A stretch of 64,000 bases of DNA from Baaleninema simplex PCC 7105 (GTDB lineage: Bacteria; Cyanobacteriota; Cyanobacteriia; Cyanobacteriales; Geitlerinemataceae). Of the stretch, positions 1 to 64,000 are shown in pieces (within the stretch, counting starts at the first letter, position 1; the number at the start of each line of letters is the position of its first letter). The notes beneath the pieces were generated by a model that was given only the letters and a program-made list of their open reading frames with translations, searched no databases and was not told the DNA's origin. Location of the stretch: contig NZ_KB235958.1 of NCBI RefSeq assembly GCF_000332355.1, positions 1,358,552-1,422,551 on the forward strand, given 5' to 3'. The position numbers were made by a program, and so were the translations under genes.

Positions 1-60
1 TAAATCCTTGTCAGTCAAGGGTTTTGCTTTTATTTTACCTTTTTTACCGTTTAAGTCCCG
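1..60 (-). mobile_element. End of an IS701-family insertion sequence, cut by the window edge
   Basis: These 60 bases are identical to positions 42872-42931, the right end of the complete IS701-family element in this window. The terminal repeat GTTTAAGTCCCG ends at 60. It is followed by TTAG at 61-64, which fits the YTAR target that this family duplicates; the complete copy is flanked by CTAG. The rest of this copy lies outside the window. The perfect match implies that the two copies separated recently. The apparent reading frame starting at 24 begins inside this element and is not the true start of the next gene. Confidence 0.88.
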
Positions 61-137
61 TTAGGATATCTTGCTCTCAGCCAAGAACGAATTGTTGTTT
101 TTGTCAAATGCTTTTCAAGAAACGTAATGTATTTAAA

Positions 138-680
138 ATGGGTATCGCCTTTTTCTCAGCTTTACTCATTTTGAATCTATCGGTAGACTCAGTGCGATCG
201 CAATCGCAACTGACCCCGCGATCGCGCGTCGCTATCGATGGAATCGGCCCCGTTCGCGTGGGGATGACAGTAGCAGAAGCCTCGCGATCGGCAGGAACGA
301 CATTTGTTCGAGAAGGGGTCTACGATTCGCCTCAGTGTCACTACATTGTTCCCGAAAACGGAATGCGCGATGTTTCGTTTATGGTGACGAACGGGCGTAT
401 CGCGCGAGTAGACGTGCGAAATCCCGTGGTTCGGACGGTGAGCGGGGCGGGAATTGGCAATAGTGAGGAAGAAATCGAGCAGTTGTACCCCGATCGCATC
501 GAAGTCTCGAGACATCCCTACACGGGGGGAGCGCCGCAAAACGGACACTATCTCACCTTTGTTCCACAAGACTGGCGCGATCGCAACTACCGCGTGATTT
601 TCGAGACGAGTTACGACTACGTCACCCAGTATCGGGCGGGAAAACTGCCGGAAGTCGAATATATTGAAGGGTGTGCTTGA
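138..680 (+). CDS. Secreted hypothetical protein
   Basis: About 180 residues of unknown function. The start is placed at ATG 138, which gives a short signal peptide (MGIAFFSALLILNLSV, then VRSQS); an ATG at 108 is also possible. The mature part opens with a VGMTVAEASRSAG segment and has a single conserved-looking Cys near the middle and one at the C-terminus. The VGMT-VAEA piece resembles the start of small periplasmic domains that pack against a partner, but I do not recognise the family. An IS701-family end lies just upstream and may have replaced the native promoter. The TGA stop (678-680) is the first three bases of the neighbouring IS200/IS605-type element end, so the native C-terminus may be altered. 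Confidence 0.6.
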   Translation: MGIAFFSALLILNLSVDSVRSQSQLTPRSRVAIDGIGPVRVGMTVAEASRSAGTTFVREGVYDSPQCHYIVPENGMRDVSFMVTNGRIARVDVRNPVVRTVSGAGIGNSEEEIEQLYPDRIEVSRHPYTGGAPQNGHYLTFVPQDWRDRNYRVIFETSYDYVTQYRAGKLPEVEYIEGCA

Positions 681-850
681 CATCCTCCCGCCACTAAACG
701 CTTCTCATTATAGTGGGGGATTCCCAACAAAATTGTCGGTTCTCAGTTCCACGAGCCGACTTAGATGCCCGATATCTCTATCGGACAACCAGAGGCCGTT
801 CTCTCCCCGAGCGTTTAGGCTTTTGACCTCAGTTCCGAGATGCCCTCCCG
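678..850 (-). ncRNA. Putative omega RNA (reRNA) of the lineage 1 tnpB element
   Basis: In studied TnpB systems the guide scaffold is made from the 3' part of tnpB through the right end, with the guide copied from flanking DNA. By position this is 850 down to 678 here. It includes the conserved-looking tail of the gene and the end hairpin (CCCGCCACTAA ... TTATAGTGGGGG at 690-715). The guide would be read from the gene ending at 680. This is inferred by position; no transcript evidence is available. Confidence 0.4.
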
Positions 851-1982
851 TACTGTTTAAATATCCTGCTAAAACCTGCAATCCTTTCGCCAAAATGTTG
901 CGCGCCGCGTTCCAATCCCGATCCAACACTAATCCACACTTCGGGCATTGATGTGTCCGAGTGCTTAAGGTTTTCTGAACCGGATGACCACACCCCGAAC
1001 AGTTCACCGTTGTATGATAAGGTGGGACAGCAATACAAATCGTCCTGTAAATCTTGACGAAATATTGCAGCCATTGAACAAACTGATACCACGACGCATC
1101 GGAAATCGATTTAGCCAATCGGTGATTTTTTACCAGATTGTTAATTTTTAGGTCTTCAAAGACAATGAGATCGTTAGACCTCACTAACGCCAAAGCGTCT
1201 TTAATTGCTTTGTCTTTACGCTGTCTTGAGACTTTAAGATGCTGCCTAGCTAAGGCTTTTCTCGCTTTATGATATCGCTTCGATTGTTTCTTCCCCTTGA
1301 CGTACCGTTTACTCACCCGACGCTGTAACCTACGAAGTCTCGCTTCAGAGAGCCTCAAGTAGCGGGGATTTTCTACCGTGTTGCCGTTACTGTCGGTGTA
1401 GAACTCCTTGAGTCCTAAATCAATCCCGACCACGTTTCCTTGAAACTCATGGGATTCTTTCCTCTCCCATTGAATCAGGAATTGGCAATAATACCCATCA
1501 GCTCGTTTGACCACTCGAACTCGTTGGATTTTTGGCTCGGAGTAGAAAACCCAATCTCGGCTCGTCCAAAGCTCAAATTTCCCCGCTTTAAATCCGTCAG
1601 TGAACTCGATTTCTTTCCGGTCGGGAGATAAACGCCATCCAGTTTTTTTATATTCAACCGAACGGCTGAATTTTTTATACTTGGGATAGCCTTTGTTCCC
1701 AGATACTTTCTGTTTGCAGTTGGTATAAAACCGAGAAATGGATTGCCAAGCACGGTCGGCAGAACTTTGCCGAGCTTGGGAGTTGAGCTTTTTCACCCAA
1801 GGGCTTTCGGGATTCTTGGCGAGTTTTGAGCAGAGCTTTTGAAGGTCATTGCGAGTGACCCCCTGACGATCTTCCCAATACCGCAAGCACGAGTTCCGAA
1901 CGAATTGTGCCGTTCGGATGGCTTCGTCTAGTTTGGCGTATTGGGATGCCTTTCCCTTGAGTTTGGCTTCAATCACAATCAT
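708..1982 (-). CDS. tnpB: RNA-guided endonuclease TnpB (lineage 1)
   Basis: TnpB of about 424 residues, an RNA-guided DNA nuclease related to Cas12 that helps IS200/IS605 elements persist. The RuvC triad is intact: Asp in VGIDLGLKEF, Glu in VFEDLKINN, Asp in DRDWNAARN. A four-Cys zinc ribbon (CSGCG and CPKCG) lies between the last two. The ATG at 1982 (MIVIEAKLKGK) is preferred to the GTG at 2012 because the family begins near there. The roughly 60-residue tail after the last catalytic Asp overlaps the region expected to make the guide RNA. Intact and probably active. Confidence 0.9.
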   Translation of the reverse strand: MIVIEAKLKGKASQYAKLDEAIRTAQFVRNSCLRYWEDRQGVTRNDLQKLCSKLAKNPESPWVKKLNSQARQSSADRAWQSISRFYTNCKQKVSGNKGYPKYKKFSRSVEYKKTGWRLSPDRKEIEFTDGFKAGKFELWTSRDWVFYSEPKIQRVRVVKRADGYYCQFLIQWERKESHEFQGNVVGIDLGLKEFYTDSNGNTVENPRYLRLSEARLRRLQRRVSKRYVKGKKQSKRYHKARKALARQHLKVSRQRKDKAIKDALALVRSNDLIVFEDLKINNLVKNHRLAKSISDASWYQFVQWLQYFVKIYRTICIAVPPYHTTVNCSGCGHPVQKTLSTRTHQCPKCGLVLDRDWNAARNILAKGLQVLAGYLNSTGGHLGTEVKSLNARGENGLWLSDRDIGHLSRLVELRTDNFVGNPPL

Positions 1983-2147
1983 GTCGCCATGATAACAAAC
2001 TTTACCCGCCACTTGTGGTTTTATAAGGGTTCGCTTCGCTCAGTTTCCTCGATTGGTCGAAATTCATCTCACCGCTAACCCTAGGGGTATAGCGGGAGCC
2101 TTCTTTCGACATTTTTGGTAACCTCAACTTTCTCAACGGCGATCGCA

Positions 2148-2771
2148 ATGGCAACGATTCTCAGAAACCTCAGTTATCGCTATCAGTGGCTCTACGACAG
2201 TATTTCTCGCACCGCAGCCCTCGCCGTCGGCGGTGAAGATCGCTTTCGGACGCTGCCGATCGCAGATTTGCCGATCTCCCCAGAAACCCGAGTGTTAGAC
2301 TTGTGCTGCGGCAGCGGTCAGGCGACGCAATATCTGGTGCGACGATCTCAACACGTCACCGGATTGGATGCGTCCCCCAAATCCATCGAACGAGCCAAAG
2401 CCAACGTTCCCGAAGCCGATTACGTCGAAGCTTTCGCGCAAGATCTGCCCTTTGAAGACGAACGCTTCGATCTCGTTCACACCAGCGCCGCCCTTCACGA
2501 GATGGAACCCGAAATTCTCAATCGCATCGTCTGGGAAGTGTTCCGCGTTCTCAAACCTGGCGGCGTTTTCGCGATCGCCGACTTTCACAAACCGACGAAC
2601 CTCCTGTTCTGGCCGGGATTGGCGGCGTTTTTCTGGCTCTTTGAAACCGAAACCGCTTGGAAGCTCCTTCACACCGATTTATCGGGATTGCTCTCGGCGG
2701 TGGGCTTCGGACGGTGCGATCGCCAACTTTACGCCGGGGGAAGTTTGCAAGTCGTTCGAGGGTGGAAGTGA
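2148..2771 (+). CDS. Class I SAM-dependent methyltransferase
   Basis: About 207 residues with a Rossmann methyltransferase fold. Motif I is LDLCCGSGQATQ near residue 50, the acidic end of strand 2 is GLDASP, and motif IV is the FDLVHTSAALHEM segment. It is followed by VLKPGGVFAIADFH, typical of the UbiE/Methyltransf_11 group. A short hydrophobic stretch (LLFWPGLAAFFWLF) near residue 160 may touch the membrane. The ATG at 2148 is used; a TTG at 2115 would add 11 residues of unlikely sequence. The substrate cannot be named. The tnpB element sits immediately upstream, so its expression may depend on a promoter near the element end. Confidence 0.85.
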   Translation: MATILRNLSYRYQWLYDSISRTAALAVGGEDRFRTLPIADLPISPETRVLDLCCGSGQATQYLVRRSQHVTGLDASPKSIERAKANVPEADYVEAFAQDLPFEDERFDLVHTSAALHEMEPEILNRIVWEVFRVLKPGGVFAIADFHKPTNLLFWPGLAAFFWLFETETAWKLLHTDLSGLLSAVGFGRCDRQLYAGGSLQVVRGWK

Positions 2772-2780
2772 GGGTTTTTG

Positions 2781-2841
2781 CAGTCACCAGTCGCCAGTCA
2801 CCAGTCGCCAGTGACTTTACAGTCGCCAGTCGCCAGTGACG
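2781..2841. repeat. Short tandem heptamer repeats (CAGTCAC/CAGTCGC type)
   Basis: Repeated heptamer-like units built from CAGTCAC and CAGTCGC. Related arrays recur at 3889-3957, 6987-7073 and, in altered form, 21490-21580. They match the short tandemly repeated repetitive class common between cyanobacterial genes. No function is assigned. Confidence 0.75.
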
Positions 2842-3075
2842 AGGTGGGGAGATGGAGAGGCGATCGAACATTTACATTCTGCTGAAGTTACAATGCAAGG
2901 AATCGCCGAACTTTTAACAGGGTAAGGCTTTCAGCTTAAACTTATCGATCGTAAGGGGAAAATCGCGAAACCCCCTCTTTAGGCGAACACTATGTTCCCT
3001 ATTCGCCGTTCCCCGTTCCCTATGAATTTACGCTCGACGATGTAACGTTTGGCAATTTTCGATGGTGAAACTGCT

Positions 3076-3876
3076 ATGAAACTTCCAAAACTCGCAACAG
3101 CCACACTTCTCGCGACGGTGTGTTGGATGGCACCCGCCCAAGCTGAAAACATCGAACACCTGCAACAACTGCTGTCAACCCAAGACTGTTCCGGATGCGA
3201 TTTGCGGGATGCGGGACTCGTTCATGCCAATTTAGTCGGGGCGAACCTCTCGGGGGCAAATCTCGTCCGCGCCAATCTCAGCCACAGCGATTTAACGGGG
3301 GCGGATTTGAGCGGGGCGAACCTTACAGGCGTTTCTCTCGTCGGGGCGAACTTGACGGGGGCGAACTTGACGGGGGCGAACTTGACGGGGGCGGATTTAC
3401 GAGATGCCTATTTAACCGACGTACAGTACGAGGGCGCGGTTCTAACGGGAATTAATCTGCGGGGCGCTTACGGAATTCCTCGAGCCGCCGTCACGCCGCA
3501 AGATTTGTTGCTCTGGGGCGGTGAAGAAGCGGAAAAAGGGAATTTTCAAGGGGCGATCGCATTCTACACGCAAGCGATTAACTTAGAGCCAGAATTTCCG
3601 TTAGCTTATTTAGGACGAGCCGCCGCTCACAACCGTATGGGCGATATCGAACAGGCGATCGCCGACGCCGAACGCGCCTCGGAAATCTACTTCCTGGCAG
3701 GAAATCGAGAAGGATACGAAACCGCCGAGTTCTTTATCGCCGCCATCCAAGCAGAAGAAGAAGCCTTTCAGGAAGCCCGCGAACGCGCTCGCAACGGCGA
3801 TCTCGGCGGCAACCTTCTCAACGTGATTACCGGAGTGGGAAGTCTGTTATTGCAGGGAGGCTTGCCGTTTTTCTAA
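3076..3876 (+). CDS. Exported pentapeptide-repeat and TPR protein
   Basis: About 266 residues. A cleavable signal peptide ends near APAQA, so the protein is probably periplasmic or lumenal. Residues about 35-130 are pentapeptide repeats of the A(N/D)LxG type, with several perfect ANLTG units encoded by tandem DNA repeats at 3350-3400, a likely site of length change. A TPR-like pair follows (GGEEAEKGNFQGAIAFYTQA and AYLGRAAAHNRMGDIEQAIA). The C-terminus is glycine-rich and hydrophobic. The ATG at 3076 begins MKLPKLATATLL; the open frame to the TTG at 3049 would spoil the signal peptide. Role unknown; such repeats form a right-handed beta helix used for protein contacts. Confidence 0.85.
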   Translation: MKLPKLATATLLATVCWMAPAQAENIEHLQQLLSTQDCSGCDLRDAGLVHANLVGANLSGANLVRANLSHSDLTGADLSGANLTGVSLVGANLTGANLTGANLTGADLRDAYLTDVQYEGAVLTGINLRGAYGIPRAAVTPQDLLLWGGEEAEKGNFQGAIAFYTQAINLEPEFPLAYLGRAAAHNRMGDIEQAIADAERASEIYFLAGNREGYETAEFFIAAIQAEEEAFQEARERARNGDLGGNLLNVITGVGSLLLQGGLPFF

Positions 3877-3888
3877 ACTCTCCTTTTA

Positions 3889-3957
3889 CAGTCACCAGTC
3901 ACCAGTCACCAGTCACCAGTGAAGACAGGGCACAGGGAACGGGGAACAGGGAACAGA
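3889..3957. repeat. Heptamer tandem repeats (CAGTCAC, then GGGAACA type)
   Basis: Four to five CAGTCAC units followed directly by GGGAACR-type units (GGGAACGGGGAACAGGGAAC). Both heptamers recur in other gaps of this window. Confidence 0.8.
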
Positions 3958-4013
3958 TAACTGTTTCTCCCCCTCTCCCCCTCTCCCCGACTATCCAGTT
4001 CTTCGCAGTACAC

Positions 4014-5420
4014 CATCCATAGCTGAAAGCTTGGCTGGTGGTGTAGCGAAGCGCGACCGAGGGGAGTAACCTACAAAAGATTTGCTACAGTTTAGATATG
4101 CTAAACATGACGTGGGAATTTAAGCTAGAGCCAACGGCGGAGCAGGTTTCAGAGATCGAACACATTCTTGATGTGTGCCGCAATGTCTGGAATTTTGCTC
4201 TGCGGGAACGTAAAGACTGGCTAAATTCCCGCAAGTCACCCGTGAATGCGTGCTCGATGCGGCAGGAATTTATCTTGCCAGCAGATGCACCCTTCCCGAA
4301 CTACCACGTTCAGGCTAAGCGTTTGACCGCTGCCAAGACTGAATACCCCCGATTAAAGACTGTCAACGCTCAGGTTCTTCAGCAAGTCCTTAGAAAACTT
4401 GAGGCTTCTTGGGAGTCGTGGCGGTTAAAGCGTTCGGGTCTTCCACGGTTCAAAAAGCCGAATCGAATGCGGTCGTTGGTCTTCCCCCAGATGCTCAAAA
4501 ACTGTGTGTCTGATGAGGGTATAAAGCTGCCGCAACTGGGATGGGTTCGGGTTCGGTGGTCGCGGAAAATTCCTGATTTATTTCAGGTTAAGCAAGCTCG
4601 AATTGTGCGTAAGGCATCCGGGTACTTTGTTATGCTGAGCCTTCAGGCTGACGTCGATATTCCTGCTGTAGCCCCTCACGGACATCCGGTAGGGATTGAT
4701 GTGGGTCTGGAGTACTTTCTTTCAACGTCTGATGGGGAACAGGTCAAGCGACCTCGCTTTTTCAACAATCTGCACCGCAAGCTGAAATTGACGAGCGACC
4801 CCGCGCCGTCGCACGGCGCTAGGGAACGCGCGAGTTGCTGCAACGTCGATTGAAGAAAAAGCAGAAGGGGTCAGCTAACTGGCTGAAACTCCAGAAGAAA
4901 ATTGCGAGAGTCCATCAACGGATTGCCGATACGCGAAAAGACTGGCATTTCAAGCTGGCTCATCACCTCTGTGATGGTGCAGGGATGATTTTTGTAGAAG
5001 ATCTCGACTTCCGCATTATGGCCAAAGGGATGTTGGGCAAACACACCCTAGATGCTGGATTGGGTCAATTTGTCAACCAGATTCTTCCCTGGGTGTGCTG
5101 GAAGCGTGATGTGTATTACGGCAAGGTGGATGCTCGTGGCACTTCTCAGGAATGCCCGGATTGTGGGGCAGAGGTTCGTAAAGACCTCTCAACTCGAATT
5201 CATCACTGCCACAACTGCGGGTCAACAAAGCCCCGTGATGTGGCGAGTGGACAAGTCATCTGTAGCCGTGGGCAACGGCAAATCGAAAATGCCTGTGGAG
5301 TCGAGGCGACGGGGGATCGGGTCACTGATTCTAGTTGGCTGGCTGTGAAGCAGGAAATCTTTGGGGCGACCCAAGGAATCTCCCTGCATACCCGGAACGG
5401 GTTGCTGGGAGAGGATGTCA
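4014..5420 (+). mobile_element. IS200/IS605-type element with broken tnpB (lineage 2, copy 1)
   Basis: The left end near 4014 (CCATAGCTGAAAGCTTGG) matches the left end of the intact lineage 2 copy near 24886 (CCATAGCCGAGGGCTTGG). The right end holds a strong hairpin at 5380-5411 (CTCCC-GCA-ACCCG paired with CGGGT-TGC-GGGAG), followed by GAGGATGTCAA. The element abuts the stop codon of the glycerophosphodiesterase gene on the other strand. Confidence 0.8.
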
Positions 5421-5491
5421 ATCCTCGAGCCACTCCAACGCGCGATCGCATAGGGTATTCGTCACGACACCGCGAACGCCGATTTGTTTGA
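4098..5491 (+). pseudogene. tnpB: tnpB (lineage 2, copy 1), frameshifted by a small insertion
   Basis: The first frame (4098-4853) carries the N-terminal half and the RuvC Asp (VGIDVGLEYF). The rest continues in a second frame from 4835, with Glu (FVEDLDFR), a zinc ribbon (CPDCG, CHNCG) and the last Asp (KPRDVASG). The break is a 47-base insertion at 4791-4837 that is absent from the copy at 23424-24785. Without it the frame would be whole, so the inactivation is probably recent. As in the intact copy, the frame has no stop inside the element: it runs about 70 bases into the neighbouring gene. Confidence 0.88.
4791..4837. repeat. 47-bp palindromic insertion inside tnpB
   Basis: A GC-rich insertion with the palindromic core GCGCCGTCGCACGGCGC. 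It is found by comparison with the intact lineage 2 copy, where GAAATTG joins CTGCAACG directly. TTG is present on both sides. It looks like one of the small dispersed repeats of cyanobacterial genomes. It shifts the frame because 47 is not a multiple of 3. Confidence 0.8.
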
Positions 5492-6170
5492 GTCGTTCCC
5501 ACTCGTCGAGATCGTCGACAACCCACGCTAAAACTTGGGTTTTTCGGGCTTTGGCGTCTCGCACGAGTCCCGGTTCGTCGAGTAATACCTTCGCCAAACA
5601 CGAGACGATCGCCTTTTCCCGAGAGGCTCGAGACAAACACCCTCGAAACGCTTCCACAGTGGCGACGAGGTAACACAATCGCACTTCTGTCGATTGTTCG
5701 CGAAACCGCTCTAACAACGTCGTGTCGAAGGAACACACGTAACAGCGATCGATCCGCCCCCGCTCTCCAAGCAGTCGCAAGACTTTCCCGATGCGATCGT
5801 CTGTCCAGGTTGGATGCGGCTTGATATCCAAATAGAGAAATTTCGGTAAATCCCACGTGGCATCGAGGGCTTCGGCTAACGTGGGAATTCGTTCTTCGGC
5901 AAACTCTTCGTCAAACCAACTTCCTGCGTCGAGTCCCCGCAACTGACGCCACGGGGTTTGACTGACTTCTCCCCGCATCGGCGTCGTGCGTTGTAGGGTT
6001 TCGTCGTGAATGACGATCGGAATCCCGTCACCGCTCAAACGCACGTCTAACTCGAGCGAATCGGCTCCGGCTTCGATCGCTAAGTCGAACGCGGCTAACG
6101 TGTTTTCGGGGGCGATCGCAGAAAAGCCCCGATGAGCGATAATTTCACAAGCCTCGATAGTGTCGTTCAC
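5418..6170 (-). CDS. glpQ: Glycerophosphodiester phosphodiesterase
   Basis: About 250 residues, a cytoplasmic GDPD-family TIM barrel that hydrolyses glycerophosphodiesters to glycerol 3-phosphate and an alcohol. Signature residues are visible: AHRGFSAIAPENTL (catalytic His and the Glu of PENT), LELDVRLSGDG (ExD metal ligands), VIHDETLQRTT (second His) and LDIKP. The start is GTG 6170, which has AGGAAG six bases upstream; the longer frame from TTG 6242 lacks this support. The stop TGA at 5418-5420 lies within the end of the neighbouring tnpB element, directly after ALEWLED, so the gene appears to have lost nothing essential. Confidence 0.92.
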   Translation of the reverse strand: MNDTIEACEIIAHRGFSAIAPENTLAAFDLAIEAGADSLELDVRLSGDGIPIVIHDETLQRTTPMRGEVSQTPWRQLRGLDAGSWFDEEFAEERIPTLAEALDATWDLPKFLYLDIKPHPTWTDDRIGKVLRLLGERGRIDRCYVCSFDTTLLERFREQSTEVRLCYLVATVEAFRGCLSRASREKAIVSCLAKVLLDEPGLVRDAKARKTQVLAWVVDDLDEWERLKQIGVRGVVTNTLCDRALEWLED

Positions 6171-6325
6171 GGTTACTTCCTGACTTCTCCCGACAGCAAT
6201 GGTACGATCGAACGAGCGATACAAATCTTTACAGTTTTCCAAGTCTTATTTGGAGATAAGCACAAAATCTAGTTTTTTGAAGTATCTCAGGCTACAAAAT
6301 AGTCTCTCAACCCAACCTAATTTCT

Positions 6326-6925
6326 ATGCGCTATTTCGGTTCCGCTTCCTTTCTTGTTAGTACAGCCTTTCTGTTCGGCGTGCTAACTGCTACCGCCCCC
6401 ACTATAGCCGTTGACGTTCCCGCCACCGAAATCCAACTGTCGCGACGCGACGGCGAAGTTCGCATTACCCGAGACGCCGACAACACCTACACCGCCGAAA
6501 TTCTCCTCGATGCGTCTGTCGAAGAAGTCTGGAACGTCATCGCCGATTACGATAACTTTAGTGACTTTCTCCCCAATATCGTGTCGAGCGACGTTCTCGA
6601 AGTTGAAGGAAACCGCCACGTCGTCGAACAAGTCAGCGAGCGTCGCATCTTTTTTCTCAACGTGCGATCGCGCATCCGTACCGAAAACCTGGAAACCAAA
6701 AACCAGCGCATCGACTTTCGCCTCGTCGAAGGCGATCTCGCCAGACTCGAAGGTTCTTGGATTCTCGAATCTGTCGCCGAATCGAACCATTTGCGCCTCA
6801 AGCAAACTGTGAACGTTTCTCCAGAAGACGGAACCCCCGAAACGCTGTTTTACGATATTTTCGAGCAATCTCTCGCCGATACTCTCGAAGCCATTCGCGA
6901 GGAAGTGTTGAGACGGCGTGGGTGA
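6326..6925 (+). CDS. Exported SRPBCC (START/polyketide cyclase-like) protein
   Basis: About 199 residues. The N-terminal 27 residues form a signal peptide (FLVSTAFLFGVLTATAPTIA). The rest is a single SRPBCC helix-grip domain: DASVEEVWNVIADYDNFSDF near residue 60, then VVEQVSERRIFFLNVRSRI and RLEGSWILESV, the pattern of the Polyketide_cyc / CoxG-like group that binds a hydrophobic ligand. Homologues are common in cyanobacteria and are poorly characterised. No operon partner is evident; RecQ follows after a repeat-filled gap. Confidence 0.85.
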   Translation: MRYFGSASFLVSTAFLFGVLTATAPTIAVDVPATEIQLSRRDGEVRITRDADNTYTAEILLDASVEEVWNVIADYDNFSDFLPNIVSSDVLEVEGNRHVVEQVSERRIFFLNVRSRIRTENLETKNQRIDFRLVEGDLARLEGSWILESVAESNHLRLKQTVNVSPEDGTPETLFYDIFEQSLADTLEAIREEVLRRRG

Positions 6926-6986
6926 TTTTGGAGGGGGAGCCGGGGAGAGTGGGAGAGAGGGAGAAACCGTTACCTGTTAACTGTCT

Positions 6987-7073
6987 TCACTGGTGACTGG
7001 CGACTGGTGACTGGCGACTGGTGACTGGTGACTGTCTCCACTGCTCACTGTTCACTGTAAAAGGCTGGTGACT
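6987..7073. repeat. Heptamer tandem repeats (GTGACTG / GCGACTG type)
   Basis: Complement of the CAGTCAC-type arrays at 2781 and 3889. It continues as CACTGCTCACTGTTCACTG and ends just before the recQ start, so it probably lies in the recQ 5' leader. Confidence 0.8.
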
Positions 7074-7077
7074 GAAA

Positions 7078-8499
7078 ATGAGCGATTGGAATCGAGTACG
7101 GGAGACGTTTCGACAGATTTGGGGATACGAAGATTTTCGCTATCCGCAAGGGGAAATCGTCAGGGCGATTCTCCAGCAACGAGACGCATTAATCGTACTT
7201 CCTACCGGCGGCGGAAAATCAATTTGTTTTCAACTTCCGGCGTTGTTGCAAAACGGCGTAACGTTGGTGGTGTCGCCACTGGTGGCGTTGATGGAAAATC
7301 AGGTGCAGGAATTGCGCGATCGCAATCTTCCCGCCGCGACACTTCACAGCGAGCGATCGCGTTCTGAGAAAAAAGCCGTTCTCAACGCCTTGGAACGCCA
7401 ACAACTCCGTTTGCTGTACCTCTCTCCCGAAACCCTCCTCAGCTCGAAAGTTTGGCAAATTCTCACGCAACCGCACCTCGTTGTTAACGGAATCATGCTC
7501 GACGAAGCGCACTGTTTGGTGCAGTGGGGGGACACCTTTCGTCCGGCGTACCGACGGTTGGGAGCGGTGCGATCGCAACTTCTCAAAAACCGTCCGCCGA
7601 AAACTCGCATTCCCATCGCCGCCTTTACCGCCACCGCCAATCCCGCCGCACAGCAAACCATTCGAGACGTGCTACAACTGCGATCGCCCCAGCAGTTTTT
7701 ACAAAATCCCTATCGTCCCAATTTATCTTTGCACGTGCGCCACACCTGTACGCCGCGCAACCGCCAACAGCAACTTCTTAAATTCCTGAAACAGCATCCC
7801 CAGGAAGCGGGAATCGTCTACGCGAGAACTCGCCGCGATTGCGAAACGTTGGCGTATGGGTTGCAGCAGCAGGGATTCGCTACCGCCGCCTATCATGCAG
7901 GGTTGGGGTCGAGCGATCGCCGTCAAATCGAGGCACAATGGTTAAATGGAACGTTGCAGTTCGTCGTTTCGACGAGTGCTTTTGGTATGGGAGTCAACAA
8001 ACCCGACGTTCGCTGGGTGTTGCATTACCAAGTTCCCGCGTTACTCTCAGAATACGTGCAAGAAGTGGGGAGAGCGGGGCGCGACGGAAAACCCGCGATC
8101 GCTGTTTCCATCGTCAGCGAACCTACGGGATTGCTCGATCCGAGCGACAAGAAACGCCAGCAGTTCTTCCAAAATCGCGAAAACGCACAAATCCGACGTG
8201 CGAAACAGTTAGCCAAACAACTTCCGAGATCGGGACATCTCGACACCGTAAAACGGGAATACAAAGACACTGAAATTGCACTGTCATTGTTGCACAGTCG
8301 CGGACAACTGACGTGGCGCGATCCCTTCCACTACAAAATTCTCGACAGTTCCCCGAACTCCAATTTTAACACTGACGCCGTTCGACAGATGAAGCAGTAT
8401 CTCCAAACCCGCCGCTGTCGTTGGATGTTTTTACTGGAGGCGTTTGGATTTGGAGAGGAGGCGAAACCTTGCCGAACGTGCGATCGCTGTCAGCGTTAA
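7078..8499 (+). CDS. recQ: ATP-dependent DNA helicase, short RecQ family
   Basis: 473 residues, a 3'-5' superfamily 2 helicase for recombination and replication repair. Visible motifs are LPTGGGKSICFQLP (Walker A, near residue 45), MLDEAHCLVQWG (DEAH box and the aromatic-rich loop start), AFTATA (motif III), and QEVGRAGRDG (motif VI). The C-terminal CRWMFLLEAFGFGEEAKPC and CDRCQR piece is the RecQ zinc site (four Cys). There is no HRDC domain, making this the short form often seen in cyanobacteria. It starts at ATG 7078 after a repeat-rich leader. Confidence 0.92.
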   Translation: MSDWNRVRETFRQIWGYEDFRYPQGEIVRAILQQRDALIVLPTGGGKSICFQLPALLQNGVTLVVSPLVALMENQVQELRDRNLPAATLHSERSRSEKKAVLNALERQQLRLLYLSPETLLSSKVWQILTQPHLVVNGIMLDEAHCLVQWGDTFRPAYRRLGAVRSQLLKNRPPKTRIPIAAFTATANPAAQQTIRDVLQLRSPQQFLQNPYRPNLSLHVRHTCTPRNRQQQLLKFLKQHPQEAGIVYARTRRDCETLAYGLQQQGFATAAYHAGLGSSDRRQIEAQWLNGTLQFVVSTSAFGMGVNKPDVRWVLHYQVPALLSEYVQEVGRAGRDGKPAIAVSIVSEPTGLLDPSDKKRQQFFQNRENAQIRRAKQLAKQLPRSGHLDTVKREYKDTEIALSLLHSRGQLTWRDPFHYKILDSSPNSNFNTDAVRQMKQYLQTRRCRWMFLLEAFGFGEEAKPCRTCDRCQR

Positions 8500-8527
8500 C
8501 ATAGTAAGGAATCGGAGACCGTTGCAT

Positions 8528-8833
8528 TTCAAACTTGAATTGGCGATTGTAGAAATTGCCGTATCGAGTGCATCTTACGATTTACACGATAAATTCCAGG
8601 TTTACCGACGTAACGGCGTTTTGAAATATTTGGTGTGGCGAGTTGAAGATAATCCTTTCGATTAGTTTCGCCTTCAAGACGGAGAATATATCAGAGTCGA
8701 ACCCAACGCTAAGGGGATTTTCTGTAGCAAAGTCTTTCCCGGCTTGTGGTTAGATTCTGAGGCACTGTTGGCGGGAGATTTATCGAAAGTGTTTGAAGTC
8801 TTGCAGCGGGGTTTAGCCTCTCCTGAACACTAA
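8528..8833 (+). pseudogene. Uma2-family nuclease remnant
   Basis: C-terminal half of a Uma2 (DUF820) PD-(D/E)xK-like protein. VEIAVSSASYDLHDK and YRRNGVLKYLVWRVED are classic for the family. An in-frame TAG at 8663-8665 interrupts where the family normally has a Trp-like residue. Translation then continues sensibly (FRLQDGEYIRVEPNAKG ... FPGLWLD) to TAA at 8833. The N-terminal half, including the first active-site acid, is missing. Uma2 genes are numerous and often decayed in cyanobacteria. Confidence 0.8.
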
Positions 8834-8844
8834 AACTCAATTTC

Positions 8845-9396
8845 TCAATTTTCGGATTTTCCGAGGGTGTAGTGCAGTTTCAAGAAACTATCAAAAGCGT
8901 ACCAAGCTAAGGCGTACCAGGGAATGACATTTAACTGAACGCCTTCTACGATTAACTGTCGAACGGCTAAGGTTCCGAATCCCAGCGGCACCAAAAATCG
9001 TAAATCCACTGCGCCTTCCGTAACGCGATCGATCTGACGGTTCGCTGAGGCAATGACCTCCGTTAGTTCTGTAGCTGCGTCAGATTTATCAGATACAACA
9101 AAGCGGATATTTAAGTCTTGCAAAATACCGTACAGTCGATCGCCTGAAATGCGATCGCGATCGTAATAAACCGTCACGCTACCGTTGTCGAGATTGACGC
9201 GAACGCTCGCGTTTGGGAGATGCGATCGTAATGCTGTGGCAATGGGTTGCACTGTGGCAGGAAAGCGATAGTCAGAAGCCACTCGAAACCGAAATCTTCC
9301 CGGCGTATCGCTCATCAAACGAGCCGGAACGGTGACAGTCGGAGCGAGTTTTCCGTTGCGTTCCGACGCGACGCGAACGTCATTTTCAGTTAACAT
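8845..9396 (-). CDS. HMA_2-domain membrane-associated protein
   Basis: About 183 residues. A heavy-metal-associated type 2 domain covers residues about 20-90. It starts with the signature SDTPGRFRFRV in place of the CxxC loop of classical HMA domains and ends with VNLDNGSVTVYYDRDRIS. The C-terminal third holds hydrophobic stretches (LRFLVPLGFGTLAVRQLIV and VIPWYALAWYAFDSFL) that look membrane-inserted. ATG 9396 has GCGGAGG upstream; the frame extends to 9417. It is the last gene of the minus-strand metal-ATPase block. A small inverted repeat GGTATT/AATACC lies at about 9469-9488 upstream. Confidence 0.75.
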   Translation of the reverse strand: MLTENDVRVASERNGKLAPTVTVPARLMSDTPGRFRFRVASDYRFPATVQPIATALRSHLPNASVRVNLDNGSVTVYYDRDRISGDRLYGILQDLNIRFVVSDKSDAATELTEVIASANRQIDRVTEGAVDLRFLVPLGFGTLAVRQLIVEGVQLNVIPWYALAWYAFDSFLKLHYTLGKSEN

Positions 9397-9675
9397 CGTT
9401 TCGCAAAACCTCCGCATTTTCGATCGCTAATATTTTTGAGAGAGGGAATAGGGAATGGGGAACGGGGAATAGGTATTAAAAAAATACCGTTTTCTTTGTA
9501 TATCTGGAGTTAAGAATTTTGCAAATCTAGATTTTCTGAAATGAATTCCCGAGCGACAACGAATAGAAAGTGAGAGATGGATAGATAGGCAATGCCTCTC
9601 AAATCTCCATCCCCCACTCGAGTATTGTGTCGTCAAGGGACGGCAATTTATACCTCATCGGTTGAAGATGCCGTT

Positions 9676-9957
9676 TTAGCTGCTTTCCGGTGTATTTTCA
9701 GCAGCATTGAGGACTTTTTGGGATCGATCTTCTGCTAGTTCTGCTCTCGCTTCAGCGACCATGTCTTCAAACACTTCTCCCGTTTCGGCTAAGAATCCTT
9801 TGCTTTTTTCATAGGCTGTGATTCCGCCTTTGATGACTGCTTTAGCGAGTGGTTTTCCTGCTTTGACGGCAAAGGGGGCGAGAACAAGTAATCCTATGCC
9901 TGCAGCAATTCCCGGAACTCCAACATCTTCTAAGAGATCTTCAGGATGGAATGCCAT
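9676..9957 (-). CDS. DUF5132 small membrane protein A (PacL-like layout)
   Basis: 93 residues, preceded by a strong GAGGAGG ribosome site. A short acidic N-terminus is followed by one hydrophobic segment (GIAAGIGLLVLAPFAV), a conserved basic stretch (GKPLAKAVIKGGITAYEKSK) and an amphipathic acidic helix FEDMVAEARAELAED. DUF5132 proteins commonly sit beside P1B ATPases. The arrangement and the VAEAR piece resemble the mycobacterial PacL (DUF1490) proteins that scaffold metal-efflux ATPases. That link is my inference from layout and a short match, not demonstrated homology. It is followed by the HMA_2 gene after 279 bases. Confidence 0.75.
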   Translation of the reverse strand: MAFHPEDLLEDVGVPGIAAGIGLLVLAPFAVKAGKPLAKAVIKGGITAYEKSKGFLAETGEVFEDMVAEARAELAEDRSQKVLNAAENTPESS

Positions 9958-10189
9958 ATATTTTAATCCTCCTCGTTCGATACAAGCGAAACAAAAAATG
10001 TGAAGGGCTGTTAGGCAATTCGACGTTACGCTTTTCCTCCATTCTAAACAACAATTCTAAAAAAAACAAGGTGCAGTTACTTGAAAAATGAGGGAAACAG
10101 ATCGGCAAATTTAGTATTGCTTCGATCTTAAGAATTATTTTTCTTTGGAATAGGCTGTGGGCTTCCCCTCACTTGACTTTGCTTTCTAC

Positions 10190-10504
10190 TCAATCCTCGA
10201 TCGGGGTAGAGGAGACTGAAACTGTTTTAAGGTATTCAATTTCCTGGTTTTTTGCCGATTGTTTCAGTTCTTCTCGACTTTCTTCAAGCATTTTCTCGAA
10301 CGTTTCCCTCGCTTCAGACAATACCACTTTTCCTTTGTCGTACGCCATCAATCCGCCTTTGATGGTTGCTTTAGCGAGGGGTCTTCCCACTTTGGCGAGT
10401 GACGAGCCAAAAAACGGGGCTAGGACGAGAACGCCAACTCCTAAAACTATGCTGGGAAGGCCAAAATCTTCGATAAAATCGCTAAGGTCTAGATCTAAGT
10501 CCAT
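10190..10504 (-). CDS. DUF5132 small membrane protein B (PacL-like layout)
   Basis: 104 residues, a diverged duplicate of the protein at 9676-9957. It has the same order: an acidic start (MDLDLDLSDFIEDFG), a hydrophobic helix (IVLGVGVLVLAPFF), VGRPLAKATIKGGLMAYDKGK, then the acidic amphipathic FEKMLEESREELKQS. ATG 10504 is chosen because AGGAGG lies ten bases upstream; the longer open frame to 10717 overlaps the ATPase gene in another frame. The tandem pair suggests a hetero-oligomeric scaffold or two partner specificities. Confidence 0.75.
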   Translation of the reverse strand: MDLDLDLSDFIEDFGLPSIVLGVGVLVLAPFFGSSLAKVGRPLAKATIKGGLMAYDKGKVVLSEARETFEKMLEESREELKQSAKNQEIEYLKTVSVSSTPIED

Positions 10505-10634
10505 GATATCATTTACCTCCTGAGTTAGATAGGATTCACCGAGTTTGTTGTTGCCAATCTTTTGAACTCCTGACAAGTTCGACTTTAAAAATCGTGTTTT
10601 TGGGTGGGCGACAATACATCGACGGGACTTGAGT

Positions 10635-12902
10635 TTACCGGGATTTTTCGATCGCCCGTTCCGGAAGCGGACAACCGCCGAGTACCGGACGCAAGCCGTT
10701 GACGCCCACCAACGCACTGGAACCGTTATTAATCAACGTGGCGGCGATGGGATGGAGTCCCACCGTAGTCGCCATGGCCAACCCTGCCAAATTCGAGACT
10801 GTCACGACGCCGGTATTTTGCTCGATAATGCCGCTGGCGTGGCGAGCGATCGCGATCGCCTCCACCAACCCGTGTAAATCGTTCTGCATCAACACCACAT
10901 CGGCGGTTTCGCGGGCGATATCCGAACCGTCGCGGAACGATACCGAAACGTCCGCATAGGCTAACGCCGCCGAATCGTTCAAGCCGTCTCCCACAAACGC
11001 CACCGTTTTGCCTTCCGCGTGCAGTCGCTGCACCACTTCCGCCTTATGCTCGGGAAAGGCTTCGGCGTGGATGTTGGCATCGAGAATCCCCAATTCCGCC
11101 GCCACTGCCTTGGCACGCTGGCGGTTGTCTCCCGTGAGCATATGCAGTTGGGCGCCGATGTCGTTGCGAAGCAATTCCAACACGGCGGGACTTTCGGGGC
11201 GCACGGGATCGGTATATTGAATCGTGCCGATCGCCTCGCCGTTGCTGGCGACGTAAATCGTAGGATAGAGGGTCCCTTTGAGGTCTCCGTGGCGACGCCA
11301 CAAGGGATCTAAATCCACCTCTTCGCCCACCATAAACCGCTCGCTTCCCACGAGAACCGAGGTTCCGTTAATTTGCGCTTTGATGCCCAATCCCACACAG
11401 TAATCCCATTTCTTGCGGGGGAGGACGTCCACACCTCTGGCTTTGGCGTAGGCGGTAATGGCGGCGGCGACGGGATGAGTGATGCGCTGTTCGGCGGCAG
11501 CGGCAGCCTGGAGAACGTCTCGTTCGTCGATCGCATCGCTTGCAGTTCGCACGCCGATAACAGTCACCTCGCCTTGAGTCAGCGTCCCGGTTTTGTCGAA
11601 AACGATCGCATCGACGTGGGCGATTTGTTGCAACGCCCGTCCGCTTTTAATCAAAATGCCCCGTCGCGCCGCCGCACTCAAGGCTGCCATAACGGTGGTG
11701 GGAACGGACACCCGAATTCCCGTGGCAAAGTCCAGGGTAAAAATAGAGGCAGCCCGCGCCGCGTTGCGGGTGGCTAAGAACAGGGTTCCTCCGAGAAGCA
11801 GGGTCGGTAATACAGCGCGATCGGCCAGCTTCGCGGCGTAGTTTTCAATGCGCGTGTCGTGCAACGGTGCGTGTTGCAACAGTTGCAACATCTGTCCGGC
11901 GCGAGTGTCCGCCCCCAGATATTCGGCGCGAAGGTAAATTTGTCCGTCCCGTACCAGCGTCGAAGCGTACACCGTTTCTCCCGAACGGCGCAAGACGGGC
12001 AGGGATTCCCCAGTGAGTTTCTGTTCGTCGAGGGTTGCCCGTCCCCGTAAAATCGTTCCGTCTACGGGAACCTGTTCGCCAGGATAAACGATGACCGTGT
12101 CGCCCCGTTTCACGTCTTCGATGGGAATTCGGTGTTTTTTTCCGTTCCGTTCGACCCACACCATCGGGTCTAAGAGACTCAGTAAATCGTCAGTTTTGTC
12201 TTGGTAAGTGCGGGCGGTGCGATCGCGGATGGCTTCGCCGAGTTGAATCAGTGCCACCATACTCGACGAGGCGACGAGTTGTTTTTGGGCGGTGATGATG
12301 ACGAGAGCGCTCAAATCGAGGAAATCTACGTTAAGGCGACCTCGTCCGAACAAACTGGCAAAAGCACGTTTGGCTACGGGTAAGGCTGCCAGGGCGATCG
12401 CCCCTTGTTTCAACACCAGCGGGACAGACAGTCCTATCGGACCGCCGAGAACGGCCAGACTTGCGGCGAAAACGGGGAGTCGCAGGGACGACCAAAATCC
12501 TTTTTCCGGCGAAACGTCCTGTTGGGAAAGTTTTCGTTGGACTTGCAGCGGAATGACGCTGGCGCTGGCAAGCTGGATTAAGTTCGCCAGGCGATCGCGA
12601 ATTTCGGCATCGTCACCGTTGACAGGATAAACCACGACGACGCAGGCGGCGGCGCGATCGACCCGCACGCGATCGAAGCGATCGTCGAGTTCGATTAAGG
12701 CTTTAAGATGTCGTGCGTAGTGGGCGTCTTTGAGTAGTTTGGGAACTCGAAAGCGGATTCGCCCCGCGATGGCGTGAACGATGCAATAGGAAACAGTTGG
12801 ACGATCTTCGACCGAACGGTCGGGTTTGATAACGGACGGTTTCTTATAACACGCGGTGTCCTGACGGGACGCCCGTTCGGGTTGGATGAGTACTTGAGTC
12901 AT
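10635..12902 (-). CDS. P1B-like heavy-metal ATPase without cysteine metal motifs
   Basis: 755 residues, an integral-membrane P-type ATPase. Phosphorylation and ATP sites are intact: TGES at 297-300, DKTGT at 436-440, the P1B-specific HP dipeptide at 476-477, TGDN at 590-593 and GDGLND at 638-643. The N-terminal HMA-like domain has AGRIRFRVP where metal ligands CxxC would be. The metal-site helix before the P domain reads FATGIRVSVPT, so the usual CPC/SPC/APC triplet is replaced. Metal ions are therefore not predictable from rules for known subgroups. A GGAGGGAGGAGG ribosome site directly precedes ATG 12902. The flanking HMA_2 and DUF5132 genes on the same strand suggest one transport complex. 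Confidence 0.88.
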   Translation of the reverse strand: MTQVLIQPERASRQDTACYKKPSVIKPDRSVEDRPTVSYCIVHAIAGRIRFRVPKLLKDAHYARHLKALIELDDRFDRVRVDRAAACVVVVYPVNGDDAEIRDRLANLIQLASASVIPLQVQRKLSQQDVSPEKGFWSSLRLPVFAASLAVLGGPIGLSVPLVLKQGAIALAALPVAKRAFASLFGRGRLNVDFLDLSALVIITAQKQLVASSSMVALIQLGEAIRDRTARTYQDKTDDLLSLLDPMVWVERNGKKHRIPIEDVKRGDTVIVYPGEQVPVDGTILRGRATLDEQKLTGESLPVLRRSGETVYASTLVRDGQIYLRAEYLGADTRAGQMLQLLQHAPLHDTRIENYAAKLADRAVLPTLLLGGTLFLATRNAARAASIFTLDFATGIRVSVPTTVMAALSAAARRGILIKSGRALQQIAHVDAIVFDKTGTLTQGEVTVIGVRTASDAIDERDVLQAAAAAEQRITHPVAAAITAYAKARGVDVLPRKKWDYCVGLGIKAQINGTSVLVGSERFMVGEEVDLDPLWRRHGDLKGTLYPTIYVASNGEAIGTIQYTDPVRPESPAVLELLRNDIGAQLHMLTGDNRQRAKAVAAELGILDANIHAEAFPEHKAEVVQRLHAEGKTVAFVGDGLNDSAALAYADVSVSFRDGSDIARETADVVLMQNDLHGLVEAIAIARHASGIIEQNTGVVTVSNLAGLAMATTVGLHPIAATLINNGSSALVGVNGLRPVLGGCPLPERAIEKSR

Positions 12903-12976
12903 CCTCCTCCCTCCTTGGGCTTAACGGTCGATGCAACGAGCTTGTGAGTCGGGTGTTCGATCTGGCTTCGATGTTT

Positions 12977-14113
12977 TTAAGCCCGACCGAGTGAAGTATT
13001 CGCCATCCAGTCGAGAACGACAGACATGGCAGAGGATTTAAACCGCGACCAGGTATTACTGGCTTCAGGTATCTCCGATTCAGATGTCTCAGCCTCAGAT
13101 GTTTCAGCCTCAGATGTCGTGGAATCAGAGGGGTCAGCCTCAGATATCTCAGCCTCAGATGTCTCAGCCTCAGATGTCGTGGAATCAGAGGGGTCGGACT
13201 CAGAGATTTCGGGAGGTTCCGGCGGGATGTAGCCGGTGTCGTCCTCCTTCGCTGACGAAGCTTTGCCGTTTTTATCTTCCGTGTCGCGGGTTCGCGAGGG
13301 GGGTTCGACTGTGGGAACCTCTAGCATTTCGGTGGCCAGAAGCAAGCTGGCGATGCGGGCGCGAATTTCCCGAGACGAACGGTTTTTTGAATAGGTGACG
13401 GTGACGGAGGCGTTGGCGGGGTTGATGCGAACGGCGGTAATTCCCTCTTCGATCGCTGCCAGTTTTTGTAAGCGTTTGCCGAAGGTGGCGTTTTCGGCGA
13501 CAGGTGGTAAGCGCAGGCGCAAGCGTCCGGGGGTGTCGTGAACGACGATATCAGCCAGGGCGATCGCCTGCACGGTCTCGACCGTACTGCTGTCCTCTGC
13601 CGGAATTTCGGACGACACCTCGTCCCCATCACGGAATCCGTCGAAATCGACTGTTTCGAGGATCTGGCGGGAAACTGCGGTCGCCAGCAGGTAGGCGGGA
13701 AGGGCAGTCCAGCCGTAAATCCGAAGGGCGCGAACGATGGCAATTCCCAGCAGAGGCGGAACGAAAGATTTGAGACGAACGAGAGCGGTTTGTAAGTCCT
13801 CGGAACCGATCGCGGCTTGGCTCTCGTCGTCAGACCCGTTAGACAAGGGGGCGATTTCTTGAAGGGCAAGCGGCTCGAAAATCTCTGAAACGGTCGCGCT
13901 TGCGGGATCGAAACGAACGGTCAGACTTCCGGTGTCTGGGTTGGTGCGAATCTCGTCGATGCCGGTTTGTCCTTTGAAGTGTCGAGTTAAGGCGTCGATC
14001 GTGTCTGTGTCTGTTGTATCTTTCACGCGCAACCGCACTCGACCGGATACCGCCGAAACGACTTCTACATCGCCGATTTTGCGGTGTGGGTGATGTTCCC
14101 CCATGGCATTCAT
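12977..14113 (-). CDS. Double HMA_2 protein with an acidic Ser/Glu-rich repeat tail
   Basis: About 378 residues, first gene of the metal-ATPase block, 74 bases upstream of the ATPase. Two HMA_2 domains are visible, near residues 10-80 (SAVSGRVRLRV) and 185-260 (HDTPGRLRLRLPP). A hydrophobic hairpin (VPPLLGIAIVRAL and TALPAYLLATAV) lies between them. Residues about 300-350 are built of TSEAE-like pentapeptides. ATG 14113 has AAAGGGA five bases upstream. A His-rich GEHHPHRK near the start could bind metal. Likely a membrane-anchored adaptor delivering substrate to the ATPase, or organising it; the function is inferred from neighbours only. Confidence 0.72.
   Translation of the reverse strand: MNAMGEHHPHRKIGDVEVVSAVSGRVRLRVKDTTDTDTIDALTRHFKGQTGIDEIRTNPDTGSLTVRFDPASATVSEIFEPLALQEIAPLSNGSDDESQAAIGSEDLQTALVRLKSFVPPLLGIAIVRALRIYGWTALPAYLLATAVSRQILETVDFDGFRDGDEVSSEIPAEDSSTVETVQAIALADIVVHDTPGRLRLRLPPVAENATFGKRLQKLAAIEEGITAVRINPANASVTVTYSKNRSSREIRARIASLLLATEMLEVPTVEPPSRTRDTEDKNGKASSAKEDDTGYIPPEPPEISESDPSDSTTSEAETSEAEISEADPSDSTTSEAETSEAETSESEIPEASNTWSRFKSSAMSVVLDWMANTSLGRA
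13071..13200. repeat. 15-bp/60-bp coding repeats (SEAET motif)
   Basis: Within the double HMA_2 gene the unit GTCGTGGAATCAGAGGGGTC occurs at 13116 and again at 13176, exactly 60 bases apart. 15-base sub-repeats (CAGCCTCAGATGTCT type) fill the interval. All steps are multiples of three, so copy-number change alters tail length without a frameshift. Confidence 0.85.
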
Positions 14114-14360
14114 GGTTCCCTTTCCCAAGTTGTCGGTCTACTGAATCTCGATCGACTTCCATCGATCGAAGATTTCTGGTTAAGACTAGATTAAGACAGA
14201 TCGATAAGGGCGATCGCGAATTTGATGTAAAAATTTACGTTCTTCATACTATGTAAAAAAAAACAGTAAAAAAATAATAAAAAAATAAAACTTTTACACT
14301 CAATTTAATGAAGTTGGTTAACAGAAAACGGATAATGTTGCGACTCGATCGCCTCTTTTT
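14114..14360 (-). promoter_or_regulatory. AT-rich upstream region of the metal-ATPase gene block
   Basis: 247 bases with long A/T runs (14250-14300), where the promoter of the minus-strand block should lie. Short inverted pieces are present (TGTAAAAATTTACG at 14225-14238). I see no clear SmtB/ArsR, MerR or Fur consensus site, so the metal signal, if any, is unknown. The 3' end of the WD40 gene lies just beyond at 14361. Confidence 0.35.
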
Positions 14361-16859
14361 TTAAGTTTTATGTGTTCTCAAAATTGCGAGGCGATCGCAC
14401 CAAATCCGAATCGTGCGGTCTTCGCTGCCGCTAACGAGGGTCGTTCCGTCGTCGCTGAGGGCGATGGAGGTGACGCCGCCGTCGTGGCCGCACAGAGTTT
14501 GTATCACGTGGCGGCGGGCGAGATGCCAAACCTTCACCGTCGCGTCCCGACCGCCGCTGATGAGATACTGACCGTTAGGTCCAAAGGTCAACGACTGGAC
14601 GAAATGGGATCGATCGCTCAACTCGTACAAGAACTGACCCGACTCCAAATCCCACAGGCGCACGGTGCGATCGTCGCTCGCACTGGCGAGGGTTTGACCG
14701 CTGGGGTCGATGGCCAGCGATCGCACGGGAGCGCGATGTCCGGTGAGGGTGTAGCGCAACTCGGCGGTCATCACGTCCCAAACGCGCAGGGTCGCATCTT
14801 CGCTACCGCTGACCACGGTACGACTGTCTGGGGCGATCGCCAACGCATACACCCATTGTTTGTGTCCGAACAGGGTTCGGAACGGTTCTCCTGTTTGGAG
14901 GTTCCACAGTTTGATTTTATGACTTCCGCTGGCTAAGGTCTGGTTGTCTCGGGCGATGGCGAGGGCGTAAATATTTTTGCGGTGTCCGAAAAGGGTTCGT
15001 TTGAGCTGACCGCTCGAGGAGTCCCAAAGGCGGATGTAACTGCGATTTTTCGAGCGATCGCTACTGGCGAGCAGGCGTCCGTCATCGCTGAGGGTAAAGG
15101 TTAACACGCCGCCGGAATGGCCGTTTAACTGGTGTCGCGGGCGATCGCAACTGGAGGAGAGCGATCGCGCCTCGATTGTATTCTCGTTGCGACAACTGCT
15201 GTAAATGATGTCTCGGTCGGGACTGAGAGCGACGGCGTCTACCGCTGCGGGAAACCCCGTCAAAACCCGACTGATGTTAAAGTTCGTGGTGTGTTGTTGG
15301 TATTTCAAAACGGCGATCGCCTGCAAGAGTTCTCGCGTATTGCGAGTTCCCCAGTCGTCACCGATCGCTTGAAAACACTCGTACAACAGTTGTAAATACG
15401 GTTCGTCGTCGGTCGCAAGAACCCCTCCGACGGTTTCCAGTACATCGCGATCGATCGATTCGGTGGGAACGCCGCGTTGTTGCAACCACACCCGCAGCGA
15501 GCGATCGACTTGTACTTTCGCCCGCGATTTATCCGGTAACGCCGTCAAACCGAACGCCAATTTCAGCATCAGTTCCGGTTGCCAATAAGGGCGATCGAGG
15601 GTCAACAGCATCAAAACCTCTTGATAGATCGCGATCGTCGTATCTAACACGGTCTCGATCGCCTGTCGATCGCCCATCTCCCCCAGCAATTCGGGTAACA
15701 CGGTCGGCAACAACGGCGACACATCGTCACCGATTAAATGATGGATGTCTGCCATCCATCCCGCCACCAAACAATGGCACGTCATTAAAAAGCGATATAA
15801 AGCTTCAAAATCTTTCGTATTGAAGCGATATCGAAATTCGAGTTCTCTCGTATCGATTCCAGCTCGTTCTAAAGCTTTTGCATCTTCGATCGATCTTAAA
15901 TTATAGCAATTATCGCCCCCAAGTCGCTCGACTTCCTCGGGAGTTTTACCTAAATTTAATAATTTTTCTTGAGTCACTTTCCATTGTAGCGCTCGAGTTT
16001 TAACCGACTCTTCTAAAAACTCCCGACAGGATACCGTAAAGAGCGTTCGATAGTAATAGCTCGGCTGACCCAAACCCCAATACGCCATACGAAACGTCAA
16101 GCGATCGCCGTCAGTTTCCGACTCGAGAATCAGCGTCGGTTGTGAGGCGAGAAAGCCGAATAATGCCTTGATACTCGATTCGCTATGCGATCGCTTACTG
16201 TCCCAAGCTCCCCCTAAAAACTCCGTCGGTCGCGTCGAACTGTGAAGCGAATAATGCTGACTGAGAAATTCTCGTAACCCCTGCGCTAATTGCAAGTCTA
16301 AAGCTGGAATATTCGACGGAACGTCACCGAACTGTTCGATTGAAATTTTCGGTGGGGCTAAAATAATTCTCAGAGGAATTCGCGTCGAGGTTCGGTGTAT
16401 TTCGAGCAGTTGCGACGGAAACAGTCGTAACGGCCAGTGTTCTAAAATTTGATGGACTTCTGGAAGTTTGAGAGCCGTTTCTCGCTGGCGTTCGGAAACT
16501 TCGAGTAGCGTATTTCGTTGAGTATCGAGCCAACTTTGTTGTAAAGCTTTAGCTTGGCGAAACTGTTCTTTTTGCAGTTCCAAGGGAGAAACACTCGATT
16601 TTTCCGAAGAGATATCTCGTACTTCGCGTTCGAGAAGAGTTTGGAAACTATCGAGGGCGTCGGTATTGATGCGGGCGAGGAGAGGGCGAACCGATGAGGT
16701 ATCGCCATCCATCACCTGTTGTACAGTCTTGGCTGACGAAGGGCTGTGGGAGTCGTCTTTGAGGGCTAGTTTGTCAAGTTTCTCATTAAGTTTAGCGTCG
16801 ATAACCGCTCGTAGAACGGGGATAGCAAATTGAAGTACGAGGCTCAACCATCGATCCAT
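14361..16859 (-). CDS. WD40-repeat protein with a large unknown N-terminal region
   Basis: 832 residues. The first 35 residues contain a hydrophobic helix (LSLVLQFAIPVLRAVI), possibly a membrane anchor. Residues about 40-540 are an uncharacterised, partly coiled-coil region with no motif I recognise. Residues about 545-825 form seven WD40 blades (for example GHKQWVYALAIAPDSRTVV and GSEDATLRVWDV), enough for one closed propeller. Cyanobacteria use such proteins as interaction platforms. A second WD40 protein lies at 21579-23420, on the other side of the replication gene. A palindrome at 16925-16945 lies upstream of the start. Confidence 0.82.
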   Translation of the reverse strand: MDRWLSLVLQFAIPVLRAVIDAKLNEKLDKLALKDDSHSPSSAKTVQQVMDGDTSSVRPLLARINTDALDSFQTLLEREVRDISSEKSSVSPLELQKEQFRQAKALQQSWLDTQRNTLLEVSERQRETALKLPEVHQILEHWPLRLFPSQLLEIHRTSTRIPLRIILAPPKISIEQFGDVPSNIPALDLQLAQGLREFLSQHYSLHSSTRPTEFLGGAWDSKRSHSESSIKALFGFLASQPTLILESETDGDRLTFRMAYWGLGQPSYYYRTLFTVSCREFLEESVKTRALQWKVTQEKLLNLGKTPEEVERLGGDNCYNLRSIEDAKALERAGIDTRELEFRYRFNTKDFEALYRFLMTCHCLVAGWMADIHHLIGDDVSPLLPTVLPELLGEMGDRQAIETVLDTTIAIYQEVLMLLTLDRPYWQPELMLKLAFGLTALPDKSRAKVQVDRSLRVWLQQRGVPTESIDRDVLETVGGVLATDDEPYLQLLYECFQAIGDDWGTRNTRELLQAIAVLKYQQHTTNFNISRVLTGFPAAVDAVALSPDRDIIYSSCRNENTIEARSLSSSCDRPRHQLNGHSGGVLTFTLSDDGRLLASSDRSKNRSYIRLWDSSSGQLKRTLFGHRKNIYALAIARDNQTLASGSHKIKLWNLQTGEPFRTLFGHKQWVYALAIAPDSRTVVSGSEDATLRVWDVMTAELRYTLTGHRAPVRSLAIDPSGQTLASASDDRTVRLWDLESGQFLYELSDRSHFVQSLTFGPNGQYLISGGRDATVKVWHLARRHVIQTLCGHDGGVTSIALSDDGTTLVSGSEDRTIRIWCDRLAILRTHKT

Positions 16860-16924
16860 AGGAGGTTTGGGCTTACTGGAAGGGGGGGCGATCGTTCACA
16901 TCGATCCTACCGGAGATAAGCTCG

Positions 16925-16945
16925 TAATGACAGCAATTCTCATTA
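16925..16945. promoter_or_regulatory. Fur/Zur-like palindrome upstream of the WD40 gene
   Basis: TAATGACAGCAATTCTCATTA: the outer six bases on each side are perfect inverted copies (TAATGA and TCATTA) around an AT-leaning core. The length and ends resemble Fur/Zur-family boxes, but the centre departs from the consensus, so this is tentative. It lies about 65 bases upstream of the WD40 start at 16859. Confidence 0.3.
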
Positions 16946-16964
16946 TGGAACGAAACGAGCAGAA

Positions 16965-16997
16965 CTCGTGAAACTCCCTGGGGAGCTTCACGACGAG
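16965..16997. terminator. Strong hairpin between the WD40 and DUF4346 genes
   Basis: CTCGTGAA-CTCC pairs with GGAG-TTCACG-GAG around a four-base loop, with small bulges. There is no T-run on either side, so it could be a factor-dependent terminator of the DUF4346 transcript or a structured leader element. The rest of the gap 16860-17173 holds only direct and inverted GATCGCGATCGC runs near 17125. Confidence 0.4.
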
Positions 16998-17173
16998 ATG
17001 GAATGATTTGTGACAGGCGAGAACCTCAGTATTCTGAAGATCTCCTCGTCTCAGAGATTCATTTTGAAGGTACTCTGCTATCGAGGGTAGCACCATATCG
17101 GCTCGAAGGAAGTCTTACCCTCGATCGCGATCGCGATCGCGAAACCAACCGTTCCAGCATCGATCGCGCGAGG

Positions 17174-17557
17174 CTAATCCTGAACGTACTCTTCTCCCGA
17201 GAGCAAAGCGATTTCCGCCCGGACGAACTCTCGCCCTAAATATAAAGCATGGTCGAGAAACGACAACCGCTTCGGATCGGCTTTTTCCGTAATTTCCATG
17301 CCCAACTCTTTCGCCGTGCGTCCTTTGTAAACCACGGTGGGCTTACGTTTCGCGCCGCCATCGCAAGGAATCGGCTCTCCGGTTTCGGGATCGACGGCCA
17401 AGCCTTTTTCGTTAATTTCGTTGCTGTAGTGTTCGGCGCAAATTAGCCCCGCCTCGCGATCGACGTAAATAATAAAGTATCCGTCGGGATCGAGTTCGAT
17501 AAACCGTTGGGAAAGTTTGTCGTCGATCGCTTTGAGTGCTTCGGGTGTGGGAGCCAT
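17174..17557 (-). CDS. DUF4346 domain protein
   Basis: 127 residues, a stand-alone DUF4346 domain found widely in cyanobacteria. Characteristic stretches are GYFIIYVDREAGLICAEHY, NEKGLAVDPETGEPIPCDGG and YKGRTAKELGMEI. The domain is annotated as related to methyltransferase or pterin-enzyme proteins in other organisms, but no activity is established. ATG 17557 is the only good start. It sits downstream of the CyRepA1-like gene on the same strand, 206 bases apart, without evidence of a shared role. Confidence 0.75.
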   Translation of the reverse strand: MAPTPEALKAIDDKLSQRFIELDPDGYFIIYVDREAGLICAEHYSNEINEKGLAVDPETGEPIPCDGGAKRKPTVVYKGRTAKELGMEITEKADPKRLSFLDHALYLGREFVRAEIALLSGEEYVQD

Positions 17558-17763
17558 AACTATCCTGTCCGTGAAGTGGGCTTCTGTAGGATCGATAATT
17601 CTAGTGCGATCGAGTAGAGGGTGGCAAATGCAGACCGTCTCATCTAAGGGACGTTTGAAACCCGTTCCCCGGACAGGTTCGTGCGATCGCTCTTTGAGTT
17701 TTAACGTAAAGCCCGAACCGGCCGGAACGCACTGCTTGATGTCATTACACCGTTATGCTCGGA

Positions 17764-20700
17764 TTACTCCAACTCTAACGTGAGTTGTTCCGATCGCTCT
17801 TCTGGCATCGTGGGAGCGTTCGCCGCCTCCATTTCTTGGGGTTTTCCGCGACGGGTTTTCGGACGGTGGCCGAAGCGTTTCGAGGAGCGATCGACCGCCA
17901 ACCACTGCTCGAAGACCAACCAGCGATCGTCTTTCGGCGGTTCGATGCGATAGACGCGCAAGGGCTTTTTATTCTTCTCCCGTTCGCAACGCAGACAGGT
18001 CAAACCGTACCCCAGTTTGTCCAAAAAACGCCGCACGATCACCATCGGCGTGGAGTTTTTCGCCAAACCGATTCCGGTAGTGAGTTTGATATCGGCGCGA
18101 TGTTGCAACGCTAATTTCGCCATCGCCTGTAAATCTTCGTCAGTGTTGCGTAACTCCCGCTGGGGTTGGTTGAGAATCTTCGCAAGTCCCAAAACTTCCA
18201 TCGTTCCCACCGTAGCGCCGAGTTGCGATCGATTGAAATCCGGTTGGAAAATCTGTCCTTGACCCCGTTCGATGAGTTTTTGCGCCACCCGGCGATCGCG
18301 TTCGGCTAAATAAGACCGTCCCACCGTCAGGAAATAATGTAACCGGAGCTTTTTGTACCAGCCTTTATCGTCCCGTTCGACCAATTCCGGCGTTACCGAA
18401 ATTTTATAACGACGGTGCAGTTCGTATTTTCGCAACGCTCGGCGATCGCTCGGCGTTTTCACCAAGGTTTTCTTCAAACTGCGATAGTCGAGATCGTTCA
18501 ATTTCGGTGCTTCGGCGATCGCTTGACAGTCGGCGTCGTAATTCTGACGCTGGACTTCCGCAATCTGACGCTGCAACGTTTCCGACGGCGTTTCCGGGGT
18601 GGTGTCGTTGGCTTTGCGCTTGCGGGTACTGCGGCGGCGAGTTTTCTTCGCCGGAGCGATTTCAACGATCGCGTGACCTTCATCTCGTAACGCCGCGATC
18701 GCCGAATCGCGATATTGTGCCATCGTCGCGTTGAGGCGCACCGCCATTTTCGCCCAGCACATGAGAGATTCCGCTTGGAAACTGGCGTCGAAATCGTCGA
18801 ACGCCTCGAAATCCGACTGCTGCAACAAACGCACGTTTAACTGAGTCAGACGCTTTCCAGAACTCAGCAAACTGGGAATAGAAGTCGAACCGTTCCCGAC
18901 TTTGTTGAAGCCGTAACGCGCCAGCCACAGGTGACGGGGAACCGTATCGCGAACCCGCGCGATCGCTTGACGAACGCTGTTTTCCGATTGGACGCCCTGA
19001 GCGATCGCCCACACAGACGTAAAATGACCCCGTAAATCGATGCTGACCCCCGTTTCGATCGACGGCGACGCCAACACCACATCGTAGTCTTTCAACAGGC
19101 GATCGAGCGATCCCATACACCGATAAGACGGATGACTCGGTTCCGAGACAGATTCCGCATCCACCCGCAAAACCTTCAAATTGGGAAACTTTTTACGGAA
19201 ATAGGCTTCGAGCGATCGCGTACTCCAGGGACTCGTCAGTTTTTGCGCCGACAAGCAAACGAAGGGTTTTCCGCCCTCTTCGATATGTTGTTCGAGTTCC
19301 CGAACGATGCGTTTGGGGGTGCTTTCCGTGTAGTGGTGAACCGTCCAGCTTGCGTCTTTCCCCGCTTTCCAGTCGTTCTGTACGATGAAGGGAGCGCGTT
19401 TGACCGAGGCTAGCGACAGTAAATAATCTAAAGAGGTATCGCTTAAGTCCGCGTCGGCGGCGAACACCTGCCCCGATTCGGCGATAGTATTTTGGATAAG
19501 CGCTTTGAGCGATCGCAGGATGGGGACGCGGTGACTGCGGCAGGTGTCCGAGTTCAACCCGTGCCACAGCACTTGTTCCACTTCGTCGAGAATCACCACG
19601 GCGTTCGTCCAATCCTCAGGGTCGAAGTGCGCCTGAGAATCGGGGTGGAGGGAGTCGATACACAAACCGTAGCCGATACCGGGGTCGGTGGGGTCGCTCA
19701 CGTGGCTGATGTAGGGCAGTCCGAACCGCTGACAGAGGGCTTCGACCAGTTGAACCCGGTGTCCGATGACGAGAACCCGCTGTTTTTGTTCGATCGCCCG
19801 TTCGACGACGCGCCGCAGAAATTCGGTTTTTCCGGTACCTTTGGGAGAGCGAATACCGACGAGGGAGGCGCTTTTAGGGACGGGAAGGTCGCCGAGAAAG
19901 GGTTGGTTGAGTTGGATGTCGCTGCGGTAGGTCAACCGCGCCAGGGAACGGGCCCGCCAGGTGGTGAGAGGGAGGGCGCTGGTATAGGCGCGATCGAAGG
20001 CGTCGGTTCCCCCGTTGGCGATGAGGTCGTCTACACCTTTACCGTCTTCGGGGTTCCAGGTAACGACGCGAACCGAGCATCCAGCTCGACTGAGGAGGTA
20101 TCCGGTGCGACGGATCGCGCCGTGGACTGCTTTAATGGCGCTGGGTTTGCGATCGCGATCGAATACCAAACAAACGGGGCGCTTGCCCTCGGCCAGCATT
20201 GATAATTGCGGAATCAGGCGAGATTTCCCGACGCGGTTTCCCCATTCGTCCCGAGGCACGCGGTAGCCGCCGTTGATGCCGGGAAGGGCAACTGCTGCGT
20301 ATCCCGCACTGAGTAACGCTCCGGCTTTCTTCGCCCCTTCCGTAACGCAGAGGGGAACTTCTGGGTGGTTTAAAAGCCACTGCCAAAAGCCGAAATCCGA
20401 TTGTGCGTTGTCGATATCGTCGTGAGAGAGTCCGACGCCAGCGCGATCGGCGATCGCCTTCCATAAATGTAGCGGAACCCGCAACGCGAACAATCCCGTA
20501 GCGGTTTTGGGCGGATGTTCGTATTTAATCGGTTTGCGTGCGGCGTCGTCGAGGTTGCCGTCGAGAGTACCGTCGAAGCGATCGCGCGGTTGGTTCGGTT
20601 TGAAACAGCCCCAGAGATCGTCTTTCCCCGTCAGGAGGTCGATCCCCGAACACCACCAACCGCCTTCTTCGATGTGGCGGTAGCGTTTCAATACCGAATC

Positions 20701-20904
20701 CCGAAGGCGACCGTCGTTGCGACGGGGCAAATCCTCCGAGTAAAACAGGTAATCATAGGGGAGCGTTCCGTCGAGCGATACGACGTTCAGACGGGTCAAT
20801 TCTTCATCGACCCGGCTTTCAGACCATTCCAGTAAGTGATTCACGTTTCGGTTGGGGTTTTGTTCGAGAGTAACGAGCTTATCTGAGGAGTAGGACTCTA
20901 TCAT
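17764..20904 (-). CDS. CyRepA1-type plasmid replication protein (DUF3854 toprim plus helicase)
   Basis: About 1046 residues. The N-terminal third has a DUF3854/Toprim-like module: LCVTEGAKKAGALLSAGY (acidic E) and VCLVFDRDRKPSAI (DxD), with GINGGYRVPRDEWGN between. A helicase-like ATPase follows: GIRSPKGTGKTEFLRR (Walker A), VVILDEVEQVL (Walker B) and a QAIARVRD arginine-finger-like motif. The C-terminal 300 residues are basic (KKTRRRSTRKRKA). This order is that of large cyanobacterial plasmid replication initiators of the CyRepA1 family. ATG 20904 is used because the frame upstream begins at a TTG inside a promoter-like sequence. In a housekeeping region this suggests an integrated plasmid or a domesticated gene. 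Confidence 0.75.
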   Translation of the reverse strand: MIESYSSDKLVTLEQNPNRNVNHLLEWSESRVDEELTRLNVVSLDGTLPYDYLFYSEDLPRRNDGRLRDSVLKRYRHIEEGGWWCSGIDLLTGKDDLWGCFKPNQPRDRFDGTLDGNLDDAARKPIKYEHPPKTATGLFALRVPLHLWKAIADRAGVGLSHDDIDNAQSDFGFWQWLLNHPEVPLCVTEGAKKAGALLSAGYAAVALPGINGGYRVPRDEWGNRVGKSRLIPQLSMLAEGKRPVCLVFDRDRKPSAIKAVHGAIRRTGYLLSRAGCSVRVVTWNPEDGKGVDDLIANGGTDAFDRAYTSALPLTTWRARSLARLTYRSDIQLNQPFLGDLPVPKSASLVGIRSPKGTGKTEFLRRVVERAIEQKQRVLVIGHRVQLVEALCQRFGLPYISHVSDPTDPGIGYGLCIDSLHPDSQAHFDPEDWTNAVVILDEVEQVLWHGLNSDTCRSHRVPILRSLKALIQNTIAESGQVFAADADLSDTSLDYLLSLASVKRAPFIVQNDWKAGKDASWTVHHYTESTPKRIVRELEQHIEEGGKPFVCLSAQKLTSPWSTRSLEAYFRKKFPNLKVLRVDAESVSEPSHPSYRCMGSLDRLLKDYDVVLASPSIETGVSIDLRGHFTSVWAIAQGVQSENSVRQAIARVRDTVPRHLWLARYGFNKVGNGSTSIPSLLSSGKRLTQLNVRLLQQSDFEAFDDFDASFQAESLMCWAKMAVRLNATMAQYRDSAIAALRDEGHAIVEIAPAKKTRRRSTRKRKANDTTPETPSETLQRQIAEVQRQNYDADCQAIAEAPKLNDLDYRSLKKTLVKTPSDRRALRKYELHRRYKISVTPELVERDDKGWYKKLRLHYFLTVGRSYLAERDRRVAQKLIERGQGQIFQPDFNRSQLGATVGTMEVLGLAKILNQPQRELRNTDEDLQAMAKLALQHRADIKLTTGIGLAKNSTPMVIVRRFLDKLGYGLTCLRCEREKNKKPLRVYRIEPPKDDRWLVFEQWLAVDRSSKRFGHRPKTRRGKPQEMEAANAPTMPEERSEQLTLELE

Positions 20905-20963
20905 ACGCCATATGTAGTGTGTCAACCGTTTTTTTAGAGAACAAAAACACTAGATATGGCGTA
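20904..20963. promoter_or_regulatory. 17-bp inverted repeat over the replication gene start
   Basis: Arms are TACGCCATATGTAGTGT (20904-20920) and ACACTAGATATGGCGTA (20947-20963). They match at 16 of 17 positions when one is reversed, with a 26-base T-rich spacer. The first arm touches the ATG of the CyRepA1-like gene. On that strand TTGACA (20920-20925) lies within the same block. Such a layout suits autorepression by an initiator or partner protein, or an origin site; it could also control the divergent gene at 21094. Confidence 0.6.
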
Positions 20964-21093
20964 GTCTTCGATACCCTTCTCAAAGCGGCCAGCAGAAACC
21001 GCGACGCCAGCCAAAAGGCTCGCGCCTGCGGAAGTCTCGATACACTGTAAGTCAGACGTTAGCAGTCGGACTCGAGAGGTCGGACCTTTGTCG

Positions 21094-21483
21094 ATGTTTC
21101 TTTTCCAACGGCTCCGCCAGTTTTGGCAGGCTTTGACCCAAGACGAATCTGAATCGGCGATCGAAGCGAAGTTAAACGTTCGTCTTCAGCGAGCCGTGCA
21201 AGGATTACACAACGTCTTTCAGAAACACCAACTACAACCAGGAATCGACTATTCTATCAGACAAGGGAACCGCCGCCAAGGATTTCGGTCACAGCAAGCG
21301 ATCGCCATTTCCTTAGACAGCCCTCGCGCCAATCAGATGGTGCGATCGAACCCCGAAGTCCGCGCCGCCTTCGACAACCTATTACGTAGCTTAGGTGACA
21401 TCGACGGACAAGCCGGATATCCCTGTCGCCTCCCGCAATTCCCCGCCTACATCGAACGCTGGAAACAAGCTAGCCGTGGATAG
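21094..21483 (+). CDS. Small hypothetical protein divergent from the replication gene
   Basis: About 129 residues, not recognised. It is rich in Gln and Arg with an acidic start (QALTQDESESAIEAKL) and two conserved-looking segments (QPGIDYSIRQGNRRQGFRS and NPEVRAAFDNLLRSLGD). No signal peptide or membrane span. ATG 21094 is used; TTG 21088 is an alternative in the same frame. The start is about 130 bases from the second arm of the 17-bp inverted repeat, and the gene is transcribed away from the replication gene, so a role in plasmid copy control is possible but unproven. Confidence 0.55.
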   Translation: MFLFQRLRQFWQALTQDESESAIEAKLNVRLQRAVQGLHNVFQKHQLQPGIDYSIRQGNRRQGFRSQQAIAISLDSPRANQMVRSNPEVRAAFDNLLRSLGDIDGQAGYPCRLPQFPAYIERWKQASRG

Positions 21484-21489
21484 TGGATA

Positions 21490-21580
21490 GTCACCAGGGA
21501 ACAGGAAACAGGAAACAGGGAATCAGGAAAAGCGTCTCCCCCTCTCCCTCTCTCCCTCTCTCCCCCTCTCCCTCTCCCCT
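21490..21580. repeat. GGGAACA-type and CTCCCTCT-type tandem repeats
   Basis: Repeats of AGGGAACAGGAAACAGGAAACA followed by a pyrimidine-rich run of CTCCCTCTCTCC units. The run reaches the stop codon of the convergent WD40 gene. Same heptamer families as elsewhere in the window. Confidence 0.75.
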
Positions 21581-23420
21581 ACCGCCTCCGCCACACCTTC
21601 ACCGTCCCATCTGCCGTACCGCTGACGAGGGTTTCGCCGTCAGCACTCACCGCCACCGCCATGACCGCATCGGAACGATCGCTGAGGGTGGCGATCGCTC
21701 GACCGCGAACCATATCCCAAATCTTCACCGTCCCGTCCGCACTGCCGCTGACGAGGGTGTTTCCGTCGGGACAGACGGCCAGAGACGTGACCGAACCGGC
21801 GTGTTCGTTGAGCGTTTGGCGAGAGCGATCGCGATCGAGATCCCACAGTTGCACCGTGCGATCGCGACTGGCACTGGCCAGGGTACGGCCGTCGAGACTA
21901 AACGCCAGAGCGTTAATAGGTTCGCCGCTGTCCGTCAAGCTGCGATCGCGCTCCAAACTGCCCCGTTCGCTGTCGAAACGCCACAACACGATCGATCCGT
22001 CTGCCCCACCGCTGGCCAACATCGACCCGTCGGGACTGAACGCCAAAGCATCCACCCGGCCGCGATGCGCCTCCGTCCGACCGCGATCGCTGGCCGAAAC
22101 CCGTTTGCGCTTCGGCGACACCTTCACCTGCCAAATTTGAACGATCCCCTCAAACCACCCGCTGGCTGCAAACTGTCCGTCGGGACTCACCGCCAGCGAT
22201 CGCACCGATCCGGCCGCTTCCTCCTCGTCCGCCAGAGTCTCCACCAAACTCTGTTTCTGCAAATCCCACAACTTCACCGTCTTGTCCCAACTGCCGCTAG
22301 CCAACAAAAACCCGTCGGGACTCACCGCTAACGCACACACGGGGCTGTCGTGTTCCGACAACACCCCCAAGGATTCCCCCGTTTTCAGACGCCACACCTG
22401 AATCGTCTTATCGAAACTGGCACTGACCAACAATTCGTTATCGGGAGACACCACGAGGGCGCTCACCCAATCCCCGTGGTCGGTCAGCGTAAACACGCAA
22501 TCCCACTGTTGCTGGGGAACCTTCACCATAAACGTCGGCAACCCCACCGTCCCCGAGGAGGCAACCGGATGCGACGTCGGACGTTCTATAGCGTCCACAC
22601 TGCTTTCGCTGGCGGCTGGTTCTTCCCTCGGCGGAGACGACAGGGGCAACGTGGGGGAAGCGGTACTTTTTGCCTTAGACGACTCGCGACCTTCAATAGA
22701 AAACATGGGAACCGCCGGTTTCTTTGGCGGGGGCGTCTCTTGGCAGTACGCCTGTGATTCCTCTCCAGAGGAGGGAGGTTCGCGACGCCGTTCTAAGGGT
22801 AAATCGAGAGAAAACTTGCTCGAAGAGGGGGGGTTTTCGGACTCTGCCTCGTCCAACGGGGGGACGTTCTCGGGGCTGTCGTCGTCCTCCGTTTCTGTCG
22901 GAACCGGTTCGATATCGATGGGAACCGAGGCGTGCCATTGATGCCGCAGTCGTTCCAACTCGTCCGTTAAATACTCGATTTGCAGTTCCAACTCGTCGAT
23001 ACGCTGAGGTAGCGGCGAATCGTTGAGATAGGCGATGGTGTCGGAGAGAGACTCGTGCAAACTCTGGTATTCCGCCTGAAGCTGTTGCAATTCCCAACGA
23101 ACGTCTGACCCCGGTGGCTGTTTCCGAGACGGCGGCGTTGCCGGACGGTGGGAAAATGCGTGGGGGTCGCCGAGTTGCGATCGCAGGCGATCGATATCGT
23201 AAGACAATTTCTGATGAACCTGGGCGACGGCCGCCATCGTCTGACGTTGCGCCATCGTTTCCAAATTGCGGCGGTTCGTTAAGTTCAGCAACAGTGACAG
23301 AGAAATCGGCACCCCAGCAAAGACGAACCGACCGGACACCGCTGCCACCAACGTTCCCACCACCGTACTAATCCAGCACAGATATTCAGCAACTTGCAGT
23401 TGATTGGGAGAACGACGCAT
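21579..23420 (-). CDS. Membrane-anchored WD40-repeat protein
   Basis: 613 residues. Two hydrophobic stretches within residues 10-50 (YLCWISTVVGTLVAAVSG and GVPISLSLLLNL) make a membrane anchor. Residues about 50-165 are coiled coil (QQLQAEYQSLHESLSD). A Pro/Ser/Glu-rich linker follows, then seven WD40 blades from about residue 305 to the C-terminus (for example VSPDGFLLASGSWDKTVKLW), closing one propeller. Likely a scaffold on the membrane. A tnpB element is inserted immediately upstream (its end is near 23447), so the native promoter may be displaced. Confidence 0.85.
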   Translation of the reverse strand: MRRSPNQLQVAEYLCWISTVVGTLVAAVSGRFVFAGVPISLSLLLNLTNRRNLETMAQRQTMAAVAQVHQKLSYDIDRLRSQLGDPHAFSHRPATPPSRKQPPGSDVRWELQQLQAEYQSLHESLSDTIAYLNDSPLPQRIDELELQIEYLTDELERLRHQWHASVPIDIEPVPTETEDDDSPENVPPLDEAESENPPSSSKFSLDLPLERRREPPSSGEESQAYCQETPPPKKPAVPMFSIEGRESSKAKSTASPTLPLSSPPREEPAASESSVDAIERPTSHPVASSGTVGLPTFMVKVPQQQWDCVFTLTDHGDWVSALVVSPDNELLVSASFDKTIQVWRLKTGESLGVLSEHDSPVCALAVSPDGFLLASGSWDKTVKLWDLQKQSLVETLADEEEAAGSVRSLAVSPDGQFAASGWFEGIVQIWQVKVSPKRKRVSASDRGRTEAHRGRVDALAFSPDGSMLASGGADGSIVLWRFDSERGSLERDRSLTDSGEPINALAFSLDGRTLASASRDRTVQLWDLDRDRSRQTLNEHAGSVTSLAVCPDGNTLVSGSADGTVKIWDMVRGRAIATLSDRSDAVMAVAVSADGETLVSGTADGTVKVWRRR

Positions 23421-23423
23421 CTT

Positions 23424-24785
23424 TTACAGTGAGCAGTGAACAGTTTTGACATCCTCTCCCAGCAACCCGTTCCGGGTATGCAGGGAGATTCCTTGGGTCG
23501 CCCCAAAGATTTCCTGCTTCAACAGGTGCCAGCTAGACTGAGTAACCTCAGTCCCCGCCGCCTCCCCTCCACAGGCAGTTTCGATTTGCCGTTGCCCACG
23601 GCTACAGATGACTTGTCCACTCGCCACATCACGGGGTTTGACTGACCCACAGTTGTGACAGTGATGGATTCGAGTTGAGAGGTCTTTGCGAACCTCCACT
23701 CCACAATCCGGACACTCCTGAGAAGTGCCACGGGCATCAACTTTGCCGTAAAAGACATCGCGCTTCCAGCACACCCAGGGAAGGATCTGATTCACAAATT
23801 GTCCCAATCCAGCATCCAGGGTGTGTTTGCCCAACATCCCTTTGGCCATAATGCGGAAGTCGAGATCTTCGACAAAAATCATCCCTGCGCCGTCGCAGAG
23901 GTGATGAGCTAACTTGAAATGCCAGTCTTTTCTCGTATCGGCAATCCGTTGATGGACTCTCGCAATCTTCTTCTGGAGTTTCAGCCAGTTAGCTGACCCC
24001 TTCTGCTTTTTCTTCAATCGACGTTGCAGCAATTTCAGCTTGCGGTGCAAATTGTTGAAAAAGCGAGGTCGCTCGACCTGTTCTCCATCAGACGTTGAAA
24101 GAAAGTACTCCAGTCCAACGTCAATCCCTACCGGATGTCCGTGAGGGGCTACAGCAGGAATATCGACGTCAGCCTGAAGGCTAAGCACGACAAAGTACCC
24201 GGATGCCTTGCGGACAATCTGGGCTTGCTTAACCTGAAATAAATCAGGAATTTTCCGCGACCACCGAACCCGAACCCATCCCAACTGAGGCAACTTAATC
24301 CCTTTGTCAGAGATACAGTTTTTGAGTCCTCGACTCCGCTCGGACTCAACGCTGAGCGAAGTCGAAGCGAGCGGAGCCGAAGCGTTGAGCATCTGGGGGA
24401 AGACAAAGCTTCGCATCCGGTTGGGTTTTTTGAATCGTGGAAGACCCGAACGCTTTAACCGCCACGACTCCCAGGAGGCTTCCAGTTTTCGGATGACTTG
24501 TTGAAGCACTTGGGCATTGACAGTCTTTAATCGGGGGTATTCAGCTTTGGCCGCAGTCAGCGACTTGCACTGCCGCGCATAACTGGGAAATGGTGCATCC
24601 GCTGGCAAGATGTATTCCTGCACGATGGAACACGCATTCACGGGCGACTTTCGGGAATTTAGCCAATCCTTACGTTCCCGCAGGGCAAAATTCCAGACAT
24701 TGCGGCACACATCCAAAATGTGTTCGATGTCTGAAACCTGCTCCGCAGTTGGCTCTAGCTTGAATTCCCACGTCATGTTTAGCAT
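23424..24785 (-). CDS. tnpB: RNA-guided endonuclease TnpB (lineage 2, intact copy)
   Basis: 453 residues. Catalytic residues: Asp in VGIDVGLEYF, Glu in FVEDLDFR, Asp in KPRDVASG; zinc ribbon CPDCG/CHNCG. It differs from copy 1 by a 63-base in-frame insertion (24322-24384) that adds 21 residues (ASAPLASTSLSVESERSRGL region), apparently tolerated. The frame has no stop inside the element: the last codons (KTVHCSL) and the stop at 23424 come from host DNA past the right end. ATG 24785 (MLNMTWEFKLEPT) is the conserved start in both copies. Confidence 0.9.
   Translation of the reverse strand: MLNMTWEFKLEPTAEQVSDIEHILDVCRNVWNFALRERKDWLNSRKSPVNACSIVQEYILPADAPFPSYARQCKSLTAAKAEYPRLKTVNAQVLQQVIRKLEASWESWRLKRSGLPRFKKPNRMRSFVFPQMLNASAPLASTSLSVESERSRGLKNCISDKGIKLPQLGWVRVRWSRKIPDLFQVKQAQIVRKASGYFVVLSLQADVDIPAVAPHGHPVGIDVGLEYFLSTSDGEQVERPRFFNNLHRKLKLLQRRLKKKQKGSANWLKLQKKIARVHQRIADTRKDWHFKLAHHLCDGAGMIFVEDLDFRIMAKGMLGKHTLDAGLGQFVNQILPWVCWKRDVFYGKVDARGTSQECPDCGVEVRKDLSTRIHHCHNCGSVKPRDVASGQVICSRGQRQIETACGGEAAGTEVTQSSWHLLKQEIFGATQGISLHTRNGLLGEDVKTVHCSL
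23447..23650 (-). ncRNA. Putative omega RNA of the lineage 2 tnpB element
   Basis: By analogy with studied TnpB systems, the 3' end of the gene through the right end forms the guide scaffold. The strong hairpin at 23457-23488 is conserved among three copies, with compensating base changes, which supports an RNA or single-strand DNA structure. Inferred by position. Confidence 0.4.
24322..24384. repeat. 63-bp palindromic insertion kept in frame inside tnpB
   Basis: Absent from copy 1 (joined sequence ATGCTCAAAAACTG). Here it is flanked by CTCAA on both sides, a five-base direct repeat as after an insertion. The interior is made of complementary pieces (GACTCCGCTCGGACTC and GAGCGGAGCCGAAGC). 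A 48-base version occurs at 41508-41555. Confidence 0.85.
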
Positions 24786-24904
24786 GAAATTATCTTAGCC
24801 TATGAAATAAATATTTGTTTCCTAGGCTTAAGCGAACTACTCCCTCCCGTCGCTTCACCACCCCCCAAGCCCTCGGCTATGGGCGGAGCACTGCGACGGA
24901 TCTT

Positions 24905-25160
24905 GGTAGGGTGCGTGACTTGAAAAATCGGGTGTCGATCGTGAGACCGATCGATCTGTCACGCACCGCCAATGTACACCGCCAACATACAAGGGTGCGT
25001 GACGCGGGCAGCCAATGAGGTTGAAATCCGGTCAATGGTGTATTACCGCGTCACGCACCGCCCCAAACCCAAACGTAACTGAGAATGGTAGAGTGCGTGA
25101 CCGGATCGGCGAATCTGGTTGAAATCCGATCCATGGTGTATACCTGCCTCACGTACCGCC
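24905..25160. repeat. Three tandem hairpin units bounded by GGTGCGTGAC and GTCACGCACC
   Basis: Units at 24905-24970, 24991-25062 and 25087-25160. Each starts (A)GGGTGCGTGAC or AGAGTGCGTGAC and ends TCACGCACCGCC or TCACGTACCGCC. Units 2 and 3 also share GGTTGAAATCCG and CATGGTGTAT-like interiors. Each can fold into a long stem. This is a common style of dispersed repeat in cyanobacterial gaps. The rest of the 24887-25352 gap holds CATC/CCTC low-complexity sequence and the leader of the next gene. Confidence 0.8.
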
Positions 25161-25352
25161 ACAAATTCGGTAGATCGATCGTTCTCCATCATCCCATCAT
25201 CCCCTCACCTCATCATCTCCTCCCCATCCCCAGGTAGGTCGAACGAATCTTCTCAAGTCGATTAAACTGTGAGAAAACTTACAGAAAATTTGTGACACTT
25301 GGCGTCTATCGTAACGTCTTTCTTGACTGTCCCTTTTTATACTTGTTGAGCG

Positions 25353-26603
25353 ATGACTTCTCTTTCCGTGGCTTCTCCTGCTTTGTGGCTCGATCGCGTA
25401 CGACCGGATATCCGAGGTTTACAACCTCAATTGGTGCAGTGGCGGCGACATTTACACCAATATCCAGAATTGGGGTTTCAAGAACATCTGACGTCGGAGT
25501 TCGTGGCACAAAAACTCCAAAGTTGGGGTGTCGATTTTCAAACGGGAATTGCGAAAACGGGTATCGTCGCGGCGATCGAAGGCATTCAGCCGGGGCCGGT
25601 GTTGGCGATTCGGGCGGATATGGACGCTCTGCCAATTCGCGAGGAAAACGACGTTCCGTATAAGTCCCGCCACGACGGGAAAATGCACGCTTGCGGCCAC
25701 GACGGACACACGGCGATCGCACTGGCGACCGCTTATTATCTCTCTCGCCATCGAGCGTTTCGCGGGACGGTCAAGTTTGTGTTTCAACCGGCTGAAGAAG
25801 GCCCCGGCGGTGCTAAACCGATGATAGAGGCGGGGGCGTTGAAAAATCCCGAGGTGGACGCCATTATCGGATTGCATTTATGGAACAACCTTCCTTGGGG
25901 AACGGTGGGAGTGCGTAGCGGTCCGTTGATGGCGGCGGTGGAACTGTTCGATTTGCAGGTGTTGGGAAAAGGCGGTCACGGTGCTATGCCCCATCAGACG
26001 GTAGATGCGATCGTGGTGGCTTCGCAAATCGTCAACGCGTTACAGTCGATCGTGGCTCGTAACGTCGATCCGATCGATTCGGCGGTGGTGACGGTGGGCG
26101 CGTTCGAGGCGGGTTCGACCCACAATGTCATCGCCAATACCGCGCAGCTTAAGGGAACGGTTCGTTATTTCAAACGTCAGTACGAAGGCTTTTTCGGCCG
26201 CCGCGTCGAGGACGTTGTGGCGGGAATTTGTCGCAGTTACGGCGCCCGTTACGAGTTGGACTATTGGCAACTGTATCCAGCGACGGTGAACGACCCGCGT
26301 ATGGCGGCGTTCGTGAAATCGATCGCGGAACAGGTGGTGGAAACTCCGGTGGGGTTAGTTCCCGAATGTCAGACAATGGGCGGTGAAGATATGTCCTTTT
26401 TTCTTCAGGAAGTTCCGGGATGTTATTTCTTCCTGGGATCGGCGAATTCTCAGAAAAAACTCGATTATCCCCACCACCATCCTCGATTCGATTTCGATGA
26501 AACTGTGTTAGCAATGGGTGTGGAACTCTTCGTTCGCTGTGTCGAACAGTTTGGCAAAACGGACGTTCGCCCGTCGGCTGTCGATCGCCGATCGCTCGTC
26601 TAG
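25353..26603 (+). CDS. M20-family amidohydrolase (N-acyl amino acid / IAA-amino acid hydrolase type)
   Basis: 416 residues, a cytoplasmic M20D peptidase-like zinc or manganese hydrolase that removes an acyl group from amino acids. Metal-site segments are visible: MHACGHDGHTA near residue 110, FQPAEEGPGGA near 147 and HLWNNLPWG near 175, with C-terminal QTMGGEDMSFF and PHHHPRFDFDE. The dimerisation lid lies between residues about 190 and 310 (GKGGHGAMPHQTVDA, GTVRYF). It starts at ATG 25353 after a possible promoter near 25270-25310. The true substrate in cyanobacteria is unsettled. Confidence 0.92.
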   Translation: MTSLSVASPALWLDRVRPDIRGLQPQLVQWRRHLHQYPELGFQEHLTSEFVAQKLQSWGVDFQTGIAKTGIVAAIEGIQPGPVLAIRADMDALPIREENDVPYKSRHDGKMHACGHDGHTAIALATAYYLSRHRAFRGTVKFVFQPAEEGPGGAKPMIEAGALKNPEVDAIIGLHLWNNLPWGTVGVRSGPLMAAVELFDLQVLGKGGHGAMPHQTVDAIVVASQIVNALQSIVARNVDPIDSAVVTVGAFEAGSTHNVIANTAQLKGTVRYFKRQYEGFFGRRVEDVVAGICRSYGARYELDYWQLYPATVNDPRMAAFVKSIAEQVVETPVGLVPECQTMGGEDMSFFLQEVPGCYFFLGSANSQKKLDYPHHHPRFDFDETVLAMGVELFVRCVEQFGKTDVRPSAVDRRSLV

Positions 26604-26693
26604 ATCGGCGGGTGTCGTGAAGAGTTGAAGAGGGAGGAAGGATCGGCGACCCCTTTTTTCCCTCGTCCCTTCGCCCTTTTTCGAACGATCTCT

Positions 26694-28034
26694 TCACGCA
26701 GTTTGAACTTGAGGAGAGTTAGAGGTGCGAACGTTCTGGCGGATGGGAATTCGCATGACGAATTCAGTGCCTTGTCCCGGCTGAGATCGACATTCGAGAG
26801 AACCGTTGTGTTTGTCGGCAACGATCGAATAGCTGATCGCCAGCCCCATGCCAGTTCCTTTACCAATGGGTTTCGTAGTGAAGAAGGGGTTAAAAATTTG
26901 CGATCGCACGCTTTCTTCCATTCCCATTCCCGTATCGGAGATCGAGATTTCGATTTGGTTGTCTCCGATACAGCTCGTCTGTACGACGATGCGTCCCGGT
27001 CTTCCCGAGTCGCGATCGTCTTCTAAGGCGTCGATGGCGTTCGAGAGGAGGTTCATGAACACTTGGTTCAACTGTCCCGAATAACATTCAACTTCTGGGA
27101 GATTGCCGTAGTGTTTGACGATTTCGATTTCGGGACGGCTCGATTTCGCTTTGATGCGGTTGTGTAAAATCATCAACGTGGTATCGATGCCGTCGTGGAT
27201 TTCTACGGGCTTGAGTTCGGCTTCGTCGATACGCGAGAATTTCCGCAAACTCAGTACGATCTCGCGAATGCGTTCGGCACCGACTTGCATTGATTGTAAA
27301 AGTTTGGGCAAGTCTTCCACGAGAAAATCGAGTTCGAAGTCTTCGATCGTGTCTTGGATTTCAGCACCGGGATCGGGGTATTTATCCTGATAGAGCTGTA
27401 GAATGTCCAAGATATTTTGGGTGTATTCGTTTGCGTGAACTAAATTCCCAAAAATGAAGTTTACGGGGTTGTTGATTTCGTGGGCGACACCGGCGACCAA
27501 CTGACCCAAACTCGACATTTTTTCACTCTGAACGAGCTGGACTTGCGCTTTTTGTAAGTCTTCGAGCGCTTGGTTGAGTTCGGCTGTGCGCTCGCGAACT
27601 CGTTCTTCGAGTAGAACGTTTTGTTGAGCGAGTTGTTGGGTTAAAAAGTGAAGCTTTAAGTGCAGGCGAACTCGCGCCAACACTTCTTCTTGTTGAAATG
27701 GTTTTGTGATGTAATCAACCGCTCCAATCGACAAGCCTTTAACTTTATCGACGGTGTCAGCGAGGGCGCTCGTAAAAATTACGGGAATATCGATCGTTTT
27801 CGGATCGCTTTTCAAGCGCTTGCAGGTTTCAAATCCATCGATCCCCGGCATCATGATATCGAGTAAAATCAAGTCTGGGGGAGCATAGTATACTTTGTCG
27901 AGAGCGCTTTCTCCGTCTTGGGCGACCAATACTTCAAACCCGGCACTATCGAGAAAATCCGACAGGACATCTAAGTTGGCCGGATTGTCGTCAACAATGA
28001 GAATGACACTGGAATTGAGAGATTCTAAATTCAT
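26694..28034 (-). CDS. Response-regulator/histidine-kinase hybrid (REC-HisKA-HATPase)
   Basis: 446 residues, soluble. N-terminal REC domain (VILIVDDNPANLDVL; phospho-Asp in LILLDIMMPGID near residue 60; Lys in YITKPFQQEE). A coiled coil follows (QLAQQNVLLEERVRERTAELNQ), then an H box (VAGVAHEINNPVNFIFG near residue 185) and an ATPase domain (N box NLLSNAIDAL, G1 ISDTGMGM, G2 GTGMGLAIS). A REC-first kinase receives phosphate from another kinase, here probably the one at 30026-33691, and passes it on. GAGGTGGG precedes ATG 28034. Confidence 0.9.
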   Translation of the reverse strand: MNLESLNSSVILIVDDNPANLDVLSDFLDSAGFEVLVAQDGESALDKVYYAPPDLILLDIMMPGIDGFETCKRLKSDPKTIDIPVIFTSALADTVDKVKGLSIGAVDYITKPFQQEEVLARVRLHLKLHFLTQQLAQQNVLLEERVRERTAELNQALEDLQKAQVQLVQSEKMSSLGQLVAGVAHEINNPVNFIFGNLVHANEYTQNILDILQLYQDKYPDPGAEIQDTIEDFELDFLVEDLPKLLQSMQVGAERIREIVLSLRKFSRIDEAELKPVEIHDGIDTTLMILHNRIKAKSSRPEIEIVKHYGNLPEVECYSGQLNQVFMNLLSNAIDALEDDRDSGRPGRIVVQTSCIGDNQIEISISDTGMGMEESVRSQIFNPFFTTKPIGKGTGMGLAISYSIVADKHNGSLECRSQPGQGTEFVMRIPIRQNVRTSNSPQVQTA

Positions 28035-28083
28035 AACCCACCTCTAAAATTTGTTTTTTTCAATCGTGATTGTAAAGGTTTGG

Positions 28084-30015
28084 TTAACCGAGATCGGCAG
28101 TAAGTTTAGGATAGAACACATCGGGTTTCAGGAGAAAGTTAACAGCATCGCTGGCGGGTAACGGCCGAGAAAAAAGATAGCCTTGTGCGAACTCACAGCC
28201 CATATCTCGCACGGTTTCGAGCTGGAGAGATGTTTCGATCCCTTCAGCAACAGTATCCATGTCTAAGCTATGGGCGAGCGTCACGATCGTTTTGACAATT
28301 TCATTTCCATTATCTCTACTGTGAAGGCGACGCACAAAAGATTTATCGATTTTTAAAGTTCGCACGGGAAATTCGTGCAGGCGACTGAGGGAGGAATATC
28401 CCGTTCCGAAGTCGTCTACACAAAGTAACAAGCCTAAGTCTTCGAGTTGTCGAAGAATATCGAAGACGTGTTTGTGGCTTTCTAACAAACAGCTTTCGGT
28501 AATTTCAAGTTTGATACAGCCGTGGGGGAGCCGAGCGCGATCGAGAGTCTCTTCGATTAAATCGATCAGTTGTGGCTGCATCAGTTGAATGGTGGAGAGG
28601 TTAATATTCATCACCAAATCTCGATGGTTGGGAAACTGCGATCGCCATTCGGAGGCTTGGCGACAAGCTTCTCGAAACACCCATCCGCCCAAAGCATGAA
28701 TCAAGCCAATTTCTTCACTAATCGGGACGAACTGAATCGGAGAAATCAAACCACGTTGGGGATGATGCCAGCGTAGTAACGCTTCAAATCCCGTCACGCG
28801 TCCGGTTTTCAAACAAATCAGCGGTTGATAGTACAGGTGAAATTCCTCCGAGGCGATGTTGTCGCGACAGGATTCGCTACCGATGGCGCGGCGCAGTTCG
28901 TTTTCTAAATCCAAACGGGCTTTCGCACGGGCTTGCATTTGCGGGTTAAAGATGGCGTAGCGTCCCCGTCCGGCTTGTTTGGCTTGATACATGGCCACGT
29001 CGGCATCCCGCAACACGTCTTCGCAGGTGCTGTAGTCGGTGTTACCCAGCACGATACCGATACTGGCGTTGGTAAACACTTCGTAGTTGTTCGCGATGCG
29101 AAAAGGTTGGGAAAACTGAGCTTGAACATTGCGTACCACGGGTAAAATACTCTCGATCCCCACATCGCGTTCGAGGAGAATTACGAATTCGTCGCCCCCC
29201 AAACGGGCAATACAAGTTTGGGAGTTGTCGCGGTTGGGTCGGTTGTCGGAGTTACTCTCGAGAACCTGTACGAGTCGTTGGGCGACGTCTTCGAGAAGGG
29301 CGTCTCCAGCTAGGTGGCCGAGACTGTCGTTGATGACTTTAAAGCGATCGAGGTCGAGAAACAGCAGGGCAAACCGATAGGCTTGGCTGTCGCGGTTCGG
29401 AGGGCGGGATTGGCTGACGATCGCCTCGAGGCGATCGAGTAACCAAGTTCGGTTGGGCAGTCCGGTTAGGGAATCGTGCAAGGCTTCGTAGCGAAGTTGT
29501 CGTTCGCGCATCAGCAGTTGGGTTTGGGTATGCTGCAAGCGATCGATGGTGTCGTGCAGTTCGGCGGTGCGAGAGGCGACGAGTTGCTCGAGATAGGTGT
29601 TTTGGTCGGTTAACGCCAAGGCCAGCGATCGCAGTTTCAAATGAAGCTGAATGCGCGAGAGAACGACTTCTTCGTAAAAGGGTTTGGGAATGTAATCGAC
29701 AGCCCCGAGACCCAATCCCTTAACTTGATCGGCGGTTTCGGACAGGGCGGTCATAAAAATCACGGGGATCTCAGCTGTGGCGGGATTGTCTTTCAACCGC
29801 TGGCAGGTTTCAAACCCATCGATTCCCGGCATCATCACGTCGAGACAAATCAAATCGGGGGGATCGTATTCAGCCCGGTCGATGGCACTCTGGCCGTCTC
29901 GTGCGATCAATACTTCGTACCCAGCCGCCTCTAAAAAGTTCGAGAGAACTTCGAGATTTGCGGGGTCGTCATCGACGATTAAAATAGACTGAGACGTACC
30001 GTGATTCGCGTTCAT
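28084..30015 (-). CDS. REC-GGDEF-EAL regulator of cyclic di-GMP
   Basis: About 643 residues. REC domain at residues 10-125 (SILIVDDDPANLEVLS; phospho-Asp in LICLDVMMPGID). A coiled linker is followed by a GGDEF domain (ARLGGDEFVILLERD near residue 300) and an EAL domain (GFEALLRWHHPQRG, then LCVDDFGTGYSSL and DTVAEGIET). Both enzymatic signatures are intact, so it could make or degrade c-di-GMP depending on phosphorylation. ATG 30015 (MNANHGTSQSIL) is chosen; the upstream 56-residue extension overlaps the previous gene and is not family-like. Only ten bases separate it from the stop of the hybrid kinase, indicating one operon. Confidence 0.92.
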   Translation of the reverse strand: MNANHGTSQSILIVDDDPANLEVLSNFLEAAGYEVLIARDGQSAIDRAEYDPPDLICLDVMMPGIDGFETCQRLKDNPATAEIPVIFMTALSETADQVKGLGLGAVDYIPKPFYEEVVLSRIQLHLKLRSLALALTDQNTYLEQLVASRTAELHDTIDRLQHTQTQLLMRERQLRYEALHDSLTGLPNRTWLLDRLEAIVSQSRPPNRDSQAYRFALLFLDLDRFKVINDSLGHLAGDALLEDVAQRLVQVLESNSDNRPNRDNSQTCIARLGGDEFVILLERDVGIESILPVVRNVQAQFSQPFRIANNYEVFTNASIGIVLGNTDYSTCEDVLRDADVAMYQAKQAGRGRYAIFNPQMQARAKARLDLENELRRAIGSESCRDNIASEEFHLYYQPLICLKTGRVTGFEALLRWHHPQRGLISPIQFVPISEEIGLIHALGGWVFREACRQASEWRSQFPNHRDLVMNINLSTIQLMQPQLIDLIEETLDRARLPHGCIKLEITESCLLESHKHVFDILRQLEDLGLLLCVDDFGTGYSSLSRLHEFPVRTLKIDKSFVRRLHSRDNGNEIVKTIVTLAHSLDMDTVAEGIETSLQLETVRDMGCEFAQGYLFSRPLPASDAVNFLLKPDVFYPKLTADLG

Positions 30016-30025
30016 GGTCGGTCGG

Positions 30026-33000
30026 CTAGAGATAGTATCGATCGAGAAACTCGAGAAGGGCTTTGTCTTGATACGTGCGCGCGAGCGTTTCGAGTTTGTC
30101 GGCAAACGGGCGCAATTGGGGATCGCGCTCGGCCAGCTCGCGAACTTGTTCGATCGATCGCTTGAGACTCCCCCGTCGGGCAAGATGACGTAAGGTTTCT
30201 AAGATTTCGGGCGGTGGAGGAACGATCGTCTCGGACTCTCGATCGTCCTCGGAAGCCCGATCGCGATCGCTCTGAGAGGACGGCAACGGGGTCGACGGGG
30301 ATTCGGAGTCGTCGTCGTCGTCGCTGTAAATCCAATCGACCTGTAAGTGCTGCTCGAACGTCGCGAACAGTTCGCTGGCTTGCAGGGGTTTGGACAGCAC
30401 ACCGTTACAATCGACGCTGGTGCCGAGATCGCCGCCGGGGGTTAGGGGACTAGCTGAGGCTGCGAAAATGGGAACGGTCTGTAAAGCAGGCTGTTGACGA
30501 ATTTGCCGTATTAACTCGAATCCGTCCATGACGGGCATCACCAAGTCGGTGAGAATCCCGTCGGGGGGATCGGCCGTCGCCAACTCTAAGGCTTCGCGTC
30601 CGTGGCTCGCTTCGATAATGTCAAAACCTACCGAGCGTAATAGTTCGACGGCAGCGGTGCGGCTTTCCCAGTTGTCATCGACCACGAGAATTTTGCGTTT
30701 TCGACCGCGATAGCCTCGCACGACTCTCGGGAGCGGACGCGCGATGTCCGGTAGTTGTCCGTCGCTCCGTTCGGGTAGCAACAGCTCGAACCCGAACTGG
30801 CTGCCCTGTCCGAAATGACTGCGAACGTTGAGAGTTCCCCCCATCATCTGCACGATTTTTTGAGCGATCGTCAGTCCCAATCCGGTACCTTCAGATTGTC
30901 GGTCGGCGTCGCGTACTTGCTCGAACGGTAAGAACACGCGCTCGAGTTGCTCGGGTTTCATGCCAATTCCCGTATCTTCGACCTCGAAGCGAATTCTCGA
31001 GGCCGCGCCGGTTTCGGGAGATGCTTCGAGACGTTCGACGAGACTGACCCGTAAGGTCACGCTGCCGCTTTCGGTAAATTTGACTGCGTTGCCCAGAAGT
31101 TCCATGAGGACTTGGCGCAGGCGCTTTTTGTCGGCGTAAACTGCTGTGGGCAGTTGGGGATCGAAATACTGTTGAAAGGTCAGGTCTTTCTGACTGGCTT
31201 TGAACTCGAACAAGTCCCCGACGCGATCGACAAACGTTGCCAGGTGAAATAAGGCTGGCGACAGGGTCATGCGATGGGCTTCGAGTTTGGCAAAGTCGAG
31301 GATGTCTTCGATGAGTGCCAACAGGTGGGTTCCGCACTGGTGGATGACGCGCACGCCGTTTTCCAGGTTCGGAGGTAAGTCGTCGAGTCGTTGGAAAATT
31401 TGTGTGTAACCGAGGATGCCGTTGAGGGGCGTTCGTAGTTCGTGGCTCATGTTGGCGATGAACTGGCTTTTCGCTTGGTTGGCGGCGTCGGCCATTTCTT
31501 TGGCGTGTCGCAGTGCCTCTTCTGCTTGTTTGCGATCGGTGATGTCGGTCAGCGACCCGACCATGCGGATGGGGATTCCCGCGTCGTTCCACACGGCTTT
31601 GCCTCGGGCGAGAATCCAGTGATACGTGCCGTTTTTGTGACGGGCGCGATATTCGCAGCTATAGTGCGGGGCTTCTTTACGAAGATGTCGGTCTAACACT
31701 TCGCGAATGCGATCGAGGTCGTCGGGGTGGAACACGGACGCCCATTTTTGAAAGGAGTTGATTTCGTTGGCACTGTAACCGAGCATTTCGAGGCAGCGTT
31801 CGGACAAGAAGCAGTAATCGACGGTTAAATCCCAGTCCCAGATGCCGTCGTTGCTGCCGTCGAGGGCCATTTGCCAGCGTTCTTCGCTTTTTCGGAGTTT
31901 TTCTTCAGCTTGTTTGCGTTCGGTGATATCGGTATGCGATCCCACCATACGCACGGGATTTCCGGCATCGTCCCAGAGGGCTTTACCGCGATCGAGAATC
32001 CATTTATAGCTACCGTCTCGGCAGCGTCGGCGATATTCGACGCTGTAACAGTCGGTTTGTCCGTTCAGATGGTCTTGGAAAGCGCCTAATACAGCCTCGC
32101 GTTCGTCGGGATGAATCAAATCCGTCCACGCCTCGAGACGGTTGGGTAGCTCTGATTCTCGATAGCCGACCATTTCTCGACAGCGTTCGGACACGAAAAC
32201 TTCTCCGGTTCGGAAGTCGAGATCCCAAATACCGTCGTTATTGCCCTGTAAGGCGAGTTGCCAGCGTTCTTCGCTTTTTCGCAGCTGTTCTTCGGCTCGT
32301 TTGCGGGCGGTGGCGTCGGTACCGACGGACAGCCCTTCGAGGAGACGACCTTCTCCATCGAAGACGGGTTGGTTTGCCCAGACGACCCAGACGATCTCGC
32401 CGTTTTGTCGCACGTTAGGGTGTTCGCGGATTTTGTGGGCTTCGGGACAGGTGGTGAGATCTGCTAGATAGGCGTCCCAGTCGAATTGAGAACGGTTGGA
32501 TTCGGGAATGATTTCGGTGATGGACATTCCGACGAGATCGGCCTCGTCGTAACCGAAAAATTGCTGGCCGTAGTGGTTGATAAAGCGAATGCGACCGTCG
32601 GGAGTCCAGCGCAGGATGATGCAGTTGGCAGCTTCGATGAGGGTGCGATATTCGGCTTCGCTGGCTTCCAAGGCCAGTTGGGTTTGCTTGCGAGCGGTAA
32701 TGTCCCGTATCGTTGCCATTACGCGGATCGCGCCCTCGATGTCTACGGCAGTTAGCCAGACTTCGGCGTAGAAGGGTTCGCCAGTATCTGCCCGACAGTG
32801 CAACCACTCGAAGTTACAGGTTCCCCGTTCGATCGCTCGTTCTATACGTTCTTGGGCGGCGATCGTGCTGCTGGAACCGTCGGGTTGGACGGGGGGAGAC
32901 AAACAGGCTGGACTGAGACGGCAAAAGTCGGTTTTGTTGGCAACGCCGAACATGGTGAGGGTGGCGGCGTTGCAGTCGTTGAAGCAGTAAGGCGGCCCGG

Positions 33001-33691
33001 ATTCTAATAGGATAACGGAGTCTTGAGTACCTTCGTATAACAGGCGATAGCGTCGTTCGGAGGCACGCAGTTCGGCTTCGATCCGCTGTCGTGCTTGGAT
33101 TTCTCGTTCGAGGGCTTCGGTACGTTCGGCTATTTTTCGTTCGAGCGATCGCCTGTTGTCGTCGAGTGGTTGGGGAGAACGTTCTAAGTCTTCATTCATG
33201 GCATTGAAAGCATAGGCCAGATCGACGAGTGCGGCAGCACGAGCTTTCGCCAAACGCCGATCGAACGGTGGGTTCGCGAGGGCGAGGAAAGTTTGGCTAA
33301 CGTAGATGACCCAACGGACTTTCTCAAGGTGACAGCTGCGTTCTCGGTCGCAGGGGGACGGAGATCGGATTGACAATCTAGCGGTGGGACGATGAAAAAC
33401 GATCGATTGGAAACCGATCGTTCTGAGCTGACTGGGGAACCGATCGATCGATCCTAGCGTCCTCTGAGTCTCGGATATGTTGGACGAGCGATGTGGGGAA
33501 ATCGGCTCGGCTCGGCGATCGACAAGGCCGGTTTGTCTGGGGCGGCGACTGTCACAACAGCACGATCGCTCTGGCAGCCAGCCAGCAGAAACGTCCCTCT
33601 CAAGTGCTAATGGCACTCCTCGGGAAACTCCTCCCAAAATGCTATTGGGGGGATAGATAGCAGAAGTCCTGGGTCGCGTGTCTTCTGTCAT
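30026..33691 (-). CDS. Multi-PAS hybrid sensor histidine kinase with receiver domain; N-terminus doubtful
   Basis: Up to 1221 residues. From about residue 195: four PAS/PAC modules (repeated [20 protein letters not shown] joints), HisKA ([19 protein letters not shown]), HATPase ([27 protein letters not shown]), REC ([10 protein letters not shown]; phospho-Asp in [12 protein letters not shown]), and a C-terminal helical tail. Residues about 155-172 ([15 protein letters not shown]) look like the end of a HAMP domain, but the first 130 residues are unlike any sensor or membrane segment. An N-terminal periplasmic or membrane sensor was therefore probably lost. The next in-frame ATG is 33199. Signal input may now come only through the PAS domains. 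Confidence 0.85.
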
Positions 33692-35556
33692 CGAAATTTA
33701 ATAGGGCAGTTCAGCCCGGAAATCGGTCTTAGAGAACGTTGGGTCAGAGAACGATGCTTGACTACCGCCAGATTTAACTGTTGGTTAACTTGGCAAGCAC
33801 TGGGTTTAAACCTAGCTTAACCTGCGATCGACTGAATTACAGTGTGAAGTTAAAATATCAATATGAATTTATTCTGTACTCCCTAAGCAAACTTTAGCAC
33901 AGGTATCTGAGTCTCGTAAATTCAATGCAAAATATGAAGAAAATTCCTCTCTTTTGTGTTAAATCATGAAATTTACGAACGTCAGATCGGGGAAATTACG
34001 GATCTGTAGCAAAGATGATTTGACGTTAATCTCGATTTTAGATTGCGTTCGACAAAAATCGATTTTTTTCTTGTCCGTGGATCGATCGTATATCGATCTG
34101 GTTGATTTGAATCCTAATTTTTTATTTTTTTTAGACAAAAGCAAAGGGAGTTTTGATGTGGATCTTGAGAGAATTACACCATAAGCGCTCGCTTTACCAT
34201 CAATTTGCTTGAATAAAGGTTTAGATTCAAGCTTTATGTCATTTTTTTGATGCGATCGCCGATTCTGATTTTAAATTATAATAATTTTGTTGAGATCGTC
34301 AAGACACTATACTCGAAAAAATATAGCAATCTCAGGTAAGTCGTGGAAGGAGCGAGACGCCTCAACCCTTACCATAGTTAAAGCGAGAATACACAACTGA
34401 TTTAGGACTGCTATGGTGTTTTAATATTTGTTTTATGTAAAAATAATTGTATGAATTAAAAACCAGACAATGATACATTAAAATTAAAATTTCGATCGAT
34501 CTCAAGATAGATATTCAATATCTTAGTGCGTTATCGAATAGATTGAGACTCTCCAAAGTCTCGTTGTCGGACTTTATTGCGAAAATATTGATATGTTCAG
34601 ACTCTATAATTTTAATCGACTTGTGGTTGACGTATAAATTACTATACGATCTGTATTAAACCTGGGTTATAAATTTATCTTTAAAAATTTTTTATAAGAT
34701 TTTTAAAGATTCATATTAAAGCCAATTTTTAACATTTTTTTTCGAGCAATAACATATAGTTAAATTAAACCAAAATAAAATATGTATGATATTGTTTTGG
34801 ATTATTTTAAAACGTTTGAGTGTTCGATCTAAAATATATCAAAAAATTAATTAAAAAATAAAAAAAATTAAAAATATATCAAAAACAAAAGATTGAAATA
34901 AAAATAAAATTTTTATTTATTGCATTTAAAATATTTGGCTTGTGTTTTAATTTCTAAATTTATTTTTCGATCGCAAAATATCTGTATGCTAGCAATGCCA
35001 GCAGTTTCGAGATTTGTGAATGTCGATATTTCGTTCGATTATAAAGATAAATTTTACAATATTGTACGATCGAATCTATCCCTGACAGTCTTATCGGATA
35101 CATTAATTATTTAAAGTTAAGTTGCGATCGCAAACTCGACTTTAGAAATAAAATGCAACTCCCGATCGATCTCAAAAAAGTGAGTCGACGATCGCTCAAG
35201 TAGAATTGCCTTCTCGCTTTAATTCAGAAAAACATGACAAACTGTCAGACGATCGTGTGAACTTTGATAGTTAATGTTAGTGTATGTTACAAAACACAAA
35301 AAAATGTTGCGATACCACCCCCGACAGAGCCGTTATAGCGAGCGTCCGATTCCCACTAGGAAACCTAAACCAATTCAGGTCGAACCTTAAGTACATCACC
35401 AATCGCCATAACTGCCCGATCGATGAGAACACACATCGATCGGAAACACTCGGAGGGGCCGTTCCACTGTTATTTCGTAAAAATACGGAGTATCATTGAT
35501 ATTAGGTTAGAAAGACCAAAAACACCTGTGTATAAATGTGTATATTTTAGTAGTGA
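33692..35556. other. AT-rich gene-poor region
   Basis: About 1.9 kb, strikingly A/T-rich (especially 34430-35130) compared with both flanks. It contains only short open frames (33966-34184, 34920-35114, 35284-35499) with no ribosome site or recognisable product; I do not call them. It holds a small inverted-repeat element (34323-34414) and ends with the promoter zone of the AAA gene (TGTATAAATGTGTATATTTTAG at 35529-35550). HIP1 sites are nearly absent, which fits horizontally acquired or decayed DNA. Confidence 0.6.
34323..34414. repeat. MITE-like element with degenerate 23-bp inverted ends
   Basis: Left end ATAGCAATCTCAGGTAAGTC and right end (reversed) ATAGCAGTCCTAAATCAGTT agree at 16 of 23 positions over the full arm, most differences being transitions. 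It is 92 bases long with no coding capacity. The ATAGCAGTCCTAAATCAGTTGTG type of end is widespread in filamentous cyanobacteria (from memory, not searched). Confidence 0.5.
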
Positions 35557-36930
35557 ATGAATCTCAATCCTCTGCTTAACGCCATCGAACACCAGGTCTT
35601 ATCTCGATCTCTGACCCCGATCGAGCGGTTCGTTTTTACCCAGTCTTGGGACGGACGCACCTACAACGACATCGCTCGCGTGTCGGGATACGACAGCGTA
35701 TACGTCAAACAAATCGGCTCGCAGTTGTGGCAAGATCTCTCGGACGGACTCAGTACGAAAGTCACGAAAAAAAATCTGCATATCGTGTTTGGATCGTTCG
35801 ATTCAGATTCGACATCCTCCTTTAGTGTTGTCACGACATCTCTTGAGGTCGATCGTCTCGTCGTTCCTGTAGAAATGCCCAGCGGGCCGCTCCCAGCGGA
35901 CTCGCCGTTATACGTCGAACGTCCTCCTATCGAAACGCTCGTCTACGAAGAAATCGAAAAGCCCGGTTGTGCCATTTGTATCCAAGCCCCTCACAAAACT
36001 GGGAAAAATTCTCTTCTCAACCAACTGTTCGCGCGGGTTCGCCCCCTGGATTACCACACGGTCTCGATCGACTTCCAAGAAGCCGATACCTCAATTCTCT
36101 CGTCGCTCGATCGCCTGTTACGGTGGTTTTGTGCCAACGTCAGCCACCAGCTATCACTCCCAAACCGCCTCAGCGACTATTGGGACGAAGATATGGGCAG
36201 CAAAGTCAGTTGCAAACTCTATTTTGAAGGCTATCTGCTCTCGCAACTGGACAAACCGGTGGTTCTCGCCTTTAACGAAGTCCATCACCTCTTCGATCGC
36301 CCCGACATCGCTCGCGATTTTCTCTCGATGCTTCGGGTATGGCACGAACAAGCCCGCTTTGTCGAACTCTGGCAAACGTTACGGTTAGTGCTGCTCTACG
36401 GGACAGAACAGTCCGTTCGACTCAAAATCGAGCGTTCTCCTTTACCGATCGGACTGTCGGTACGACTCCCTCCGTTCGATCGCGCTCAGGTGCGAGAGTT
36501 AGCTCGCCGTTACGGTCTCCCTTGGGCCGAAGGTGACGCCGAAGCCCCCGAACTCGATCGCATCACGACCACCATTGGCGGCCATCCGTACTTAGCGAAC
36601 CTCACGCTGTACCATCTCTCTCAAGACAATATTTCTCTCGAGACACTCCTGCAAACGGCTCCAACCCAAACAGGCATTTACCGCAACTACCTGCGAGACC
36701 GTTTGGCTACGTTACACGACGATCCGATGTTAATGGTAGCGTTGCAAAAAGTCGTCACGGCCGACAACGGCGTCGAACTCGAAGCGCTAACTGCCTACAA
36801 ACTCGAGAGTTTGGGCGTGATTCGACTCGATGGTAATCGGGCTTTCCCTACTTGTCAGCTCGATCGCCTTTACTTCCGCGAACAATTGGCAAATCTCGAC
36901 ACGAACGCGTCGGTAATGTCACGTTTTTAG
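35557..36930 (+). CDS. AAA-like NTPase with vMAP-type N-terminal domain
   Basis: 457 residues. The N-terminal ~80 residues (SWDGRTYNDIARVSGYDSV, YVKQIGSQLWQDLSDGL, KVTKKNLHIVF) match the winged-helix-like domain of vWA-MoxR associated proteins. An AAA_35-type ATPase follows: APHKTGKNSLLNQLF (Walker A, near residue 145), PVVLAFNEVHHLF (Walker B-like, Asn-Glu instead of Asp-Glu) and GGHPYLANLTLYHL (sensor 2 region). These proteins are thought to act in bacterial signalling and conflict systems. It is alone on its strand after the AT-rich region; no effector gene adjoins. The GKN in Walker A is unusual but keeps the Lys. Confidence 0.8.
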   Translation: MNLNPLLNAIEHQVLSRSLTPIERFVFTQSWDGRTYNDIARVSGYDSVYVKQIGSQLWQDLSDGLSTKVTKKNLHIVFGSFDSDSTSSFSVVTTSLEVDRLVVPVEMPSGPLPADSPLYVERPPIETLVYEEIEKPGCAICIQAPHKTGKNSLLNQLFARVRPLDYHTVSIDFQEADTSILSSLDRLLRWFCANVSHQLSLPNRLSDYWDEDMGSKVSCKLYFEGYLLSQLDKPVVLAFNEVHHLFDRPDIARDFLSMLRVWHEQARFVELWQTLRLVLLYGTEQSVRLKIERSPLPIGLSVRLPPFDRAQVRELARRYGLPWAEGDAEAPELDRITTTIGGHPYLANLTLYHLSQDNISLETLLQTAPTQTGIYRNYLRDRLATLHDDPMLMVALQKVVTADNGVELEALTAYKLESLGVIRLDGNRAFPTCQLDRLYFREQLANLDTNASVMSRF

Positions 36931-37003
36931 GGTGATTAGGAGATGAGGTCGTTTTCCCCCACGACCTCATTTCCTGGTTTGTGGGACTTTATATCGATTT
37001 TAC

Positions 37004-37031
37004 TTGATACATCAAAAAAAATTGATATAAT
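37004..37031 (+). promoter_or_regulatory. Promoter with ArsR-like operator upstream of acr3
   Basis: A -35 like TTGATA (37004-37009), 16-base spacer and a perfect -10 TATAAT (37026-37031). The spacer contains ATCAA (37011-37015) and TTGAT (37022-37026) as an inverted pair around AAAAAA, the spacing and half-site type used by ArsR/SmtB-family repressors. Binding there would block polymerase until arsenite is present. No arsR gene is seen in the window, so the repressor is encoded elsewhere. Confidence 0.6.
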
Positions 37032-37086
37032 CATCTCGAGCGATCGCTCCTCAGTTCGTCCCCAACCTCTCGAGCCTCAGACCGAT

Positions 37087-38247
37087 ATGCAAACCGACAC
37101 CACACCGCCCCCCGTCGGCGGGCAACTCAACCGCTTTGAAAAATACCTAACGCTTTGGGTATTGCTGTGTATCGCGGCCGGAATCGCTCTCGGGCGTACC
37201 TTTCCCGGTATTGCCGAAACCCTCGACGCCGCCAGTCTCTACAACGTCTCGATTCCCATCGCAATCTGTCTGTTCTTCATGATGTATCCCATCATGGTAA
37301 AGATCGACTTTTCCCAAGCCGTCAAAGCGGCTCGAACGCCCAAACCCGTTTTACTAACTCTCATCGTCAACTGGCTCGTCAAACCCTTTACGATGGTGGC
37401 GATCGCCCAATTTTTCCTCGGTTGGCTGTTTCGTCCGTTTCTCGACGGCACTGAGATCGTTCGCGGCGTCGAAGTGTCTTTGAGTAACTCTTACATTGCC
37501 GGAACGATTTTACTGGGGATCGCTCCCTGTACGGCGATGGTATTGATGTGGGGCTATCTATCCTACAGCAATCAAGGCCATACCTTAGTGATGGTCGCAG
37601 TGAATTCCCTCACCATGCTCCTGCTGTACGCTCCTCTCGGGAAATGGCTGCTGTCGGCGAACAATTTAACGGTTCCCTGGGAAACCATTTTGTTTTCGGT
37701 GTTAATTTACGTGGGGTTGCCGTTAGCGGCGGGATTTTTCAGCCGCAGGTGGATTTTGCGACACTTGGGGAGACGGTGGTTTGAAGAGAAATTTTTAAAG
37801 GCGATCTCCCCCGTTGCCGTTATCGCTTTGTTGATAACGTTGGTGTTACTGTTTGCCTTCAAAGGCGAACTCATCGTCGAGTATCCCTTCCACATCGTAC
37901 TGATTGCGATTCCCCTGTTCGTACAAACGAACTTTATCTTTGCGATCGCTTACGTGGCGGGATTGAAACTGAACTTGTCTTACGAAGACGCAGCACCTGC
38001 GGCGTTAATCGGAGCCAGCAATCATTTCGAGGTGGCGATCGCGACGGCGGTGATGTTGTTCGGCTTGAATTCCGGGGCAGCCTTAGCCACAGTAGTCGGT
38101 GTTCTCATCGAAGTTCCCACCATGTTGATGCTTGTCGAAATTTGCAAGCGAACGGCGTTCTGGTTTCCGCGAGAGCCGAAAAAAGCGACGTTGTGCGATC
38201 CCCGTTGTGTCGAGGCATCGCTCGCAATCTCGAACGAAACAACGTAA
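37087..38247 (+). CDS. acr3: Arsenite efflux permease of the ACR3 family
   Basis: 386 residues, ten predicted membrane helices, driven by the proton motive force. Family marks: [20 protein letters not shown] (the conserved Cys of the transport site), NWLVKPFTM, and [14 protein letters not shown] in the late helices. ATG 37087 ([10 protein letters not shown]) is used because the promoter at 37004-37031 lies just upstream; the open frame to 36943 would include that promoter. It pairs with arsC 19 bases downstream to make arsenite exportable. Confidence 0.93.
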
Positions 38248-38266
38248 CCCAAGGTAACAAATTACC

Positions 38267-38677
38267 ATGAAAAAGGTCATGTTTGTGTGCAAGCGTAACT
38301 CTTGTCGTTCTCAAATGGCAGAAGGGTTTGCTCGCCGGTTGGGACAGGGAAAACTCGAGGCAAGCAGTTCGGGATTAGAGGCGTCTCGGGTAAATCCAAC
38401 GGCGATCGCCGTCATGTCTGAAATCGGCATCGACATCGGCAATCAAACCTCCAATCCCTTGAGCGATTTCGAGGCAAAACATTACGATGCTGTCGTATCT
38501 CTCTGTGGCTGTGGTGTCGATTTACCGCCTGAGTGGGTGACGCGAGAAATCTTTGAAGACTGGCAACTCGACGATCCCGACGGACAGCCGATCGCGACGT
38601 TTCAGCGAGTCCGCGACGAAATTCGCGATCGCGTCGAACAGTTGATTTTCCGTTTAGATGGTAAAACTTCCGAGTAA
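38267..38677 (+). CDS. arsC: Arsenate reductase (low-molecular-weight phosphatase type)
   Basis: 136 residues, a cytoplasmic LMW-PTPase fold. The P-loop is VCKRNSCRSQMAEG, with the catalytic Cys followed by the CX5R pattern and a further Cys in SLCGCGVDLP, matching cyanobacterial glutathione/glutaredoxin-linked arsenate reductases. It reduces As(V) to As(III), which Acr3 exports. It starts at ATG 38267, close behind acr3, so one operon. No arsH is present. Confidence 0.9.
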   Translation: MKKVMFVCKRNSCRSQMAEGFARRLGQGKLEASSSGLEASRVNPTAIAVMSEIGIDIGNQTSNPLSDFEAKHYDAVVSLCGCGVDLPPEWVTREIFEDWQLDDPDGQPIATFQRVRDEIRDRVEQLIFRLDGKTSE

Positions 38678-38745
38678 AGAAAATCCCGATCGCTCCAGAG
38701 AGTCGATCGGGATTACTCTGACTAGAGGGGTAAAAGTTCGTTTGC

Positions 38746-38991
38746 CTACGCGCGAACGCTGAAGCCGTTCGGACAACGTTCAGACTGAACGAAATCGGGG
38801 GTCGGCACTGCTTTGAGAACGTCTCCATATTTAAACGCTAACGTTCCAAAATCATAAGAAAGTCGTTCGAGTGTAAAGTTACCCCCTTGACGCTCGCTTT
38901 CTACAGCTAGGGTTTCCGAAACGAGTAAGGCTAATTCCTGTAAGTTAAACTGCTCTAAAACTTTCTTTTTTTGCTCGCTCAGTTTGACCAT
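38746..38991 (-). CDS. Small hypothetical protein
   Basis: About 81 residues (VKLSEQKKKVLEQFNLQEL, then an acidic-aromatic C-terminal half ending SERCPNGFSVRA). A soluble, mostly helical N-terminus; I do not recognise the family. ATG 38991 is preferred over the longer frame from 39051, whose first residues read like a promoter. On that strand, TATACT with inverted GTAGT/ACTAC flanks lies near 39016-39035, a plausible promoter with a small operator. Confidence 0.55.
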   Translation of the reverse strand: MVKLSEQKKKVLEQFNLQELALLVSETLAVESERQGGNFTLERLSYDFGTLAFKYGDVLKAVPTPDFVQSERCPNGFSVRA

Positions 38992-39419
38992 TTCCGAACC
39001 TCTCAAGCTATTTGTAGTATAACAACTACGATCGAAGCGCACATAAAACACAATAAAAATTAACAGAACTAATTTATACTACATCGAGCGTTAGATCTGT
39101 AACGATCGACACTTAAATATTCCTAGAATTTACGGATTACAGATCGGTATTATTACTGATTTCAACGATCCCCGTTGTATTCTTAGCGATCCCCAAGTCG
39201 TTATTTACTCAGATTGTCGCAAAAAAGGGCAAGAGAGAACCACACAAACGCGATCGTAAAGAGCCGAAAAAGCGAGAAGATGAAGAGAAAAGAAGAACTC
39301 CCCCATTCGGTCGTCATACTCGAGCGAACCCGCTCTTACCGCGAACTGTCGTTGTTCGCGGTGCGAAAAGCGATATACTGCCAGACGGAGATGCATCATC
39401 ACCTGGCTAAATTCAGATT
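38992..39419. other. Intergenic gap with divergent promoters
   Basis: 428 bases, AT-rich between 39045 and 39180. On the left it holds the probable promoter of the small protein ending at 38746 (inverted GTAGT..ACTAC near 39016-39031). On the right it holds the glmU leader. An open frame 39214-39426 runs into the glmU start but has no ribosome site or recognisable product and is not called. Confidence 0.4.
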
Positions 39420-40772
39420 ATGGTAGCGGTAGCAATTCTCGCGGCAGGACGGGGAACCCGAATGAAATCGTCCCTGCCTAAAGTGTTACATCCTCTAGGC
39501 GGTCGATCGCTCGTCGAACGGGTTCTCGAGAGCTTGTCGTCGATCGCCCCCGAGCGGATCTTTGTCATCGTCGGCTACGAAGGAGAGCGCGTCAAACAGG
39601 CTCTCGATCGCTACTCTAACGTCGAGTTTGTCGAACAAGCCGAACAACTCGGTACCGGTCACGCCGTCCAACAACTGCTTCCGCACCTCGACGGCTTTCG
39701 CGGCGATTTGCTCGTTCTCAACGGCGACGTTCCCTTGATGCGTCCGCAAACTCTCGAATCGTTACTCAAAACCCACCGCGATCGCGACAACGCCGCGACG
39801 CTCCTTACCGCACAACATCCCAATCCCCAAGGATACGGCCGGGTGTTCTGTCAGGGAAACAACCTGTTCCAACAAATCGTCGAACACCGCGACTGTACCG
39901 ACGCTCAAAAACAAAACCCTCGCATCAACGCCGGAATCTACTGCTTCGACTGGCCGAAGCTCTCGCAGATTCTCCCCAAACTTCAAACCAACAACGATCA
40001 GGGAGAATACTACATCACCGACGCGGTGAACTATCTCGACCCCGTAACGGTGGTAGATGTCGAAGACTATCAAGAAATCCTCGGGATCAACGATCGCAAG
40101 CAACTCGCCGCCGCTTACGATATTTTACAAACTCGCCTCAAAGACGCCGCCATGGCCTCGGGCGTGACGCTGATCGATCCCCACAGCGTCACCCTCGACG
40201 ACACCATCGTCCTCGAACCCGATACCATTATCGAACCTAACACCCACATTCGAGGTCACAGCGTTATCGGAAGTGGAAGTCGCATCGGCCCCGGTAGCCT
40301 GATCGAAAATAGTACGATCGGTCGAAACGTTACGGTTCTCTATTCCGTCGTGTCTGACAGCATCGTTGCAGAGGGAAGCCGCGTCGGACCTTACGCGCAC
40401 CTGCGGGGACGAGCCGACATCGGCGAAGGCTGTCGCATTGGAAATTTCGTCGAAATCAAGCAAACCCAGGTGGGAGCAAAGACCAACATCGCCCACCTGT
40501 CTTATCTGGGTAACGCGACTCTCGGCGAACGCGTCAATATTGGAGCCGGAACCATCACCGCCAACTACGACGGATTCAACAAACACCCCACCCACATCGG
40601 AAGCCGCACGAAAACCGGGTCGAACAGCGTTCTCGTGGCTCCCGTCAACATCGGTGAAGACACAACGATCGCCGCTGGTTCGGTGATTACAGAGGACGTC
40701 CCCGACGACAGCTTAGCGATCGCGCGATCGCGTCAAACCATTAAAGCCAGTTGGAAACCTAAGATGTCGTGA
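39420..40772 (+). CDS. glmU: Bifunctional GlmU (GlcN-1-P acetyltransferase / UDP-GlcNAc pyrophosphorylase)
   Basis: 450 residues. The N-terminal Rossmann nucleotidyltransferase begins [20 protein letters not shown] (nucleotide loop and catalytic Arg/Lys). NGDVPLM is the metal Asp motif and EYYITD closes the domain. From about residue 250 a left-handed beta helix of hexapeptides ([21 protein letters not shown]) forms the acetyltransferase trimer, with the active-site segment GTITANYDG. It supplies UDP-GlcNAc for peptidoglycan and lipopolysaccharide. The start at 39420 is the only one compatible with the nucleotide loop. Confidence 0.97.
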
Positions 40773-40877
40773 TGAGGTAGTTCGTTTGTTTGGAGGGGGG
40801 AGCAAGGGAGAGGGGGAGAGGGGAGAGAAACAGTTTCTTCTTTGTCTTCCTCTGACCTCTTCCCTAAATCAAATTCC

Positions 40878-41051
40878 CTATTCTTCGTCGTCGTCTTCGT
40901 CGATGGGATAGACAAAGCCCGTAGACCGTCCCGTGAGAACGGATTTACCCAACGAGAGGGCTTTTTCAGCTTCTAGAGCGGCTCTGCGCTTCCAAACGGC
41001 GCGACGTTGATTGCGCTTGGTTTTGGAGGTTTTCTTCTTTGGAACTGCCAT
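40878..41051 (-). CDS. rpmF: 50S ribosomal protein L32
   Basis: 57 residues read from the sequence: [20 protein letters not shown] at the start, then [19 protein letters not shown], and an acidic C-terminal IDEDDDEE. The N-terminal AVPKKKTSK motif is diagnostic for L32. It lacks the CxxC zinc pair of many bacterial L32 proteins, as usual in cyanobacteria. It is convergent with glmU across a low-complexity gap. Confidence 0.93.
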
Positions 41052-41150
41052 AACCGTAACCCGTGCTATTTCAATAAAGTTGCCAAACCTTTCTATCTTA
41101 AAGCAGAATCATTATTTTCGATAGGGAACGGGGAACAGAGTAGATTCTGT

Positions 41151-41567
41151 ATAAGTTTCAGAGATCGAGCACATTCTTGATGTGTGCCGCCATGTCTGGA
41201 ACTTTGCGCTGCGGGAACGCAAAGACTGGCTAAAGTCTCGCAAGTCTCCCGTAAATGCGTGTTCTATCGTGCAGGAATATATTCTGCTTGCGGACGAACC
41301 ATTCCCCAGTTACCATGTCCAAGCCAAACGGTTGACGGCAGCTAAGGCTGAATACCCGGCATTAAAGACCGTCAACGCTCAGGTTTTGCAGCAGGTTTTG
41401 AGGAAGCTAGATGGTGCTTGGGAATCGTGGCGATTAAAGCGTTCGGGATTGCCTCGGTTCAAGAAGCCGAATCGAATGCGGTCGTTCGTTTTTCCCCAGA
41501 TGCTCAACGCTTCGGCTCCGCTCAGCGTTGAGTCCGAGCGGAGTCGAGGACTCAAAAACTGCATCCC
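41151..41567 (+). pseudogene. tnpB: tnpB (lineage 2, copy 3), 5' fragment
   Basis: It begins in mid-gene (VSEIEHILDVCRHVWNFALR), so the first ~17 residues and the left end are gone. It carries a 48-base palindromic insertion (41508-41555) like the one in copy 2. The reading continues to KNCI and then meets the IS701-family element. Roughly 170 residues present in copy 2 between KNCIS and LDAGLGQF are absent on both sides of the IS. A deletion was therefore probably present before, or arose with, the IS insertion at CTAG. Confidence 0.85.
41508..41555. repeat. 48-bp palindromic insertion in the tnpB fragment
   Basis: Same element as at 24322-24384 but lacking 15 internal bases (CGCTTCGACTTCGCT). 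It is again flanked by CTCAA and again a multiple of three in length. Confidence 0.85.
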
Positions 41568-41571
41568 CTAG

Positions 41572-42931
41572 CGGTACTTAAACAAATTTCAAGCCCAAAC
41601 CAAGCCAAAACGCGCTTTGTGAGCGGCAAACAGGTCTCGATTCTCGTTCAGCCATGCCACAAAACGAAAAGACATGGCTGTCCGAAAAGCCTCTAAAGCA
41701 TCTACAAAAGTTTCCAAAGGTTGGTTCGCCCACTTCCTTCGTAAACCGCCCGTCAACTTATGCCAAAGGATAAAAGTGTAGGCACAAAATACCAAAATTA
41801 AATGCCGCTGTAAACTCTTCAAACCTCTCGCCTGGCATTCCCTCCAACCCAACCATCCTTTGGCTTCCCGATAGAAGACTTCTACCCAGTTTCGCCCTGA
41901 GTAAGTGTTCACGACCCATTCGGCAGTCACTTTTTCGGAGTCTTCATTCGTGATGAAATAATCAATTTCTGTCGCGTCCGCATAAGAACTTGCATTCATG
42001 ACGATAGCAAAGGTTCTTTCTCCTTGTAGACGTGACAGCTCTGCCGTACCCGTCGCCACCCACAGGGTTTTGGGCTTGTTTGAATTTAGAGAAACTGACG
42101 TAAAGTCCTCTTCTGGTAAGCTTTTGGCATATTCATCAAGGCGAATCTTTTGCCAATTTTCTCCCGATTGATTCAGCCAGATTTTCCGATTTTTGGCGAC
42201 GGCTCCTAGATACTTCAGTCGGCGAGATTCGAGTCCCTTTAAAAAATTTGTGTTGTTACCATAGCCGGCATCCATGAGGACGATTCCCGGTCGATACCCT
42301 CTCTTTAAACTCCGGTCAATTAATTCTAAGGCGATTTCGGGTTTCTTTTTGAAAGAGGGATCTTTCTTGCCTGAGGGTAAGGAACTGGCTGGCTGATAGA
42401 TTTCTACATCCAGAGGCAAATTTTTTTTGCCATCATAGAGATGGGTCGTTACCGCCACGATTCCGTTGTCGAGCTTGCCGATTTCTCCGATGTACTGTCT
42501 TCCCACACCTGCGGTGAAGTTGCCGCTTTTTCGATGTCCTGTATCATCGAGCAGCAAGGCAAATCCCCGACCCACTCGGGTTTGATGGCAGGAGTCCACC
42601 ACCTTTAAACGACGTTCGTTAATACGCTTCTCCTCCCAAGGGGATTCCGTTATAAAATGATGTAAGCGGTTGTAAACCACTCCCACCGAGTCGTTTGCCA
42701 TCTGAGTTATGTTTTTTCGCTGGCTTTCCCCGAGTAATCCTCCCAAATAGTGTCTAAACCCCTTTTTTTGTGCTTGGGTTTTGAAGTCGGGGTCGAAACG
42801 CTTGCACCACTTCTCAAAGCAGGGTGGCATAGCGGCTGGGGTGGTCTCTCTCATGGGGACACTCTCCACCTTAAATCCTTGTCAGTCAAGGGTTTTGCTT
42901 TTATTTTACCTTTTTTACCGTTTAAGTCCCG
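41572..42931 (-). mobile_element. Complete IS701-family insertion sequence (1360 bp)
   Basis: Terminal inverted repeats CGGTACTTAAAC (left) and, reversed, CGGGACTTAAAC (right), one mismatch. It is flanked by the four-base target CTAG at 41568-41571 and 42932-42935. One transposase gene fills it. The right end is identical to bases 1-60 of the window. It is inserted into a tnpB relic. Confidence 0.95.
41589..42854 (-). CDS. IS701-family transposase
   Basis: 421 residues, a DDE transposase of the IS4/IS701 type. Active-site acids are visible in LLDDTGHRKSG (first Asp), VLMDAGYGNN (second Asp) and VFYREAKGWLGW (YREK-like Glu). ATG 42854 has GGTGGAG about nine bases upstream; the GTG at 42869 would overlap that site. 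No frameshift or stop, so probably functional and able to move the copy at the window's left edge. Confidence 0.93.
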   Translation of the reverse strand: MRETTPAAMPPCFEKWCKRFDPDFKTQAQKKGFRHYLGGLLGESQRKNITQMANDSVGVVYNRLHHFITESPWEEKRINERRLKVVDSCHQTRVGRGFALLLDDTGHRKSGNFTAGVGRQYIGEIGKLDNGIVAVTTHLYDGKKNLPLDVEIYQPASSLPSGKKDPSFKKKPEIALELIDRSLKRGYRPGIVLMDAGYGNNTNFLKGLESRRLKYLGAVAKNRKIWLNQSGENWQKIRLDEYAKSLPEEDFTSVSLNSNKPKTLWVATGTAELSRLQGERTFAIVMNASSYADATEIDYFITNEDSEKVTAEWVVNTYSGRNWVEVFYREAKGWLGWRECQARGLKSLQRHLILVFCAYTFILWHKLTGGLRRKWANQPLETFVDALEAFRTAMSFRFVAWLNENRDLFAAHKARFGLVWA

Positions 42932-43311
42932 CTAGATGCTGGATTGGGTCAGTTCGTGAATCAGGTTCTCCCCTGGGTATGCTGGAAACGAGATGTGTAT
43001 TACGAGAAAGTCGATGCCCGTGGCACGTCCCAGGAATGCCCAGATTGTGGCACCCAAGTTCACAAAGATCTCAGCGTGCGAGTCCATCAATCAATGCCCG
43101 GAATGTGGGTCAACTAAACCTAGGGATGTTGCCGCAGCACAAGTCATTTGTACCCGTGGGCAACGGGGAATTGAAAATGCCTGTGGAGTCAAAGCGGCGG
43201 GGGCTGAGGTCACTCAGTCTAGCTGGCGGGCTGTGAAGCAGGAAATCTTTGGGGCGACCCAAGGAATCTCCCAGCATACCCATTAGGGTTGCTGGGAGAG
43301 GATATCAACTT
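42932..43311 (+). pseudogene. tnpB: tnpB (lineage 2, copy 3), 3' fragment
   Basis: It resumes at LDAGLGQFVNQVLPWVCWKR right after the CTAG target and keeps CPDCG. It then shifts frame near 43080, where extra bases make HQSMPGMW in one frame and INQCPECGSTKPRDVAA in the next, and ends with the lineage 2 right-end hairpin (CTCCCAGCA with TGCTGGGAG at 43268-43298). Not functional. Confidence 0.85.
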
Positions 43312-43406
43312 TTTAATTTAATCCGTCCTCTCCATCGATGCGAAGCGCCAACGTTAAAAAAGATGCGAAAATCCCTTGCTCTTCGCAAAAATCGCGCGAA
43401 ACTTCC

Positions 43407-44465
43407 TTAAAAATCCACTTTTACTAACGCGTCTGACTTTTGCAGGGCGGCGATCGAACCGTTTCCGGTACAAAACAAGACGGTGGCGAGTTCGCTTTGT
43501 AGGAGTTCGGCCAGTTCGTAAAGGGTTTCGGTCGAATCCGAGGCCGCTTTGAGAAACGGCGTCGCCATTCCGGCCAGATCGGCTCCCAAGGCGAGGGATT
43601 TGGCCGCGTCGAGACCGTTACGCACCCCCCCCGAGGCGATGAGGGGAATTTCAGAATCGAGCGATCGCACCCCCACGATACACTCGGCCGTGGGAATGCC
43701 CCAATCGGCGAAAAGCGTTCCCAAACGACGTTGTTTTAGGTCTTTAGCTCGCTTCGCTTCGACTTTCGCCCAAGAAGTCCCTCCAGCTCCCGCTACATCG
43801 ATCGCACTAACCCCTGCCTCGATGAGCTTTTTCGCCATCGCCGCAGAAATGCCGTTTCCCACTTCCTTGGCAACGACCGGGACAGAAAGCTTATTGCATA
43901 AAACGGCAATTTTGTCAAGTAGTCCATGAAAATTCGTATCGCCGTGAGTTTGAACGCACTCTTGAAGGGGATTGAGATGAAGGATGAGGGCGTCGGCTTC
44001 GATGGATTCGATCGCCCGCCGACATTCTTCGAGTCCGTAGTCGTAGTTGAGCTGTACCGCCCCGATATTGGCCAGCAGCAGGATGTCCGGTGCGATCGCT
44101 CGCACCGCAAACGTATCGGTCACCTCTGGATTTTCCACCGCCACCCGCTGAGAACCGACTCCCATCGCGAGGCGATAGTGTTGGGCGACTTCAGCGAGGC
44201 GGTAGTTAATGGTTTTGGCCGTTTCCGTTCCCCCCGTCATCGAGGAAATCAGTAACGGCGCACCGAGGGATTTTCCAAGAAAAGCGGTACTGAGATCGAT
44301 GTCGTCGAAATTCAGTTCTGGGAGACAGCAGTGAGTGAAACGATAGCGTTCCAAACCGTTAGTGGTTTCGCGAAAGCAAACGTCTTCCTCTAAGCAAATC
44401 CGCAAGTGATCGGCTTTTCGGGCTTGGGTTTGCGAGGTGAAAGCAGTCGAGGCGTTAGCAACCAT
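43407..44465 (-). CDS. fni: Isopentenyl-diphosphate delta-isomerase, type 2
   Basis: 352 residues, a FMN- and NADPH-dependent TIM barrel interconverting IPP and DMAPP for carotenoid, chlorophyll and quinone side chains. Family segments: [14 protein letters not shown] at the start, [10 protein letters not shown] (FMN site), [35 protein letters not shown], and the Gly-rich [15 protein letters not shown] and IASGGVRNG. Cyanobacteria use the type 2 enzyme. It is divergent from chlM with a 90-base gap. Confidence 0.95.
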
Positions 44466-44555
44466 TTCCCAGGGCGATCGACGACAAAAGACTTGAGAAT
44501 TAGGATACCGTATTAATTTGGAACTTCAGAAACGACTTTCAGACGCGGGTAGCTC

Positions 44556-45242
44556 ATGAACACCATCGACGACAAAACGATTGTTAAAGAATATTTCAAC
44601 TCTACGGGATTCGATCGCTGGCGGCGAATTTATGGTAATGGCGAGGTGAACAACGTTCAACTCGATATTCGTCAAGGCCACCAGCAAACCATCGACAAGG
44701 TGTTAAGCTGGCTCGACGACGATGGAAACCTCTCAACGCTAACGGTTTGCGATGCGGGGTGTGGTGTGGGAAGTTTGAGCGTTCCCCTCGCCAAATCGGG
44801 GGCGACGGTGTACGGAAGCGACCTGTCCGAGAAAATGGTCGAAGAAGCCAAAGATCGGGCGGCCGCCGAACTCGAAGATACGAGTCGCTTGACCCTCGAA
44901 GCCCGCGATCTCGAAAGCCTGACGGGAAGCTATCACACCGTCATTTGTTTGGACGTTTTGATTCACTACCCAGACGACAAAATGGACGAGATGATCTCGC
45001 ATCTCTGCTCGCTGGCCGAGTCGCGGGTTATTTTGAGTTTCGCCCCCAAAACCTGCTTGTTGACGGTTCTCAAAAAAATCGGCGAACTGTTTCCAGGCCC
45101 GAGTAAGACGACGCGAGCGTACCAACATCGAGAAAAAGAGATCGTGGCGATTTTCGAGAAAAACGGCTTTACGATCGCCCGTACCGACATGACCAGCACC
45201 CGCTTTTACTACTCCCGCCTCGTGGAAGCCGTAAAGCAGTGA
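44556..45242 (+). CDS. chlM: Magnesium protoporphyrin IX methyltransferase
   Basis: 228 residues, a class I SAM methyltransferase that methylates the ring C propionate of Mg-protoporphyrin IX in chlorophyll synthesis. Marks: VKEYFNSTGFDRWRRIYG near the N-terminus (family-specific), VCDAGCGVGSLSVPLA (SAM motif I), GSDLSEKMV, LDVLIHYPDDKM, and FPGPSKTTRAYQH toward the C-terminus. The fni gene next to it makes the precursor of the phytol chain, a sensible though unlinked neighbourhood. Confidence 0.96.
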   Translation: MNTIDDKTIVKEYFNSTGFDRWRRIYGNGEVNNVQLDIRQGHQQTIDKVLSWLDDDGNLSTLTVCDAGCGVGSLSVPLAKSGATVYGSDLSEKMVEEAKDRAAAELEDTSRLTLEARDLESLTGSYHTVICLDVLIHYPDDKMDEMISHLCSLAESRVILSFAPKTCLLTVLKKIGELFPGPSKTTRAYQHREKEIVAIFEKNGFTIARTDMTSTRFYYSRLVEAVKQ

Positions 45243-45301
45243 TGAGGGGATGAGGGGATGATGAGGTGATAATTGACAATTTCTCCCCCTCTCCCTCTCA
45301 A

Positions 45302-46168
45302 CTAATCCCGTCGTCGGTGCATTTCCTCGGGCGGCGAAATTTCCCAAGATTGCGTACCGGGGCGATCGTTGAGATTGACGGACGGAACAGACGTCGGTTC
45401 TTGGGTCGTCAAGGGAGCCGGAGATCGCTCTTCAGGTTCGTCGTTCGGTGAAAGGTGAGACATCCACAGCGAAACCCCCACAGTCGCCACGAGGGGCGTT
45501 CCGTAAGCCACGTAACGCAGCCAGTCGGGATGGGGACGTAAGGCTTTGGGTTTCGGCGGGGGTGGAAGTTTGACTTGGGGGGGACGGGACACCGGGACGG
45601 GTTTCGGCGGTGGAGGAGGAACGGGTTTCGAGTTCGAGGGCGGAATTCCCGTGGCGATGCGGTGTCCGTCTAAGCCGAGGGCGTTTCCCCACAGACGAAT
45701 CGTTCCGTAGAGATAACTGGGACTTTGAGGGAAATGGTAGACGTGTCCCGATTCCAAGGCGTGGAGGTGGGGGAGGGGAATGTGAGTGAGGTGGTGGATT
45801 TGAGCGAGGGAAAAACCCTGTTTTTGGCGTTGGCTGCGATAGTAGCGTCCGACGCGGTACAGGTAAATCGCTCGTGGCGGCGGTGAGGTTTTGGAAGGTT
45901 GCGATCGCGCGGAGTTGGGTTGCTGAGACACTCGTTTGAGGGCAAGAAGAATGGCTTCGCGACTGACAGCGTGTACCATCATCTGGGCGGCGTAGGCGGA
46001 CTCGCCGAACATTTCCTTCAAGCTGTCGAGGGCTTGTTGGTACGCACGAGAGCGAAGCAGTTCGGCTTCGACGCGTTCGAGGAGATACTCGAAGGATTCG
46101 GGCGTTACAGGAGGATCTGGGGCGCGATCGTCCGGGTATCTTGCGTCGGGTGGAGCGTTACCTGTCAT
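45302..46168 (-). CDS. RodZ-like helix-turn-helix membrane protein
   Basis: 288 residues. A helical N-terminal region (residues 20-85), then an Xre/HTH_25-type domain (YRSQRQKQGFSLAQIHHLTH, LHALESGHVYHFP) near residues 105-165. A Pro/Lys-rich linker (PPPPPKPVPVSRPP) and one transmembrane helix near residue 235 (YGTPLVATVGVSLWM) follow, with a polar periplasmic tail. This order matches RodZ-type cytoskeletal anchors, though it lacks the typical C-terminal beta domain. Confidence 0.75.
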   Translation of the reverse strand: MTGNAPPDARYPDDRAPDPPVTPESFEYLLERVEAELLRSRAYQQALDSLKEMFGESAYAAQMMVHAVSREAILLALKRVSQQPNSARSQPSKTSPPPRAIYLYRVGRYYRSQRQKQGFSLAQIHHLTHIPLPHLHALESGHVYHFPQSPSYLYGTIRLWGNALGLDGHRIATGIPPSNSKPVPPPPPKPVPVSRPPQVKLPPPPKPKALRPHPDWLRYVAYGTPLVATVGVSLWMSHLSPNDEPEERSPAPLTTQEPTSVPSVNLNDRPGTQSWEISPPEEMHRRRD

Positions 46169-46257
46169 GTCGCTGTTGGGGTCGATCGATCGGACTGTTC
46201 GATCGTTCGCGTTTTGCCGCCCGCCGTCCGGAGATTCGCCAATTTTCAGCTTAACCG

Positions 46258-46455
46258 CTAGGAGCCCCGCACTGTACCCGAAGGGTCAGTGTCGGGAGGA
46301 ATAGCGGGGGCGTCGATGGGGTTCAATGCTCCATTGACGCCCAGACTTCTAATGTATTGGCGCAAAACGTCGGTTTGATTGCGCTCCGTGAGTTCGCAAT
46401 ATAGGTCTAAATGCTGCTTTTCAACATCCGAGATTCTAAGGCTTATTTGTTTCAT
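46258..46455 (-). CDS. Ribbon-helix-helix protein divergent from tnpB
   Basis: About 65 residues. KQISLRISDVEKQHLDLYCE and RNQTDVLRQYIRSLG form a compact RHH (CopG/Arc-like) fold: a short beta strand followed by two helices, DNA-binding as a dimer. It starts at ATG 46455, 37 bases from the tnpB start on the other strand. It could repress the shared promoter and so TnpB, or be an accessory gene of the element. The C-terminal tail (PIDAPAIPPDTDPSG) is disordered. Confidence 0.65.
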   Translation of the reverse strand: MKQISLRISDVEKQHLDLYCELTERNQTDVLRQYIRSLGVNGALNPIDAPAIPPDTDPSGTVRGS

Positions 46456-46492
46456 GGGTAGCAATCACATTTATATATGCTACAATCATGGC

Positions 46493-47770
46493 ATGAAACT
46501 AGCCTACCAGTACAAGCTATTGCCGACCTACGAGCAACGATGCCGCATGGATAAATGGCTCGATATGTTGCGCTGTCAGTACAACTACCTGCTGGCAGAT
46601 CGCTTTGACTGGTGGGAGATGAATCGGTGTCCTGTTAATGCCTGTCCTTTGGTGTGCAGTATCGCTGAACCCAGAGAACAGCCCGAATACTATGGGCAAA
46701 AACGCTCCCTGGTCTCACTTAAGCAGGAGCGGGAATGGTACGCCGATATTCAGGCTGATGTCTTGCAGGAAATGGTGAAGCGGGTAGACCTCGCATTGGC
46801 TCGGTTCATCAAAGGTGACAAGAACGGCAAACGTAGCGGTAAGCCTAGATTTAAGGGGAAGAATCGCTATCGTACCTTTGCTTATCAGCGAGTCAAACCC
46901 GACTGCATCCAGGGCAATAAAGTCACGCTGCCCAAGCTGGGTGAGGTCAAGTTTATTCAACATCGCCTTGTGCCAGATGGGTTCACGATTAAGCGAGCTC
47001 TGGTAACAAAGAAGGCCGATGGCTGGTATGTCACGTTAACCCTTGAAGACAAGAGCGTTCCTGACTTGCCAGTTATCGAGATACAGCCCACCGAAACCAA
47101 TAGCATTGGTGTCGATGCTGGGCTGGAATACTTTGTTGCCTGCTCCGATGGCACCACGAAGCAGCCACCCAAGTTTTATCGACAAGCCGAAGACAAGTTG
47201 GCTAAGCTCCAGTCCAAGCGAGATGCGAGGGCTAAGGGTTCAAAGCCACGCCGCCAGCTCAATGAGCGCATTGCCAAACTACATCAACGTATTGCAAGAC
47301 AGCGCAAGCAGTGGCATTTTGAAACCGCTCAAGAGCTAATCGACAAGGCGGAAGTCATCTTTGTCGAGGCTCTGAAAGTTTCCAATATGTTCCGACGCAA
47401 TAAGCCAAAGCAGGGAGAAGACGGAGCGTTTCTCCCTAACGGTCAATCGGCTAAGTCGGGGCTAAATAAAAGTTTTGCTGATGCCGGGATAGCTGGGTTC
47501 CTAAACGAAATCTTGCCTTATAAAGCCGCGAAAGCTAATAAGCAAGTCGTGAAGGTTAACCCTGCTGGTACATCCCAGCATTGTGCAATTTGCCTGAACC
47601 GAGTTCCCAAGGAGTTGTCTGACCGCTGGCATGAATGCCCGCATTGCGGTGCGTCTATGCCACGGGACGTTAATTCTGGGTTACTCATCAAAAAAGTGGG
47701 GTTGGGCGTTCGCCTCACTATAAAACGCGAATCCCGTAACGGGAGGAGAAGCCCGCGCCGTACCGCTTAG
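46493..47770 (+). CDS. tnpB: RNA-guided endonuclease TnpB (lineage 3)
   Basis: 425 residues. RuvC residues: Asp in SIGVDAGLEYF, Glu in VIFVEALKVSN (where most TnpBs have EDL), last Asp in MPRDVNSGLL. The zinc ribbon is CAICLN and CPHCGA. It is clearly distinct from the other two tnpB lineages here and the only one with a divergent regulator. ATG 46493 (MKLAYQYKLLPTYE) is used; the upstream open frame crosses the promoter. The basic tail (GRRSPRRTA) overlaps the guide RNA region. Apparently intact. Confidence 0.88.
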   Translation: MKLAYQYKLLPTYEQRCRMDKWLDMLRCQYNYLLADRFDWWEMNRCPVNACPLVCSIAEPREQPEYYGQKRSLVSLKQEREWYADIQADVLQEMVKRVDLALARFIKGDKNGKRSGKPRFKGKNRYRTFAYQRVKPDCIQGNKVTLPKLGEVKFIQHRLVPDGFTIKRALVTKKADGWYVTLTLEDKSVPDLPVIEIQPTETNSIGVDAGLEYFVACSDGTTKQPPKFYRQAEDKLAKLQSKRDARAKGSKPRRQLNERIAKLHQRIARQRKQWHFETAQELIDKAEVIFVEALKVSNMFRRNKPKQGEDGAFLPNGQSAKSGLNKSFADAGIAGFLNEILPYKAAKANKQVVKVNPAGTSQHCAICLNRVPKELSDRWHECPHCGASMPRDVNSGLLIKKVGLGVRLTIKRESRNGRRSPRRTA

Positions 47771-47795
47771 CGGTCGGCGTCGGGAGTACGTCACT
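47640..47795 (+). ncRNA. Putative omega RNA of the lineage 3 element
   Basis: 3' end of tnpB plus the right-end hairpin (47756-47779), placed as in studied TnpB systems. Inferred by position only. Confidence 0.35.
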
Positions 47796-47802
47796 AATTT
47801 CA

Positions 47803-47877
47803 CGCAATCTGGCGGTTAAGGTGGTGGAACACCACGGCGGCCGGATTTGGGTCGAAAGTCAGGTGGGAGAAGTTTGA
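47803..47877 (+). pseudogene. Histidine kinase C-terminal relic
   Basis: 25 codons reading RNLAVKVVEHHGGRIWVESQ and on to VGEV and a stop, the G2-to-end part of a cyanobacterial phytochrome-like histidine kinase (normally followed by GSTFYF). Nothing else of the kinase is seen on the far side of the tnpB element. Confidence 0.7.
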
Positions 47878-47956
47878 AAAAATATTATAATTTCAACAAA
47901 AATGTCAGAAGTTAGACAAAAAACACGGTATCGAACTCGGAATTCTGGGTTTCGAG

Positions 47957-50900
47957 TTAGGCTGATTTTGTGTCGAGTTCGCTGAGTTTTTCTTGCGCCC
48001 AGTTTTGGAGTTTTTCGTCGGGATCGTTTTGGGCGCGATCGCGCAGTAAGATAACGGTTTCTAAGAGTTTGTTAGGAAAGCGATCGAGCAAGAGTTCGAG
48101 AGCCGTTTGGCGAGGGTTAGTGTGTGTGTCATATTCGCGAACAAACGGATCGTGACGCGCCACGTCACACAGTAAATCGAAGGTTTGGGGGGTTGGTGCT
48201 TGTGTGTAGGCGATCGCTTTCAGTGCAGTCGATCGCACGTCGGAGTGTTCGTCTCGTCGCACCCGCTCGAGCAGCAGAGACCGGGTTTCCTCGTCCTCGA
48301 AGTGTGCGGCTAGGGCAGAAACGGCAGCCCGGCGCACGTCGGAGTGTTCGTCTTGTCGCACCCACTCCAGCAGCAGAGACCGGGTTTCCTCGTCCTCGAA
48401 GTGTGCGGCTAGGGCAGAAACGGCAGCCCGGCGCACGTCGGAGTGTTCGTCTTGTCGCACCCGCTCCACCAGCAGAGACCGGGTTTCCTCGTCCTTGAAG
48501 TGTTCGCCCAGGGCATAAACGGCAGCCCGGCGCACCTCGAAGTCTTCGTCTCGTCGCACCCACTCCACCAGCAGAGACCGGGTTTCCTCGTTCTTGAAGT
48601 GTTCGCCCAGGGCAGAAACGGCAGCCCCGCGCACGTCGGAGTGTTCGTCTTGTCGCACCCACTCCAGCAGCAGAGACCGGGTTTCCTCGTTCTTGAAGTG
48701 TTCGCCCAGGGCAGAAACGGCAGCCATGCGCACGTCGGAGTGTTCGTCTTGTCGCACCCACTCCAGCAGCAGAGACCGGGTTTCCTCGTTCTTGAAGTGT
48801 TCGGCCAGGGCAGAAACGGCAGCCATGCGCACGAAGAAGTGTTCGTCTTGTCGCACCCGCTCGAGCAGCAGAGACCGGGTTTCCTCGTTCTTGAAGTGTT
48901 CGCCCAGGGCATAAACGGCAGCCCGGCGCACCTCGGAGTGTTCGTCTTGTCGCACCCGCTCGAGCAGCAGAGACCGGGTTTCCTCGTTCTTGAAGTGTTC
49001 GCCCAGGGCAGAAACGGCAGCCCGGCGCACCTCGAAGTCTTCGTCTTGTCGCACCCGCTCGAGCAGCAGAGACCGGGTTTCCTCGTTCTTGAAGTGTTCG
49101 CCCAGGGCAGAAACGGCAGCCCGGCGCACCTCGAAGTCTTCGTCTTGTCGCACCCGCTCGAGCAGCAGAGACCGGGTTTCCTCGTTCTTGAAGTGTTCGC
49201 CCAGGGCAGAAACGGCAGCCCCGCGCACGTCGGAGTGTTCGTCTTGTCGCACCCACTCCAGCAGCAGAGACCGGGTTTCCTCGTTCTTGAAGTGTTCGGC
49301 AATTTCTTTTACCGCAGTTGCTCGAACGTATTCATTTTTATCTTCAGTTGCACGATGTCGCAACCATGTTAAACAGTCAAAGTCACTATTGTTTTGCTTC
49401 CAGTTTTGTGCGATCGCCTGTACTGCCGATTCAGGAATATATGAAGATCGATCGTAATCTAAACAACCTTGCAGCCAAGTCAAAGTTCCTCGTGAGCCTA
49501 TGAATGATAACTCAGTCACAGTGTTAATGACTCGTTGCGAGAGATCGGAATTGAGTCCAGGTGTTTTTGCAAACTCTTTCAAACGACAATCGATCTCGGT
49601 GGCTTGGTCTTTAACATCCGATCGATCTCGCAATTCACCCAAACAATCTGCCGCTAGAAATAATGCTGTAGCCGGATCGTTCTCCTCTTTGTCGTCAGCA
49701 GTTTCCTGTTCTAGCAGAGCTTTAATGGCCTGTCCCGCAAAGCCAACTGGAATCGAACTCACCAATAGCCGCAACACTTCGTGCCAATCCTTCTCTTGCC
49801 AGTGTGTTCTATAGAGTCCGATTAACTCCTTTACCCCGATCGCGTTTTTGGCATTGGGTGCATCGCGCCGCTCGAAACGAGCAGCAAGCTCCTGGGCGCA
49901 GAAATATTCCAAAAATGTGCGATGAACGAAGGCATAATAGTCATTGCCCAGAAAGCAAAGAATGAAATTACGTCCGCGCAACTGCTCGATGAGCTTCCGA
50001 GCCAGCGCGAGCGAATCTGCGTTGAACTGTCGAGTTGCCAGCTCCTCTGACAAAATAGTTTCCAGGGTCTTTACGTCGATCGCATTGCCCGAAAGTTTGT
50101 CGCCGTTGGTCTGCATAGAAAACGCCAACCGCTGCAAGATCTGGGCTTTATCTCGGTAGTCCAACTGCGCTAGAATTCGCCCTTCCTGGGGAAACTTTTT
50201 CACCTCCTCATCCCACTGATACAGCAATAACCGCGCCGCATCGCCGTAAAGTTCCGATCGATCGCGCGGTAGCTCCTGATAGCGGTTCAAAATTGCCATT
50301 AGCGTTAATAGCAACGGATTTCGCGCCAGCAATCGAATCGGCGTTGAGACTGCGATCGATCGCGCCAACCGCTCCTGTTTCTCCTCTCGTTCTGGCTCGT
50401 CGTCTAAGTAAACCTGCTCGTGCCACTTTTGCGAAAACTCCTCGATCTGCTCGTCTTCAAAATCTTGCAGCATGACGTGCTGAAACTCGGCGTTCCGCAG
50501 GATGCGATCGTCATAACCGATCGGTCGGGATGTCACCACTACCTGTACGTCGCGATGGTCGTTGGTGAAGCGATGAATGGCTGTTGTAATCGTCTCGCGA
50601 TGGGTTTCATGGAAAATCTCGTCGAGTCCGTCAAACATGACGATCGCCTGACCCCGATCGAGCCATTCTTTCAGTGTGTGCTGGTTGAGATGGCAAACCG
50701 CACTACTCCCCCGATGAAGAAACTCCAGAAAACTGCACTGAGTTTCCCGCCACTCGGCGAAATAGCGTCGTAACTCGATGACGATCGGGAGCGGTTCCAA
50801 CACCAACTTATTTGGGTCGGTATCTTTCAAATGCGCCCACCGCAACGCCAACCACTGCAACAAGCTGGATTTCCCCGATCCCGGATCGCCCAAAACTACG

Positions 50901-51835
50901 AGATATTTCGCATATTGAGCGTTTCCCGGTTCCAGAAATGCCTGGACGGGGTTGGCGCTTCGATCGAGATAGGTTTGTTTGAGAACTTCCGCGCGATCGG
51001 GGTCAAAGTCTTCCGCAATACCGCCCCTTTGCCGCAAAATCTCCAAATCCCGCTTCTGCCAGTCATAATGAGGCAGGTAGCCCCCGCACTCTCGCGCCAT
51101 TTGCGGCACGAACACCCGAAACAGCTTCACGGGGCGATCGTGGAGATTCGCACTTTTAGCCAAACTCTGAATTCGCAACGTGCCGTAGGTTTCCTGTAAG
51201 CTTTCGGCGTATTTCCGCAAATCGAAATCTGCCTGAATCCCCTGTGCAGCGGCAATCTGTTCGGTCAGTTCGACGGTATACACCGCGCGTAACTGCTCGT
51301 CTGTTTTGATGAGATTACAGACGGCTTCAAAATACGCCTGACTCACTCGTCCCCAATCGAACTCCGGGGGGAGAAACGGAAACGGTTTCCCGTAAACTAA
51401 ACTGGGGTAGTTTTCCTTGAAAGTTGTAGGAAAGAGTCGCTCCCCTCGCGGGAACCACTGAGGTACAAGTTGGCGATAGTATCCCGTTTTCCAGCAGCGA
51501 GCGAGTACCCGCGCGTCGATGCTGTGACAGCTTGCTTTCAAGGCTTCTGTTAAGGTTGCCTGTACCTCCTCTTCCAGCAGAAACGCCATCACCGGTTTCC
51601 GAAATGGCTTAGCCCGAGCGCGATTGAGTCCGGCAGTGTGGAGTTCCGTTCCAAAGGCGATCGCGAACTCCTTCAACGCCTTCCGAACGATATCCCCTGC
51701 CAGCTTCTTGTCTACCGATTTCACCCCGTCCGCGATCGCGTTCGTGACGAACTTCTGAACGTAACCCTCGAGGGCTTTCTGAGCGATATTTGTGACGAGG
51801 TAGCTGACGAACAAGCTGGAGACAGGATCGGGCAT
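47957..51835 (-). CDS. NACHT-family NTPase with 11 HEAT-like repeats
   Basis: 1292 residues. A helical N-terminal region (VSYLVTNIAQKALEGYVQKF) of unknown function covers about residues 1-300. The NACHT domain follows: Walker A LGDPGSGKSSLLQWLA (~316-323), Walker B VMFDGLDEIF (~398), and downstream SRPIGYDD and FLEYFCAQEL. Residues 846-1208 are eleven 33-residue helical repeats (EHFKNEETRSLLLERVRQDE-type), then a degenerate C-terminal cap. ATG 51835 is chosen because the extension to 51949 reads as a leader. STAND proteins of this layout sense a ligand through the repeats; many act in antiphage defence. No effector domain is clear. Confidence 0.9.
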   Translation of the reverse strand: MPDPVSSLFVSYLVTNIAQKALEGYVQKFVTNAIADGVKSVDKKLAGDIVRKALKEFAIAFGTELHTAGLNRARAKPFRKPVMAFLLEEEVQATLTEALKASCHSIDARVLARCWKTGYYRQLVPQWFPRGERLFPTTFKENYPSLVYGKPFPFLPPEFDWGRVSQAYFEAVCNLIKTDEQLRAVYTVELTEQIAAAQGIQADFDLRKYAESLQETYGTLRIQSLAKSANLHDRPVKLFRVFVPQMARECGGYLPHYDWQKRDLEILRQRGGIAEDFDPDRAEVLKQTYLDRSANPVQAFLEPGNAQYAKYLVVLGDPGSGKSSLLQWLALRWAHLKDTDPNKLVLEPLPIVIELRRYFAEWRETQCSFLEFLHRGSSAVCHLNQHTLKEWLDRGQAIVMFDGLDEIFHETHRETITTAIHRFTNDHRDVQVVVTSRPIGYDDRILRNAEFQHVMLQDFEDEQIEEFSQKWHEQVYLDDEPEREEKQERLARSIAVSTPIRLLARNPLLLTLMAILNRYQELPRDRSELYGDAARLLLYQWDEEVKKFPQEGRILAQLDYRDKAQILQRLAFSMQTNGDKLSGNAIDVKTLETILSEELATRQFNADSLALARKLIEQLRGRNFILCFLGNDYYAFVHRTFLEYFCAQELAARFERRDAPNAKNAIGVKELIGLYRTHWQEKDWHEVLRLLVSSIPVGFAGQAIKALLEQETADDKEENDPATALFLAADCLGELRDRSDVKDQATEIDCRLKEFAKTPGLNSDLSQRVINTVTELSFIGSRGTLTWLQGCLDYDRSSYIPESAVQAIAQNWKQNNSDFDCLTWLRHRATEDKNEYVRATAVKEIAEHFKNEETRSLLLEWVRQDEHSDVRGAAVSALGEHFKNEETRSLLLERVRQDEDFEVRRAAVSALGEHFKNEETRSLLLERVRQDEDFEVRRAAVSALGEHFKNEETRSLLLERVRQDEHSEVRRAAVYALGEHFKNEETRSLLLERVRQDEHFFVRMAAVSALAEHFKNEETRSLLLEWVRQDEHSDVRMAAVSALGEHFKNEETRSLLLEWVRQDEHSDVRGAAVSALGEHFKNEETRSLLVEWVRRDEDFEVRRAAVYALGEHFKDEETRSLLVERVRQDEHSDVRRAAVSALAAHFEDEETRSLLLEWVRQDEHSDVRRAAVSALAAHFEDEETRSLLLERVRRDEHSDVRSTALKAIAYTQAPTPQTFDLLCDVARHDPFVREYDTHTNPRQTALELLLDRFPNKLLETVILLRDRAQNDPDEKLQNWAQEKLSELDTKSA
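48212..49300. repeat. 11 tandem 99-bp repeats in the NACHT gene
   Basis: 1089 bases = 11 x 99. Units share GAAACCCGGTCTCTGCTGCT-like blocks and differ mainly at the codons following VRQDE (HSDVR, DFEVR, HSEVR, HFFVR) and at VSAL/VYAL. Neighbouring units are nearly identical in DNA, including silent sites, indicating ongoing unequal exchange or gene conversion. Confidence 0.95.
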
Positions 51836-51967
51836 GGCAGAAAGAGCGATCGCACAAACAACCGCCTCGATTTTAACCTTTGCCTCTCCAAACAGGACAC
51901 CCCTAAAAAACAGCGAGAGAAGCCATCTCTCGCCGTTGTCCAAAACCAAAATTCCAAGTTGCGGGTT

Positions 51968-52951
51968 CTAAAAGCTAACCGAAAACGCGCCGAGTAACGT
52001 TTGCAAATTCTCCGCCACCGTATAGTTAATGTGATGCGCCCAAGGCAAACTATCGATAACCATGCCCAAACACAACAGCATCATATAGAGAATCGAATAC
52101 TTAAAGAGCGATCGCGCCACATCGCGATTTTCAGGATCGCCCAAAAGCTGACGGGCTTTCTTCACAAACGGAATCCCTAACAGTACCGCAACCGCCGCAT
52201 AAACTGCACCGCAAACGCCGAGAGGATACACCAACACCGCCGTCGAAGCCAACATCAACCAGGTATACAGCCAAATTTGCTTCGCCGTCACCTCGTTTCC
52301 TTCCACCACCGGTAACATGGGAACCCCGACTTCGGAATATTCATCACGAATGTAAATCGCCAACGCCCAAAAATGCGGCGGCGTCCACAAAAACACGATG
52401 AGAAACAACATCCACGCCGCCCAACTGAGATCCCCCGTTACCGCAGCCCAACCCACCAGCGGCGGAATCGCACCCGCCGCACCGCCAATGACGATGTTCT
52501 GAACCGTGTGGCGTTTTAGCCAGTGGGTGTAAACCAACACGTAGAAGACAATTCCCGACTGGGCGAGGAACGCCGCCGTTAGATTAGCCACCGTCGCCAG
52601 AATGACAAACGAGAGCGTGGCTAAAGTTCCGGCGAAAATCAGGGCGTGACTCGGACGCACGCGCCCGGAGGGTAACGGCCGCAGACTCGTCCGTTCCATG
52701 ATGCGATCGATATCGCGATCGTATAGACAGTTAATGGTGTTGGCGGCGGCGGCGGCGAGCCATCCTCCGATTAACGTCGCGCACAACAGCAGCGGATCGA
52801 CTTGACCCTTGGCCGCGAGGAACGTTCCCGCAGCAGTGGTGACGAGGAGTAAAACGATAATGCGCGGTTTGGTGAGTTGGTAGTAGCTATAGAAAACTTG
52901 GAATAAATTGCTGTGATGCCGTTCTGTCGTTGAAGTGATGAGATTCTGCAT
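51968..52951 (-). CDS. ctaB: Heme O synthase (protoheme farnesyltransferase)
   Basis: 327 residues, a polytopic UbiA-type prenyltransferase that attaches farnesyl to heme B. Conserved acidic motifs: [18 protein letters not shown] (first Asp-rich) and [14 protein letters not shown] (second). About nine membrane helices. ATG 52951 ([13 protein letters not shown]) is chosen; the frame open to 53779 overlaps ctaA in the wrong phase. It works directly with ctaA to make heme A for the oxidase encoded at 54535-58147. Confidence 0.95.
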
Positions 52952-53034
52952 GAATGGGGAAGCAATTGAGAATTGACAATTGAGACTTGATAACGGAGAA
53001 GGCGAGGCAGATTCTGGTGTTTTGTGAATTGTCG

Positions 53035-53958
53035 TTAAATCTTTACAACTCGGGCGTCTCGAAAGGCGAGGACGGTAAACGCCACGAGGGAACCTAACAG
53101 CAATGCGCCGATAGCTTGGTGCGATACGGTGAGGGGTTCGACTTGCAGTCGCAGATAGAACGTTGCCACCCCCAAACCGATTTGTAGGAACACGAGTCCG
53201 CCAGAGAGTTTTGCCAGGATTCGCAGGGGTTGACTTAAGGCTGGCGTTCGTAACGCCCATACCACCAGGGCGAGAACGGTGACAGTTGGCGGAACGACGC
53301 CGATAATGTGACTGTTCATCACCGCACAGAGATTTTTGTAACTCAGGCATTGGTGTAACACCCACTGAGACGCTACGAGTGCGCCGATGAGACTTTGTAG
53401 GTACACCAGAATCGCCCCAGTTAGCGAGACCCAGCGCAGGGATTTTGCGGTTCCCGTACCTCGGTAGGGCAGTAAGGCGACGCCCATCGAAACAACGGTG
53501 ATGAAGAAGAGGAGGGCGGTTCCTAAGTGCGCGGTTACGATGTCGAATCGCAACAGTTCGGTGACGGTGAGACCGCCGAGAATGCCTTGAAATACGATGA
53601 GTCCGAGGGTGACGAGGGACATCCAGGGCAGCCAGTTTGGAAGTTCTCGCCGCCACCACCAGCTTTGTCCGACGAGAACGATCGCCATTAAGCCAATCAG
53701 CGAGGCGTCTAGCCGGTGGAACCATTCGAGGAAGACTTGCAGGTTCATTTGCGCTGTGGGAACGAGCTGTCCGTAGCACAGCGGCCAGTCGGGACAGGCT
53801 AAACCGGCGTTGGCGACGCGGGTGGCACTGCCGATCGCCATCAGGACGACGGTAGCGATCGCGATTTTCCAGATGAGACGGCGCACGCGGACGATCGCTT
53901 GCGAGGGATTATCGGCAGTCTGGGGAGTTGGAGATGAGTTCAGGATGGAATGTGCCAT
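53035..53958 (-). CDS. ctaA: Heme A synthase (Cox15/CtaA)
   Basis: 307 residues with eight membrane helices. Heme ligand histidines are in EWFHRLDAS and TAHLGTAL (first half) and in NSHIIGV and [10 protein letters not shown] (second half). The loop pair CPDWPLCYG and [11 protein letters not shown] contains the disulfide cysteines. It oxidises heme O to heme A. ATG 53958 is used (a TTG precedes). Genes ctaA then ctaB run away from ctaCDE, a frequent cyanobacterial arrangement. Confidence 0.94.
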
Positions 53959-54534
53959 CAATGTTTCGATTCGATCGCGTCAGGGTATTCAAGCAGTCGT
54001 TTCGGAAAAGCTAAGAAATCGAACGGGCGATCGGATCTCGAGAGATCTCGATCTCGAGACGCCTTATTTTTAGCGAACTTGTATTAGTTTTACCTTAAAA
54101 CCCCTCTTTCGATCGTCAGGGGGAGTTTTAGAAATGTTTTAGATTGACCTCATTTTCTAAGACGCTCGAGCGATCGCGATCGAAAAATTAAAAAATAATA
54201 AAAAATAGAGTCCGATATTTAAACCTTCCAAAGCTTGCCTTTTTGTCTGGACGGCTCGAAATCCCCTCATCCAAACCACTCGCCTTAAGTAATCGTGCTT
54301 ACCTTCTAAAAATTCTTGCATCGTCAATTATCGATATATAGTGTTATAAATCTAACAATTTCCGAAAAAAACCTAAAGATTTATCAATTTGACGACACCA
54401 TTTAGAAAGCTGTTTTACCGTGTTACATAGTGGCGAACAGCTCGACGCCACCCAACCAGCGAGTTACCGTCGCGGACGCGAAACTTCGTCCGTCTCGGCT
54501 CGACCTGGAGTACCACAAGAGGAAACGATACTAC
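53959..54534. promoter_or_regulatory. Divergent control region between ctaA and ctaC
   Basis: AT-rich between 54170 and 54420, with TATATAGTGTTATAA near 54335 and a weak hairpin (AAAACCCCT ... AGGGGGAGTTTT at 54097-54134). It must hold promoters for both the heme A genes and ctaCDE. The frame 54430-54534 continues ctaC upstream, but the family start and ribosome site point to 54535. Confidence 0.45.
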
Positions 54535-55503
54535 GTGAAACTGCCGACTTCCATTAACACGCTCATCGCTGGCATCCTCATCACCCTGATCAGTCTGTGG
54601 TACGGACAGAATCACGGCTGGATGCCATTAGCCGCCTCTGAGGAAGCCCCCTTAGTCGATGGATTGTTCAACACCATGATGACCATCGCCACGGGGCTGT
54701 TTCTCCTCATTCAAGGGGCGATCGTCATTTCCATTATTAGATTTCGCCAAAAACCGGGAGACAACACCGACGGACCGGCCATCGAAGGTAATATCGGCTT
54801 AGAAATCGTCTGGACGGCGATTCCAGTAGTCATCGTCCTGGTGTTGTCGGTCTACAGCTTCGAGGTCTACAACGAAATGGGAGGACTCGATCCCGCCGCC
54901 TCGAGAGACCCCGGCCCTCAGAAAACCGCCGTCGCGCCGGGTTCGGCTATGGCGGCGACACTTCCAGAGGGGGACGGCGAACAGTTAGCCCTCGGAGTCG
55001 GGGCGTCTCCGGCGACCCAAGGCCGCAACGCCGAACTGGCCGTCGATGTCCTCGGACTCCAATACGCCTGGATTTTCACCTACCCCGACAGCGGCGTCGT
55101 CTCTGGAGAACTCCACGTTCCCGCCGGACGAGAAGTCCAACTCAACATTGCCGCCCAAGATGTGATTCATGCCTTTTGGGTGCCTCAGTTTCGCTTGAAA
55201 CAAGACGCCATTCCCGGCCGCCAAACCGAACTGCGCTTTAAGCCGGAAGTAGCGGGAACCTATCCCCTGATTTGCGCCGAACTGTGCGGGGCGTATCACG
55301 GTGCGATGCGATCGCAAGTCGTCGTTCACCCCCCAGAAGAGTTCGAGGCATGGTTGCAGTCGCAAATCGCCCAACAAGCCGAAGAGACGCCGACGGTGGC
55401 CGCCGCGTTACCGTCAGAGAGCGATCGCCTTCAAGCCCGTACTGCCGATTGGAACGTCACCTCAGACACCCTCGCCTCTCTTCACGCCCATCATAGTTTT
55501 TAG
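54535..55503 (+). CDS. ctaC: Cytochrome c oxidase subunit II
   Basis: 322 residues. Two N-terminal membrane helices (INTLIAGILITLISLWYG; TIATGLFLLIQGAIVISII) and a cupredoxin domain outside the membrane. CuA ligands: VIHAFWVP His, and CAELCGAYHGAM with two Cys, His and Met. The start is GTG 54535 (VKLPTSINTLI), matching the usual family N-terminus with AGAGGAAA about ten bases upstream; a GTG at 54430 would add 35 polar residues. It carries electrons from cytochrome c or plastocyanin to subunit I. The C-terminus has a His-rich end (LHAHHSF). Confidence 0.93.
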   Translation: MKLPTSINTLIAGILITLISLWYGQNHGWMPLAASEEAPLVDGLFNTMMTIATGLFLLIQGAIVISIIRFRQKPGDNTDGPAIEGNIGLEIVWTAIPVVIVLVLSVYSFEVYNEMGGLDPAASRDPGPQKTAVAPGSAMAATLPEGDGEQLALGVGASPATQGRNAELAVDVLGLQYAWIFTYPDSGVVSGELHVPAGREVQLNIAAQDVIHAFWVPQFRLKQDAIPGRQTELRFKPEVAGTYPLICAELCGAYHGAMRSQVVVHPPEEFEAWLQSQIAQQAEETPTVAAALPSESDRLQARTADWNVTSDTLASLHAHHSF

Positions 55504-55574
55504 ACAGTTTTTAGAGAATTTGTCGAGAACCCGTCGAGAACGAATTGGGGCAAATCATTAACCGATAACTATAA

Positions 55575-55599
55575 GTTGGGTTTCGTTCCTTAGCCCAAC
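55575..55599. repeat. Short dispersed hairpin (GTTGGG / CCCAAC)
   Basis: In the ctaC-ctaD gap: GTTGGGTTTCGTTCCT then CCCAACCTACC, a hairpin repeat typical of cyanobacterial intergenic sequence. Confidence 0.5.
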
Positions 55600-55638
55600 C
55601 TACCCTCAAAAACTACGCGAAACTTCACGACTTCACGT

Positions 55639-57321
55639 ATGACCACGACGACACCCCTCGAACCGAATCCAACGCCGCCGAATGGCGAACCCGAACATAA
55701 CGAGCGTCACTGGAAAGACTTCTTCGGTTTCAGTACCGATCACAAAGTCATCGCCATTCAATACTTCGTCACGAGCTTTGTATTTTATCTAATTGCCGGA
55801 GCGATGGCGACGAGCATTCGTATCGAACTCGCCACGCCGAACCCCGACTTTTTGGGATACGAAAACTATAACGGCGTGCTGACCCTACACGGCACGATGA
55901 TGATCTTTTTATGGATCGTTCCGGCCGGCGCAGCCTTTGCCAACTATCTAATTCCACTACAAATCGGCGCTAAAGACATGGCGTTTCCCGTCCTCAACGG
56001 CATCGCCTTTTGGTTGGTTCCCCCCGGCGGTTTGCTGTTGTTGACCAGTCTGTTAATCGATAATCCCCCCGTGGCAGGATGGACGTCCTATCCGCCGCTG
56101 AGTTTAATCAGCGGACAGGTGGGAGAAATGATGTGGATTCTCAGCGTTTTGCTGTTGGGAACTTCATCGATTTTAGGGGGGATTAACTTCGTCACCACCA
56201 TTTTCAAAATGCGGATTGAGGAGATGTCGATTTACGATATGCCCTTATTCTGCTGGGCGATGTTAGCCACGTCGCTGTTAATTTTGGTTTCGACGCCCGT
56301 ATTAGCTGGGGCGTTGATTCTGCTGAGTTTCGACCTGATTGCCGGAACGGCCTTTTTCAATCCCACTGGCGGCGGCGATCCGATCGTGTACCAGCATATG
56401 TTTTGGTTTTACTCGCACCCGGCGGTTTACATTATGATTTTGCCGGTGTTCGGGTTGATTTCAGAAGTGATCCCCGTTCACGCTCGCAAACCGATTTTCG
56501 GGTACAAAGCGATCGCCTATTCCAGTATCGCGATCGCCTTTTTGGGCAATATCGTGTGGGCGCACCATATGTTCACCAGCGGCACGCCGGGATGGTTGCG
56601 CGTGTTCTTCATGGCCGCGACGATGGTGATCGCCGTTCCCACCGGAATCAAAGTCTTTAGTTGGGTGGCGACGATGTGGGGTGGAAAGCTTCGCCTCAAC
56701 AGTGCCATGTTGTTCGCTGTGGGCTTCGTGTCGATGTTCCTCGTCGGCGGACTCAGCGGCGTCATGGTCGCCTCAGTACCCTTCGACATCCACGTTCACG
56801 ATACCTATTTCATCGTCGCACACTTCCATTACGTCCTGTTTGGCGGTAGCGTCTTCGGCATTTACGCGGGAATTTACCACTGGTTCCCGAAAATGGTGGG
56901 ACGGATGCTGAACGAGTTTTGGGGCAAAGTCCATTTCGTTTTAACGTTCGTCGGCTTTAACTTGGCGTTTTTCCCGATGCACATTTTGGGATTGCAGGGG
57001 ATGCCCCGTCGGGTGGTGCAGTACGATCCCGAACTGACCTCGCTCAACCAGCTTTGTACGGTGGGGTCGATTATTCTGGCAATTTCGACAGTCCCGTTTT
57101 TGATTAACGCCGTGTGGGCTTGGTTTTGGGGTCCCGAAGCCAGTGCCAATCCTTGGAACGCGTTGACGTTGGAGTGGCAAACCAGCTCGCCGCCGATTAT
57201 CGAAAACTTCGAGGAAGAACCGGTGTTGTGGTCGGGCCCTTACGATTACGGGATCGATCGCGAACCGAAAGACGAACAGTCCGTTTCCGAATTATTGGCG
57301 GAGGTCAAAGCGGAACTGTAA
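55639..57321 (+). CDS. ctaD: Cytochrome c oxidase subunit I
   Basis: 560 residues, twelve membrane helices. Ligands: His in TLHGTMMIF (heme a), the CuB and cross-link site FWFYSHPAVYIMILP, HH in WAHHMFTSG, and VAHFHYVLFGG (heme a/a3). The YSHPAVY motif replaces the Glu of HPEVY, marking an A2-type oxidase; K-channel Lys is in TGIKVFSW. It reduces O2 to water and pumps protons. Polar tails are present at both ends. Same operon as ctaC and ctaE. Confidence 0.97.
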   Translation: MTTTTPLEPNPTPPNGEPEHNERHWKDFFGFSTDHKVIAIQYFVTSFVFYLIAGAMATSIRIELATPNPDFLGYENYNGVLTLHGTMMIFLWIVPAGAAFANYLIPLQIGAKDMAFPVLNGIAFWLVPPGGLLLLTSLLIDNPPVAGWTSYPPLSLISGQVGEMMWILSVLLLGTSSILGGINFVTTIFKMRIEEMSIYDMPLFCWAMLATSLLILVSTPVLAGALILLSFDLIAGTAFFNPTGGGDPIVYQHMFWFYSHPAVYIMILPVFGLISEVIPVHARKPIFGYKAIAYSSIAIAFLGNIVWAHHMFTSGTPGWLRVFFMAATMVIAVPTGIKVFSWVATMWGGKLRLNSAMLFAVGFVSMFLVGGLSGVMVASVPFDIHVHDTYFIVAHFHYVLFGGSVFGIYAGIYHWFPKMVGRMLNEFWGKVHFVLTFVGFNLAFFPMHILGLQGMPRRVVQYDPELTSLNQLCTVGSIILAISTVPFLINAVWAWFWGPEASANPWNALTLEWQTSSPPIIENFEEEPVLWSGPYDYGIDREPKDEQSVSELLAEVKAEL

Positions 57322-57395
57322 GGCATTGTATTCAGAAACCGGCGATCGCCCTCGGGGGTTGTCGGTTTCGCATCGATGTCTTGAAACTGAGTCAA

Positions 57396-57481
57396 AACTT
57401 ACGCGTTCGCACCATTTGTAGGATGGGCAATACCCACCGATCTCTACATTGAGTGAGAATTAACCTTAAATTGCGTAAGTT
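57396..57481. repeat. MITE-like repeat between ctaD and ctaE
   Basis: 86 bases with inverted ends AACTTACGC and GCGTAAGTT around TTGTAGGATGGGCAATACCC, a sequence type common in cyanobacterial gaps. It lies inside the operon, where it could affect read-through or processing of the ctaCDE message. Confidence 0.6.
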
Positions 57482-57526
57482 CTATCAGTCTTTAAACGAA
57501 TCGAACACAAGCAGTTAGCGAAAGTT

Positions 57527-58147
57527 ATGCAAGGTTCTACTGTCGATACCTCTCAAACCGCGATGGCGGTGTCTCAACACGCCGAGGCGTCCGGCCACGG
57601 CGACCATCCCGACCATCGTATTTTTGGCGTTTACGTGTTTCTGCTGGCTGAGTCGATGATTTTTCTCGGCTTGTTCGCAGCATACTTGACGTTTCGTGCA
57701 GTGGCGGACGTTTGGCCGCCGCAAGGAACGCCGGAATTGGAGCTGTTGTTACCGACGGCGAACACGATAATTCTGGTTTCGAGCAGTTTCGTGATGAACC
57801 GGGGCAACCAGGCCATCCGTCAAAACGACGTTGCGGGGATGCGAAAGTGGTTCGCGATTACGGCGTTGATGGGAGCGGTGTTCCTGTTGGGTCAGGGATA
57901 CGAGTATTTCACCAACGAGTTTAGTTTGACGGACAACCTGTTTACGAGTACGTTTTACGTCTTGACCGGGTTTCACGGACTCCACGTGACGTTCGGCTTG
58001 GGGTTGATTGCGGTGGTGTTACTGCGATCGCTCAAATCCGGTCGCTATACCAACGAAAGTCATTTCGGGCCGGAAGCAGCGGAACTGTACTGGCACTTCG
58101 TCGATATCGTTTGGATCGTGTTGTTTACGATTTTATATTTGTTTTGA
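57527..58147 (+). CDS. ctaE: Cytochrome c oxidase subunit III
   Basis: 206 residues, five membrane helices, the short bacterial form. A His-rich N-terminus (HAEASGHGDHPDHR) then GVYVFLLAESMIFLGLFAAY; GFHGLHVTFGLG and ELYWHFVDIVWIVLF are family signatures. It stabilises subunit I. The TGA stop (58145-58147) coincides with the start of an IS200/IS605-type end sequence. Confidence 0.95.
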   Translation: MQGSTVDTSQTAMAVSQHAEASGHGDHPDHRIFGVYVFLLAESMIFLGLFAAYLTFRAVADVWPPQGTPELELLLPTANTIILVSSSFVMNRGNQAIRQNDVAGMRKWFAITALMGAVFLLGQGYEYFTNEFSLTDNLFTSTFYVLTGFHGLHVTFGLGLIAVVLLRSLKSGRYTNESHFGPEAAELYWHFVDIVWIVLFTILYLF

Positions 58148-58180
58148 CATCTTCACCGCCCTTGAAGGGCGGTGATTTCT
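58145..58180. mobile_element. Solo right end of an IS200/IS605-type element
   Basis: TGACATCTTCACCGCC followed by the perfect hairpin CACCGCCC-TTGAA-GGGCGGTG (58154-58174) and ATTTC, the standard end of many cyanobacterial tnpB elements. No tnpB or left end is found before the next gene, so this is a remnant or minimal non-autonomous copy. It may also terminate the ctaCDE transcript, although no T-run follows. Confidence 0.6.
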
Positions 58181-58246
58181 GCTCTGCTAAGCAGTTACGA
58201 GTTCGACGACACCACTGACTCAGATCGCCGGGTTTCCCTTCAACCT

Positions 58247-60565
58247 CTAACGCGCCTCCGCGATCAATCCTACGATTTTATCGAGCAACTGTTCCGGTTC
58301 CATCGGTCGCGACAAACAGTCGTTGGCACCGCTGGCCAAACACTGCTCTAAAATATCCGGGGTTCCCGTTTCCGTCATCAACAGGATTTTTAACGACTGC
58401 ATCGCCGGAAGTTGGCGCAGCATGGAAATAAACTCGCATCCGTCCATTCCCGACAACCGGCGATCGACGATCGCCGCCACGGGTTTGAGCATTTCGATCT
58501 GTTCGAGAGCTGTGGAACTTTCTAACATCCAAATGGCGTGATATCCCGCCGCCGTCAACAAATCGCAAATTAACGTGGCTTCTTCCTCGCATTCGGCCAC
58601 CAGGATCACTTGACCTTGAGGCGTGACGGCGGTTTTCAGGCGACCTCGGCGGTGGCCGTCGCTGGGAACCGTTGCCGCTTTGGGGTGCGTCGGCTGCGTC
58701 GGAAGCCGGATGGTGAATTTCGAGCCGATACCCACTTGCGACTCGACTGAAATCGAACCGCCGTGGAGTTCGACGAGTTGCTTCGTCAACGCCAGCCCCA
58801 ACCCCATACCGCCGTATTTGCGAGTATAGGTCGATTCGAGTTGGCGGAAGGTTTGGAACAACAGCGATTGCTGTTCTTCGGGAATGCCGATGCCGGTATC
58901 TTCGATTTCAAAGATGGCGTATTCGGCATTTCGAGACATCCGCAACTTCGCTTGACCTCCCGTAGCGGTAAATTTGAGCGCGTTGCTGAGGAGGTTGAAC
59001 AGGATTTGGCGGACGCGATCGCGATCGGCCCGAAAGCGATCGCCCTTCGCACTCAACTGCACGTCTAAATTCAAACGAACGCCGTTAACCGCCGCGCGAT
59101 CGACCATCATCCGCAACATCTGACGCCCCAGTTGCGAGAGGGAAAATTCCGAGACCTTCAACACGGTTTTTCCCGATTCGATTTGGGACAAGTCCAACAG
59201 GTCGTTAATCAACTCCATCAAGTGTTCGCCACTGTTATAAATCGTTTGGAGATACTCTCGCTGTTTGGGCGTTAAATGTCCGAAAGACCACCGCAGCAAC
59301 GTCGAAGACATTCCGATGATGCAGGTTAGAGGCGTTTTCAGTTCGTGGCCGATGGTGGCCAGAAATTCCGTTCGCGTTTGACTGGCGGCTTGGGCGGCTA
59401 CCAGAGCTTCTCGTAAGTCCCGCGTTCGCCGATCGACCTGTTGTTCGAGGGTTTGTTTTTGCTGCTCGAGTTCGGCGTACAGTTGGGCTTGGGCGATCGC
59501 CAGACCGAAGCGATCGGCGATATGTTCGAGAAATTCCCGTTCTCGAGGTTGCCACGTTCTCGGGCGATCGCATTGATGGGCGACGATCAGTCCCCAGAGT
59601 TCTTCGCCCTCTTGGGTGCGAGTTCTCACGCGAACGGGAACGATGAGTTGCGATCGCACGCGTCCCTGTTTCAGCAGGCGACGCCACGGCCCGGACAAGC
59701 CCCGCGCCTCGGACAAGTCGTCGAGAACGAGAACTTCTCCCGCTTCGTAGCGATCGCGGTCTTGGCTTAACAAACTCCAGTCGGAGTCGGGACAGAGAAT
59801 CGACGGAATTTCTTTCTCGGGCGTGCGACTTTCGTACGTCATCCAATCGTGGGACGGTTCGGATGGGGTCGTCGGCGACGTATCGCGAGCGACACGGTCG
59901 AACTGGTACACGGCCAGGCGATCGAGTTCGAGGAAACGTCGCACGTGTTCGACCGTACTCGAAATCAGTTCGGGGAGTTCGACGCACTGGCGAGTTTGAG
60001 TCGTGACGCGTTCGAGCAACCGTTCTTGTTCGACTTGCTGGCTGAGGGCGTCTTCGACGGGACGACAGACCGATGATAAATCGGGCGATCGCTCGGTTTC
60101 AGCGAGAACGGCGGCCAGTTGCAGGGCGAACTCGCTTTGGCGTCGGGGGTCGTTCGTCCCGAGGGCGGCTAAGGCGCGTTTTCGGATCTCGGTATCGAGG
60201 GGAGCGTCCGCCCACAGGCTACTATCGGGGTTTAACGCAGCGGCGATGGTTTCGGGGTCGAACGTCAAACCCACCTCCATCGATTCGTCGTCGGCCTGTG
60301 AAGGGGATTTCGGATCGGTCGGACTCGGGTGAGGGGGCGTCTGTCGCCCGATGAGAAGTGCGCTGAAACTCGGCGATACTCCTAGGACGAAGCGCGTTCT
60401 AGAAGGGTCTTGCTGCGAGGAGAAGGCAGGTGCGAAGGGGGTTTCCGTCAGGACAAACGAAGGCTCGACGTCGGTGGCCACTGTATGTCGAACCAGAGTG
60501 TGAAGCCGCTCGAACGCCGTGGCGGGCAGCGTTCGAGACGCGAGATCGGGATGAGAAATATCCAT
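58247..60565 (-). CDS. GAF hybrid histidine kinase with receiver domain
   Basis: About 772 residues, soluble. An N-terminal region of unknown class (~180), then a GAF domain (~200-370; LIVPVRVRTRTQEGEELWGLI), a coiled coil, HisKA (EFLATIGHELKTPLTCIIGM), HATPase (LFNLLSNALKFT, IEDTGIGIP, GGMGLGLALT) and a C-terminal REC (AIVDRRLSGMDGCEF; conserved Lys region LSRPMEPEQ has Arg). The acidic pocket is AECEEE rather than DD. ATG 60565 is taken; a TTG at 60592 is the other option. Its input could be a chromophore, but no GAF chromophore Cys motif is obvious. Confidence 0.88.
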   Translation of the reverse strand: MDISHPDLASRTLPATAFERLHTLVRHTVATDVEPSFVLTETPFAPAFSSQQDPSRTRFVLGVSPSFSALLIGRQTPPHPSPTDPKSPSQADDESMEVGLTFDPETIAAALNPDSSLWADAPLDTEIRKRALAALGTNDPRRQSEFALQLAAVLAETERSPDLSSVCRPVEDALSQQVEQERLLERVTTQTRQCVELPELISSTVEHVRRFLELDRLAVYQFDRVARDTSPTTPSEPSHDWMTYESRTPEKEIPSILCPDSDWSLLSQDRDRYEAGEVLVLDDLSEARGLSGPWRRLLKQGRVRSQLIVPVRVRTRTQEGEELWGLIVAHQCDRPRTWQPREREFLEHIADRFGLAIAQAQLYAELEQQKQTLEQQVDRRTRDLREALVAAQAASQTRTEFLATIGHELKTPLTCIIGMSSTLLRWSFGHLTPKQREYLQTIYNSGEHLMELINDLLDLSQIESGKTVLKVSEFSLSQLGRQMLRMMVDRAAVNGVRLNLDVQLSAKGDRFRADRDRVRQILFNLLSNALKFTATGGQAKLRMSRNAEYAIFEIEDTGIGIPEEQQSLLFQTFRQLESTYTRKYGGMGLGLALTKQLVELHGGSISVESQVGIGSKFTIRLPTQPTHPKAATVPSDGHRRGRLKTAVTPQGQVILVAECEEEATLICDLLTAAGYHAIWMLESSTALEQIEMLKPVAAIVDRRLSGMDGCEFISMLRQLPAMQSLKILLMTETGTPDILEQCLASGANDCLSRPMEPEQLLDKIVGLIAEAR

Positions 60566-60974
60566 CAGTTTATACAATACGTCGAGCTGCAAGGGGAAGT
60601 GACACCAGCCTCAAGACGCGCGTGGGAAGCGGGAGAAGCAGGGAATACGGTAATTGTCGTCCACTCGATAACGGAGTTCGATCGCCAGAACCTTCCCTCA
60701 ATATTTTGGGGTTGAATTCTCGTTTTTTTTGAGAAGTCGAGTGGAGAGGGAAACGGCAAGGTCTTATGCAAAAAGTCGCTGAAAAACGCTTTAGAACACC
60801 AGAAATCGAGCGGTCGTCGAAACGTCCTATTACTATGCTAGTCTCGGTCAGAGTCCGATTGAAAAACGATCGTTTAAACTTAGGAATTGAGTGAAAAAAA
60901 GTATTTGTGCGAGGCTCGGTCGTTTCTCGACAAAATCGATCGTTTTTTTTAAGATCTCGATCGCCTCAGTTGAG
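60566..60974. other. Intergenic gap between the hybrid kinase and lipB
   Basis: 409 bases. It holds the promoter zone of the minus-strand kinase (GATAACGGAGTTCG near 60668, no clear boxes) and the 3' region of lipB. Poly-T/A stretches at 60720-60730 and 60943-60951. Nothing coding recognised. Confidence 0.35.
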
Positions 60975-61721
60975 TTACGATCTCTGCAAGGTCGGATCGA
61001 AGTTCGGAGCGTCGAAGTCGAACCCCTCAACCTCAACCTCGCGATCGCACGCCGACAACTCGGCGACTTCTATCTCGAATACGTCGATAAAGCGATCGAA
61101 AATCTGAGGAACGACCTGTTCGACGGTGACATGGGGACGGAATTGAGCCAAGCTACCTACAGGCTTGTCCGCAATGCCGCAGGGTACGATCGCCCCAAAT
61201 CCCTTTAAATCGGGACAGACGTTCAGCGCGAAGCCGTGCATGGTAATCCAACGACTGACTTTGATTCCCAAGGCGGCCAGTTTGCGCCCTTCGACCCAAA
61301 CCCCCGTCAACCCCGGAACGCGATCGCCCTCGAGTCCGTAATCGGACAAGACGCGGAGAACGACTTCCTCGAGCTGGCGTAAGTACCAGTGCAAGTCGCA
61401 GCGGTAACGGTTTAAATTGAGAATCGGATACCCAACCAGTTGACCGGGACAGTGATACGTGACCTCTCCACCTCGTTCGATACGATACAGGTCTAGACTG
61501 TCGGCTGCTTCGGGATCGAATTTGAGGAAGTTGGGATCGGCTCCCCGTCCTAATGTATAAACCGGAGGATGTTCGAGTAACAGAAGTACGTCGTCGAGTT
61601 CGGGAGTTTGACGCCGTCGCTCGACGAGCGATCGCTGCCAAGACCAGGCAATCTGATAGGGGATCGGGGTTTTCACCCAGAAAGCACGAAGCACACGGGA
61701 AGGGATATTACTAGAAATCAT
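60975..61721 (-). CDS. lipB: Octanoyltransferase LipB
   Basis: 248 residues, transfers octanoyl from ACP to lipoyl domains. Family motifs: [19 protein letters not shown], the acyl-site Lys in [19 protein letters not shown] and the Cys of [14 protein letters not shown]-terminal tail beyond residue 225 is acidic and variable. It starts at ATG 61721. The neighbouring genes do not form a lipoate operon. Confidence 0.94.
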
Positions 61722-62032
61722 ATCAAAGATCGAGAGAATTTCAAGTCATTTCGGTATCGATTTCCAAAAAATAAAATCACGAATTGTCAAGGAATGCAAA
61801 GGATTCTAAAGTGCCTTCCAAGCTGTCTGCAATCCGCCATACAATAGGGAGTAAGAAAGCTCGGTTCGCAAAACGTCTTTCTCCAAAGAGCGAAGGGGTT
61901 GACAGAAGGCTCGAAAAAAAGCGGCAATGCCCGCCCCGCTTTGGGTAGAGCTGAACGTCAAACCCAAATATCCAGGGAAAAACGACCGTAGCTTTCATTG
62001 ACAAAAGGGTTCTCGAGCGGGAAATTTCAAAG
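61722..62032 (+). promoter_or_regulatory. Long 5' leader of hpf/lrtA
   Basis: About 300 bases before the ribosome hibernation gene. It contains AAAGGATTCTAAAGTGCC (61797-61816) and a hairpin AAAGCGG ... CCGCTTT (61918-61942). lrtA genes are known for long leaders with conserved sequence that affect dark stability of the mRNA, so this leader is probably functional. Promoter boxes were not certain. Confidence 0.5.
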
Positions 62033-62650
62033 ATGAAACTAGTTATCCAAGGCAAAAATATTGAAATCACCGATGCCATTCGTGACTACGTCAACGACAA
62101 AATTACTAAAGCGGTGAATCACTTTCAGAATCTAACCACTGAAGTGGACGTTCATCTGTCAGTCGCTCGCAATCCTCGCATCTCTACAAACCAATCGGCT
62201 GAGGTGACGATTTATGCCAACGGAACGGTGATTCGCGCTCAAGAAAGCACGGAATCCATGTACGCCAGCATCGATTTGGTGGCCAACAAAATCGCCCGTC
62301 AGTTGCGTAAGTATAAAGAAAAACGCAACCGCAAGCTACACGTTCCGTCCAAAACCAGCGAAACTGTGGCCGAAGCCCCAGTCGTCGAAGATCTCATTGG
62401 CGATCGCACCGTCGAACTTCCCGAAGAAGTGGTTCGCACGAAATACTTTGCCATGCCACCGATGAGCGTTCGGGAAGCCTTGGAACAACTACAACTGGTC
62501 GATCACGACTTCTTTGTATTCTGCAACGCTGAAACCGAAGAAATCAACGTGATTTACGAACGCAACCACGGCGGTTACGGCGTCATTCAACCCCGAAAAG
62601 CCCAAGAAAACGGCTACCTGTCAAACGACGAAATGTCCAAAGCCTCCTAA
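62033..62650 (+). CDS. hpf: Long ribosome hibernation promoting factor (LrtA)
   Basis: 205 residues. N-terminal S30AE domain ([39 protein letters not shown]) and a C-terminal dimerisation domain ([38 protein letters not shown]), the long HPF type that dimerises 70S ribosomes into 100S. In cyanobacteria this is LrtA, induced in the dark or under stress. It starts at ATG 62033; no other start suits. Confidence 0.96.
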
Positions 62651-62669
62651 CTTCAGTTTCTCGAACGTT

Positions 62670-62688
62670 CTAGGGAGTATCGATCGCT
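62670..62688 (+). terminator. Possible terminator after hpf
   Basis: GGGAG-TATCGATCG-CTCCC hairpin about 20 bases after the stop, followed by CAAACG rather than a T-run. A weak terminator candidate. Confidence 0.35.
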
Positions 62689-62730
62689 CCCCAAACGTTC
62701 GAGTCGTGAAGCCGCTTTAAACTCTCGCAA

Positions 62731-62756
62731 CAGGGACGCCTTAACCGGCGTCTCTG
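62731..62756. terminator. Convergent hairpin terminator between hpf and tadA
   Basis: CAGGGACGCC-TTAAC-CGGCGTCTCTG, followed by TTT on the plus strand. It overlaps the tadA stop codon at 62741 and suits ends from both directions. Confidence 0.55.
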
Positions 62757-63232
62757 TTTGGCGTTTGGGGCGATCGCTTCCGGGTGCGATCGAACCACTG
62801 CTGCAACTGCTGGCGACATTCCGTTTCGAGAATTCCCCCGAATACCGTCAACCGATGGTTCGAGACGCGACTGTCAGGAAGGTTCGACACCGTCCGCACC
62901 GAACCCGTTTTCGGATCGTCCGCCCCGTATACCAACCGTCCCAATCTCGCCAACACGATCGCCCCGGCGCACATGGGACAGGGTTCGAGGGTCACGTAAA
63001 GCGTGCATCGGGTTAAATGCCAAGAATTTAACGCTCGCCCCGCATCTCGCAACGCGAGAATTTCGGCGTGGGCAGTGGGATCGCGATCGCGTTCTCGGCG
63101 ATTTTCCCCCACGGCGACGAGGGTGTTTGTGGAATCGTCGACCACCACCGCCCCGACTGGAACCTCCCCCGCTTCACCCGCCGCTTTCGCCAAGCGCAAC
63201 GCCACGCGCATCCAATTTCGGTCGATCGTCAT
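62741..63232 (-). CDS. tadA: tRNA adenosine(34) deaminase
   Basis: 163 residues, zinc-dependent deaminase that converts A34 to inosine in tRNA-Arg(ACG). Active site: DPTAHAEILAL (His and proton-shuttling Glu) and TLEPCPMCAGAI (two Cys ligands). The C-terminal SNLPDSRVSNHRLTVFGGIL is the family's tRNA-binding part. ATG 63232 (MTIDRNWMRVALRLA). Confidence 0.93.
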   Translation of the reverse strand: MTIDRNWMRVALRLAKAAGEAGEVPVGAVVVDDSTNTLVAVGENRRERDRDPTAHAEILALRDAGRALNSWHLTRCTLYVTLEPCPMCAGAIVLARLGRLVYGADDPKTGSVRTVSNLPDSRVSNHRLTVFGGILETECRQQLQQWFDRTRKRSPQTPNRDAG

Positions 63233-63297
63233 TGCAACTCATTGAAATTCCATTTCTAGAGACGTGGGGAGGGACGCATCCAGAAAAAGCAACGACC

Positions 63298-64000
63298 TCA
63301 ACCCTCGACGTCCCGACAAGCCCGATACAAATCTTGCCACTCATCTCGTTCCTTCACCACCGTTTCGAGATATTCCTTCCAGACGATCGCGTCTCGACTG
63401 GGATCTTTCACCACTGTCCCCACCAACCCCGAGGCGACATCGCTCACTCGCAGTTGTCCGTCACCGAAATGTGCCGCTAACGCCCAACCGTTACTCACCA
63501 CAGAAATCGCCTCAGCAGGACTCAACGTCGCCGTAGGGGATTTCAACTTGGTTTTTCCATCTTGCGTGACCCCGTCTCGCAACTCCCGAAACGCCGTGAC
63601 GACACGCCGAATTTCCTGCAACGCTGGGGGTTCGGCGGGTAATTCCAGGCTTCGCCCCAAAGCTTCCACGCGACGGCGGACGATTTCGACCTCGGTTTCC
63701 ATCGTCGCCGGAAGGGGGAGAACCACCGTGTTAAAACGGCGTTGCAGAGCGCTCGAGAGGTCGTTCACGCCGCGATCGCGATCGTTGGCGGTGGCGATGA
63801 GATTGAAACCTTTCCGGGCCGATATCGCTTGATTGAGTTCGGGAATGGGAAGGGTTTTTTCCGAAAGAACCGTAATTAGCGTATCTTGTACGTCCGAGGG
63901 AATTCGCGTCAACTCCTCCACGCGCACGATTTTCCCAGTTTCCATCGCCCGCATCAACGGACTGGCAACGGTGGCGTCTCGAGACGGTCCTTCAGCGATG
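63298..64000 (-). CDS. AAA ATPase (AAA_5 / MoxR-like), 5' end outside the window
   Basis: At least 234 residues remain; the frame continues upstream of 63957 to the window edge (IAEGPSRDATVASPLMRAME). Visible are the Walker B and sensor segments of AAA_5 proteins: GKIVRVEELTRIPSDVQDTL, LIATANDRDRG and RRFNTVVLPLP. The C-terminus (KEYLETVVKERDEWQDLYRA) is helical. The Walker A lies off the edge. Probably works with a partner containing a vWA domain, as such ATPases usually do; none is in view. Confidence 0.82.
   Translation of the reverse strand, partial: IAEGPSRDATVASPLMRAMETGKIVRVEELTRIPSDVQDTLITVLSEKTLPIPELNQAISARKGFNLIATANDRDRGVNDLSSALQRRFNTVVLPLPATMETEVEIVRRRVEALGRSLELPAEPPALQEIRRVVTAFRELRDGVTQDGKTKLKSPTATLSPAEAISVVSNGWALAAHFGDGQLRVSDVASGLVGTVVKDPSRDAIVWKEYLETVVKERDEWQDLYRACRDVEG

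Follow-up and report, generated by a model that had tools for sequence, protein, structure and literature searches.

A cyanobacterial locus of DUF5132 proteins, HMA_2 proteins and a P-type ATPase as a probable PacL-type pump platform

Five genes and their products

The window is a 64,000-nucleotide stretch of the Baaleninema simplex PCC 7105 genome, an assembly that also contains CP43/CP47-type genes of photosystem II. All five minus-strand open reading frames that the initial annotation placed in a row are present in it. They encode a P-type ATPase, two small DUF5132 proteins and two proteins made of one or two HMA_2 domains. In the order of transcription, the genes and their main features are as follows.

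12977..14113, minus: double HMA_2 protein ending in an acidic Ser/Glu-rich tail; PF19991 5e-14, PF00403 1e-6; start ATG 14113
14024..14044, minus: GRVRLRV, strand 1 of HMA_2 copy 1 of the double protein; from sequence and by analogy with the models of the single HMA_2 protein and the ATPase
13508..13528, minus: GRLRLRL, strand 1 of HMA_2 copy 2 of the double protein; same basis
10635..12902, minus: P1B6-clade P-type ATPase, 755 aa, with an N-terminal HMA_2 domain; TIGR01525 489 bits; tree; model mean pLDDT 85; nearest solved folds are P1B pumps
12744..12764, minus: GRIRFRV at ATPase residues 47-53, with a modelled strand at 48-52; 46 aligned pumps from several phyla all have G47, R48 and R50
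11697..11738, minus: ATPase TM4 motif TLDFATGIRVSVPT, residues 389-402, replacing the CPC region; from the alignment, with a helix break at 390-391 in the model
11577..11597, minus: DKTGTLT of the ATPase with phosphorylated aspartate D436; invariant in alignments
10725..10730, minus: N725-N726 in ATPase TM6, where P1B6 pumps have their HN motif; alignment A5 shows N726 to be invariant; relatives have HN
10190..10504, minus: DUF5132 protein B (divergent); PF17195 4.4e-4, below cut-off; ATG start after AGGAGG
10265..10291, minus: acidic helix MLEESREEL of protein B, aligned to VAEARAE of protein A
9676..9957, minus: DUF5132 protein A; PF17195 1.8e-17, over cut-off
9739..9759, minus: acidic helix VAEARAE of protein A, residues 67-73, with E69 and E73 invariant (56/56 sequences)
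8845..9417, minus: single HMA_2 protein with a C-terminal helical membrane module; PF19991 4e-10; model mean pLDDT 78; alignment
9280..9300, minus: GRFRFRV, strand 1 of the single HMA_2 protein; modelled strand, residues 41-46

Of the gene starts given earlier, that of the double HMA_2 gene stands, whereas that of DUF5132-B has been revised. The start of the single HMA_2 protein is probably the second ATG, at 9396, which has the better ribosome site. The genes are separated by 74, 130, 232 and 258 bp, gaps that make a single transcript plausible. At E <=0.001, the genome holds only two DUF5132 and three HMA_2 matches, all of them at this locus.

The ATPase retains intact DKTGTLT, TGES and GDGLND motifs. 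Its TM4 lacks CPC and carries TLDFATGIRVSVPT instead, a sequence kept across the whole pump subfamily. The tree (a quick search, with SH-aLRT supports and no bootstrap) places the cyanobacterial and Deinococcus pumps as sister to the DUF6110-linked P1B6 pumps (SH-aLRT 98), and CtpC-like actinobacterial pumps branch next (SH-aLRT 96). The pump thus belongs to P1B6 by its place in the tree. By the HN motif of TM6 it does not, having NN there; HN is found in a paralogue pump of the same genome and in one related clade. The DUF6110-linked pumps of Firmicutes have HN in TM6 and VDFSCALKL at the same place in TM4. The best named relative lies on a plasmid of Gloeothece verrucosa PCC 7822, and the best actinobacterial plasmid relative comes directly after a DUF1490 gene.

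H43, G47, R48, R50, D391, P401, N704 and N726 are invariant in the alignment of cyanobacterial and Firmicutes pumps (A5). With CtpC-like and Deinococcus pumps added, G47, R48, R50 and P401 remain so. The conserved membrane site consists of D391, T394, N704 and N726. Since this site has D, T and N and no cysteine, the pump probably transports a divalent cation that is harder than Cu+ or Zn2+. The same cysteine-free site and the DFATG in place of CPC could also be read as those of a pump for some other cation, such as K+, Mg2+ or Ca2+, so that any platform would serve ion homeostasis and not detoxification; the use of the same partners by P2-type pumps (below) fits this as well. However, sequence, tree and fold all place the pump among the P1B pumps, and its CtpC-like relatives export Zn (PMC9374683). 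We regard an other-cation pump as quite unlikely and retain a P1B6-clade exporter as the working assignment.

Recurrence of the neighbourhood and probable kinship with PacL

Co-occurrence of DUF5132 with P-type ATPases across genomes, proposed as a check in the initial annotation, was found. Of the genomes sampled from the phylum, 48 of 373 have the pump subfamily (E <1e-130) and 57 of 386 have DUF5132. Forty-five of the 48 pump-bearing genomes also carry DUF5132 (hypergeometric p about 4e-43, a value uncorrected for kinship). We read 59 DUF5132 loci for ~9 kb on each side, or less at contig ends. This pump is present in 34, a P2-type pump in 7, an HMA_2 protein only in 9 and none of these in 9. 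DUF5132 therefore adjoins a P-type ATPase in 41/59 loci, an arrangement that counts towards membership of the wide PacL superfamily. One DUF5132 subgroup, with the sequence xPDLGDLxEGLG..., stands alone with no pump or HMA_2 gene nearby (L069, L076, L079, L081).

Seen from the pump side, DUF5132 at the Pfam level lies within 5 kb of 39/62 pumps and is missing from that distance in the other 23. Small TM genes beside pumps of this second kind (L238-L256) yielded no convincing DUF5132-like candidate. The paralogue pump of the same genome (55% identity) is followed after 48 bp by a DUF5132-like gene (L237:10554-10820, plus strand, 88 aa). Because this neighbour falls below the Pfam cut-off, the Pfam-based DUF5132 counts are somewhat low.

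A chance neighbourhood with no shared function could be argued from the 130-258 bp gaps between some genes and from DUF5132 genes that stand alone, as at the 9/59 loci where about 9 kb of flanking sequence holds neither a pump nor an HMA_2 gene. Yet dozens of genomes share the neighbourhood, with proteins that are about 50-60% identical, and the window's own genome repeats it at a second locus. Given the cross-genome co-occurrence and the adjacency of pump and DUF5132, chance is very unlikely indeed. Besides these pump and HMA_2 families, no family recurs in >18 loci. No metalloregulator was recognised among the recurrent neighbour families, as judged only from their sequence starts.

The layout first described for the DUF5132 proteins, with one TM helix, a basic neck and an acidic helix, is borne out and conserved. 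P28 is present in 55/55 sequences, K39 (as K/R) in 56/56, D65 in 55/56, and E69 and E73 each in 56/56. Deinococcus peraridilitoris has a small protein (L096:7029-7352) with a TM helix, a basic neck and an AVAEAKHE helix. Its gene lies 12 bp ahead of a sister pump, and it matches no relevant Pfam family.

The profile similarity to mycobacterial PacL (DUF1490) that had been proposed for checking was also found. DUF5132 and DUF1490 score 32 over 73-74 columns, close to the 34 of the published DUF6110-DUF1490 relation in the same comparison. None of 120 column-shuffled profiles reached this score (maximum 20.2), and TatA and YtxH controls scored about 16 or less against DUF5132. The absolute probability of the match is moderate (28-79%). 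The alignment used for DUF1490 was small, at 9 rows. The DUF5132-DUF6110 match is short (21-23 columns), and the control pair DUF6110-YtxH scores 29 over 15 columns. Because of these two results, the profile scores by themselves are suggestive rather than final.

PF07371, the DUF1490 model, matches none of the five gene products, nor anything at this locus in a search of the genome. The C-terminal metal-binding motif of PacL, present in some of the DUF1490 proteins compared, is absent, and the DUF5132 C-terminus has no His/Cys-rich stretch. The PacL TM residues K9 and G17xxG20 are not found either; the TM helix starts without a lysine, and a G20 and G22 pair is conserved in place of G17xxG20. 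Because the Pfam model, the metal-binding motif and K9 do not match, DUF5132 should be kept apart from DUF1490 and not filed under it. Its features suggest that it is probably a member of the same wider PacL superfamily (DUF1490/DUF6110) and, by analogy, that it probably works like PacL. Judged by the numbering of a close PacL homologue (L186), the V-A-E-A glutamate of PacL2 is probably its E71, which would then correspond to E69, invariant in DUF5132.

The GR-x-R HMA_2 domain

The initial annotation had put GR-x-R-x-R at the position of the CxxC loop. This was mistaken, as the models place the motif in beta-strand 1 (residues 41-46 in the single HMA_2 protein, 48-52 in the ATPase). The would-be CxxC loop comes after this strand and contains no cysteine. 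GR-x-R as a CxxC replacement is rejected on these predicted structures, and a canonical CxxC loop is absent from all four HMA-like domains of the locus. The HMA_2 domain of the ATPase N-terminus is below the Pfam cut-off (0.005). The PF00403 (HMA) match at 1e-6 belongs to the first copy in the double HMA_2 protein, and the fold of the single HMA_2 protein resembles HMA chaperones with modest Foldseek E-values (0.02-0.1).

That HMA-like fold, together with the weak PF00403 match, is what could be said for HMA_2 proteins that bind metal and hand it to the pump, the substrate-delivery role proposed earlier. There is no CxxC and almost no cysteine in them, and the residues that are conserved are the strand 1 arginines. 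Metal delivery is accordingly not supported, and we consider it very improbable.

The strand 1 arginines instead bring the domains under CoBaHMA, a family with the HMA-like fold whose strand 1 carries conserved basic residues. CoBaHMA domains were reportedly first described with cyanobacterial calcyanin, and they have been proposed to bind anionic lipids through their basic surface. The HMA_2 domains may thus be lipid-binding modules whose basic strand holds anionic lipids and so places or regulates the pump, with DUF5132 as a separate membrane organiser that makes no contact with them. This proposal, a basic strand 1 with no cysteines, and the same domain at the end of a diacylglycerol-kinase-type lipid kinase near a DUF5132 and an HMA_2 gene in Gloeothece all speak for such a role. 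It leaves unexplained the PacL-type small proteins beside the domain in several phyla, and also the helix-to-N-domain binding seen in mycobacteria. A lipid role is the main rival to docking of the small proteins on the domain and, although unlikely as the whole explanation, may coexist with it.

The GR-x-R HMA_2 N-domain was then compared across pump classes. Pumps adjoining DUF6110, surveyed with a consensus-like query that Pfam confirms as DUF6110, have it in 76 intact cases. It is present in 39/40 DUF5132-linked pumps of the DxxTG type, and also in DUF1490-linked pumps of other P1B clades with CPC or SPC, those read being plasmid-borne relatives and not the Mycobacterium tuberculosis proteins themselves. 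All 8 of the P2-type pumps next to DUF5132 have it as well, seven by Pfam and L089 by our own profile. This profile was built from P1B6-type and CtpC-like pumps, and five of the eight score <20 bits with it; several N-domain Pfam matches fall below cut-off. Among 28 P-type ATPases from the genomes of eight relatives, the domain occurs in two, both belonging to the present pump type and having a DFxTG motif. The remaining 26 have CxxC HMA domains or none, and none of the seven P2-type pumps among the 28 has a GR-x-R N-domain. These sequence patterns suggest that the GR-x-R HMA_2 N-domain, rather than transport class, marks PacL-linked pumps, which is a new observation.

At loci with a P2-type pump, the membrane module that forms the C-terminus of the single HMA_2 protein is fused not to an HMA domain but to a DUF5132-like part. 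This domain shuffling ties the components of the locus together. P2-type (Ca2+-ATPase-like) pumps with an N-terminal HMA_2 domain lie beside DUF5132, or beside a fusion of DUF5132 with the HMA_2-protein module, in L080, L082, L083, L086, L089, L091, L065 and Microvirga L181.

Two further kinds of protein carry the domain. One is the YegS/diacylglycerol-kinase-type lipid kinase of the Gloeothece verrucosa plasmid (L095:14950-16452), which has a C-terminal HMA_2 domain and lies near DUF5132, HMA2 and pump genes. The other is a set of pseudo-P-type-ATPases of about 700 aa in which DKTGT, TGES and GDGxND are gone but a GR-x-R or DR-x-R N-domain remains. Six genomes from a single family in the same class hold 10 strong copies (L248:6034-8145, minus; L249:5886-8048, minus; L249:2148-4274, plus; L090:14191-16281, plus; also L287-L292), and in 5 of the 6 genomes they lie directly beside an active pump. 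Such dead homologues beside active pumps would be in keeping with a hetero-oligomeric assembly.

A proposed platform and its known counterparts

In M. tuberculosis, PacL uses its acidic helix to bind the N-domains of the pumps linked to it (PMC13043812). Changing E55, E59 and E71 of PacL2 from E to A weakens CtpG binding, destabilises CtpG and abolishes its cadmium resistance (PMC13043812). As far as can be told by analogy, the faces that touch in mycobacteria are the two parts conserved here, and it is this match that leads us to propose docking between helix and HMA_2 domain. The present analysis establishes the genes, their homology, their co-occurrence across genomes and the conservation of both faces.

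On the proposed mechanism, the ATPase would be a P1B6-clade exporter and the two DUF5132 proteins PacL-related scaffolds that cross the membrane once and would associate in it through their TM helices. The cytoplasmic acidic helix (D-I-V-A-E-A-K/R-x-E) would dock on the pump's N-terminal HMA_2 domain, probably at its basic GR-x-R face, which would stabilise the pump and gather copies of it into clusters. The single and double HMA_2 proteins would act as extra docking domains (or lipid anchors) that cross-link the assembly, and not as metal carriers. For this organism we infer the docking, the clustering and the substrate class.

Taken as a whole, the locus is probably best explained as encoding a PacL-type (effluxosome-like) pump platform. 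The initial reading of a PacL counterpart is thus strengthened by the profiles, the co-occurrence, the pump tree and the shared N-domain, and gives way in its assignment of substrate delivery to the HMA_2 proteins. More tentatively, as a generalisation that may well prove too broad, the CxxC-less GR-x-R HMA_2 domain could be a general docking port for PacL-superfamily helices (DUF1490, DUF6110, DUF5132). Set before unrelated pump classes (P1B6, CPC, SPC, P2), it would create portable two-part adaptor platforms in Actinomycetota, Bacillota, Cyanobacteriota, Deinococcota and Pseudomonadota; in one cyanobacterial family the dead pump homologues would belong to them too.

Effluxosomes have been shown in mycobacteria only, with an extension to DUF6110 suggested, and no mention of DUF5132 was found in the literature searched. 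What appears new from these comparisons is the DUF5132 branch, the pump clade of the DUF5132 systems and the HMA_2 N-domain as a mark of PacL-linked pumps. PacL-style pump organisation is probably wider spread than known, and such platforms may work through one shared docking domain. If true, this would give a role to DUF5132, a family of unknown function, and a likely partner surface to the poorly characterised P1B6 pumps, and it would open the PacL mechanism to tests in harmless bacteria. One N-domain across several pump classes suggests a rule in which the adaptor domain, not the substrate, picks the platform pumps.

Among the closest known systems are the M. tuberculosis effluxosomes PacL1-CtpC, PacL2-CtpG and PacL3-CtpV, whose small proteins are DUF1490 (PMC9374683, PMC13043812). 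In both, the gene of a P1B pump carrying an HMA_2 N-domain adjoins one for a small single-TM protein with its basic neck and acidic helix, and the small proteins share profile similarity. Unlike PacL, DUF5132 has neither the metal-binding motif at its C-terminus nor K9 in its TM helix. The pump here is without CPC, and the locus adds single and double HMA_2 genes and has two scaffold genes.

DUF6110 is paired with P1B6 ATPases, mainly in Firmicutes, and a platform role has been suggested for it (PMC9374683). These systems share with ours a sister pump clade, the GR-x-R N-domain and an adjacent small TM protein without a metal-binding motif. They differ in TM4 (VDFSCALKL versus LDFATGIRVS here) and TM6 (HN versus NN in this pump), in gene order (small protein then pump, whereas here the pump comes first) and in having no HMA_2 satellite genes noted in their loci.

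With CoBaHMA, the domains described here share the HMA-like fold, the lack of CxxC and the conserved basic residues of strand 1. CoBaHMA is proposed to bind anionic lipids, whereas the HMA_2 domains here are linked to PacL-family partners. Finally, the P2-type ATPases with an HMA_2 N-domain beside DUF5132 or its fusions with the HMA_2-protein module (L080-L091, L181) use the same adaptor parts with another pump class, their scaffold and membrane module being fused in one protein.
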